This document shows positions 1 through 39,184 of a DNA stretch of 39,184 nt, in pieces (position 1 is the stretch's first letter; the number at the start of each line of letters is the position of its first letter). The translations under genes and the position numbers were made by a program. Source of the stretch: a bacterium (GTDB lineage Bacteria > Patescibacteriota > Minisyncoccia > Sungbacterales > HO2-52-23); NCBI GenBank assembly GCA_030697525.1, contig JAUYPW010000017.1, positions 1 through 39,184 of the forward strand, given 5' to 3'. The notes below the pieces were generated by a model that was not told where the DNA came from, made no database searches, and saw only the letters and a program-made list of their open reading frames with translations.

Positions 1-150
1 CCAAATTCTCTCTTCCCTTCGGGTGAATCAATTCCCGCCCATCTTCTGCGTTACTTGTCGCTCGTGTATCTAAAGATACACTTCGCTCCTCGCGCCTTGA
101 ATCTGGGACGGGAATTGATTCACTAAATTGATGTTAGTTCGGAATCCTGG
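1..150 (+). repeat. Structured repeat element A (3' part)
   Basis: This is the 3' part of a structured element that recurs at 7006-7272 and 37113-37383; its 5' part lies outside the window. Visible parts are a mini-hairpin CCC-TTC-GGG, a long perfect helix (arm GTGAATCAATTCCCG near 22-36 with CGGGAATTGATTCAC near 109-123), and inside it a hairpin GTGTATC-TAAA-GATACAC. The single-stranded flank CTTCGCTCCTC..GCCTTGAAT matches the other copies, whereas the helix sequences differ but stay paired. It ends just upstream of the ubiquitin-like operon, so it may lie in that operon's leader. Function is unknown. Confidence 0.7.
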
Positions 151-170
151 TCTCCAGAAAGGAGGGGGAA

Positions 171-1127
171 ATGTTTAATAATAGATTTTCCTCGCCCAAA
201 ACAAAGGACACAGCTAATGATGCCCTGCAATTTGTTGGTAATGAGGTGGTTCTTTACCGCAAAGTCAGAAAAGATAAGGGCGGAGACGAACGGGTAGAAA
301 TTAAAAGGCTCCCCGTCTCCGCCTTATTTAAAGAACTGAAAAATACTCTGTACAATGAGAGGCTCATGGAAACTCCGCTTCTGCCCGAAGGTGTCCGTTA
401 CTTTGCCTACAAAGAAGATGTGGGTGAAGGGGTTTTGGTTCTGGAGCAGTTTCCCCAGTCAAGAACCGTAAACTGGACTGATAAAAAAAGCGGTGATGAC
501 CCCAGATATATAAGAAAAGTAAAGCTGGCTTTCCCTTTTGTAATTTTAATTTGTAAGATATCCGCCAAACTTGTGAATGAGGTAAGGGTATTTTATAGAA
601 CCTCTCCCATTAATTCTTTGGAAGACCCGCTTTTCCATACCAATCTTAGAAACACTTATCCGGATGTCTGTAAGATATGTCTCGGGATTATAAATACCGG
701 GCAAGCCTTTGGTGGAGATATTCTACCCAAACGCTCTAAGGGGAACTTAGTTGACCAAGCGGATCAGATCTTAAACAAGCTCTGGAATCGCTGCTTCAAC
801 GCCGATGTGGAAGATGAATTTGAGGAATCAAAACATCTGGATAAGAGAATTGCTTCTGTGGAGGCTTGGAGAAAAGCGACAGAAAAAGATGAGATGTTTC
901 CTTTGTCTATCCGCTGGAGAACATTCAGTAAAAATATAATAGGGGTGGTGAGAGAATTGGGTTATGGATATTTAGGACAAGAAGAGCCTCTTAATTCTTT
1001 GGCTGATTTGCTGGATATATTTTACTGTTGCGCGCCAGAAGTAAAGCCGAAGGCGCCAGTGATTCACAATTATGATGAAGGGACAATTGGTGATTATGAA
1101 ATGCAGGGAGGAGAATTTGATGGCTGA
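171..1127 (+). CDS. E2-like (UBC fold) protein of a bacterial ubiquitin-like conjugation operon
   Basis: A 318-residue protein that I assign to the prokaryotic E2 family D / PRTRC protein B group. An E2 would carry the ubiquitin-like protein as a thioester on a cysteine. The support is a central hydrophobic strand (FPFVILIC, about 121-128), a segment ending in 'FYRTSPINSLED', and then 'DVCKICLG', where C170 (or C167) is the likely catalytic Cys; the Asn-Tyr-x(n)-Cys-Leu-Gly pattern recalls PRTRC-B proteins. The C-terminal half is helical and unassigned. The start is set by a strong SD (AAGGAGGGGG) a few bases upstream. It is the first gene of the operon and overlaps the JAB gene by 8 nt. The family call rests mostly on motif pattern plus context, so it is less certain than the JAB and E1 calls. 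Confidence 0.7.
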   Translation: MFNNRFSSPKTKDTANDALQFVGNEVVLYRKVRKDKGGDERVEIKRLPVSALFKELKNTLYNERLMETPLLPEGVRYFAYKEDVGEGVLVLEQFPQSRTVNWTDKKSGDDPRYIRKVKLAFPFVILICKISAKLVNEVRVFYRTSPINSLEDPLFHTNLRNTYPDVCKICLGIINTGQAFGGDILPKRSKGNLVDQADQILNKLWNRCFNADVEDEFEESKHLDKRIASVEAWRKATEKDEMFPLSIRWRTFSKNIIGVVRELGYGYLGQEEPLNSLADLLDIFYCCAPEVKPKAPVIHNYDEGTIGDYEMQGGEFDG

Positions 1128-1773
1128 AATAAGCTTCTATCTTAAGGATGAGGATTTTGAAAAGCCGCCGGAAGATATTTATTATCTTCTGGCGGCCAAT
1201 GGACTTTTCAAAATCACTAAAACCTTCGCCTTTACCGCCTCCACAGTTTCTTTTACCCCTCGCAAGGGAAAAGAGCTCAAAAGTCTGAAAGTGCATGAAG
1301 AGGAATTAAAACTGCATCTGCCCAAAAAAATTCCTTCCAGCATGTTTTTAGATTCTCTTGGTTTTTTTAGAGAAATTTACAGACTACACCAGAGCGAAGC
1401 CGAAGTACTGCTTTATTGGTCAGACAAAGAAAAGGAATATGTTTTAATCGTACCTGAACAAATGGCAGGAAGCATGGCGCTATCGGCAGAAGTCGGAGCA
1501 AATCCTAAAGGACTAGACCGTGTAGGCACGATGCACTCCCACGGAGATTTATGGGCTTTCCATTCCGAAATTGATGATAGAGACGAGGAACATGACGACG
1601 GATTACATATTACTTTTGGAGATGTAATGGATTTTCCTTCCATCTCCTGTTCGGTGGTTGTTGATGGAAGAAGATTCATGGTTCAGCCAAAGAATATTTT
1701 TGAACTTGAGCCGTTTAAACTACCGCTTGTGCCAAAAGCGTGGGTCAAGAAAGTTAAACCAATAAGGGGGTGA
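1120..1773 (+). CDS. JAB/JAMM metalloprotease (deubiquitinase-like, PRTRC-A/Prok-JAB type)
   Basis: A 217-residue protein when started at ATG 1120, chosen because GGGAGGAG lies just upstream; the ORF-track start at 1072 has no such site. The C-terminal half carries a perfect JAMM zinc motif H-x-H-x7-S-x2-D: H139, H141, S149, D152, in 'MHSHGDLWAFHSEIDD'. This is followed by a DEE stretch and 'HITFGDV', as in PRTRC protein A and Prok-JAB proteins. An upstream Glu that would complete the active site probably lies in 'SEAEVLLYW' or 'VPEQ'. The N-terminal 90 residues are unassigned. Known family members remove or mature ubiquitin-like modifiers. Because the partner modifier already ends in Gly, deconjugation is more likely than maturation (inference). 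Confidence 0.88.
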   Translation: MAEISFYLKDEDFEKPPEDIYYLLAANGLFKITKTFAFTASTVSFTPRKGKELKSLKVHEEELKLHLPKKIPSSMFLDSLGFFREIYRLHQSEAEVLLYWSDKEKEYVLIVPEQMAGSMALSAEVGANPKGLDRVGTMHSHGDLWAFHSEIDDRDEEHDDGLHITFGDVMDFPSISCSVVVDGRRFMVQPKNIFELEPFKLPLVPKAWVKKVKPIRG

Positions 1774-1779
1774 TAGGGT

Positions 1780-2673
1780 TTGTATCAAATCAAAGTTATA
1801 GGCATCGGCGGAATCGGCACAAATCTTTTATTTTTTTTACCCCGTTATCTGAACACCAAAACTCTTATTAATCATCAAGAACGATACTGCCTGTCTCTAA
1901 TTGACGGGGATAGCGTAGAACCCAAAAACCTTCAACGCCAAGCTTTTAGAGATTTTGGCCAAAAAGCGGAAGTAAAAAGTCGGGAACTTTCTGGAGAATT
2001 AAGGTTGCTGTCTATCCGGCCAGTTTGTGAGTATGTTGGCCGAGACAACATCTCTCAACTAATTGAATCCGGAGATATAGTATTCTTGTGCGTGGACAAT
2101 CACGAGACAAGAAAACTGATTTCTGATCACTGCGAAGTCCTTGAAGATGTAATACTAATTTCTGGAGGCAACGAATTAACCGATGGAAATGTTCAAACTT
2201 TTATACGGACGGGTAGTAAAAACTTAACCTATCCCATAACCAAGTTTCATCCGGAAATCCAAAACGCGACTGGAAAGACTCCCCGTGAGATGAACTGCGG
2301 AGAACTGGCGGCACGACCCGGAGGAGAACAGATTCTTGTAACCAATGTCGCTGTAGCTTCCCGAATGCTGGAAACTTTCTGGAAAGTAGAACAGGAAATG
2401 TTGGATAAAATAGGGGAAGTATATTTTGACCTAAAAGAGGGAACAACGAACACCATAGTAAGGAGTTTGAATCATGAACAAGCTGAAAAGCGGAAAGACG
2501 GTCAAACAAGAAAAGGAAGAAAAACCCAAAACAGTGCAGGACTGGAAAAGAAACAAAGCCCTGCAGGACGTCGAAAAAAAGTCCGGAATGGTGACCGCAA
2601 AGCATTGGATTCACAAACCAGTACAAAAAAAGGTCGCCGGAAAAAAAGTAAAAGATTTGCTAAAAGACCTTAA
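1780..2673 (+). CDS. ThiF/E1-like adenylating enzyme of the ubiquitin-like operon
   Basis: This protein uses a TTG start 8 nt after an AAGGGGGTGA site and 6 nt after the JAB stop. The N-terminal Rossmann ATP site is 'GIGGIG' (8-13). It is followed by the E1 residues D42/D44, N50, R53 (NLQRQ), K62 and 'CVDNHETR' (D106). C173 in 'MNCGELAARPGGEQ' sits where PRTRC-type ThiF proteins carry a conserved Cys and may form the thioester. It would adenylate the C-terminal Gly of the small protein encoded next. From about residue 232 the reading becomes a Lys/Arg-rich tail that overlaps the next gene by 200 nt in another frame. That tail may be an artefact of a natural or sequencing indel (see findings), so the true protein may be about 230 residues. 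Confidence 0.87.
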   Translation: MYQIKVIGIGGIGTNLLFFLPRYLNTKTLINHQERYCLSLIDGDSVEPKNLQRQAFRDFGQKAEVKSRELSGELRLLSIRPVCEYVGRDNISQLIESGDIVFLCVDNHETRKLISDHCEVLEDVILISGGNELTDGNVQTFIRTGSKNLTYPITKFHPEIQNATGKTPREMNCGELAARPGGEQILVTNVAVASRMLETFWKVEQEMLDKIGEVYFDLKEGTTNTIVRSLNHEQAEKRKDGQTRKGRKTQNSAGLEKKQSPAGRRKKVRNGDRKALDSQTSTKKGRRKKSKRFAKRP

Positions 2674-2797
2674 AGATCTTTGGAATCTAGAAGACAATCA
2701 GATGGTTTTGGTTAATTCCGAAGAAGTTGGACTTGATCATATTTTGAAAGAAGGGGACGTGGTTGAGTTCGTGAAGAAATCTTCCCAGAAGGGATAA
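2474..2797 (+). CDS. Ubiquitin-like (beta-grasp) modifier protein
   Basis: A 107-residue protein started at ATG 2474 behind TAAGGAG. The first 50 residues are Lys-rich and probably disordered. Residues about 55-102 look like a ThiS/MoaD/Prok_Ub beta-grasp: 'VKDLLKDL', then 'VLVNSEEV', 'HILKEGDVVEFV'. The chain ends in ...SSQKG, with a single terminal Gly suitable for adenylation without trimming. Its place directly after an E1 gene and with E2 and JAB genes makes a modifier role likely. It could instead be a sulfur carrier (ThiS-like), but an E2 and a JAB would be unexpected for that. It ends the operon, and a hairpin terminator follows within 10 nt. Confidence 0.75.
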   Translation: MNKLKSGKTVKQEKEEKPKTVQDWKRNKALQDVEKKSGMVTAKHWIHKPVQKKVAGKKVKDLLKDLKDLWNLEDNQMVLVNSEEVGLDHILKEGDVVEFVKKSSQKG

Positions 2798-2803
2798 TCT
2801 AAT

Positions 2804-2843
2804 AACCAGCTTCCGCCAGTCGGCGGATAAGCTGGTTTTTTAT
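2804..2843 (+). terminator. Rho-independent terminator after the ubiquitin-like operon
   Basis: The stem AACCAGCTT...AAGCTGGTT is extended by CCGCC-AGTC-GGCGG and followed by TTTTTTATT. The upper stem is one copy of the dispersed TCCGCC-N4-GGCGGA palindrome. Confidence 0.85.
2812..2827. repeat. Dispersed palindrome TCCGCC-N4-GGCGGA (copy 1)
   Basis: The loop is AGTC. This copy forms the tip of the terminator hairpin. Other copies are at 30353, 31312 and 34539. Confidence 0.75.
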
Positions 2844-2851
2844 TAGAAATA

Positions 2852-2860
2852 TGTTATGAT
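2852..2860 (+). promoter_or_regulatory. Extended -10 promoter for tRNA-Lys
   Basis: TGTTATGAT is an extended -10 (TG-n-TATGAT). It places a start near 2867, about 10 nt before the tRNA. No good -35 is seen. The same transcript would run on into the ThiF gene. Confidence 0.55.
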
Positions 2861-2876
2861 TATAAATGATATTTAT

Positions 2877-2949
2877 CCGCCCCTAGCTCAATTGGTAGAG
2901 CAGCGGCCTTTTAAGCCGTTGGTTCCGAGTTCGAGTCTCGGGGGGCGGA
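2877..2949 (+). tRNA. tRNA-Lys (anticodon TTT)
   Basis: A 73-nt cloverleaf: acceptor CCGCCCC/GGGGCGG, D stem GCTC/GAGC, anticodon stem GCGGC/GCCGT (one G-U pair) around the loop CTTTTAA, and T arm CCGAG-TTCGAGT-CTCGG, with discriminator A. CCA is not encoded. The next gene starts only 2 nt after the discriminator base. Confidence 0.97.
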
Positions 2950-2951
2950 TT

Positions 2952-3986
2952 ATGAAAATACAGAAGCCAGAATTTTTCCGCAAAAGAGAAGACATACCCA
3001 AAGGAACAGTATTAATTGATATATTTACTAAAGCCCTTAAGGAGCTTTTTTTTATAGAGAATCTTGAATTAAAAGATCATCCGGCAAAAGCAAAAAAAAC
3101 TCTAAATAAATTTTTGAGGGGTGCGCCGGAAGGTGTTTGGATATATTATCCTTGGAGAAATACCGCAGTTCATTCTTTGCCGGAAAATTTATATTTTAAG
3201 TTGCGCACGGCTCGCAACCGAAACCTGATAAATGAAACCGAGCAGGATAACTACAGAAAAATGACAGCGGGGATAGCCGGACTTTCTGTTGGATCATCCA
3301 TACTTAACTCTTTGGTAATCAGCGGCGGCCCAAAGGTGCTTAAAATAGCTGATCCTGATATTGTGGATACTTCAAACTTGAACCGCCTAAAAGCATCTTT
3401 GTATGATGTTGGCAGAAAGAAGGTGGAGGTTGCCGCTAGAGCCGTCTGGGATATTGATCCTTTCGCTGAAATAGATATCTGGGACATAAAGCTGGATGAT
3501 CGGAACTTTAGAAAATTTGTAACTGGTCCTAAAAAATTAGAGGTTTTTATAGAGCAGACGGATAATTTATTTTTTAAATTTTTTTCCCGTCTTGTTTGTA
3601 GAGAAGAAAAAATTCCGGTTGTCATGGCCACCGATTACGGAGACGGGGTTATTGTTGACATAGAGCGTTTTGATCAGGAACCTTCAAGACCCATCTTTGA
3701 CGGCAGGGTTAAGGATATAAAAAATTTCAGGGGTTTGGATAAATTAAAAAAACTAGATTCTGCAAAGTGGCTTGAATTGGCCAATAAGGTTATAGGAGCA
3801 AATGCTCCCGCAAGGTTAAAAGAATCTTTGAAAGAAGTCGGGGAAACTTTGTCGGCGGTACCTCAACTCGGCACCAGCGCGTCTATGGCCGGTTCAGCGA
3901 TTTCCTATGTTCTAAGAAGAATAGCCAGCAAACAAAAAATGCCTTCGGGGAGACATATTATCAGTCTTGAAGATTTATTTTTATAA
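2952..3986 (+). CDS. ThiF-like adenylating protein, MoeY/Rv1355c N-terminal type
   Basis: A 344-residue protein. ATG 2952 is preferred because the ORF-track start at 2856 lies before the tRNA and would translate through it. An N-terminal region of about 100 residues ('YYPWRNTAVHSLPENL') is followed by the ThiF Rossmann site 'GLSVGSS' (110-116), 'IADPDIVDTSNLNRL' (D134, D136, N142, R145), and 'VVMATDYGD...DIERFDQEPSRPIF'. This pattern resembles the N-terminal part of mycobacterial Rv1355c (MoeY), where the same polypeptide carries a nitroreductase domain; here the nitroreductase is a separate gene at 7293. No CxxC zinc pair or obvious catalytic Cys is seen. There is no SD; the mRNA may become leaderless after tRNA 3' processing. 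The substrate is unknown. Confidence 0.8.
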   Translation: MKIQKPEFFRKREDIPKGTVLIDIFTKALKELFFIENLELKDHPAKAKKTLNKFLRGAPEGVWIYYPWRNTAVHSLPENLYFKLRTARNRNLINETEQDNYRKMTAGIAGLSVGSSILNSLVISGGPKVLKIADPDIVDTSNLNRLKASLYDVGRKKVEVAARAVWDIDPFAEIDIWDIKLDDRNFRKFVTGPKKLEVFIEQTDNLFFKFFSRLVCREEKIPVVMATDYGDGVIVDIERFDQEPSRPIFDGRVKDIKNFRGLDKLKKLDSAKWLELANKVIGANAPARLKESLKEVGETLSAVPQLGTSASMAGSAISYVLRRIASKQKMPSGRHIISLEDLFL

Positions 3987-3988
3987 TT

Positions 3989-5422
3989 ATGAAGGGATTA
4001 AAAAAAGCTTTAGCTATTTTCAGGGGAGCGGCTAAAAATATAGATGCCTATAAAAATTTTATCAAGGAGCATGGTATTCGCCCAGATAAGGTAAATAACA
4101 TAGCTGATTTTAAAAAAATACCGCTCACCGACAAAAGAAATTATTTGCTGGAATATGAACTGCCGAAGCTGTTTGCCAGAGGCAAAATACCCCCAATGGC
4201 TTACGCTAGCTCCGGTTCTTCGGGCAGACCTCTTTTTTGGTTCAGGGGAGACGACGGGGAAAAGGCAGGAACAGACATACATGAGAAAATATTTAAAAAC
4301 ATATTTAATATCCATAAAAATGATTCCACGCTAGTGGTAATATGTTTTTCTATGGGAGTTTGGGTTGCTGGAAATTATACTCTTGCCTGCTGCCGCGATC
4401 TTGCCAGGCGCGGATACAATCTCACCTCCATTTCCCCGGGAACCGAAAAAGAAGATATCTTTAATACCTTAAAAGACCTAGCTCCCAAATTTAAGAATTT
4501 GATTTTAGCAGGTTACCCGCCTTTTATTATGGATATAATAAACGAATTGCCGAGACGCCGAATTACTTTAAAAAACGATATCAGAGTCCTGACAGCCGGA
4601 GATAAGTTTTCAGAAGACTGGCGCGCAACCGTTTTAAAAACTCTAAAAATAAAAAACTTTGATTATGTGATTAGCATTTATGGTTCAGCGGATGCGGGAA
4701 TTATGGGTTTTGAGACCCCTTTAAGCATCTATCTGCGCCGCCTGGCAGTAAAAAATCCGCATATCTATAAAAAACTGTTTGGGGAGTCTTCGGTATTGCC
4801 GGCGCTTGTCCAGTACAACCCCGAATATATATTTTTTGAAGAAGTTGGAGGGGAGTTTGTGCTGACCACGGAAACTTCTGCCCCTTTGGTTAGATATAAT
4901 ATTCACGACACCGGCCGCTTGTTTTCTTATGATGACATGATAAGGGTAATAAAAGACGGTGGTTTGGAAAAAGATGCGCGTGAGCAGGGATTACTTGTAT
5001 GGAAGATGCCTTTCTTGGTGGTAGAGGGTAGATCTGATGTTGCGGTAACTTTCTATGCCTTAAATATTTATCCGGAGCATATAAAAATGAGCTTGGAGGA
5101 CAAACGTATATCCAAACTTATCTCCGGAAACTATTTTATCTATAATAAAACCATAAACAAAGGAAGGGTTCAAAAATTGTGTCTTAATCTTGAGCTAGCG
5201 CCCGGAGTTGAAACCTCCCAAGAAATCCAAGTTTTAACGACAAATATCTTTGTTGAAAATTTAAAAAAGGTTAACAGTGAGTTTAGGAAACTTCATTTAA
5301 GTCTGGAATCACGAGTCATACCTACTGTTAAAATTATTCCTCATGGGTCTGGGGGATTACGCGCAAAAAATACCAAGGGATTGGTTCAAATCGGAGGCAA
5401 AAAAGCCAAATTTTTGGTATAA
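3989..5422 (+). CDS. Adenylate-forming ligase, PaaK/CoF390-synthetase-like
   Basis: A 477-residue ANL-superfamily enzyme that should activate a carboxylate as an acyl-AMP and possibly pass it to CoA or another acceptor. The phosphate-binding motif is 'ASSGSSGRP' (73-81), the A5-like motif is 'YGSADAG', and the hinge-region motif is 'RYNIHDTGR', as in phenylacetate-CoA ligases. The start is 2 nt after the ThiF gene, with no SD and a TATAAT-like sequence directly upstream. The ammonia-lyase gene follows within 8 nt, so a plausible substrate is the unsaturated acid made by that lyase (inference). The carboxylate itself cannot be read from the sequence. Confidence 0.82.
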   Translation: MKGLKKALAIFRGAAKNIDAYKNFIKEHGIRPDKVNNIADFKKIPLTDKRNYLLEYELPKLFARGKIPPMAYASSGSSGRPLFWFRGDDGEKAGTDIHEKIFKNIFNIHKNDSTLVVICFSMGVWVAGNYTLACCRDLARRGYNLTSISPGTEKEDIFNTLKDLAPKFKNLILAGYPPFIMDIINELPRRRITLKNDIRVLTAGDKFSEDWRATVLKTLKIKNFDYVISIYGSADAGIMGFETPLSIYLRRLAVKNPHIYKKLFGESSVLPALVQYNPEYIFFEEVGGEFVLTTETSAPLVRYNIHDTGRLFSYDDMIRVIKDGGLEKDAREQGLLVWKMPFLVVEGRSDVAVTFYALNIYPEHIKMSLEDKRISKLISGNYFIYNKTINKGRVQKLCLNLELAPGVETSQEIQVLTTNIFVENLKKVNSEFRKLHLSLESRVIPTVKIIPHGSGGLRAKNTKGLVQIGGKKAKFLV

Positions 5423-5430
5423 TAAAAAAG

Positions 5431-7020
5431 GTGAATAAAAACGAAACCATATTATTGGGAGGAGCCAGCACTCTTACTTTGGAGGATTGTTTTAAGATTG
5501 GCAATCAATACGCAGAAGTGCATCTACACCCTAAAGCAAAGAATATGATGCTGGATTCGCATCGCGTACTCACCGATTTTTTAAAAAAACGTCTGCCGGT
5601 TTACGGCTCTAACACTCACTTCGGCAATCAGGTAAATCTTCCCGATACCTTGCTTATCAAGGACCCCGATGAATATAAAGAGGGAGTAAATAAGAGACAA
5701 CTCAACCTGATAGAATCACATAACTGCGGCTTGGGAGCAGAAGTATCGCAGGAAATAGTCAGAGTAACAATGGCTCTGCGAGCTCATTGTCTGGCACTTG
5801 GATATTCGGGTGTGCGGCCGGAAGTGGCGGAACAGCTGATAAATTTTATAAATAAAAAAATACATCCCGTTGTCCGCACTTACGGTTCGGTAGGAGCCAG
5901 TGGAGACTTAATTCCGCTTTCAGCCATTGCCTCTGCCCTTTGTGGATTAGAAACAGATGTATATTTTATGAATAAAAAAGTATCGGCACAGCAGGCGATT
6001 AAAATGGCTGAATTAGATAAGCTTAATCCGGAGGTGAGAGAAGGCCTGGCTTTGGCTAATGGGACTTCTTTTATGACCGCCATAGCAACTCTTGCGGCCT
6101 ATAAACTCCAAAGACTTTTTAACAGCATGCTGGCCTCTCTGGCTTTGTCTTTGGAAGCCCTGGAAATAATAGGAGACGCTCACCATCCTTTGGTGCATAC
6201 GCTAAAACGCCAGAAAGGCGAACAGGAAATCAATAATTTTTTTCTAAATTTCTGGAAAGGAAGTCAACTTATAAAAAAACTAGACGATATAAGAAAAGAT
6301 ATTTCTGAAAAAATTAAAAACAAAGAAATCATAGAAAAAATTCCGGGTCTTCAAGACTATTATTCATTGAGATCAGTCGCTCAAGGGTTTGGGCCATTTA
6401 AAGAAAATCTTGAGCGCGCGGTTGCTTGGATTGAAGGAGAAATAAACTCTGTTAATGACAATCCGATTATTTCTGTAAAACCTCCTAAAATTTATCATTG
6501 CGCAAATTTTATGGGATATTACGTGACTGATTCCTGCGACATTCTAAAAATGGATATTGCTCAAGCCTCCACTTGGCTGCACGCCATTTTAGCTAATTTA
6601 GTGCATCCCAGAAAAAATTCTGGTCTGCCAGCAAACTTAGTCAAACAGCCGGGGATAAACAACGGGTTCCGCCCCATTCAAATTCTAGCCGCTTCTCTCG
6701 CGGTCCAGAACCGCAAACTTGCTCAAGCGCAACAATCTTTTATGTTGCCCACCGAAGGAGATAATCAGGATGTAAATAGTCTTGGCACTCATGCCGCCCT
6801 GGATTTAAAGAAATCGGTTGATAATCTGGAATATCTGGTATCAATTTTATTACTCGCATCCGTACAGGCTCTGGAACTGCGAGGATTATCTCTTGCATCT
6901 CTTGAAGCTCGCAAGATTCATCGCGCAATAAGAAAAGTTTCTTCGTTTTTAAATTCAGATCGGTCTTTGACTGTTGATATAGAGAAGGTTGTTGTCCTTA
7001 TGAAAGAGCACGGGATATGA
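5431..7020 (+). CDS. MIO-dependent ammonia lyase/aminomutase (HAL/PAL family)
   Basis: A 529-residue protein with a GTG start. The MIO triad A156-S157-G158 is in 'GSVGASGDLIPLS'. The catalytic loop Tyr is Y58 in 'VYGSNTHFG', close to the family Y-G-x-N-T-x-F-G. The selectivity pair in 'QLNLIESHNCGLG' is Ser-His, as in histidine ammonia lyase, but the later motif is 'NQDVNSLGTHAA', which is PAL/TAL-like where HAL has NQEDHVSM. The substrate (His, Phe, Tyr or a 2,3-aminomutase substrate) is therefore uncertain. There are no urocanase or other hut genes nearby, so ordinary histidine degradation is unlikely. The last codons and stop lie inside the outer helix of element B. Confidence 0.9.
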   Translation: MNKNETILLGGASTLTLEDCFKIGNQYAEVHLHPKAKNMMLDSHRVLTDFLKKRLPVYGSNTHFGNQVNLPDTLLIKDPDEYKEGVNKRQLNLIESHNCGLGAEVSQEIVRVTMALRAHCLALGYSGVRPEVAEQLINFINKKIHPVVRTYGSVGASGDLIPLSAIASALCGLETDVYFMNKKVSAQQAIKMAELDKLNPEVREGLALANGTSFMTAIATLAAYKLQRLFNSMLASLALSLEALEIIGDAHHPLVHTLKRQKGEQEINNFFLNFWKGSQLIKKLDDIRKDISEKIKNKEIIEKIPGLQDYYSLRSVAQGFGPFKENLERAVAWIEGEINSVNDNPIISVKPPKIYHCANFMGYYVTDSCDILKMDIAQASTWLHAILANLVHPRKNSGLPANLVKQPGINNGFRPIQILAASLAVQNRKLAQAQQSFMLPTEGDNQDVNSLGTHAALDLKKSVDNLEYLVSILLLASVQALELRGLSLASLEARKIHRAIRKVSSFLNSDRSLTVDIEKVVVLMKEHGI

Positions 7021-7272
7021 ACCAGTATCAGCTTTAGAAGCTAAAAAATGAGATGATTTCGCGGCACGACAACGAAGGTGTATGTTTACATACACCAAGG
7101 AGGAGTAACAAAGAAATCAACCATTTTTTAGCTTCCCCAGAGGGCGGGACAATTTACGTCATCTTCTGCGTTTCTCGTTGCTCGTGTATCTAAAGATACA
7201 CTTCGCTCCTCACGCCTTGAATATGACGTAAATTGTCTCCGCTAAATTGATACTGGTTCGTATCTCGCGCTC
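7006..7272 (+). repeat. Structured repeat element B
   Basis: A complete copy of about 267 nt. Helices seen: outer (7006-7030 with 7248-7272, 25 positions with two G-U and one mismatch); GAAGCTAAAAAATG/CATTTTTTAGCTTC; TGATTTC/GAAATCA; hairpin GGTGTATG-TTTA-CATACACC; mini-hairpin CCC-CAGA-GGG; GACAATTTACGTCAT/ATGACGTAAATTGTC; hairpin GTGTATC-TAAA-GATACAC. Compared with element C, helix bases change on both sides while the unpaired stretches (GCGGCACGAC, AGGAGGAGTAACAAAG, CTTCGCTCCTC, GCCTTGAAT) are kept. It could act as RNA or as a DNA hairpin element. No ORF in it looks real. Confidence 0.85.
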
Positions 7273-7292
7273 TAAGATGGTAAGATTAAGTA

Positions 7293-8366
7293 ATGACACC
7301 GGGACGGACCATTGAAGATATTTTAAATTTGGCGGTTTGGGCTCCCTCTGGCGATAATTGCCAGCCGTGGAGGTTTGAAGTTTATGACAACAAAATAGAC
7401 ATTTTTAATGTGCCGGATAAAGACAAAGCTCTTTATAATTTTCGGCAAAGCGGTTCCATGGTAGCTCACGGAGCTCTCATTGAAAACATTTTTATAATAA
7501 CCTCCCAGTTGGGTTATGAAGTACGCCCTTCTTTTCCTCCGGCTAAAGAAAAAAATAATTTGGTAGCCAGTTTAACTCTGACTGAATCGAAACCAAAAGA
7601 AGAACCTCTCTATAACTTCATCAAGGTTAGAACCACGAACAGAAAACCTTATAAAAAACACTATCTGTCTCCGGAAATTAAAGAAAATCTCCTGAACTCC
7701 GTCATTGGCGAGGGGGGTGTTGTCCTAATAGAAGACGAGAAGCAAAAGCATTTATTGGGACGATCTTTGAGCGCCAACGAGCAAATATTATTTGAGAATG
7801 CCGCTTTGCATAAGTCTTTTTTTAGCAATGTTGTTTGGAACAAGAGGGAAGAGCAGGAAAAAAAAAGCGGTTTATATTTAAAAACTCTGGAGCTTCCGCC
7901 GCCAGCCCGATTGGCTTTTCATTTGTTTAGCAGTTGGAACTGGCTTAAATTTCTTAACAAACTCGGACTGTCCAGATCAGTAGCCAAGACAAATGCAAAA
8001 ATTTATGGCTCCTGTGCAATCATGGGAGCGATTATAACGCCAAGCGAGTCTGATGAAGATTTTATAGCCGCGGGCAGGATGATGCAAAAAATTTGGCTCA
8101 AAGCAACCGCCTCGGGACTGGGTATGCAGATAATGGCTGGGTTGCCCTATTTGGCTAGAAGAGTTTTTGCCAACCAAGCAGATATGTTATCTGACACCCA
8201 CCATCAAATGATCAGAAATCATTACAGCCAAATTGAATCCATTGTGGACGGTAAAAATAAAAATATAGTTTTGTTATTTAGAATAGGTGATGGCGGAAAT
8301 CCGAGCGCTCGGTCTTCGCGTCTGCCAGCCGAAATAAAGGTTATTAAACCCTTTGTTTTGAAATAA
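7293..8366 (+). CDS. Nitroreductase-family protein (MoeY/Rv1355c C-terminal type)
   Basis: A 357-residue flavin-type nitroreductase fold. The N-terminal motif 'AVWAPSGDNCQPWRFE' is the FMN-contacting start typical of the family. 'RTTNRKPY' and the late 'MQKIWLKATASGLGMQIMAG' fit the long Acg/Rv1355c-like subgroup rather than short NfsB enzymes. It probably binds FMN and reduces, or is modified together with, a product of the neighbouring genes. Adjacency to a ThiF protein that in other bacteria is fused to this domain supports a shared role. It starts 20 nt after element B with only a weak TAAGAT box upstream and no SD. Its stop is 3 nt before the kinase start. Confidence 0.82.
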   Translation: MTPGRTIEDILNLAVWAPSGDNCQPWRFEVYDNKIDIFNVPDKDKALYNFRQSGSMVAHGALIENIFIITSQLGYEVRPSFPPAKEKNNLVASLTLTESKPKEEPLYNFIKVRTTNRKPYKKHYLSPEIKENLLNSVIGEGGVVLIEDEKQKHLLGRSLSANEQILFENAALHKSFFSNVVWNKREEQEKKSGLYLKTLELPPPARLAFHLFSSWNWLKFLNKLGLSRSVAKTNAKIYGSCAIMGAIITPSESDEDFIAAGRMMQKIWLKATASGLGMQIMAGLPYLARRVFANQADMLSDTHHQMIRNHYSQIESIVDGKNKNIVLLFRIGDGGNPSARSSRLPAEIKVIKPFVLK

Positions 8367-8369
8367 AAT

Positions 8370-9983
8370 ATGTTACAAAATCTTGATTTATTTGCCGTAG
8401 GAATAGCCACAGCCGCCATTGGTATTTTGGGTTTTGTGGTCTTCTTTAACAATCGAAAAAGCACTACCAATCGGTCATTTTTATTCTTTTCCATAACCAC
8501 CATTTTTTATGGTGTTTTTAATTACTTAGTCTATCAGTTCAGCGATCCCGAGTTGGTGCTTTGGTTTCTGCGTCTGGCTGTTTTTTTTGTGGTCTTGCAT
8601 GCTTTCGGTATTTTCCAAGTATTTTTTGTATTTCCAAAAGATAAGATTGAATTTTCAAAAACATATAAATTTATTTTAATTCCGCTGGTTGTTATTACGG
8701 CCCTGCTCACTCTAACCCCCTTTGTCTTTGAGCGGGTTTTGGATTTTTATCCAGACGGTCGGGTATCCAGAGTAACCAACGGCCCGGCCATACCCATATT
8801 TGGCGCAATGGTCGGCTTCCTTGTTTTGGGCGGAATTTTTATTCTACTGCGGAAAACAATTAAGGCTGTCGGGGTTGAGAAATCCCAATTTCAATTTGTA
8901 CTTATAGGATCGCTAATAACTTTTCCTCTGTATATATTTTTTAATTTTATCCTGCCGGCTCTTTATGGAAACTCCTGGTTTATACCGCTTGCTCCGGTTT
9001 TTTCCCTCCCTTTCACTCTACTTACAGCCTACGCCATAATAAAATACAAACTTCTTCACATGAAAGTTATTGCCACGGAATTTTTGGCCTTTCTGCTGAT
9101 TGTGTCTTCATTTTTTGAAATTACTTTGTCTAAAAATATAACCGAGATAATTTTCAGAAGCGGAGTTTTTGTCATATTATTTTTCACCGGTATTTTTCTC
9201 ATACGGAGTGTCCGAAAAGAGGTGGAGCAGAGAGAGAAAATGGAAATACTAAGCAGTGAGTTGGCAAAAGCCAATGAAGAATTAAAAAAACTAGACGTGG
9301 CCAAATCAGAATTTATTTCTCTGGCTTCCCATCAATTGCGAGCCCCGCTGACAGTTATAAGAGGATATGTATCAATGGCTTTGGAAGGAAGCTTTGGCAG
9401 GCTGGAAGAGAAGGCAAGACAACCCTTGCGAAATGTTCTTAGAGCGGCCGAGCAGTTGGTAAAACTGGTAGCTGATCTTCTGGATTTATCCAGAATGGAG
9501 TCCGGAAAGATAAGATATGAATTTGCGCAGAATAATTTGGTGCCGGTGGTGGAAGAGGTTGCGAGGGAATTTAAGGAGGTGGCCTCAAAAAAAGGAGTAA
9601 GTTTTTCTTTTCAAAATACGGCCGGCGAGTCTTTAAACTTTGCTTTTGACAAGGATAAAATCAGAGAGGTCGTGGTTAATTTTGTGGATAATTCCATAAA
9701 ATATTCTAAGCAGATAGTTGCGGCTAAATTAGAAGTTTTCGGCAACCGAGTGCGTTTCAGCATAAAAGACGACGGTATTGGAATGACTGCTGAAGATAAG
9801 AAAAAACTTTTTATAAAATTCTCTCGATCGGAGGAGGCTAGAAAAACCAACGCCGATGGGATGGGTATAGGACTTTATTTTGTAAAAAAAGTGGTGGAGG
9901 ACCACAAAGGCGAGGTGGGAGCAGAGTCGGAAGGATTGGGAAAGGGGAGCACTTTTTGGTTTGAAATACCACTTAAGAAATAG
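8370..9983 (+). CDS. Membrane sensor histidine kinase
   Basis: A 537-residue protein. The N-terminal 290 residues hold about seven to nine hydrophobic segments, like the 7TM histidine-kinase sensor region, then a short coiled coil ('EKMEILSSELAKANEELKKL'). HisKA follows with the phospho-acceptor H321 in 'ASHQLRAPL'. The HATPase domain has N box 'VVNFVDNSIKYS', G1 'DDGIGM' and G2 'GMGIGLYFVKK'. It should autophosphorylate and pass phosphate to a response regulator, but none is encoded in this window, so it is an orphan. It begins 3 nt after the nitroreductase gene, so it may sense a condition linked to that cluster. Confidence 0.92.
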   Translation: MLQNLDLFAVGIATAAIGILGFVVFFNNRKSTTNRSFLFFSITTIFYGVFNYLVYQFSDPELVLWFLRLAVFFVVLHAFGIFQVFFVFPKDKIEFSKTYKFILIPLVVITALLTLTPFVFERVLDFYPDGRVSRVTNGPAIPIFGAMVGFLVLGGIFILLRKTIKAVGVEKSQFQFVLIGSLITFPLYIFFNFILPALYGNSWFIPLAPVFSLPFTLLTAYAIIKYKLLHMKVIATEFLAFLLIVSSFFEITLSKNITEIIFRSGVFVILFFTGIFLIRSVRKEVEQREKMEILSSELAKANEELKKLDVAKSEFISLASHQLRAPLTVIRGYVSMALEGSFGRLEEKARQPLRNVLRAAEQLVKLVADLLDLSRMESGKIRYEFAQNNLVPVVEEVAREFKEVASKKGVSFSFQNTAGESLNFAFDKDKIREVVVNFVDNSIKYSKQIVAAKLEVFGNRVRFSIKDDGIGMTAEDKKKLFIKFSRSEEARKTNADGMGIGLYFVKKVVEDHKGEVGAESEGLGKGSTFWFEIPLKK

Positions 9984-9987
9984 TCGT

Positions 9988-10138
9988 GGGTCTCGGGTAT
10001 CCTGCTTTCATACACGACTCAGCTGTTCCAGCGACAGCTTCGCTAATGGTCGTCGCGATTTTCGTCCCGACTAGAGAGTCGGGACGAACCAAGCAAATCG
10101 CTCCTCCCGTTGTCTGAAATCAGGATACCGCTTGACCC
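9988..10138. repeat. Structured element D (possibly a diverged relative of A-C)
   Basis: Helices: GGGTC/GACCC outside; GGTATCCTG (9996-10004)/CAGGATACC (10121-10129); ACGAC (10014-10018)/GTCGT (10049-10053) enclosing AGCTGT/ACAGCT; GCGATTT (10055)/AAATCGC (10095-10101) enclosing CGTCCCGACT-AGAG-AGTCGGGACG (10063-10086). The unpaired CGCTCCTCCCG...TGAAAT resembles CGCTCCTCxCG...TGAAT of A-C in the same place after a hairpin. It fills the gap between the kinase and aspS. It may also end transcription, but no U-tract is seen. Confidence 0.6.
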
Positions 10139-10203
10139 GGTAGTAATTTATATTTGATTTTAAAAAATTTGGCTCGTTTTTGATATTGTGCTTAAATGAT
10201 TAT

Positions 10204-11604
10204 ATGCGTACTCTCACCAAAGACACGATAAATAAAATAGGGGAGAAGGTGATTTTAATGGGTTGGGTTGATGTAAGACGTGATCACGGCAAGCTTGTTT
10301 TTATTGACCTGCGGGATAGATGGGGATTGGTGCAGGTTATATTTAGCCCGGCTAATAAGGAACTTTTAAGCACTGCGGATCGTCTGCGAACGGAATGGGT
10401 AGTAAAAATTGAAGGGACAGTAAAAGAACGGCCCCAAGGAATGCAAAACCCGGAACTACCAACCGGCAGTGTTGAAATTGAAGCAACAGAGCTTGAGATA
10501 TTGAGCGAGTCCCAAACTCCGCCATTTTCTTTAAGTACTGATGGTTATGAAATAGGTGAGGAACACAGGATGAAATATAGATATCTAGATTTGCGTCGGC
10601 CAAGAATGAAAGAAAATATTATAATGAGAGATAGGATAATTAATTTCTGCCGTGATTTTTTGCACAAAAAAGATTTTGTGGAAATTGAAACGCCCATAGT
10701 CAGCAAATCAACTCCGGAAGGAGCCAGAGATTATGTTATTCCCTCAAGATTATACCCCGGTAAATTTTACGCCCTGCCCCAGTCGCCCCAACAATATAAA
10801 CAACTTCTTATGGTGGCTGGATTTGAAAGATATTTCCAGATAGCCCGCTGTTTCCGGGACGAAGACACCCGCGGAGACCGTCAGCCGGAATTTACCCAGC
10901 TTGATCTGGAAATGAGTTTCGTGGAAAGAGAGGATATTTTGAACTTGATGGAAGAAATGTTGATTTTGCTGGTAAAAAACTCTGCTCCTCACAAAAAGAT
11001 TTCTCAAGTTCCTTTCCCAAGAATTTCTTATAGCGAAGCAATGCAAAAACATGGAACTGACCGTCCGGATTTAAGGGAAAACAAAGATGATAAAAATGAG
11101 CTGGCGTTTGTCTGGATTTTAGATTTTCCTGTTTTTGAAAAAGATCAAAATACCAATAGCTGGACCTATTCTCACAATCCTTTTACGGCGCCCAAACCGG
11201 AATATTTGGATAATTTAATGAACGGGCGCGATTTAGATAAAATATTGTCTCAACAATACGATATAGTTTTGAACGGTTTTGAAGTCGGCGGAGGAGGAAT
11301 ACGAATACACAAAAAAGAGATTTTAGAAAAAGTATTCAAAATATTGGGACACTCTGAAGAAAAAATAAAGAAAAACTTCGGCCATATGTTGGAGGCTTTT
11401 GAAAATGGGGTACCGCCACACGGAGGCATAGCGCCCGGACTAGACAGATTAGTTATGATTCTCCGCGGTGAACCAAACATACGCGAAACCATAGCCTTCC
11501 CCAAAACAGGTGACGCAAGAGACTTAATGATGGAAGCGCCCTCGGAGTTATCTGGGGAACAGCTTAGGGAGCTTGGTATAGAGGTGATTAAAAAAATTAA
11601 ATGA
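10204..11604 (+). CDS. aspS: Aspartate-tRNA ligase, without the GAD domain
   Basis: A 466-residue class II synthetase that charges tRNA-Asp. The N-terminal OB anticodon domain ('MGWVDVRRDHGKLVFIDLRD') is followed by the catalytic domain with motif 2 'FRDEDTRGDRQPEFTQLD' and motif 3 'PPHGGIAPGLDRLVM'. It is bacterial in motif style but about 120 residues shorter than usual: after 'HGTDRPDLR' it goes straight to 'FVWILDFPVFE', so the inserted GAD domain is missing. ATG 10204 is preferred to the upstream TTG because homology starts at MRTLT. The stop overlaps scpA by 4 nt. Without tRNA genes for Asn in view, discrimination between Asp and Asn cannot be judged. Confidence 0.95.
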   Translation: MRTLTKDTINKIGEKVILMGWVDVRRDHGKLVFIDLRDRWGLVQVIFSPANKELLSTADRLRTEWVVKIEGTVKERPQGMQNPELPTGSVEIEATELEILSESQTPPFSLSTDGYEIGEEHRMKYRYLDLRRPRMKENIIMRDRIINFCRDFLHKKDFVEIETPIVSKSTPEGARDYVIPSRLYPGKFYALPQSPQQYKQLLMVAGFERYFQIARCFRDEDTRGDRQPEFTQLDLEMSFVEREDILNLMEEMLILLVKNSAPHKKISQVPFPRISYSEAMQKHGTDRPDLRENKDDKNELAFVWILDFPVFEKDQNTNSWTYSHNPFTAPKPEYLDNLMNGRDLDKILSQQYDIVLNGFEVGGGGIRIHKKEILEKVFKILGHSEEKIKKNFGHMLEAFENGVPPHGGIAPGLDRLVMILRGEPNIRETIAFPKTGDARDLMMEAPSELSGEQLRELGIEVIKKIK

Positions 11605-12332
11605 CCAAGCAAGAGTTTCGCCTAAAACACGATGGCTTTGAGGGGCCTCTGGATTTACTGCTTGATCTTATTGAAAATGAAAAATTAGAAATCTCCCAAA
11701 TTTCTTTAGCCAAAGTTACGGATGAGTACATAAAGTATGTCAGGTCTCTTGCCAAGATGGATCCGGAGCAATTGGCAGAGTTTCTGGTGGTAGCGGCGCA
11801 ACTAATGCTGATAAAATCCAAGTCGCTTCTACCCGACCTTAAACTTGAGGCAGATGAAGAGGTCGGCATAGAGGAATTGCAGAAAAGACTGGCAGAATAC
11901 AAAAAAATTAAAGACCTAGCTAAAGAAATAAAAAATCTTGAAAACAAAAAACTGCGCATATTCACCAAGGAAGCTTATCTGGGAATTGATCCAATTTTTT
12001 ATCCACCGAAGAAGACTACTGTTCTGGTAATAAAAGAAATATTTACAGCCTTTCTCGATTCCATACCGAAAATAGAAAAATTGGCGGAGGAAAAAATAAA
12101 AAGAATCATATCTCTTGAGGAGAAAATAAACCACATCCGCTCTTTTATGCAGGAGGCCGTGGAAGGAGCTTTTTCACAAATTATAAAGGGGGCGAAAGGA
12201 AAGGTAGAGATAATAGTAAGTTTCTTGGCCATCTTGGAGCTCGCCAAGCAGAAATTTTTGGAGCTCGGGCAGGAAAAATCTTTTGGAGAAATAAAAATTC
12301 ATAAAAAGGCAAAAGATAGCGTTACTATATGA
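11601..12332 (+). CDS. scpA: Segregation and condensation protein A
   Basis: A 243-residue kleisin subunit of the SMC-ScpAB condensin. The diagnostic N-terminus 'FEGPLDLLLDLIENEKLEISQISLAKVTDEY' binds the SMC neck, and the C-terminal winged helix ('VSFLAILELAKQKFLEL') binds the SMC head. The middle is charged and helical. It overlaps aspS and scpB by 4 nt each (ATGA), so translation is probably coupled. No smc gene is present in this window. Confidence 0.95.
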   Translation: MTKQEFRLKHDGFEGPLDLLLDLIENEKLEISQISLAKVTDEYIKYVRSLAKMDPEQLAEFLVVAAQLMLIKSKSLLPDLKLEADEEVGIEELQKRLAEYKKIKDLAKEIKNLENKKLRIFTKEAYLGIDPIFYPPKKTTVLVIKEIFTAFLDSIPKIEKLAEEKIKRIISLEEKINHIRSFMQEAVEGAFSQIIKGAKGKVEIIVSFLAILELAKQKFLELGQEKSFGEIKIHKKAKDSVTI

Positions 12333-12877
12333 ATTTAAAATCAATTTTGGAATCAATTTTATTTGTCCACGGCGAACCGCTTTCCATAAAAAAGCTTATT
12401 AAAATAACGGAGCAAAAGGAAGAGGAGATTAAAGAAGCCTTAAACCAACTTGGCCAAGAATACAAAGATAGGGGATTAGTACTGATTAAAAAGGATAATG
12501 AATGGCAAATCGGATCCAACCCTAATAATACAAAATATATTGAAAAAATTATAAAAGATGAATTTTCGGAAGAACTGTCTCGTGCGGCCATTGAAACAGC
12601 TGCGATTATTGCCTACAAGGGTCCCGTAACCCGCATACAGATAGAACATATACGGGGGGTAAATTCCTCTTTTATAGTCCGTAATCTTCTCATGCGTGGG
12701 TTGATAGAGAGGGTGGAAAACCCCAAAGATGCGCGTTCTTTTTTATACAAAATAAGCGTAGATTTTTTAAAACACATGGGAATAGCTTCGATGGAAGAGC
12801 TCCCCGGTTTTATTGAACTTAGCCAGCAAAAGATAAGTATTGCCGAGGAACCAAATACAGATGGAGGCAAAAAATGA
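12329..12877 (+). CDS. scpB: Segregation and condensation protein B
   Basis: A 182-residue double winged-helix partner of ScpA. Recognisable segments are 'SILFVHGEPLSIKKLIKI', 'ETAAIIAYKGPVTRIQIEHIRGV' and 'LLMRGLIERV'. It dimerises and stabilises the ScpA linker on SMC. It is coupled to scpA by an ATGA overlap, and the next gene begins 17 nt inside its 3' end. Confidence 0.95.
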   Translation: MNLKSILESILFVHGEPLSIKKLIKITEQKEEEIKEALNQLGQEYKDRGLVLIKKDNEWQIGSNPNNTKYIEKIIKDEFSEELSRAAIETAAIIAYKGPVTRIQIEHIRGVNSSFIVRNLLMRGLIERVENPKDARSFLYKISVDFLKHMGIASMEELPGFIELSQQKISIAEEPNTDGGKK

Positions 12878-13778
12878 TTATAAGCTACATATTCTTGTCG
12901 GTTGTCTGATACTGCTTGTATCAGTTTTATTTTCTATTAATAAAAAACCTGCTGGCAGGGCTCCATCTAAAACAGCTCTTGTATATGAGGCACTGGACCA
13001 AAAAAGGCCCGACACCCAAGCCGAATCTTACTTGGTAAAGATAGCGGGCGAGAACAAATATCTGCTTAAACAAAGAGAGTGGAAAAAATTTGCCCCGGCA
13101 AGCCTCACTAAGCTTTTGACGGCGGTCATCGCTGAAGAAGAACTAAACCCCTTTGAAAAAATAAATGTCTCGGCAGAAGCTAAAAATGTGGAGGCAAAAA
13201 TAAGTTCGGTAGAAAAAGGAGAGTGGCTGACCAAAGACGACCTCCTGAAATTGCTTCTCTCCGGATCGGCCAATGATATAGCTCGCGTGCTGACAGAAGA
13301 AATTGGACACCAGCACGGAACCAAAAGTATAGAGGGGGGTCTGGAAACATTCCAGCAATTAGCCAAAAAGAAAGTTGATGAGCTGGGTATGTACGATTCT
13401 TCCTTTAAAAATCCGGTTGGACTGGACGATCCGGAGCACTATACAACCGCACAAGATTTAGTTAAACTGGCCGAGCACATTTTATATAGGCATCCTAGAT
13501 TGTGGGATTTTTCTGTTTTTCACGAGGTAGAGATTTATACCGAGAGTGGCAAAGGTTATGTTATGAATAACACCAACGGCCTATTAAAAGAATTTCCGGC
13601 TATTTTGGGAAGCAAGACCGGCTTTACCGATAAGGCCCGAGATACCCTACTTATGCTTTATCCGGTACGCCCGGATAAAATAGCTATCGTAGTAATATTA
13701 AAATCAGAAAACAGAACCGAAGACGGCAGAAAAATTATAAATTGGCTAGACGGTTTAAAATATGGAACAAGAAATTAG
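12861..13778 (+). CDS. D-alanyl-D-alanine carboxypeptidase (S11 family)
   Basis: A 305-residue penicillin-binding protein with one N-terminal membrane segment ('ILVGCLILLVSVLF'), so it faces the cell exterior. The active-site motifs are all present: S81-x-x-K84 in 'PASLTKLLTA', S136-x-N138 in 'SGSAND', and K252-T-G in 'GSKTGFTDKA'. It should trim pentapeptide stems of peptidoglycan. The ATG at 12861 is chosen over the ORF-track TTG at 12840; it overlaps scpB by 17 nt. Its stop overlaps mraY by 17 nt. Its place between scpB and mraY ties cell-wall synthesis to the segregation genes. Confidence 0.92.
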   Translation: MEAKNDYKLHILVGCLILLVSVLFSINKKPAGRAPSKTALVYEALDQKRPDTQAESYLVKIAGENKYLLKQREWKKFAPASLTKLLTAVIAEEELNPFEKINVSAEAKNVEAKISSVEKGEWLTKDDLLKLLLSGSANDIARVLTEEIGHQHGTKSIEGGLETFQQLAKKKVDELGMYDSSFKNPVGLDDPEHYTTAQDLVKLAEHILYRHPRLWDFSVFHEVEIYTESGKGYVMNNTNGLLKEFPAILGSKTGFTDKARDTLLMLYPVRPDKIAIVVILKSENRTEDGRKIINWLDGLKYGTRN

Positions 13779-14835
13779 TAGAATAATAAATGTTACGAAG
13801 GTTTTTGGTTTAGCGGCTGTAGCCTTTGCAGCAGCTATTTTATTGACTCCGATTTTAACTCATTTTTTATATAAATATAAACTTTGGAGAAAAACTGTTC
13901 GCGATACTTCTCCGGACGGTACTAAGACTCCTCTCTTTTCGGCATTACACAAAGAAAGAGAGACCAGGGTGCCGCGTATGGGGGGAATGCTTATTTGGAT
14001 AACCACTGTATTTTTAGCTTTTGCGGTTTGGGGAATTGCTCAAATAACCGAAAGCGCTTTTTGGGATAAAATTAATTTTCTTTCCAGAAATCAGACATGG
14101 CTTCCGATTTTGACTTTAATTTCCGCGTCTTTTCTTGGACTGGCAGATGATATTGCTCAAGTATTCGGCAAAGGCAAATATGTGGCCGGGGGCATAAGAT
14201 TCAGATATCGTCTTTGGGTTGTTTTTCTGATTGCTTTGGCTGGAGCCCTCTGGTTTCATTTCAAACTTGGTTGGCAGACAATTTATATACCAGGTCTTGG
14301 CAACATATTTATTGACGGCTGGTATATACCTCTTTTTGTTATTACGATGATTGTTCTTTTTTCTTCCAGCGTTATAGATGGCATAGACGGACTTGCCGGA
14401 GGGGTTTTTGCTTCTATTTTTGGAGCTTATTCGGCCATTGCTTTCTTTCGCAACCAAATAGACCTGGCTGCTTTCGGAGCAGTTATTGCCGGAGCGCTTC
14501 TGGCTTTTTTATGGTTTAATATACCGCCAGCCAGATTTTATATGGGAGAGTCCGGTATTTTAGGGCTTACAACGTCTCTCACAGTTATGGCTTTTCTGAC
14601 CGACTCGGTGGCGGTCTTGCCAATCATTGCCCTAGTTCCCATGGCCGAGGTGGCTTCCAATATAATTCAACTTGCCTCCAAAAGATTCAGGGGTAAAAAA
14701 GTTTTTTTGATTGCCCCACTGCATCATCATTTTGAAGCCAAAGGCTGGCCCCCGCACAAAGTAACCATGAGATTTTGGACAATAAGTATAATCTGTGCCA
14801 TAGTTGGCATGGTAATTGCCCTTATAGGAAGATAG
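13762..14835 (+). CDS. mraY: Phospho-N-acetylmuramoyl-pentapeptide transferase
   Basis: A 357-residue polytopic membrane enzyme that makes lipid I from UDP-MurNAc-pentapeptide and undecaprenyl phosphate. Conserved parts are 'RVPRMGG', 'GLADDIAQVFGKGKY', 'VIDGIDGLAGG' (Mg-binding Asp), 'FYMGESG', and the HHH motif in 'PLHHHFEAKGWP'. About ten hydrophobic segments are seen. It overlaps the carboxypeptidase gene by 17 nt. It is followed by a 40-residue ORF and a terminator. Confidence 0.96.
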   Translation: MEQEISRIINVTKVFGLAAVAFAAAILLTPILTHFLYKYKLWRKTVRDTSPDGTKTPLFSALHKERETRVPRMGGMLIWITTVFLAFAVWGIAQITESAFWDKINFLSRNQTWLPILTLISASFLGLADDIAQVFGKGKYVAGGIRFRYRLWVVFLIALAGALWFHFKLGWQTIYIPGLGNIFIDGWYIPLFVITMIVLFSSSVIDGIDGLAGGVFASIFGAYSAIAFFRNQIDLAAFGAVIAGALLAFLWFNIPPARFYMGESGILGLTTSLTVMAFLTDSVAVLPIIALVPMAEVASNIIQLASKRFRGKKVFLIAPLHHHFEAKGWPPHKVTMRFWTISIICAIVGMVIALIGR

Positions 14836-14862
14836 GTCTTTTATAGTAAGGAGGTGAGTATC

Positions 14863-14985
14863 ATGAGCGGACTTAGGGACTTTATTGAATTCATGGTACC
14901 AGACGCGGAACTCCGTATGATTTTGACAGCAATTGTAGTAATAGTTGTTCTGGCGACCGGTGTGGTTGCAATACTGCGGTACTAA
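14863..14985 (+). CDS. Small single-pass membrane protein (40 aa)
   Basis: This gene is too short for the ORF track. ATG 14863 follows a near-perfect SD (AAGGAGGTGA). The protein begins MSGLRDFIEFMVPD and has one hydrophobic helix ('MILTAIVVIVVLATGVVAIL') ending in RY. It sits 27 nt after mraY and before a terminator, so it is probably the last gene of the aspS-mraY run. I do not recognise the family. A role at the membrane with the cell-wall enzymes is possible but not shown. Confidence 0.7.
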   Translation: MSGLRDFIEFMVPDAELRMILTAIVVIVVLATGVVAILRY

Positions 14986-15010
14986 TAAAATAATATATTA
15001 TACAATTTAA

Positions 15011-15049
15011 ACAACCAAAAGCTCACTGGTAAAGTGAGCTTTTTTGTTG
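15011..15049 (+). terminator. Terminator after the mraY group
   Basis: AAAAGCTCAC (15017-15026) pairs with GTGAGCTTTT (15034-15043); an outer ACAAC/GTTGT extends it and a T-run follows the stem. Confidence 0.85.
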
Positions 15050-15055
15050 TATAAT
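15050..15055 (+). promoter_or_regulatory. -10 box of murD
   Basis: TATAAT ends 7 nt before the murD ATG, which implies a start at or next to the AUG (leaderless mRNA). The -35 is weak. It abuts the preceding terminator. Confidence 0.55.
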
Positions 15056-15062
15056 TTTATAA

Positions 15063-16433
15063 ATGATTAGTTTTAAAAACAAAAATGTTTTAGTGGCGGG
15101 TTTGGGACTACATGGCGGGGGAGTGGGGACAGTAAAATTTTTAGCTAGAGAAGGAGCTAAGATTACTGTCACCGACTTACGTTCTCTAGAAGTCCTTCAG
15201 CCCTCTCTTAAGAAACTAGCCAAAATAAAAGGTATAAAATATTTTTTTGGGGAACATAAACTAGATGAATTTCTGAAAGCCGATTTTATACTAAAGGGGC
15301 CGGGTGTTAAACCAGACTCTGAATTTATAATTCAGGCCAAAAAACGAAATATACCAGTTTTAAATGATATCGCTATTTTTTTAAATAGCTGTCCTGCTAA
15401 AATAATAGGCATAACCGGAAGTCGTGGTAAATCTACCACAGCTTTTTTAATATGGAGGTTTCTGCAAGAAAAATTTAAGAAAATCTGGTTGGCAGGAAAC
15501 ATACGCAGATCTGTATTGGAACTTCTACCCAAAATAAAATCAAATGACTGGGTTGTACTGGAACTATCCAGCTTCCAGTTGCAGGATCTGGCCGATTCGG
15601 GTTTAGAAATCAAAGGCAAGCCGGAAATTTCTGTCATCACTAATATATACAAGGAACATCTCAACTGGCACAAGGATCCTGATGATTATTTAAAAGCCAA
15701 GGGCTATATAACAGCTTTTCAAAATAAAGAAAATTACCTGTTTTTAAATCCTTTGGATGAAAAACTAAAAAATATTGCTAAAATAAGTAGGGCTAAGATC
15801 ATCTACCCCGAACTTCAGAAAAATTTACAAACAGTGGTGGACCATAATCTGGGAAGCCACTATAGATCATCGGTAGCTCTAGCGGCAGGTGTAGCCGGGT
15901 TACTCGGAGTGAGCAAAGAACTTATAGAAAAAGATTTGCGCAGTTTCCATGGTCTCCCCGGAAGACAAGAAAAAATTAGAGAGCTTGACAGTATAAGTTT
16001 TATAAACGACACAACCTCCACCATGCCGGATTCCACCGTTGCCTGTGTAGAAAGATTTTGGAAATTAAAAGAAAAAGATAATAAAATAATATTAATAGCT
16101 GGCGGACAGGATAAGAATTTGGATTATGACTCTTTGGCCAAGATTGTAGCAGATAAAATTGAGGTTTTGGTTTTATTGCCAGGCACAGCCACAGAAAAAC
16201 TAGAGAAAGAATTAGGAATTAGGGATTACGAATCAAGATATAAAAAAATCCAGGATTCTAAATTAAAAATTCTATATTCTAAATCTATGGCCGGAGCAGT
16301 TAAAAAAGCCTACGTAGAAGCCAAGGCCGGGGATTATGTTTTATTAAGCCCTGGCGCTGCCAGTTTCGGACTTTTTCTAAACGAATTTGATCGTGGTAAA
16401 AAATTTACTGAAGCAGTAAAGAAATTAAAATGA
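15063..16433 (+). CDS. murD: UDP-N-acetylmuramoylalanine-D-glutamate ligase
   Basis: A 456-residue Mur ligase adding D-Glu to UDP-MurNAc-L-Ala. The N-terminal Rossmann domain starts 'VLVAGLGLHGGG', the ATP loop is 'GITGSRGKSTTA', and the central domain contains 'VLELSSFQL' and 'SVITNIYKEHLNWH'. The C-terminal domain carries 'FINDTTSTMPDST' and 'LLSPGAASFGLF'. No SD; TATAAT is just upstream. It overlaps ftsW by 4 nt. Confidence 0.95.
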   Translation: MISFKNKNVLVAGLGLHGGGVGTVKFLAREGAKITVTDLRSLEVLQPSLKKLAKIKGIKYFFGEHKLDEFLKADFILKGPGVKPDSEFIIQAKKRNIPVLNDIAIFLNSCPAKIIGITGSRGKSTTAFLIWRFLQEKFKKIWLAGNIRRSVLELLPKIKSNDWVVLELSSFQLQDLADSGLEIKGKPEISVITNIYKEHLNWHKDPDDYLKAKGYITAFQNKENYLFLNPLDEKLKNIAKISRAKIIYPELQKNLQTVVDHNLGSHYRSSVALAAGVAGLLGVSKELIEKDLRSFHGLPGRQEKIRELDSISFINDTTSTMPDSTVACVERFWKLKEKDNKIILIAGGQDKNLDYDSLAKIVADKIEVLVLLPGTATEKLEKELGIRDYESRYKKIQDSKLKILYSKSMAGAVKKAYVEAKAGDYVLLSPGAASFGLFLNEFDRGKKFTEAVKKLK

Positions 16434-17533
16434 AACAACAGTCTACCGGTCTAAACAAAACCTTGCTTTATGTAACTGCGGCACTATTTTGGGGCGGCTT
16501 GCTTGTGGTATTTTCCGCGTCCATGGTTCTTTCACAGAAACGTTTCGGTTCCGTAGGTTACTACACCATGCGCCAGCTTATATACGGAGGGGTCCCTGGC
16601 ATAATATTCATGCTCATAGCCTCCAAAATACCTTATACTTTTTGGAGAAAGGTGGCTTTGCCTCTTATGATATTGTCCTTTGTAATGCTGGCTTTGCTTT
16701 TTTTGCCGACACTGGGATTTTCCTTTGGAGGAGCAACCCGCTGGCTTAAACTGGGCCCCATCACCTTCCAGCCATCGGAAATATTAAAATTGACTTTTGT
16801 AATTTATTTAGCTTCGTGGCTAGATGCTAGACGTCAGGAAATAGCCAGTGTTTCTTATGGTCTTATACCTTTTGCCATGATGCTATCTTTTATAGGAATT
16901 TTTCTTATAATGCAGCCGGACTTTGGAACTTTGGGAATAATAGTTATCTCTGCCGGCTTACTTTATTTTTTGGGAGGCGGCAAGACCTCGCAAATAGTAA
17001 CCTTGTCCGCTCTTGGTCTTGTACTGGCTTTTTTACTGGTACAGATAGCCCCATATCGGATGAACCGTCTAAATGTATTCTTGAACCCCGATCTTGACCC
17101 AAAAGGAATAGGATATCATGCCAACCAAGCTTCAATTGCCATTGGTTCCGGTGGATTTTGGGGGGTTGGTTTCGGAAAAGGCCTGCAAAAGTATAACTAT
17201 CTGCCGGAGCCGATGGGTGATTCTATTTTTGCTATTTTTGCAGAGGAAATGGGGTTTTTGGGAGTTATGGCGATTCTCTTTTTATTTGCCATATTTTTTC
17301 GGCAGGGAATTAAAATAGCTAAAGGAGCTCCCGATTCATTCGGCCAGTTACTTGCCGGCGGTATAACTTTAAGTATTGCAACTCAAGTCTTCATAAATAT
17401 TGCCGCCATATCCGGTCTTTTCCCTTTGACCGGAATACCACTGCCTTTTTTCAGCTACGGAGGAACTTCGTTGGGGATGACTTTGGCCGGTGTTGGAATT
17501 TTGTTAAATATATCCAAATATGAGAGAATATAA
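16430..17533 (+). CDS. ftsW: Peptidoglycan glycosyltransferase FtsW (SEDS family)
   Basis: A 367-residue SEDS-family membrane protein with about ten transmembrane helices. It polymerises lipid II at the septum together with a class B PBP. Signature segments are 'FQPSEILKLTFVIYLA', 'QPDFGTLGI', 'GDSIFAIFAEEMGFLG' and 'PFFSYGGTSLG'. FtsW rather than RodA is chosen because of its murD/murG neighbours. It is coupled to murD by an ATGA overlap. Confidence 0.92.
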   Translation: MKQQSTGLNKTLLYVTAALFWGGLLVVFSASMVLSQKRFGSVGYYTMRQLIYGGVPGIIFMLIASKIPYTFWRKVALPLMILSFVMLALLFLPTLGFSFGGATRWLKLGPITFQPSEILKLTFVIYLASWLDARRQEIASVSYGLIPFAMMLSFIGIFLIMQPDFGTLGIIVISAGLLYFLGGGKTSQIVTLSALGLVLAFLLVQIAPYRMNRLNVFLNPDLDPKGIGYHANQASIAIGSGGFWGVGFGKGLQKYNYLPEPMGDSIFAIFAEEMGFLGVMAILFLFAIFFRQGIKIAKGAPDSFGQLLAGGITLSIATQVFINIAAISGLFPLTGIPLPFFSYGGTSLGMTLAGVGILLNISKYERI

Positions 17534-17554
17534 ACATTCAAATCTAGTAAAATT

Positions 17555-18679
17555 ATGAGAATATTGTTGGCCGGGGGAGGCACTGGAGGACATTTTTTCC
17601 CCTTAATTGCTCTGGCTAGAGAAATACGAGTTATTGCCGAAAAAAACCTAATTGTAGATCTTGATTTATACTATCTCGGAGCTCTAGATCAGGAAAAAAG
17701 CCAGACGCTAAAAAAAGAAGGCTTAATAGAGATTAAAGTCCTTACGGGAAAGTGGCGGCGTTATTTTTCTTTAGAAAATTTTCTGGATATTTTTAAATTT
17801 TTTTTAGGAATTTTACAATCTCTTTGGCATTTTTTCGTAATCATGCCTGATGTGGTATTTTCCAAAGGGGGTTATGGAGCCCTGCCAGCAGTTATTGGCG
17901 CAGTAATTTTCCGAATACCCCTCATGGTCCACGAATCCGACGCTATTCCCGGAAAAGTGAACCAGTGGTCAGCCAGATTTGCAGATAAAGTTGGGGTAGC
18001 TTTTGCCGGCGCAGCCGATTTTTTCCCTAAAGAAAAAACTGCTCTGGTGGGTATTCCCTTGCGCAAAAAGTTACTAAGTGGCTCACCTGTTTCGGCAAAA
18101 GAAAATTTAAATATAACTTCGGGGCTTCCTGTTTTGGGTTTTGTGGGCGGTTCTCAAGGAGCCCAGAAAATAAACGATGCTTTGTTGGGTATTTTAAAAG
18201 AGCTTGCTGGCGAATTTGAGATCATACATCAATGCGGAGAAAAAAATCTTTCGGATGTAAAAAGCGAAGCGGAGGTTATTTTAAATCCTGACTTGAAAAA
18301 TCATTACCATCTTTTTGGATTTATGAACGAGGAAGAAATTAGAGATTTTTATGCCGCGGCTGACTTAATAATCTCTCGGGCATCGTCTTCCATAATGGAG
18401 ATAGCGGCATCGGGTAAGCCGTCCATACTAATCCCCCTAAGCGGTGCCGCTCAAGACCATCAGAGAAAAAATGCTTATGAATACTCAAGAGTCGGAGCCT
18501 GTCTGATAGTTGAGGAAACAAACCTAACTCCGCATGTACTACTTAGAGATATAACCAAATTGATATCTGATAAAGAAAAAATAAAACAAATGTCGGATGC
18601 CGCTAAAAATTTTGCCAGACTTGATTCAGCCGAGATAATCGCCAGAGAGATCTTAGGCCTGGCAGTTCATAATTTATGA
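17555..18679 (+). CDS. murG: UDP-GlcNAc:lipid I transferase
   Basis: A 374-residue GT-B glycosyltransferase making lipid II. The N-terminal donor/lipid motif is 'LAGGGTGGHFFPLIALA' and there is 'GGYGALPAV'. The C-terminal UDP-GlcNAc site is 'FVGGSQGAQKIN' and 'ISRASSSIMEIAASGKPSILIPL'. It begins 21 nt after ftsW without an SD and overlaps gltX by 4 nt. Confidence 0.95.
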   Translation: MRILLAGGGTGGHFFPLIALAREIRVIAEKNLIVDLDLYYLGALDQEKSQTLKKEGLIEIKVLTGKWRRYFSLENFLDIFKFFLGILQSLWHFFVIMPDVVFSKGGYGALPAVIGAVIFRIPLMVHESDAIPGKVNQWSARFADKVGVAFAGAADFFPKEKTALVGIPLRKKLLSGSPVSAKENLNITSGLPVLGFVGGSQGAQKINDALLGILKELAGEFEIIHQCGEKNLSDVKSEAEVILNPDLKNHYHLFGFMNEEEIRDFYAAADLIISRASSSIMEIAASGKPSILIPLSGAAQDHQRKNAYEYSRVGACLIVEETNLTPHVLLRDITKLISDKEKIKQMSDAAKNFARLDSAEIIAREILGLAVHNL

Positions 18680-20094
18680 TCCGAACCCGTATAGCTCCAA
18701 GCCCAACAGGAAACCTGCATATAGGTACCGCGCGTACCGCCCTTTTCAATTATCTTTTCGCCAAAAAAATGGGAGGTAGGTTTATTGTCAGAATAGAAGA
18801 TACGGATATTGAAAGATCTAATAAGAAGTTTGAGAAAAATATAATTGAGGGGCTTAAATGGCTGGGTATGGGAGAGGACGAGGGACCTTTGGTGGGGGGG
18901 GATTATGGACCCTATCGACAAAGCGAAAGAACTAAAACTTATAAACCGTATATCGAAAAATTATTATCCGAATCAAAGGCTTTTTATTGTTTCCATTCTG
19001 AAAAAGAGTTGGCAGAAGAAAAAGAAAATTTAATGAAAAGTAAAAAACATCCGGTCCACCTTTGTGAATATAGAAACATATCCCTGGAGGAAGCCAACAT
19101 ATTGAGAGAGGCTAAAAATGATTACATAATAAGATTTAAAAATCATGTCGGCCGTAAAATTACTTTTAATGACCTGGTTAGAAAAGATCTATCTTTTGAT
19201 TCGGATTTAATCGGAGATTTTTCCATCGCTAAAAGAATAGATGTGCCTTTATACAATTTCGCGGTAGTGGTAGATGATGAAATAATGGAAATAAGTCACG
19301 TAATTCGCGGAGAAGATCATATTTCCAATACTCCGAAACAGCTTTTACTTATAGAAGCCCTGGGGTTCAAAAAACCCACATATGCGCATCTTCCCCTTAT
19401 TCTAGGATCGGACCGTTCTAAATTGTCCAAAAGGCACGGAGCAACTTCGGTGGATGAGTATAAGGATCTCGGCTATTTATCCGAATCTCTTTTTAACTTC
19501 ATGGCCCTGCTTGGTTGGAATCCGGGAGATGACAGGGAGATTTTATCTAAAGAGGAACTGATAGAATCATTCTCCATGGAAAAAGTCCAGAAATCCGGAG
19601 CCATATTTGATTTAAACAAGCTGGACTGGATGAATGGAGAATACATACGTAGAAAATCTATAGCTGAACTGGCCAAACTTAGCCAACCATTTTTAAAAGT
19701 AAAATCAAAAAAATATCTTGAAAAAATTTTAGAATTGGAGCAGTCTCGGATAAAAAAACTGTCCGAGCTCCCGGAAAAAGTGGATTATTTCTTTAAGGAA
19801 CCGTCTGCAGATAAAGATCTGTTGCGCTGGAAAAATATGACGGATGAGGAAATTAAAAGTTCTATTAAAAAACTGCTTGAACTACTTAAAGAAAACAAAG
19901 AACAAGATATAAAAATAATAGAAAAGGTGTTCTTGGAAGAGGCTGGAAAAATGGGGGATAGGGGGCGGCTTTTGTGGCCCTTGCGCTCGGCTTTATCTGG
20001 TAAAAAAGCTTCAGCCGGACCATTTGAAATCATATCTATATTAGGGGTAGAACAATCCATAAAAAGACTGGAGAATGCCCTGCAAAGCATATGA
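18676..20094 (+). CDS. gltX: Glutamate-tRNA ligase
   Basis: A 472-residue class I synthetase. The HIGH-type motif is 'PSPTGNLHIGTA', the KMSKS-type motif is 'DRSKLSKRHG', and 'VRIEDTD' is the Glu-binding segment. The helical C-terminal anticodon domain runs from about residue 320. Whether it also charges tRNA-Gln cannot be told from the sequence. It is coupled on both sides (ATGA with murG and with the M23 gene), an unusual link of translation and cell-wall genes. Confidence 0.96.
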   Translation: MIRTRIAPSPTGNLHIGTARTALFNYLFAKKMGGRFIVRIEDTDIERSNKKFEKNIIEGLKWLGMGEDEGPLVGGDYGPYRQSERTKTYKPYIEKLLSESKAFYCFHSEKELAEEKENLMKSKKHPVHLCEYRNISLEEANILREAKNDYIIRFKNHVGRKITFNDLVRKDLSFDSDLIGDFSIAKRIDVPLYNFAVVVDDEIMEISHVIRGEDHISNTPKQLLLIEALGFKKPTYAHLPLILGSDRSKLSKRHGATSVDEYKDLGYLSESLFNFMALLGWNPGDDREILSKEELIESFSMEKVQKSGAIFDLNKLDWMNGEYIRRKSIAELAKLSQPFLKVKSKKYLEKILELEQSRIKKLSELPEKVDYFFKEPSADKDLLRWKNMTDEEIKSSIKKLLELLKENKEQDIKIIEKVFLEEAGKMGDRGRLLWPLRSALSGKKASAGPFEIISILGVEQSIKRLENALQSI

Positions 20095-21353
20095 AGACTT
20101 TTGCTTTTTTAAAAATATTGGCGGTTTTATTGTTTTTTTCTTTGGCTTTTTCGGCCACAGTATCCTGGGCCCAAACACCTGGAGAGTTAAAGAAGGTAAT
20201 CGACCAAAAAAATGAGGAAATACGCAGGCTTGAAGAAGAGGCTAAAAAATATAAAGACGAGGTGTACTCCACCGCGGAACGCGGCAAAACACTTAAAGCC
20301 GAATTGATCAGAATAGACAAAACAGTGAAGCAATTACGTAAAGATATAGATCTTACCGAGAAAAAGATGAAAAATACCGAACTGGAAATAAAAAAGACTG
20401 GTATTGAAATAAAGGAAAAAGACAGCTCTATAAAAAAAATGAATTTGGGTTTGGCCAACACTCTAAGAGTAATATATGAGAACGATGGCTTGGATTTGAT
20501 TGAGATATTACTGCAGGAAGGGGATATTGCGAAATTCCTAAGCCACATGGATTATACCGAGATTCTACAGTCTAAAATAACGGCATCAGTTTCTGATCTG
20601 AAAACCGTGCGAGGAGAACTAAAAACAAAAAAGGCGGAAGCCGAAGAAAAGAAAGAGAAGTTAAAAAATTTGGGGAAAACCCTGATAGCCAATAAACAAA
20701 CAAAGGAAGAAATACAAAAAGAACGCCAAAATCTTTTGGTGCTGACCAAAAACCAGGAAGCTCGTTATCAAGTGCTTTTAGAGGAAACCGAAGACAAACA
20801 AGAAGAACTTGAGAAAGAAATTGAAGACCTTGAAGAAAAATTACGTTTATTAATTGATCCAAGTTCTCTGCCGAAGGCTAAAAAAAGTTTTTTTGACTGG
20901 CCGATTGAAGGAATCTTGAGCCAGGGATACGGAGAGACTCCTTTTACAAAATCAAAGAAGGGTAGGCATTTTTATAAATTTCATAATGGCATAGATATAG
21001 CCGCACCTACCGGAACTCCTATTAAAGCGGCCGATGACGGAACAGTGCTGGGCACGGGCAATACGGATAACTACTGTCCAAAATCTTTGCAGGGTAAATA
21101 TACAGTTATTGACCATAAAAATAATTTGGCGTCTATGTACGCTCACCAGTCTTTAATAACCGTCTCTCAAGGACAACAAGTGAAGAGGGGAGATATAATA
21201 GGATATGTGGGCAGTACCGGAAAAAGTACCGGTCCCCATCTTCATTTTACGGTTTACGATTCCAGAACTTTGGAAATAAAAAAAGGACCGACGGGTGCGT
21301 GCGGTCCTGTGCCTATTGGAGGTTCTATAAATCCTTTGCAATACTTAGACTAG
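20091..21353 (+). CDS. EnvC-like murein hydrolase (coiled coil plus M23 peptidase)
   Basis: A 420-residue exported protein. The signal peptide 'ILAVLLFFSLAFSATVSWA' probably ends before QTPGEL. Long coiled coils fill about 30-260. The M23 LytM domain follows with zinc ligands in 'HNGIDIAAPTGTP' and 'GPHLHF', plus 'YAHQS', so the metalloprotease site looks intact, unlike degenerate EnvC proteins. It should cut or regulate cutting of peptidoglycan during cell separation. It is coupled to gltX (ATGA) and overlaps the convergent gene by 9 nt at its 3' end. Confidence 0.92.
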   Translation: MKTFAFLKILAVLLFFSLAFSATVSWAQTPGELKKVIDQKNEEIRRLEEEAKKYKDEVYSTAERGKTLKAELIRIDKTVKQLRKDIDLTEKKMKNTELEIKKTGIEIKEKDSSIKKMNLGLANTLRVIYENDGLDLIEILLQEGDIAKFLSHMDYTEILQSKITASVSDLKTVRGELKTKKAEAEEKKEKLKNLGKTLIANKQTKEEIQKERQNLLVLTKNQEARYQVLLEETEDKQEELEKEIEDLEEKLRLLIDPSSLPKAKKSFFDWPIEGILSQGYGETPFTKSKKGRHFYKFHNGIDIAAPTGTPIKAADDGTVLGTGNTDNYCPKSLQGKYTVIDHKNNLASMYAHQSLITVSQGQQVKRGDIIGYVGSTGKSTGPHLHFTVYDSRTLEIKKGPTGACGPVPIGGSINPLQYLD

Positions 21354-21827
21354 TGATTTCATCATTTTTTGCCATTTTTCTTGGAACTCTTCCCCTTGTT
21401 TGCCCGTGTCGGCTAAATTGAAAGTCGGATTATCCCTCAAGTAATCAAACGCCGCTTCTACAAATTGAGAGACGGGGAAATGCACGCTCAAACTATTAAC
21501 ACCGTGAGATATTTCAACACGATGACTACCCATAGGAAGAGATATGGTGGGTTTTAGATATTGTATTCCGGAAAAATCTAGTTTAACTTTTTCCGCTATC
21601 ACTATTTTACTATCAAGATAAGCAGAATGCGTATCTAAACTCTTAGACAGCCATAAATTTTTATCAATCACGACGGCTATGGCATCTATAAAGAAAGCCT
21701 CATTTATCAACAAAATTAAATATTTTCTGCCATCAAAAATTCTTTCTACAAGTTTACCAACAAGGTCGTTGTATATGACAAAGTTAATTACCTCACATCC
21801 GGCTAGTTTGCTGACCCATGGCCGCAT
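21345..21827 (-). CDS. Hypothetical protein (160 aa)
   Basis: I do not recognise this family. It has a strong SD (AAGGAGGTAGGG) before ATG and a good promoter, so it is very likely real. The sequence is soluble in character, with alternating beta-like stretches ('YLILLINEAFFIDAIAVVIDKNLWL', 'VKLDFSGIQYL') and a helical C-terminus ('FVEAAFDYLRD', 'EFQEKWQKMMKSLV'). No signal peptide or metal motif is seen. It lies between the M23 gene (convergent) and the Xer gene (same strand, own promoter). Confidence 0.75.
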   Translation of the reverse strand: MRPWVSKLAGCEVINFVIYNDLVGKLVERIFDGRKYLILLINEAFFIDAIAVVIDKNLWLSKSLDTHSAYLDSKIVIAEKVKLDFSGIQYLKPTISLPMGSHRVEISHGVNSLSVHFPVSQFVEAAFDYLRDNPTFNLADTGKQGEEFQEKWQKMMKSLV

Positions 21828-21873
21828 CCCTACCTCCTTATTTAAAATTATCTGTTTTCAAACAACCCGATCA

Positions 21874-21902
21874 GTTATAGCAGTATACTAGAAAATGGTC
21901 AA
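21874..21902 (-). promoter_or_regulatory. Promoter of the 160-aa hypothetical gene
   Basis: On the minus strand TTGACC and TATAAC are separated by 17 nt, followed about 35 nt later by the AAGGAGG SD. The -35 abuts the Xer stop codon. Confidence 0.75.
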
Positions 21903-21903
21903 A

Positions 21904-22836
21904 TTATTTTAATGGATGGAATTTTTTGTGTGTGGATTCTGCATATTTATCGGAGGCATGCACATAGCGTGTTGTGGTGTGTAGAGACTCGTGTCCCAAA
22001 AGAACTTGTAGAGCTGCTGGATTGGCCCCTTGTTCGGCCAAATAAGTCGCAAAGCCGTGACGCAAAGAGTGAGCCGAGGTGGGTACATTTATACCCAACC
22101 GTTCGCGATATTGTTTTATTTTCATCTGCAAATAATTTGTAGAAATTCTAGACTTGGTGAGGTTTGCATTCCTCCCCCGGTAGGGGATAAAGAGAGCGGG
22201 GGAATCATCCTTTCGCATAGTTAAGTAATCATCAATTTTTTCTTTGGCGCGATCAGTCAAATAAACAAATCTTTCTTTTTTTCCTTTGCCGCGGATAAAA
22301 ATTTTTCCAGTTTTATCAATTTGATTTTTATCCAACGAAATTAATTCGGAAATCCGCATGCCAGTGGAGAAGAGGGTTTCCAGCATGGCGCTGTTACGCA
22401 GGACTATCTCCGGCGTTTTTTCAAATTCAGCGGGGGATTCAATCAGTCGTATTAAATCCTCAAGTTCGGCCACCCTGGGGTGTTTCTTGGGCATTTTAAT
22501 AAGTTTGATGGCCTCCGGCGCCACCGGAACTTCATAATCCATATCAATTAGATATTTCAGGTATCTCCTTAAGCTAGATATATTTCTATTTATGGAACCC
22601 GCGCTAAGCTGTTTTTCAGCCTTCTGGCCTTGGCTAGTGATACGATCCCGAGAGGTAAGGTGAGCCTTATATTGCTCCAAATGTTTTTTATTTAAATTAT
22701 TGAAATTTATTTCTATTTCATTTTTAATAAAACCTTCAAATACTTTTAGATCTCTTTCGTAATTATAAATAGTTTCTGGAGAATAATTGTTGGTCTGGAT
22801 GCTTAATAAAAAATCGTCTAGGTGGGGAAGTGGCAT
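21904..22836 (-). CDS. Tyrosine recombinase, XerC/XerD type
   Basis: A 310-residue integrase-family protein with an N-terminal core-binding domain and a C-terminal catalytic domain. The catalytic set is visible: R161 ('STGMRISELI'), K184, H256 and R259 ('HSLRHGFATY'), H282 ('LLGHESL') and Y291 ('TTRYVH'). The length and full-length alignment suggest a housekeeping Xer that resolves chromosome dimers, but a mobile-element integrase cannot be ruled out. The leader has AGGAATAAG upstream of ATG. No clear dif site is found next to it. Confidence 0.9.
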   Translation of the reverse strand: MPLPHLDDFLLSIQTNNYSPETIYNYERDLKVFEGFIKNEIEINFNNLNKKHLEQYKAHLTSRDRITSQGQKAEKQLSAGSINRNISSLRRYLKYLIDMDYEVPVAPEAIKLIKMPKKHPRVAELEDLIRLIESPAEFEKTPEIVLRNSAMLETLFSTGMRISELISLDKNQIDKTGKIFIRGKGKKERFVYLTDRAKEKIDDYLTMRKDDSPALFIPYRGRNANLTKSRISTNYLQMKIKQYRERLGINVPTSAHSLRHGFATYLAEQGANPAALQVLLGHESLHTTTRYVHASDKYAESTHKKFHPLK

Positions 22837-23063
22837 AATGTTGTATTCTTATTCCTTTTTACTATTTTCTTCTTACCTTATAATTGAGCATTAGGGATAT
22901 TATACTCAATTATATTATTAGTTGTGTTGGATTGGAAGCGGTGGTTATCCACATGCCTTGGAGCTACCCTTTATAGCCACAAAAGCTCTCGGAGATATAT
23001 CTTTTGACATCACTTCCCCACCTATTCTCTATATTTAGGCCAGGGGTGGTAAAAATTTTGCAA
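22837..23063. other. Intergenic region with one DnaA-box-like site
   Basis: No convincing gene here. It holds the Xer leader (a minus-strand TATAAT near 22900), a perfect DnaA box TTATCCACA at 22945-22953, and a possible helix GTGGTTAT/ATAGCCAC around it. A single box is not enough to call an origin. Confidence 0.4.
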
Positions 23064-23089
23064 CAAAAAATTCGGATTTCTCCGAATTT
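23064..23089 (-). terminator. Terminator of the 57-aa basic protein gene
   Basis: On the minus strand AAATTCGGA-GAAA-TCCGAATTT is followed by TTTG. It lies 45 nt after the small gene's stop. A wider CCAGGGG/CCCCTGG pairing encloses it. Confidence 0.7.
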
Positions 23090-23133
23090 GATTTTAAATA
23101 TCAATCCCCTGGATACCCTGCATGGTAGGACGG

Positions 23134-23307
23134 TCATTTCTTTCTCCTTCTCTTGGTTGGCTTTAGGGGGTTTGATATTTCTGGAAATACCTTTCTCATT
23201 TTTTCTATCTCTCTATCGGTTTTTTTAATTATCCGCACTAAATCTTTTACAAGCTGATTAAATTGTTTATCTCGTGGTATAGGATTCTTTTCTCGTTTTG
23301 TTTTCAC
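23134..23307 (-). CDS. Small basic protein (57 aa)
   Basis: A GTG start at 23307 is chosen because AAAAAGGAGGT lies 4 nt upstream; the ORF-track ATG at 23367 would run across the divergent promoter. The protein is very basic and mostly helical ('FNQLVKDLVRIIKKTDREIEKM') with a C-terminal 'KRRRKK'. I do not recognise it. It is divergent from the Fe-S nuclease gene, with 58 nt between starts, so the two may be co-regulated or functionally paired. Nucleic-acid binding is plausible from charge only. Confidence 0.65.
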   Translation of the reverse strand: MKTKREKNPIPRDKQFNQLVKDLVRIIKKTDREIEKMRKVFPEISNPLKPTKRRRKK

Positions 23308-23323
23308 TTTTACCTCCTTTTTA

Positions 23324-23352
23324 TTGTCAAACAGCCAGTTGAAAGCTATAAT
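23324..23352 (+). promoter_or_regulatory. Promoter of the nuclease gene
   Basis: TTGTCA and TATAAT are separated by exactly 17 nt. The predicted start near 23359 leaves about 7 nt before ATG, so the mRNA is near-leaderless. Confidence 0.8.
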
Positions 23353-23365
23353 CCAATATACTACC

Positions 23366-24595
23366 ATGCGTACTTCCTATTCATCAATAGATACATATCT
23401 TCAGTGCCCCCAAAAGTATAAATTCCAGGAGGTAGATAAAATAAGAGCTCCCAAGTCACGAGAGGCTATTTTTGGCACGGCCATACACAGCGCCCTGAAT
23501 TTTATGTTTAAGAACAACCCCCTTTTTCCTACTTTAGACGAGGTAGTGGATCACTTCCGGCAAAACTGGCCGGGATTGGAAAAACTAAATCAGGAAGCTA
23601 AACAAGATTCGTTAAAAACATTCTGGACAGAAAAAGAAGAAAAAGTATTATTTGAAGATGGTGTCCGGTTATTAAAGAGATTTTATGAAAAAAATGCACC
23701 TTGGAATTTTACCGTTCTTGAACTTGAGTCTCGGTTTGAAGTTCCTATTCAAGATGAGAAAACCGGCGAGGTGCATATTTTAGCTGGAATCATTGACAGA
23801 CTTGACAAAACACCAGAAGGTTATGAAATAATAGACTACAAAACCGGCAAAAAGATGCCCACCCAAGACTCACTTAAAACAAACTTGCAGTTATCGCTGT
23901 ATTCTCTGGGCATACAGAAAAAGTGGCCGCATTTGAATATAGAAGATATAAAATTAAGTCTTTATTTTCTGAAACATGAGGATAAACTAAGCACTAAAAT
24001 AGACGGAGAGGCCGCCAAAAAAACAAAGGAGCATGTTTTAAAAACGATTGCGGATATTCAAGACCACCTTCAGACAGGAAAAGAATTCGAGCCTATGCCC
24101 AGCGCCCTTTGTAATTGGTGCAGTTACCGTCCTATTTGTCCAGCGTGGAGACATTTATATAAAAAGATGCCCAGCGGCGAGGTACAACCGACAAAAGAAG
24201 AAATAGAAAAGACGATTAAAGATTTTTTGGAAATTAAAAAAGATGTAAAAACCAAAGAAGAAAAACTGGATCAACTGCAGGAGCAGATAAAAGACTATAT
24301 GGACAAAGAAAATCTTACTAGGGTTTTTGATGAAGCCGGAACCATCTCCAAAAAGAAAAACCAAAGATTTGAATATGATTGGACTGCGGTAAAAACTATT
24401 TTGGCCAACTTCGGCAAATGGGAAGAAGTTTTAAAGGCGGACGAGACTAAACTCAAGAAAATCATGGGGGAAATCCCTGAAAGTGCTAGGACAGAAATAG
24501 AAAACGCACGGAAGGTGAGTAAGGAGTACACAACAATTACAACGACGTTTAAAAGAGAGGCTGGCGTAGAAAATCCGGCGGAAAATATGGTTTAA
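23366..24595 (+). CDS. PD-(D/E)XK nuclease, RecB/Cas4-like with Fe-S cysteines
   Basis: 409 residues from ATG 23366, placed just after a strong promoter; the ORF-track start lies inside that promoter. The N-terminus is 'SYSSIDTYLQCPQKYKF' (C14). Nuclease motifs are 'FGTAIHSALN', 'LAGIIDRLD', 'IIDYKTGKK' and 'LQLSLYSLGI'. C-x2-C-x5-C in 'LCNWCSYRPICPAW' together with C14 would hold a 4Fe-4S cluster, as in Cas4 and AddB. A helical C-terminal region of about 130 residues follows. The likely role is DNA end processing in repair or recombination. No CRISPR array or cas1/cas2 is in the window, so Cas4 proper is unlikely. Confidence 0.88.
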   Translation: MRTSYSSIDTYLQCPQKYKFQEVDKIRAPKSREAIFGTAIHSALNFMFKNNPLFPTLDEVVDHFRQNWPGLEKLNQEAKQDSLKTFWTEKEEKVLFEDGVRLLKRFYEKNAPWNFTVLELESRFEVPIQDEKTGEVHILAGIIDRLDKTPEGYEIIDYKTGKKMPTQDSLKTNLQLSLYSLGIQKKWPHLNIEDIKLSLYFLKHEDKLSTKIDGEAAKKTKEHVLKTIADIQDHLQTGKEFEPMPSALCNWCSYRPICPAWRHLYKKMPSGEVQPTKEEIEKTIKDFLEIKKDVKTKEEKLDQLQEQIKDYMDKENLTRVFDEAGTISKKKNQRFEYDWTAVKTILANFGKWEEVLKADETKLKKIMGEIPESARTEIENARKVSKEYTTITTTFKREAGVENPAENMV

Positions 24596-24990
24596 AGCCC
24601 CGGACAATTTCCTGCAGGCTTGTATCCCCTATCCTCTGCTTCCTTTTTAGTCTCAAACCAAATTTTATTTTCTTCTTTTATCTTCTGTGCGCCAGGACAC
24701 CATGGGAAATGATAACTAGTACCGTTTTTAGAGCCGACAAATTCGCTTTTCAGTGCCGAAGTTATATTAGCCCGCCCCCCTGATTCTTGTCCTTGACCCG
24801 CCTCTTTCAACACTTCATTTTCCATATCTCCACTATCTATTGTAATAGGCTCCTTCGGAATCCATAAAAATGATAACCTACCCAAGCCAAAACCGGCCAT
24901 ACCAACAAGAAAGATAATAACCGCAATAACTAGGTCATTTTTGTTATTTTCATACCACAGCTTGATTTTTATAACCATATCAGGTATCAT
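24592..24990 (-). CDS. Membrane-anchored protein with Ada-like metal-binding domain
   Basis: A 132-residue protein. One N-terminal membrane helix ('DLVIAVIIFLVGMAGFGLG') is followed by a linker and a C-terminal domain 'VGSKNGTSYHFPWCPGAQKI...WFETKKEAEDRGYKPAGNCPGL'. This resembles the Ada zinc-binding fold (NG..YH...C, then F....A...GY.P...C), although the usual final cysteines are reduced. The external or cytoplasmic side is not clear. A second ATG 12 nt inside is possible. It overlaps the nuclease gene tail-to-tail by 4 nt and is divergent from rpmA. Confidence 0.7.
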   Translation of the reverse strand: MIPDMVIKIKLWYENNKNDLVIAVIIFLVGMAGFGLGRLSFLWIPKEPITIDSGDMENEVLKEAGQGQESGGRANITSALKSEFVGSKNGTSYHFPWCPGAQKIKEENKIWFETKKEAEDRGYKPAGNCPGL

Positions 24991-25018
24991 AAATTATCGT
25001 ATTATTTAATAGGAAATT

Positions 25019-25303
25019 ATGGCGCATACAAAAAGTTCGGGATCAGCCAAATACGGCCGAGACTCCCAACCTAAATATCTAGGAATTAAGAAACAAGACG
25101 GAGAACGAGTAAAAATCGGTGATATTTTGATTCGCCAAAGAGGCTCTAAGTATCTGGCAGGCAAGGGGGTAAAAGTCAGCAAAGATGATACTATCTTCTC
25201 TCTCGTTAATGGATTAGTAAAATTTACAGTAAAACGAAAAATAAGGTTTGATGGTACAACTCGTCGTGCTCCTATGATCAGTGTTTTTCCTGAAAAAAAC
25301 TAA
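25019..25303 (+). CDS. rpmA: 50S ribosomal protein L27
   Basis: A 94-residue protein. 'AHTKSSGSAKYGRDSQPKYLGIKKQDGERV' and 'ILIRQRGSKYLAGKGV' match L27. The N-terminus starts directly at MAHTKSS, with no cleavable extension. rplU, its usual upstream partner, is absent here. AGGA lies 6 nt before ATG. It overlaps pyrG tail-to-tail by 4 nt. Confidence 0.96.
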   Translation: MAHTKSSGSAKYGRDSQPKYLGIKKQDGERVKIGDILIRQRGSKYLAGKGVKVSKDDTIFSLVNGLVKFTVKRKIRFDGTTRRAPMISVFPEKN

Positions 25304-26916
25304 CTGGAAGCCGCTTTTATAAAATCCCTGAAGAGTGGATGTGGATTAAATGGCCGAGACTTAAACTCCGGATGAAATTGAGTAGCCACAAAGAAAGGAT
25401 GATTTTTGAGCTCTATTATTTCCACCAGATTTCTTTCCGGATTAATTCCTGCAAAAATGAGCCCTTTGTTTTCAAGCACATCTCGAAAATCATTATTTAC
25501 TTCGTAACGATGCCGATGTCTTTCAGTAATTAGTTTAGCACCATATGCCTTAAAACTCTTTGTTCCCGGCAGGATCCGACAAGTATATGCCCCCAGACGC
25601 ATGGTTCCACCCATGTGTTTTTTATTTATATTAACCAACTGTTCTGGAAGAGTGTGTATTATGGGGTGCTTGGTATCGGCTTCAACTTCGGTTGTATGAG
25701 CACCTTTAAGACCGCATATATTGCGCCCAAATTCCACTACCGCCAGCTGCAATCCGTAACAAAGACCAAGAAAAGGAACTCGATTACGACGACAAAATTC
25801 AATAACTTTTATTTTCCCTTCTACCCCCCGCGAACCAAAACCCCCGGGAACAATTATTCCGTGATATTTTTTGAGCTCTTTTAAATTACGTGAATCTTTC
25901 TCGTAACTTTCTGCATTCAGCCAAGTTATTTCCGGCTTTAAATTATGATGCCAGGCTGCGTGTTTGACCGCCTCAATAACCGAGATGTAGGAGTCAGACA
26001 AAGTAAAAGATCCGGTTCCAAAATATTTTCCCACAATTCCAATCTTTACCGGAGTAGTGACGGTTCTTACCTTCTTGGCTAAATTTTCCCATTCTTTAAG
26101 TCTTCTGACTTTTGATTTTAGACCAAACTTAGCCAAAATCCGATCGCTTATTTTATCTTTTTCAAAATTAGCCGGTATTTCATAAATAGAATTTATATCC
26201 GGCGCGGAGATTACATCATCCTCCACAACATTACAAAAAGTTGCTATCTTTTTTTTGCGCGGCTCGTCCAGCGGCACTATCGATCTTGCAATAATTATAT
26301 CCGGCTGAATACCCACAAAATTCAGCGATCGCACCGCATATTGAGTGGGCTTGGTCTTCATCTCTCCGACCATCTTGGGAACCGGCAGATAACTTACCAA
26401 GATAATCTGCACATCCTGCGGCCGACGAAGTTTTAGCATGCGTGCCGCCTCTAAAAAAAGAGAGTTTTGATACTCCCCTACAGTGCCGCCGATCTCGGCA
26501 AGTATTATGTCTGCCCTCGCTTTTTTGGCCGCCGTATCAATTCTTTTTATAACCTCCTCCGGAATGTGCGGCACCACCTCTACACACTTTCCGCCATATT
26601 CAAGATTTCTTTCCTTATCTATAACGGTTTGGTATACCGATCCGGTGGTCATATAATTTTCTCTGGGCAAATCCTCTCCCAGAAATCTTTCGTAATTACC
26701 CATATCCTGATCACACTCCATGCCGTCTTCCGTAACAAAAACCTCGCCGTGCTCGATCGGGTTCATCGTACCGGCGTCCACGTTTATGTATGGATCTATT
26801 TTGACTGCTGTCACCCTAAATCCCCGGCTTTTGAGAATAGCTCCGATAGAAGCAGTGGTTACACCCTTCCCGATACCCGACATCACTCCCCCGCAGATAA
26901 AAATATACTTAGTCAT
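25300..26916 (-). CDS. pyrG: CTP synthase
   Basis: A 538-residue enzyme that aminates UTP to CTP using glutamine. The N-terminal synthetase domain starts 'FICGGVMSGIGKGVTTASIG' with 'IDPYINVDAGTMNPIEHGEVF'. The C-terminal glutaminase domain has the nucleophile in 'PFLGLCYGLQLAV' and the His-Glu pair in 'QFHPEFKSRP'. It overlaps rplI by 4 nt (ATGA) and so is probably transcribed from ctpA-rplI. Confidence 0.97.
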   Translation of the reverse strand: MTKYIFICGGVMSGIGKGVTTASIGAILKSRGFRVTAVKIDPYINVDAGTMNPIEHGEVFVTEDGMECDQDMGNYERFLGEDLPRENYMTTGSVYQTVIDKERNLEYGGKCVEVVPHIPEEVIKRIDTAAKKARADIILAEIGGTVGEYQNSLFLEAARMLKLRRPQDVQIILVSYLPVPKMVGEMKTKPTQYAVRSLNFVGIQPDIIIARSIVPLDEPRKKKIATFCNVVEDDVISAPDINSIYEIPANFEKDKISDRILAKFGLKSKVRRLKEWENLAKKVRTVTTPVKIGIVGKYFGTGSFTLSDSYISVIEAVKHAAWHHNLKPEITWLNAESYEKDSRNLKELKKYHGIIVPGGFGSRGVEGKIKVIEFCRRNRVPFLGLCYGLQLAVVEFGRNICGLKGAHTTEVEADTKHPIIHTLPEQLVNINKKHMGGTMRLGAYTCRILPGTKSFKAYGAKLITERHRHRYEVNNDFRDVLENKGLIFAGINPERNLVEIIELKNHPFFVATQFHPEFKSRPFNPHPLFRDFIKAASS

Positions 26917-27353
26917 TCCGCATTTACTATTATTCTTACTTCACCCTCAATCCCTTGTGGAAATCTTATCTGCACCATCTTTTCTCCGGTAGTTTTTATA
27001 TGCTCATCATCGATCCAATCCTTTTCAATTTTAAATCCTTTTTGTTGCAAGGCTTCTTGGATATCGTTTTTGGTGACCGAGCCAAAAGCCCTGCCCCCAT
27101 CCCCCACTTTCATCTTGAAATTCAGGGTTATGGTTTTTAATTTTTCAGCCAATTTTTGATAAATTTCTTTTTCTTCGGTAAGTCCTTTTTCTTTTTTTTC
27201 TTTGGCTTGAGTAAGTTTTTTTAATTCCGCATCGCTGGCCTGCACAGCCAACTTTCTGGCAAATAAAAAATTGCGAGCGAAACCTTCGCTCACTTCTTTA
27301 ACCTCATTTTTTCTCCCAATTTTGGGAACATCTTGTAACAATACAATCTTCAT
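26913..27353 (-). CDS. rplI: 50S ribosomal protein L9
   Basis: 146 residues from the internal ATG at 27353 ('MKIVLLQDVPKIG'), which is where L9 proteins start; the track's longer version adds 8 unrelated residues. The L9 signature 'VSEGFARNFLFARKLA' and the long helix ('LTQAKEKKEKGLTEEKEIYQKL') are visible. It is coupled to pyrG. L9 is reported missing from some CPR lineages (Microgenomates, from memory), so its presence weakly favours Parcubacteria. Confidence 0.94.
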   Translation of the reverse strand: MKIVLLQDVPKIGRKNEVKEVSEGFARNFLFARKLAVQASDAELKKLTQAKEKKEKGLTEEKEIYQKLAEKLKTITLNFKMKVGDGGRAFGSVTKNDIQEALQQKGFKIEKDWIDDEHIKTTGEKMVQIRFPQGIEGEVRIIVNAE

Positions 27354-27385
27354 AACACAGAAAAAAACCCGTGACACAACAATAG

Positions 27386-28621
27386 CTATAACCCCCTTAG
27401 AACTTCTAGTCCTTTTTCCATAATAAGATCTTTGGGTTCTTTACCGTCTTTGGGTTCCTCTTTCGGCAACTCTACTTTAACATCCGGCTCAAGTCCAGTG
27501 CCGTTTATCTCAATTCCTTTGGGAGTCATCCATTTGGCAATCGTTATTTTAAGCGAAGAGCCGCCGGGCAAATCTTCCACTTCCTGCACCGAGCCTTTGC
27601 CAAAAGTTTTGGTCCCTACAAGCACTACTCCCAAATTATCTCTTAGGGCGCCTGCCAAAATTTCCGAGGCAGAAGCCGATCCTTCATTTACTAAAACAAC
27701 CATAGGAATATCTTTCAGGAGACGATAACCAGTAGAGCGATATACTTCCTCCGTCCCGTCATATTTTCTTTCTCTAGCGATAACTTGTCCCGAATCAAAA
27801 AACCAGCTAGCTATATCCACCGCCACCATAAGAAATCCTCCTGGATCATTACGTAGATCCAGAACTAATTTTTTAGAATCACTGTTGAAAAATTCTTGCA
27901 CAGCGCCCCTAAACTCTCTTGCGGCTCCTTCGGTAAAGGTCGCCAGTTTTATTACAAAAACCCCGTCAGGCTTTTTCTCGGTAGTTAAAACTTTTACCTT
28001 AATGGTGTCTCGTATTATTTTGATTTCTTTAGTCTGATCCAGTCCGTTGCGCAGAATTGTGAGCTTGACTTCAGTGCCTTTTTTGCCACGGATAAGTCGC
28101 ACCGCCTCATTTAAATTCAAATCTACCGTAGATTTGTCATCAATTTTAATAACCTTATCCCCCGCTTTAATTCCTGCGTTTTCGGCCGGGCTCCCGGCTA
28201 AAGGAGCGATCACGGTTAAAATTCCTTTTCTCATACCTATCTCCGCTCCAATACCATCAAAAGAACCCCTTATGTCCTCCTGAAATTGCTTTGATTCTGC
28301 CGGAGGCATAAATTCGCTGTGTGGATCTTTAAGGGAGTTTACCAGCCCCGATATGGCCCCGAAGACCATGTTTTTACGCTCTAATTTGTCTTTATCCACA
28401 TACTTTCCTTCCAGCCTAGACCAGACATCCCAAAACAAGCTAAAATCAACATTTTTATACTCCATAGGAGGCTGCTGGCCAAAGACGCCAAAAACCCTCT
28501 CCATAGCCGGCCTGTGGGCATGCCCATACCAAGCCCCAAACGCAAAAACAACCGCCAAGATACCTACTGCGGCCGCAACGAAATATAGCTTATCTAAATT
28601 TTTATGTTTTTTTTCGGGCAT
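27386..28621 (-). CDS. ctpA: C-terminal processing peptidase (S41)
   Basis: A 411-residue protein with one N-terminal membrane anchor ('FVAAAVGILAVVFAFGAWYG'), then a PDZ domain ('GIGAEIGMRKGILTVIAPL...AGIKAGDKVIKIDD') and the S41 protease domain. The catalytic Ser is in 'NEGSASASEILAGAL' and the Lys in 'TFGKGSVQEV'. It should degrade or process exported proteins outside the membrane. It is the first gene of the ctpA-rplI-pyrG run (33-nt gap to rplI). Confidence 0.94.
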   Translation of the reverse strand: MPEKKHKNLDKLYFVAAAVGILAVVFAFGAWYGHAHRPAMERVFGVFGQQPPMEYKNVDFSLFWDVWSRLEGKYVDKDKLERKNMVFGAISGLVNSLKDPHSEFMPPAESKQFQEDIRGSFDGIGAEIGMRKGILTVIAPLAGSPAENAGIKAGDKVIKIDDKSTVDLNLNEAVRLIRGKKGTEVKLTILRNGLDQTKEIKIIRDTIKVKVLTTEKKPDGVFVIKLATFTEGAAREFRGAVQEFFNSDSKKLVLDLRNDPGGFLMVAVDIASWFFDSGQVIARERKYDGTEEVYRSTGYRLLKDIPMVVLVNEGSASASEILAGALRDNLGVVLVGTKTFGKGSVQEVEDLPGGSSLKITIAKWMTPKGIEINGTGLEPDVKVELPKEEPKDGKEPKDLIMEKGLEVLRGL

Positions 28622-28640
28622 TTATTGTCTGATAAATACA

Positions 28641-28698
28641 TTATTACAAAAAAATTAAAAAGCGTCAAAATTGTCATTTCCCAGAAAAAATGTATTAT
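28641..28698. promoter_or_regulatory. Back-to-back divergent promoters (ctpA and subtilase)
   Basis: Plus strand: TTGTCA (28671-28676), 16 nt, TATTAT (28693-28698). Minus strand: TTGACG (28668-28663), 16 nt, TAATAA (28646-28641). The two -35 boxes are 2 nt apart, so the polymerases would compete. Confidence 0.6.
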
Positions 28699-28736
28699 AA
28701 AATTGGTTGTTTAACAATATCCAGAAGGAGGATTTT

Positions 28737-30194
28737 ATGCCTTTTTTGATAGGAAGACTCAAGAAAGAAAAGTTGGGAGACGGCAAATGTCTGGAAGATA
28801 TTGACCGAGCAGGTTTTACTTGTCCTCATCAAAAGTCATCCAGAAAACCTTCATCTTCGCAGTTAAGCCAGAGAGAATTTTTGCTAAGAAGTATGCTCGC
28901 GGCAGATGAAAATACCGCCAGGTCCCTTATTGAAAAACATAAAGATAAATTTGATTATCTGGAAGTTGAAGCTCCGGTGTCTTTGCCACTCTACGCTGGA
29001 GATATGGGAAAATACGGAGGCCCTTACCAACCCCCTGTCTCTCCCCCATCTGCCATAACCACGCCAGATTTCAAACACCTTCAGAAGTATTTAAATGATC
29101 CGCCGGAAGGAATCGGTCTGAACTGGCTACTCGCTCATTTGCCAAAACGAATCGGTCTCCGTGGAGAGGGTATAAAAATAATTGATATTGAAGGCAACTG
29201 GAATAACCAACATGAAGACTTGCCGGATAACAATGGCGGTATAATTGCCGGAACTCCCCTGCAGGGAGACATATGGTTTAACCACGGCACAGCCGTCTTG
29301 GGAGTTTTGGGCGGAGATGATAACTACGGTGGAGTTTATGGCATTGCTCCCAAATCCGTGCATCTTCAGATATCGCAAGGTATGGGTATAGTAAATGCTA
29401 TTCTGCGCGCCGGACAAGAATTATCCTACGGAGATTTTCTTCTGTTGGAAATGCAGACTTCACCTCCCGCCGGAACTCCGGAGAGTATGTATCAGTATGT
29501 TCCGTTGGAATATTATGATTACTTTTTTGACGCGATTAAGTCTGTTACAGATCGCGGTATAGTGGTGGTAGAGCCGGGAGCCAACGGCTCGGCTTGGTTG
29601 GATGACCCCGTATTCAACAGAAAATTTGACCGTACTTTTCGGGACTCTGGAGCAATTATGGTAGGCGCCTGCAGTATAGATCACCCGCATTGGTCGCTTC
29701 AATTTTCCTCTCACGGTAGCCGTTTGGATATACGCGCTCCGGGAGAATATGGCATGACCTGCGGATATGGTGGCTACTACCGAGGCCCAAATCAACCCCA
29801 TCAGGATTACGAAGCCGCCTTTGGAGGAACTTCACTTGCATCACCGATAGAAACCGGTTGCGGCGAATTAGTTCAGGCTTGCCGTAAAGCGCAAGGATTG
29901 CCCCTGTTTAATTCAATCCAAATGCGAGATTTGTTTGTAACAACTGGCTCTCCCCAAGAAGACCCGTGGAATCCTGTTGGAAAATTTCCAAACTTGATTA
30001 AAGCCTTGCAATATGGAGCGCCTATTCCTGATATGAATTTATCCGGCAAATGCGATTTTGACGATTATTTCTTATTCGCTGAACTCTTCAATACAAATGA
30101 CCCAAGAGGCGACTTCAACGGAAACGGTTTGGTAGACATGGAGGACTTTAATATTTTTGCAGCGCAATTCAACGCCGACAATCCATCGGCATAA
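28737..30194 (+). CDS. Subtilisin-like serine protease (S8) with dockerin-like C-terminus
   Basis: 485 residues from ATG 28737, chosen for the strong SD (AGAAGGAGG). The catalytic triad is D150 ('GIKIIDIEGNW'), H183 ('FNHGTAVLG') and S366 ('FGGTSLASPI'), with the oxyanion N283 ('PGANGS'). The C-terminal 50 residues ('CDFDDYFLFAELFNTNDPRG', then 'DFNGNGLVDMEDFNIF') resemble a type I dockerin pair of calcium-binding loops. No normal signal peptide is seen: the N-terminus is 'MPFLIGRLKKEKLGDG' with Cys residues, then a pro-region-like stretch. It may be exported by another route or act inside. The leader motif resembles those at 37738 and 39182. Confidence 0.88.
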   Translation: MPFLIGRLKKEKLGDGKCLEDIDRAGFTCPHQKSSRKPSSSQLSQREFLLRSMLAADENTARSLIEKHKDKFDYLEVEAPVSLPLYAGDMGKYGGPYQPPVSPPSAITTPDFKHLQKYLNDPPEGIGLNWLLAHLPKRIGLRGEGIKIIDIEGNWNNQHEDLPDNNGGIIAGTPLQGDIWFNHGTAVLGVLGGDDNYGGVYGIAPKSVHLQISQGMGIVNAILRAGQELSYGDFLLLEMQTSPPAGTPESMYQYVPLEYYDYFFDAIKSVTDRGIVVVEPGANGSAWLDDPVFNRKFDRTFRDSGAIMVGACSIDHPHWSLQFSSHGSRLDIRAPGEYGMTCGYGGYYRGPNQPHQDYEAAFGGTSLASPIETGCGELVQACRKAQGLPLFNSIQMRDLFVTTGSPQEDPWNPVGKFPNLIKALQYGAPIPDMNLSGKCDFDDYFLFAELFNTNDPRGDFNGNGLVDMEDFNIFAAQFNADNPSA

Positions 30195-30200
30195 ATTTAA

Positions 30201-30230
30201 AGCCGACTCATTTGAGTCGGCTGTTATTTT
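30201..30230 (+). terminator. Terminator of the subtilase gene
   Basis: AGCCGACTCA/TGAGTCGGCT stem with a 2-nt loop, followed by GTTATTTT. It lies 7 nt after the stop. Confidence 0.85.
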
Positions 30231-30352
30231 AATTAAAATCCTAAATCATGATTTTCTGGCAAGCATGGTCGAGGCAATACAGTTTGCAGACAATCAAAAG
30301 TTGATTTGGCATGGTCGGCTTCTTAGACGCAAATCAACTTTTGCTTAGGGAG

Positions 30353-30368
30353 TCCGCCGCTGGGCGGA
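30353..30368. repeat. Dispersed palindrome TCCGCC-N4-GGCGGA (copy 2)
   Basis: The loop is GCTG. It forms an inner hairpin of the nested structure. Confidence 0.75.
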
Positions 30369-30399
30369 CGAGCCGTGTCTGCGAACTGTGTTGCCGAGG

Positions 30400-30419
30400 C
30401 CTGCCTGCCGGCAGGCAGG
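30400..30419. repeat. 20-bp perfect palindrome CCTGCCTGCC|GGCAGGCAGG
   Basis: A perfect 10+10 palindrome, much more GC-rich than its surroundings, inside the nested structure. Read in frame it would give peptides such as LPAGRQG or PACRQAG, which appear in the shadow ORFs here and which I recall from CPR protein sets. Confidence 0.8.
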
Positions 30420-30435
30420 GATCCATGCTTGCGAG

Positions 30436-31755
30436 TTATTTTTTCTCCAAAAAATCGGTGGAGAAAATGTCATATATGTCTCCTGCGCCCATTACTATTA
30501 TTACATCTCCGGAATGAGCATGACTTTGGATAAATTTTACAGCTTCTTTCTGGTCTTTCAGGTGATGCACTTCTTTGCCGCGCCTGGCAATCTCCTGCGC
30601 CAGTTTTTCTGAATTAAATTGTTTTCTGGCTTCTTTGGTTTCGCGACCAGCTACATCATAAACCGGAACCAGACACAATAAATCAACCATATCAAAAGCT
30701 TCTACAAAATCATCCCAAAGATATCCGAGTCTTTGATACTGGTGTGGCTGATAAACACACACGATCCGGCGTATGGGGAATTTTTCTCTGGCCGCTTTTA
30801 TGGTTGCCCTTATCTCGCTCGGGTGATGCCCATAGTCGGTATAAACAAAAGCTCCGCGGATCATCCCCTTAAACTCAAACCTCCGCCAAATCCCCTGAAA
30901 TTGTGACAAAGCTCGCAAAATATCCGGTTCATGTATGCCCAAATATCGGCCAAGTTTTAAAGCCGCTAGCGCGTTGGAAACATTATGTTCCCCTGGGATT
31001 TTTAAAAGACTAGCGATTTTAGGAGCCTCTTTGTCGCGGAGCGAAAACCAAATTACTTTTTCTCCAAATTTTTTGACTATTTTTTTAAGACGAGGGTCGT
31101 CGGCATTGGCTACTATTTTGCCGCTGTCCGGTACTTTGGCCAGGTATTCTACAAATGTTTTTTCTATAGATTCTATATTTCCGTAGGTATCTAAATGATC
31201 CGCGTCCACGTTTGTCATAACCGCGATAGTCGGATGATAATTTAGCAAAGACCTGTTCCACTCATCAGCTTCCAAAACCAGATGGTGCCCCAATCCTTTA
31301 CGGAAATTAGATCCGCCGGCTGGCGGACCAAACTCACGAACTTTGGAACCAATTATTACCGTGGGGTCAAAATATCCTTCGGTAAGAACAAGGCCTATCA
31401 TGGCCGTGGTCGTACTCTTACCATGAGTTCCGGAAATGGTTATGGTCTTGTATTTCCAGGTAAGCTCCCCCACCGCCTGTGGATAACTTAAAACCGTAAG
31501 ATCTCTTTTGTGAGCTTCTTCAATTTCCTTGTTGTTGGCCACCACGGCGGGGGTGTATATGACCAAATTTGTGTCTTTGGGGATATTTTTCTTGTTGTGC
31601 GTGCCTATTTTTATCTTTGCCCCGAGTTTCTCAAGCTCCCGTGTAATTTCAGAAGGCTTTAGGTCAGAGCCACTCACCAAAGCCCCGGTTGAAAGATAAT
31701 ATTTAGCTAAGGCACTCACCCCTATTCCTCCTATGCCTACAAAGTGGACATGCAT
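30436..31755 (-). CDS. murC: UDP-N-acetylmuramate-L-alanine ligase
   Basis: A 439-residue Mur ligase joining L-Ala to UDP-MurNAc. The N-terminal Rossmann motif is 'HFVGIGGIGVSALAKYY', the ATP loop is 'ISGTHGKSTTTAMIG', and the central segment is 'EADEWNRSLLNYHPTIAVMT'. The C-terminal domain has 'YTDYGHHPSEI' and 'YQPHQYQRLGY'. It is separate from murD-murG. It carries a short insert 'GPPAGGS' encoded by a dispersed palindrome. The promoter TATAAT is only 9 nt before ATG. Confidence 0.96.
   Translation of the reverse strand: MHVHFVGIGGIGVSALAKYYLSTGALVSGSDLKPSEITRELEKLGAKIKIGTHNKKNIPKDTNLVIYTPAVVANNKEIEEAHKRDLTVLSYPQAVGELTWKYKTITISGTHGKSTTTAMIGLVLTEGYFDPTVIIGSKVREFGPPAGGSNFRKGLGHHLVLEADEWNRSLLNYHPTIAVMTNVDADHLDTYGNIESIEKTFVEYLAKVPDSGKIVANADDPRLKKIVKKFGEKVIWFSLRDKEAPKIASLLKIPGEHNVSNALAALKLGRYLGIHEPDILRALSQFQGIWRRFEFKGMIRGAFVYTDYGHHPSEIRATIKAAREKFPIRRIVCVYQPHQYQRLGYLWDDFVEAFDMVDLLCLVPVYDVAGRETKEARKQFNSEKLAQEIARRGKEVHHLKDQKEAVKFIQSHAHSGDVIIVMGAGDIYDIFSTDFLEKK
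31312..31327. repeat. Dispersed palindrome TCCGCC-N4-GGCGGA (copy 3, inside murC)
   Basis: The loop is GGCT. On the coding strand it reads GP-PAG-GS in frame within murC. Confidence 0.75.
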
Positions 31756-31764
31756 AATAAGTTT

Positions 31765-31770
31765 ATTATA
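31765..31770 (-). promoter_or_regulatory. -10 box of murC
   Basis: TATAAT on the minus strand ends 9 nt before ATG, implying a leader of only a few nucleotides. Confidence 0.6.
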
Positions 31771-31826
31771 GCACTTTTTAAAGGCTTCAAAAAATACTGA
31801 TTTTATAGTATCTTGGATTTACAAAT

Positions 31827-32195
31827 ATGCGCTTAACACCCGACAAACGGTTACACTCCAAGGAACATCTGTTGGCAGATGACTTATCACAGATGATGTT
31901 GGAACCAAAAAGATTTGCCGCTTATCTTGGGCTGGCACAGCTGTATCAAGAATCCGATCTGCGTTCATTAGCCAAATATGTTATGCAAAAAGAAAGTTTA
32001 CCATTGGATGCCAGGGGCAAATATTTTTTTGGCGCCGTTAAGGGATTAAGAAAAAAGGCGGGGGCAAAATTAAAAAATACCAAGAAAAAATCTAAAAGAT
32101 TCAAAAAACTAAAAAATAAAAATGTCGGAAATAAAACCCATAGTAAAAGAGCCGGATCAAATTCTGCGAGCGAAAGCCAAGGATCTGCCGATTAA
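31827..32195 (+). CDS. Hypothetical basic protein upstream of def (122 aa)
   Basis: I do not recognise the family. The N-terminal two thirds look like a compact helical domain ('FAAYLGLAQLYQESDLRSLAKYVMQ'). The C-terminal third is a Lys-rich tail ('KLKNTKKKSKRFKKLKNKN') that overlaps def by 74 nt in another frame. TATAGT lies 17 nt upstream of ATG, with no SD. The tail resembles RNA-binding or ribosome-associated tails, but that is inference from charge. The true end could be shorter if a frameshift exists. Confidence 0.6.
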   Translation: MRLTPDKRLHSKEHLLADDLSQMMLEPKRFAAYLGLAQLYQESDLRSLAKYVMQKESLPLDARGKYFFGAVKGLRKKAGAKLKNTKKKSKRFKKLKNKNVGNKTHSKRAGSNSASESQGSAD

Positions 32196-32670
32196 AGATA
32201 TAACCTCGCGTCGTATAAAAGAATTGATCAGCGGTATGAAAAAGGCCTTAAAAAACACTCCCGATGGAGTGGGACTGGCCGCGCCTCAAGTTGGAGAATC
32301 TCTCCGGATTTTTATTGTCTCGGAGGAGGCCGAGGAAATTGACCGTCTGTCCAAAGAAGACTTGTCCTCGGAAGAAAAAGAGGAAAAGCGAAAATCACAC
32401 AAAGAGAGAGACTGGAAATACTATGTTTTTATAAACCCGCTGGTGAAAAACAAGTCCAGGACAAAAGTAGATGGCCCCGAGGGTTGCCTTTCCGTTCCCG
32501 GAAAGTATGGAGATGTCCACCGAATGCAGAAAATAACGGTAGAGGCCCACGACGAGCACGGCAAAAAATTCACTCGTGGAGCTTCCAATTTTTTCGCCCG
32601 AGTAATACAGCATGAGTTAGACCATTTAGAGGGCACTCTCTTTATAGATAAGGCTAAAAATCTAAATTAA
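32122..32670 (+). CDS. def: Peptide deformylase
   Basis: A 182-residue enzyme removing formyl from nascent N-termini. The three motifs are present: 'GVGLAAPQVG', 'EGCLSVPG' and 'QHELDHLEG' (Cys and two His bind the metal). Between motifs 1 and 2 there is a charged insertion of about 25 residues ('RLSKEDLSSEEKEEKRKSHK'), longer than in typical PDF. The stop shares one base with the fmt start (TAATG), matching its pathway partner. Confidence 0.95.
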   Translation: MSEIKPIVKEPDQILRAKAKDLPIKDITSRRIKELISGMKKALKNTPDGVGLAAPQVGESLRIFIVSEEAEEIDRLSKEDLSSEEKEEKRKSHKERDWKYYVFINPLVKNKSRTKVDGPEGCLSVPGKYGDVHRMQKITVEAHDEHGKKFTRGASNFFARVIQHELDHLEGTLFIDKAKNLN

Positions 32671-33629
32671 TGGCTGGGAGGCCGAAAATAATTTTTTGGG
32701 GTACTTCAGAGTTTGCAGTCCCCTCTTTACAGTCACTAGTAAACAGCGGTTACTTAATTTCAGCTGTAATAACAAACCCAGACAAACCAATAGGCAGAAA
32801 ACAAATCTTAACTCCCTCGCCAATAAAGATTACTGCCGAGGAACATAAAATTCCAGTTTACCAGCCGACCAACCTAAAAACCTATAACCTAAAACCTATA
32901 ACCTCTTCGGTGGATTTATTTGTCGTTGCTTCTTACGGAAAAATCATTCCTCTGGAAATCCTACAAAGACCAAAGTATGGAGCTTTAAATATCCACCCCT
33001 CTCTTCTTCCCCGGTGGCGCGGGCCCTCTCCAATTCAGTACACTATTTTATCCGGTGACAAAGAAACCGGTGTGACCATTATGAAAATTGATGAAAAGAT
33101 GGATCATGGGCCAATTCTCGTTGGACGAGAATTGGAAACAACAAAACACAAATTACAAATTACAAAAATACAATACCGTGAACTGCATGATGAATTAGCT
33201 AATTTAGGAGCAAAATTGTTAATAGAAACTCTGCCTAAATATTTAGCTGGAAAAATTAAACCGATTCCGCAAGATGAGTCTAAAGCCACTTATTCCAAAA
33301 TCTTAACAAAAGAAGATGGAAAAATAACTTGGTCAAAGTCAGCCGAAGAAATTGAAAGACAAATACGAGCCTTCGATCCCTGGCCCGGAAGTTGGACTAA
33401 GATAAAATACAAAGACAGAGAATTGAGGATTGTCATTGAAGAGGCCGAGGTACTAAATGAAAACTCTGATAATCCTGCAGGTTTTATTTGGCAGTTGGGA
33501 GGAAATTTGTGTGTACAAACTGGTAAAGGTGTTCTGGCAATAAAAAAACTTAAAATTGAAGGTAAAAATAGTTTAAAAAGTGATGAATTTTTGCGGGGTT
33601 ATTCGGCGGTGTTAAATCATCAACTGTAG
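32670..33629 (+). CDS. fmt: Methionyl-tRNA formyltransferase
   Basis: A 319-residue protein that formylates initiator Met-tRNA. The N-terminal domain contains 'FWGTSEFAVPSL', the catalytic 'LNIHPSLLPRWRGPSPIQ' and 'GVTIMKIDEKMDHGPIL'. The C-terminal domain starts near 'RAFDPWPGSWT'. It is one base overlapped with def; the two enzymes add and remove the formyl group. Confidence 0.96.
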   Translation: MAGRPKIIFWGTSEFAVPSLQSLVNSGYLISAVITNPDKPIGRKQILTPSPIKITAEEHKIPVYQPTNLKTYNLKPITSSVDLFVVASYGKIIPLEILQRPKYGALNIHPSLLPRWRGPSPIQYTILSGDKETGVTIMKIDEKMDHGPILVGRELETTKHKLQITKIQYRELHDELANLGAKLLIETLPKYLAGKIKPIPQDESKATYSKILTKEDGKITWSKSAEEIERQIRAFDPWPGSWTKIKYKDRELRIVIEEAEVLNENSDNPAGFIWQLGGNLCVQTGKGVLAIKKLKIEGKNSLKSDEFLRGYSAVLNHQL

Positions 33630-33646
33630 ACCTATTTTAATATAAG

Positions 33647-33655
33647 TGATATAAT
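33647..33655 (+). promoter_or_regulatory. Extended -10 promoter of the 91-aa gene
   Basis: TGATATAAT is a perfect extended -10. TAGACC 17 nt upstream is a weak -35 that overlaps the fmt stop. A leader of about 60 nt follows. Confidence 0.65.
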
Positions 33656-33721
33656 AGTACTGGTGCTTAGGAGATTTTGTCCATAAATTTCTAACGATCT
33701 TTATAACAAGGAGATGTGATC

Positions 33722-33997
33722 ATGCCCAAATATCCCTTGAGGGGTTGTTTTATCCCTATTAGCAGTTTTTTGATAGGTGAGAGATGTCTTTGTTTATACA
33801 TGGATCCTGGAAAGAAATCTGCAAATTACAGTCTTTACTGGACTGGGGAGGAAAACCCTCTCCAGCACGGAATGACTGATCGCGAAGTTTTTAATATTCT
33901 TTCTAAACTATTGGAAGAGACTGCCACTAACCAGAAGCCAGAAGTTGTGGTCCAACCTAAGGGGATAAGAGGAAACAAAACAAAGAAAGCCAGCTAA
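33722..33997 (+). CDS. Hypothetical small protein (91 aa)
   Basis: ATG 33722 is chosen for its spacing from AAGGAG (7 nt); the track's GTG six bases earlier is too close. The protein has a central 'CLCLYMDPGKKSANYSLYWTGEENPL' and a helix 'TDREVFNILSKLLEE', then a basic tail. I do not recognise it. It has its own promoter and a terminator overlapping its stop, so it is a stand-alone gene. Confidence 0.7.
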   Translation: MPKYPLRGCFIPISSFLIGERCLCLYMDPGKKSANYSLYWTGEENPLQHGMTDREVFNILSKLLEETATNQKPEVVVQPKGIRGNKTKKAS

Positions 33998-34008
33998 CCA
34001 GCTGGCTT

Positions 34009-34009
<1 letters not shown>
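33986..34009. terminator. Bidirectional terminator between the 91-aa gene and tgt
   Basis: AAAGCCAGCT-AACC-AGCTGGCTTT, with a T-run on the plus strand. The hairpin includes the stop codon of the plus gene and touches the tgt stop. Confidence 0.85.
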
Positions 34010-35163
<1,154 letters not shown>

Positions 35164-35171
35164 CTACTGTA

Positions 35172-35205
35172 TCAAAAACCGGCTCACTTGACTAGAGCCG
35201 GTTTT
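35172..35205 (-). terminator. Terminator after the YggU gene
   Basis: On the minus strand AAAACCGGCTC-(9 nt)-GAGCCGGTTTT followed by TGAT. It starts at the YggU stop and precedes tgt by about 20 nt. Confidence 0.85.
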
Positions 35206-35425
35206 AGTTGCCTATTTCAACCATCTTTATCCTGCCTGTTTCCCCTTTTATTATGCTAACTTTAGATTTTGCTACTCCAAAATAATCAGCCAGAACATCT
35301 ATTACTTCTTTATTGGCTTTTCCTTCAATCGGTGGAGATTTAACCGAGACGATATAATTTTGTCCTTCCAATTTTTCAACACCCGCAGTTTTTGCCCGTG
35401 GTTTAACTCTGACCAGTATCCTCAT
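35204..35425 (-). CDS. DUF167/YggU family protein
   Basis: A 73-residue protein matching the small YggU fold: 'RVKPRAKTAGVEKL', 'VKSPPIEGKANKEVIDVLADYFGVAKSKVSIIKGETGRIKMV'. The exact biological role is not established. It overlaps the PPC-domain gene by 4 nt and ends the minus-strand operon. Confidence 0.92.
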   Translation of the reverse strand: MRILVRVKPRAKTAGVEKLEGQNYIVSVKSPPIEGKANKEVIDVLADYFGVAKSKVSIIKGETGRIKMVEIGN

Positions 35426-35841
35426 GTCAATAAATTAAGGCCGATTTCCGCAGAAAATTCTCTGTTCAGTTCCCCGTCTGTGTGTATCAAAAACATCTCA
35501 CAGGTGGCGGCAACGGTAAGTTCTTTCACATGTCCTCCCCAGCATTTCATTTCCTCGTCCGAAAAAACTCCATGCGCGTGGATATATGGCCCCTCCTCAT
35601 GCCAAGAGAGATTGCCCGATAAATTTACTATCTCCAGTTTCTGGTCAAAAGTTTTTTCTGAATATTTTTTAGTATCGGGGTCATAATGCATCAGAATTAC
35701 CCTTCCAACCGCTCCAATGGCCGAAAAATATCCTGATCGAAAATTTTCTTTAGCACAAAAATCACGAAGAGATTCTAATACTTCCTCTCCGCGATCAAAT
35801 CGCAAAAAATATCTTCTTCCATCCTGCAATATTATTTTCAT
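35422..35841 (-). CDS. PPC (DUF296) domain protein
   Basis: A 139-residue single-domain protein. 'FRSGYFSAIGAVGRVILMHYD' followed by 'HAHGVFSDE' and 'WGGHV' is the PPC pattern, with His residues that can bind metal. In plants this domain sits with AT-hooks; bacterial stand-alone forms are usually oligomeric and of unknown role. It is 4 nt from the upstream gene and overlaps yggU by 4 nt. Confidence 0.88.
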   Translation of the reverse strand: MKIILQDGRRYFLRFDRGEEVLESLRDFCAKENFRSGYFSAIGAVGRVILMHYDPDTKKYSEKTFDQKLEIVNLSGNLSWHEEGPYIHAHGVFSDEEMKCWGGHVKELTVAATCEMFLIHTDGELNREFSAEIGLNLLT

Positions 35842-35844
35842 CTA

Positions 35845-36879
35845 TTAATCCCCTTTTAGAAATTTTAGGGTTTCTAAAATCATAAGCGACCACCAGCCTA
35901 TTAAAAGCCCGTACCAAAGCATTAGTTCAATAATATGAGCTCTTCTATCCCAAGACACTGTAAAGTTTTGGGAAGCAATTGTGTAAACCTCCTCCAGTGC
36001 GTCTAGTTTTTCTTTTACTGATTTTCGCCAGTCTTCCACTTTAAATTTCTTGGAAATAAGGTCGTAAAGTCTGGCCCAATACCAATCCCCAATCAATTTT
36101 ATTTCTCTCTCTAGGGCTTGAAATTCGTATATGGACCCCGACCTAACTAATATGGTTTCTTTTAGGGCTTTATTTATTTCATTGGCTTTAAAAAATATCT
36201 TAGCTTTGTCGGGGGCGTGCTCTATTAAACTCGCTACCCGATGCAAACGCTCATCCAAGTCTCTATCCAAAATACGGTAGCGCAAAAGCTGAAGATTGGC
36301 CAACTGGAAAAGCTCAATTGTGGGATCAAACTCTCCCTGCTGGTCAAAAATAAAAGCTCCGTCCCAGTCCACGATAACCATGTCATCTTTAGCATACTTC
36401 AGTTGGGAAGACAGCGTATATTCTATTTCTTTATCATCCAGAGGAATTTTTTCAGATTTGAGCAGACCGGCAATTACAGACTGGTGCTTAAAAAATTGCT
36501 CCGGCTCGCCTTCATAATCGGAAATACCGAAAACTGAATATTCTTCGCTCATCTCATCCACGTTCTTTCCGCCTTGTTTTTTTAAAACCTCGTGACAATA
36601 ATCAATTATTTTATCACGTAGGGAAATAATATCTTCAGAAAAAACGTTTTCCATCCCCATAGTAACTTCCGCTACCAAAAGATCCGGCTCATATGATTTT
36701 ATGGCCAGCTCCCCCTCCCGCCCCTCAATTCTTACTTTACTTTCTTTTACCAAAAATTGAGGCGGCATGGTCGTCTCAAAATAATGCGGCGCGCTCTTTA
36801 CCGTCGGAATCTGCTCTACTTTCCCCTTTTTAACCTTGACGGTTTGGCTTATGACAAAAGATACTAGTTTAGCCTTCAT
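35845..36879 (-). CDS. RMD1/DUF155-like membrane protein
   Basis: A 344-residue protein. The N-terminal half is mixed alpha/beta ('DDMVIVDWDGAFIFD'). The C-terminal part 'FFKANEINKALKETILVRSG...DWYWARLYDLISKKFKVEDW', a coiled segment and a final membrane helix ('LMLWYGLLIGWWSLMIL') recall the RMD1/RMND1 (DUF155) family layout. The match is by pattern only and moderately sure. It heads the operon with the PPC and YggU genes and has a TATAAT 8 nt before ATG. Confidence 0.6.
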   Translation of the reverse strand: MKAKLVSFVISQTVKVKKGKVEQIPTVKSAPHYFETTMPPQFLVKESKVRIEGREGELAIKSYEPDLLVAEVTMGMENVFSEDIISLRDKIIDYCHEVLKKQGGKNVDEMSEEYSVFGISDYEGEPEQFFKHQSVIAGLLKSEKIPLDDKEIEYTLSSQLKYAKDDMVIVDWDGAFIFDQQGEFDPTIELFQLANLQLLRYRILDRDLDERLHRVASLIEHAPDKAKIFFKANEINKALKETILVRSGSIYEFQALEREIKLIGDWYWARLYDLISKKFKVEDWRKSVKEKLDALEEVYTIASQNFTVSWDRRAHIIELMLWYGLLIGWWSLMILETLKFLKGD

Positions 36880-36886
36880 ACTATTA

Positions 36887-36892
36887 ATTATA
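36887..36892 (-). promoter_or_regulatory. -10 box of the RMD1-like gene
   Basis: TATAAT on the minus strand, 7 nt before ATG, implying a leaderless transcript. It lies between this gene and the stop of the 56-aa gene. Confidence 0.6.
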
Positions 36893-36899
36893 CCACACT

Positions 36900-37070
36900 T
36901 TATTTGCTTCTTTTAGTCTTTCCCTCCCACCGACTTGCTCTAAGATTTTTGGGATAATTTTTTAAGCCGGAAACTTGTTTCTGTATACTTTTTTTATATT
37001 TAAATCCGGACGGCGTGCGATAAGCCGGCATACCTTTCCGATTGCCTAACTTGTGGTGATTCTTGGGCAT
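36900..37070 (-). CDS. Small basic protein (56 aa)
   Basis: Below the ORF-track cutoff. It reads MPKNHHKLGNRKGMPAYRTP and ends KTKRSK, with 'RASRWEGKTK' near the end. It is highly basic, like ribosomal or nucleoid-type small proteins, but I do not recognise it. TATAAT is 7 nt before ATG, suggesting its own leaderless transcript. It lies 20 nt upstream of the RMD1-like gene on the same strand. Confidence 0.6.
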   Translation of the reverse strand: MPKNHHKLGNRKGMPAYRTPSGFKYKKSIQKQVSGLKNYPKNLRASRWEGKTKRSK

Positions 37071-37077
37071 TTATTAG

Positions 37078-37083
37078 ATTATA
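37078..37083 (-). promoter_or_regulatory. -10 box of the 56-aa gene
   Basis: TATAAT on the minus strand ends 7 nt before ATG. Confidence 0.55.
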
Positions 37084-37112
37084 CCATATTTAGATGATAT
37101 AATAAATTGCTA

Positions 37113-37383
37113 AGACCGCGGGATACAAACCAGAATCAAGTTTAGAAGCTAAAAAATGAGATGATTTCGCGGCACGACGACGAAGGTGTGTCTTTAGACA
37201 CACCGAGGAGGAGTAACAAAGAAATCAACCATTTTTTAGCTTCCCCAGAGGGCGGGACAATTTTGACTATTCTTCCAGCGTTTCTCGTCGCTCGCGTATC
37301 TAAAGATACGCTTCGCTCCTCGAGCCTTGAATATAGTCAAAATTGTCTCCGCTAAATTGATACTGGTTCGTACCCCGCGGTCT
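37113..37383 (+). repeat. Structured repeat element C
   Basis: A complete copy of about 271 nt. Outer helix 37113-37138 with 37358-37383 (26 positions, three mismatches), differing in sequence from that of B outside ATAC(G)AACCAG. GAAGCTAAAAAATG/CATTTTTTAGCTTC is identical to B. Hairpin GGTGTGTC-TTTA-GACACACC, long helix GACAATTTTGACTAT/ATAGTCAAAATTGTC and hairpin GCGTATC-TAAA-GATACGC all show paired changes against B. The 64-aa ORF read through it is a shadow. It fills the gap between the 56-aa gene and the 60-aa membrane protein. Confidence 0.85.
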
Positions 37384-37419
37384 AATCCACAAAGGTCGCT
37401 AATTAAATAAAAAATCTTT

Positions 37420-37602
37420 ATGGAAAAAACTTGTGGTTGTGCGCATCATAAAGTTATGCCTGTTTTCGTGGTTCTCTTCGGACTCGCCTTCTTATTTCAG
37501 AATCTCGGTTGGTTGAGCCTTGGTTTTGTCAGTATGGCTTGGCCGGTGTTAGTGGTTTTAGCCGGTTTTACCAAGCTAACAAACTGTAAGTGCTGTAAGT
37601 AA
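37420..37602 (+). CDS. Small membrane protein (60 aa, DUF5668-like)
   Basis: An N-terminal 'EKTCGCAHHK', two adjacent hydrophobic segments ('PVFVVLFGLAFLFQNLGWL' and 'GFVSMAWPVLVVLAGFTKL') and a Cys-rich end 'NCKCCK'. The pattern F-G-x-x-F-L-x-x-N-x-x-W...WPxxLxxxG recalls LiaF/DUF5668 membrane modules. The terminal Cys/His pairs might bind metal (inference). There is no SD. A terminator follows. Confidence 0.7.
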   Translation: MEKTCGCAHHKVMPVFVVLFGLAFLFQNLGWLSLGFVSMAWPVLVVLAGFTKLTNCKCCK

Positions 37603-37625
37603 GGCCGCCGAATTATTATCTAGAT

Positions 37626-37658
37626 AAACCACCCCTATTTGGGGGTGGTTTATGTTTA
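37626..37658 (+). terminator. Terminator after the 60-aa membrane protein gene
   Basis: AAACCACCCC-TATTTG-GGGGTGGTTT, followed by ATGTTTATTT. Confidence 0.8.
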
Positions 37659-37659
37659 T

Positions 37660-37688
37660 TTGACTTATGTGCAAAAATATGCTAAAAT
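37660..37688 (+). promoter_or_regulatory. Promoter of the Cys-rich small protein gene
   Basis: TTGACT and TAAAAT are separated by 17 nt. The leader of about 43 nt ends in the AATATCCAAAAAGGAGG motif. Confidence 0.75.
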
Positions 37689-37737
37689 AAGATAAAAGCA
37701 CCTGAATAAATTAATAATATCCAAAAAGGAGGTTTTT

Positions 37738-37995
37738 ATGGATGCGCCTTGTGTCGTGGTAAAGGATTTGAATGACGAGCCGCTGTGCGGATCAGGAGCA
37801 ACCAACGTTATCCATTGCAACGGCCTGAAAGATGTAAACTTTATCTTGCAAACCCTGAAGCCAAAAGAAAGGGTTTGCAAGTTCTGTTGCGCATATCTTG
37901 AGGCCGCCTGCAAAGGAGCAGGCATCGCTCTTGGCAATCCACACACCGTCGGGAACCCGTCCAAAGTCCTCGTCAATGCACTGAAAAGATTTTAA
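37738..37995 (+). CDS. Cys-rich small protein (85 aa)
   Basis: A strong SD (AAAAGGAGG) fixes ATG 37738. Seven or more residues are Cys: 'DAPCVVV', 'EPLCGSG', 'VIHCNGL', 'RVCKFCCAYLEAACKG'. The first half suggests a small treble-clef or zinc-ribbon-like fold, but I do not recognise a family. No signal peptide is present. It is 22 nt upstream of the lipoprotein gene, so they probably share one mRNA. Confidence 0.7.
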   Translation: MDAPCVVVKDLNDEPLCGSGATNVIHCNGLKDVNFILQTLKPKERVCKFCCAYLEAACKGAGIALGNPHTVGNPSKVLVNALKRF

Positions 37996-38017
37996 CCCAT
38001 CAAAAGGGAGGTTCCAG

Positions 38018-39040
38018 ATGCGTACGAATCGTAACCTGTATGTGGCCTTGACCATTGTTTTATTGATTTTCGGTCTTATCTTAGCCTTTGGCGGATGTGG
38101 AAAGAATCCGGGGCTGACAGACCCGCCCACCAAAAACACCCCACCAGAAACTGCTCTCTCAATCCCAAACCACGATTTGTATATGGGAACCATAATCACC
38201 AACCGTTTTTCAATAAACGGCGGAGATGTTGGCTACCATAAAGATTATATCAGCCTGTTTGTGGGTTTGGCCTATATCACAGTTGAAAAGCTGGAAATCA
38301 AGATGTATAGAGATTCAGCTTTCTCGGTATGGGCATTGCCTTACGACAACGTAGTGGCCTCACTGAAAAGGTTTAGCCAATACGGTGGCCTTGGCGGGGC
38401 TTCCCAAACGTCAGAAATTATGACGGATATCTATATACCACCCAAAGTCACTTACTACTTTGAGGTGAAAGTATCCGTTTCTCTGGCTGATTCAAGATCG
38501 TTCTTGAGTATAAAAGTGGATGACCTTGTATTGGAAGAATTCAAACCAGGGAATCCTCCCAAAAGAGATACAGCAATTTTTATCTCTCTGGATACCTCAC
38601 CTGCCTCTTACTCGGTTTCCGGAGGCACGACTAATGCTCCGGGCCCCGTCCTTGTGGTTTCTGCCACAGGACAGCAGGACGTAGAATTCCGCTCTATGGG
38701 ATTTAAATTTGATGGGTCAAACATTTACACCCTTCTCAAATTCACAGTTTGGGATGGAGGTGAAAAAATAGGTGAGGGCGTGTTTGCCGGTTTTCAGAAA
38801 TTTACCAGAGTTAATTTTATCCGGGCCTTTAAAATTCATGGAGAGAGTTATAAATTTATACGAGTGTACTATGACATCTCTCCCACTGGCATTGGATTTC
38901 CGGCAAAACCTGGCGACACTGTCGCCGTAAACTTTGACGGCGATCATCCTGAAAATACAGTCGGTGTTGGATTGGTCACTGCAGACATCATTCACCCCAC
39001 AAGCCCAAGCACCAACGTGTCCAATATTGTAATCAAGTAA
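38018..39040 (+). CDS. Putative lipoprotein (340 aa)
   Basis: The N-terminal hydrophobic segment 'LYVALTIVLLIFGLILAFGGC' ends in a lipobox-like GGC, followed by 'GKNPGLTDPPTKNTPPETA', a Pro/Thr-rich linker. The remainder is beta-rich ('TYYFEVKVSVSLADSRSFLSIKVDDLVLEEF') and resembles extracellular Ig-like adhesin or binding modules, without a family I can name. GGGAGG lies before ATG. It is followed by a terminator. Confidence 0.75.
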   Translation: MRTNRNLYVALTIVLLIFGLILAFGGCGKNPGLTDPPTKNTPPETALSIPNHDLYMGTIITNRFSINGGDVGYHKDYISLFVGLAYITVEKLEIKMYRDSAFSVWALPYDNVVASLKRFSQYGGLGGASQTSEIMTDIYIPPKVTYYFEVKVSVSLADSRSFLSIKVDDLVLEEFKPGNPPKRDTAIFISLDTSPASYSVSGGTTNAPGPVLVVSATGQQDVEFRSMGFKFDGSNIYTLLKFTVWDGGEKIGEGVFAGFQKFTRVNFIRAFKIHGESYKFIRVYYDISPTGIGFPAKPGDTVAVNFDGDHPENTVGVGLVTADIIHPTSPSTNVSNIVIK

Positions 39041-39044
39041 AAAC

Positions 39045-39080
39045 AAAGCCCCGCTCGCGCTTCCCGCAACGGGGCTTTTT
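39045..39080 (+). terminator. Terminator after the lipoprotein gene
   Basis: AAAGCCCCG...CGGGGCTTT with a 16-nt loop and T5. Confidence 0.85.
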
Positions 39081-39086
39081 CATATC

Positions 39087-39114
39087 TTGACTTTATATAT
39101 AAATATGATATAGT
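39087..39114 (+). promoter_or_regulatory. Promoter of the next gene (off window)
   Basis: TTGACT, 16 nt, TATAGT with an extended TGA. The leader of about 60 nt ends in TTTATCCAAAAAGGAGG. Confidence 0.7.
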
Positions 39115-39181
39115 TGACTAAGGTTTAGTCCTTGAAAAAGTTAATAGTTCTCACTCATTTTATCCAAAAAGGAGGTTCTGG

Positions 39182-39184
39182 ATG
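39182..39184 (+). CDS. Start codon of a truncated gene
   Basis: ATG at the last three bases, 8 nt after AAAAAGGAGG. Only the start is visible. The leader resembles that of the Cys-rich gene at 37738, so a similar accessory gene may follow. Confidence 0.6.

Follow-up and report, generated by a model that had tools for sequence, protein, structure and literature searches.

A shape-conserved hairpin element, probably mobile and REPIN-like, in the genomes of Patescibacteria

Three stretches of a 39,184-nucleotide window, contig C7 of a 746 kb Patescibacteria genome that is 93% complete (G000:C7:1-39184), are copies of one element of ~270 bp. The element is defined by a conserved folded shape and not by a gene, and it is read here as a family of gene-less mobile DNA hairpins resembling REPINs, with a probability of roughly 0.6. 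A preliminary description had grouped the three stretches (A, B and C) as one family, and all sequences that it quoted were found in the window. The inverted-duplicate architecture, the tandem G·A core, the mobility and the single-hairpin versions were absent from that description. Elements B and C are complete, and element A is cut off by the contig start.

From the outside inward, the element consists of an outer helix of ~26-32 bp, a hairpin (hA), a mini-hairpin CCC-N3/4-GGG, a second hairpin (hG) and the other outer arm. Element C, a full doublet at 37113..37383 (+ strand), was delimited by folding, alignment to 27 other elements and pair counts, as was its outer helix (arms 37113-37138 and 37358-37383). 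Its hairpin hA, with the arm GAAGCTAAAAAATG / CATTTTTTAGCTTC, spans 37145..37243 (+ strand) and contains a purine-rich unit core at 37166-37226 on the + strand; hG spans 37252..37352 (- strand), with its unit core at 37271-37331 on the - strand. Between both hairpins the mini-hairpin CCC-AGA-GGG was read from the sequence at 37244..37252, with no strand assigned. Its loop in B and C had been given as CAGA, the first C of which belongs to the preceding hairpin; the form CCC-TTC-GGG given for A was right. Element B is a full doublet at 7005..7273 (+ strand; outer helix arms 7005-7030 and 7248-7273), with hA at 7037..7135 (+ strand; unit core 7058-7118) and hG at 7144..7242 (- strand; unit core 7161-7221 on the - strand). 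Element A (1..155, + strand) retains the last 15 nt of hA, the mini-hairpin (15-23), hG (24-122; unit core 41-101 on the - strand) and the 3' outer arm (123-155).

When read on the opposite strand, hG aligns with hA; judged by this alignment, the two hairpins are one unit in opposite orientation. The unit is ~100 nt long. An arm, TTC and a purine-rich box lead into a 7 bp stem closed by a small loop; another purine-rich box, GAA and the complement of the arm follow. A + unit was followed by a - unit in every paired locus examined, mostly at a spacing of 102-108 nt; spacings of 73-154 nt were found in other lineages. Solo elements carry one core at the tip of one long hairpin.

Folding with RNA parameters yielded -127.1 kcal/mol (z -11.9) for element C and -127.4 kcal/mol (z -13.0) for element B, and 0 of 200 shuffles were as good in either case. 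DNA parameters gave z -12.8 for C (+ strand) and -10.3 for B (- strand). Across 28 diverse full elements, 89.4% of cells were paired, 65 of 86 pairs had changed on both sides, and 349 compensatory cells were counted versus 108 in shuffles. The covariation score of 0.408 (0.158 shuffled) was reached by 0 of 500 shuffles, and slid alignments scored only 0.055-0.092. Covariation, already noticed among the three copies in the window, supports a Y-shaped fold composed of the outer helix and two hairpins. The outer helix is perfect or near-perfect, and a single-stranded element would form a three-way junction.

End sequences vary (GGAG, AGAG, GGTCAG, AGAAC, GGGCTC), and comparison of the ends across copies revealed no constant cleavage motif such as GTAG. 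The commonest outer arms (e.g. window 136-155 and 37362-37383) contain a T-loop-like GTTCGAATCC, ~4 variable bases and then CTCC/CTCT, as an inverted pair; the T-loop-like sequence is lacking in other subfamilies of the element. A tRNA origin of the ends was rejected, the likeness to tRNA 3' ends of the source genome (12 to 16 of 21) being barely above shuffles (maximum 13 to 15).

With G·A pairs admitted and a one-position shift between the strands, the 'internal loop' of the core becomes a regular helix. Positions (-7,-6)/(+5,+6) read 5'-GA-3'/5'-GA-3' in ~131 of 150 units, and positions (-10,-9)/(+8,+9) in ~109-128 of them. The separator pairs are Watson-Crick and interchangeable: C-G 68/G-C 62 and C-G 76/G-C 63 at two positions, and C-G 115/T-A 15, G-C 72/A-T 42 and G-C 139 at the others. 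In 140 distinct box pairs the five separator positions paired in Watson-Crick fashion in 88%, versus a mean of 59% and a maximum of 64% in 1000 shuffles. Two separators were split CG 62/GC 58 and CG 69/GC 60 among distinct box pairs, counts that exceed the number of independent swap events because the C-G/G-C swap largely separates two unit types. The core thus read looks like a non-canonical helix of tandem G·A pairs split by covarying Watson-Crick pairs, and the G·A pairs are probably of the sheared tandem type. In this model the purine-rich strand of the unit can form a continuous tip, in which the 7 bp stem is followed by G·A pairs alternating with Watson-Crick pairs.

A DNA search located ~20 places with element matches in the source genome. 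Covariance-model searching, which the preliminary description had asked for, was done for units with a model of the hairpin core (R1) and found 38 of them in this genome. The tally, which allows for copies divided between contig ends, was ~15 doublets, one truncated copy (L179:989) and three solo hairpins (L021, L022, L179:7899). An arm completing A had been predicted upstream of the window; it cannot be read at A itself because window base 1 is the contig end, and it is present in sister copies L012-L014 as GAAGAGAGAATTTGaGCC...GGCCAAATTCTCTCTTC. The missing half of A was seen in sister copies L012-L016 and reads GAAGAGAGAATTTGAGCC...GGCCAAATTCTCTCTTC. About a dozen contigs of the source assembly start or end within the element (window 1-155 and ends of C4, C5, C8, C14, C18, C24, C25, C26, C28 and C31), with identical overlaps of 133-141 bp. 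The repeat breaks the MAG assembly. A histidine ammonia-lyase-like gene in the window (5431-7020) takes its last codons and its stop codon from element B, the reading frame ending at 7020 and the element starting at 7005.

The element was found in 67 of 384 genomes of the class at E<=0.01 and in ~44 (manual count) at <=1e-5, so that some weak single matches may be chance; a search of other CPR genomes had been proposed. Elsewhere in the phylum, three genomes contained 6-12 units. The distribution is patchy. Scanning of 84,980 species genomes with a 23-base pattern retrieved Patescibacteria-type assemblies only, plus one record labelled just 'bacterium'. No true match was obtained in the plasmid and phage collections (IMG/VR patterns, PLSDB, INPHARED), which give no support to a virus or plasmid origin; the lone IMG/VR pattern match lay within a phage tail-like gene, was not matched by the model and was set aside as chance. 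No description was found in the part of the literature covered on repeats, MITEs and structured RNAs in Patescibacteria, and the family is apparently undescribed so far.

At two loci of one genome (G207), copies with 99.6% identity across 271 bp sit between flanks that are unrelated. An insertion at a gene start in G177:C30 is absent from the syntenic sites of congeners G143 and G187, which are empty, and the G207:C2 insertion is missing in G257. Judged from these comparisons, copies of the element move within a genome. No target duplication was visible at the recently moved copies or the empty sites of G207 and G177, and TA stands on both sides of the element in a minority of copies. Elements are intergenic, with no preferred gene orientation; they lie between tandem, divergent and convergent genes alike, and a terminator role was rejected on this account. 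One copy, from a Harrisonbacteria assembly, shares 92.7% identity with element C. The other DNA of that assembly (5.7 kb) matched the source genome in short stretches, mainly at 69-72%, plus one 31-base match at 97%. Horizontal transfer is suggested by the contrast between 92.7% identity of the element and ~70% of host DNA, and the element probably passes between lineages.

Other palindromes were observed in or near the element. A second palindrome, CCCGTTAGAAG...CTTCTAACGGG, is nested in the unit at L079, L216, L219, L037 and L040, in three different genomes, near one recurrent site, CTCGTC, that is apparently duplicated; it looks like a CGTC-tagged REP that took the unit as its target. At L004 (1501-1787) and L089 a different palindrome, CCTGCCTGCCGGTAGGCAGG, and a relative interrupt the unit, either close to the GAAATC arm or within a purine-rich box. 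Locus L038 (G030:C12) contains a RAYT-like Y1 gene with the palindrome GTTTAGAGGTTGAACCTCTAAAC upstream of and within its reading frame, and an element copy ~0.9 kb away.

A REPIN is made of two inverted imperfect hairpins forming a larger hairpin, with compensatory changes, intergenic location and no target duplication (PMC3116915). The movement of REPs, which are 20-40 nt long (PMC3733652), is attributed to RAYT/TnpA-REP enzymes; their substrates are folded single strands, in one group palindromes interrupted by a bulge (PMC8266576). The element shares with REPINs and BIMEs the inverted pair of imperfect hairpins, the intergenic location, the many copies and the compensatory changes, and also the single units (PMC3116915, PMC3733652); at its recent copies and empty sites no target duplication is evident either. 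Inverted palindromes with a pairing spacer were found at the paired loci examined, where the outer helix pairs. That the element is a REPIN in the strict sense, moved by RAYT (Y1) transposases, would fit this description and the RAYT-like genes in many of these genomes, and is nonetheless unlikely. Of 25 genomes with the element 17 had Y1/RAYT genes, as did 16 of 25 without it; several element-rich, near-complete genomes have no Y1 match, and the element-rich genomes without one include G234, G250, G338 and G348. RAYT was rejected as the mobiliser, since its gene does not track the element. No unit flanks the RAYT genes of G000 or G030, the nearest lying ~0.9 kb away (G030:C12), and one such gene in G030 bears a different palindrome. 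The unit, at ~100 nt with a 60-nt conserved G·A tip, is larger than REPs of 20-40 nt and has neither a GTAG nor a CGTC tag at one end, and ~15 copies contrast with hundreds. CGTC-type REPs likewise have no known enzyme (PMC3733652). The element is best read as working like a REPIN, and it is not classed as one.

A classical MITE, derived by deletion from an insertion sequence of IS630/mariner type and, like Correia elements, bearing terminal inverted repeats and duplicating a TA target, is quite improbable. The element agrees with Correia repeat enclosed elements, ERIC and other bacterial MITEs in being gene-less, 100-300 bp long, intergenic and strongly structured, with inverted repeats and mobility in trans (PMC2649163, PMC2229807), and some copies have TA at both ends. 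It differs from them in that neither the termini nor a TA duplication is constant, the structure being conserved in place of the terminal sequence. The ends differ wholly from one subfamily to another, as do those of doublet and solo elements in one genome, and several unrelated ends occur even in the source genome. A non-exhaustive search found no constant terminal repeat shared with an insertion sequence. DDE_3, the IS630-type transposase, was found in 0 of 15 element-bearing genomes and was dropped as a mobiliser candidate, and no target duplication is visible where copies have moved recently or where sites are empty. A retroelement-derived (SINE-like) origin was also rejected, the reverse transcriptase RVT_1 having no association with the element (8 of 15 element-bearing versus 6 of 15 element-free genomes). 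No autonomous, gene-carrying version was seen. The stretches that separate adjacent copies hold genes (AAA ATPase, HU-like protein, ribonuclease Y-like) that look host-type on inspection by eye, which speaks against a larger gene-carrying element.

The preliminary description had left open a structured RNA or a DNA hairpin processed by an enzyme, and the evidence favours DNA. A family of structured non-coding RNAs, with many gene copies each transcribed into a single three-way junction, would account for the strong RNA fold and covariation, the intergenic location and the many mini-hairpins compatible with an RNA UNCG loop; it is of low probability. The strand-specific wobble tolerance expected of a structured RNA was not seen over the whole structure in fixed orientation (G·T 110 versus A·C 122). 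This whole-strand test alone showed no strand bias, and splitting by hairpin revealed opposite biases: G·T:A·C was 33:13 in hA and 14:49 in hG (leaving out one misregistered 3-pair segment; Fisher p 2.7e-7, the cells not being independent events), and the outer helix was balanced at 38:36. Both hairpins tolerate G·T, each on its own purine-rich strand. These strands lie on opposite DNA strands, so a single RNA cannot explain the pattern; with the same core on both strands, one RNA would show two unlike loops. The opposite tolerance can be explained by two inverted sites that are each read in folded, single-stranded form, and two oppositely transcribed RNAs could explain it as well. The core inner stem gave GT 45 and AC 3 after similar units were removed, 35 of the 45 coming from one position. 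Counts in the arms outside the core (GT 66, AC 97) cannot carry a conclusion alone because they are inflated by a conserved asymmetric mismatch. G·U pairs are few on either strand (4.6% and 6.3%). Searching Rfam at gathering score matched only a tRNA in the window and gave no match for the element, in line with the earlier statement that no named family fits; the patchy distribution and the mobility also count against an RNA family. A DNA element is favoured over a single structured RNA by the presence of one unit on opposite strands, the opposite mismatch directions and the mobility.

It is well established that mutation can correct imperfect palindromes, and the outer helix and arms have no excess of G·T over A·C, but quasipalindromes kept paired mainly by template-switch correction, without selected function, are very unlikely, as the G·A core has kept its lack of standard complementarity and has separators that covary, the unit geometry is constant across many families, and copies move and spread.

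For the REPIN-like DNA hairpin, a single-stranded phase would arise during lagging-strand synthesis or otherwise. An enzyme supplied in trans would recognise the G·A-rich tips of both ends, one in the top strand and one in the bottom strand, and would cut close to the base of the outer helix. The element would then be inserted elsewhere with no evident duplication of the target, a route that has been proposed for REPINs. Arm sequences can vary freely provided that pairing is kept, and quasipalindrome correction may help to maintain it. Integron attC sites are recombination sites that are likewise conserved as folded single strands with variable arms; the element differs in having two inverted units each, no R/L boxes and no cassette arrays. 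Parvovirus (AAV) terminal repeats are also T- or Y-shaped, with two internal hairpins standing on an outer stem. This is an analogy only, with no sequence relation claimed, and the element is dispersed inside bacterial chromosomes, not placed at genome ends.

Patescibacteria are thought to take up DNA readily. As a tentative extension, which we consider possible, the element may be a phylum-wide mobile DNA recognised by the shape of its single-stranded tandem-G·A hairpin, passed between lineages and moved in trans by a structure-specific Patescibacteria recombinase or a housekeeping enzyme, neither RAYT nor a classical DDE transposase. Some 15 copies of 270 bp in 0.75 Mb, moving and apparently crossing lineages, are unexpected because the genomes of Patescibacteria are small. 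The element also shapes gene boundaries, as at the stop codon supplied by B and the G177 copy at a gene start. Its tandem G·A pairs are overlooked by ordinary folding programs, and the core offers a good case on which to study how shape is conserved in a DNA motif. Finding the enzyme of the element could reveal a new single-strand DNA recombinase.
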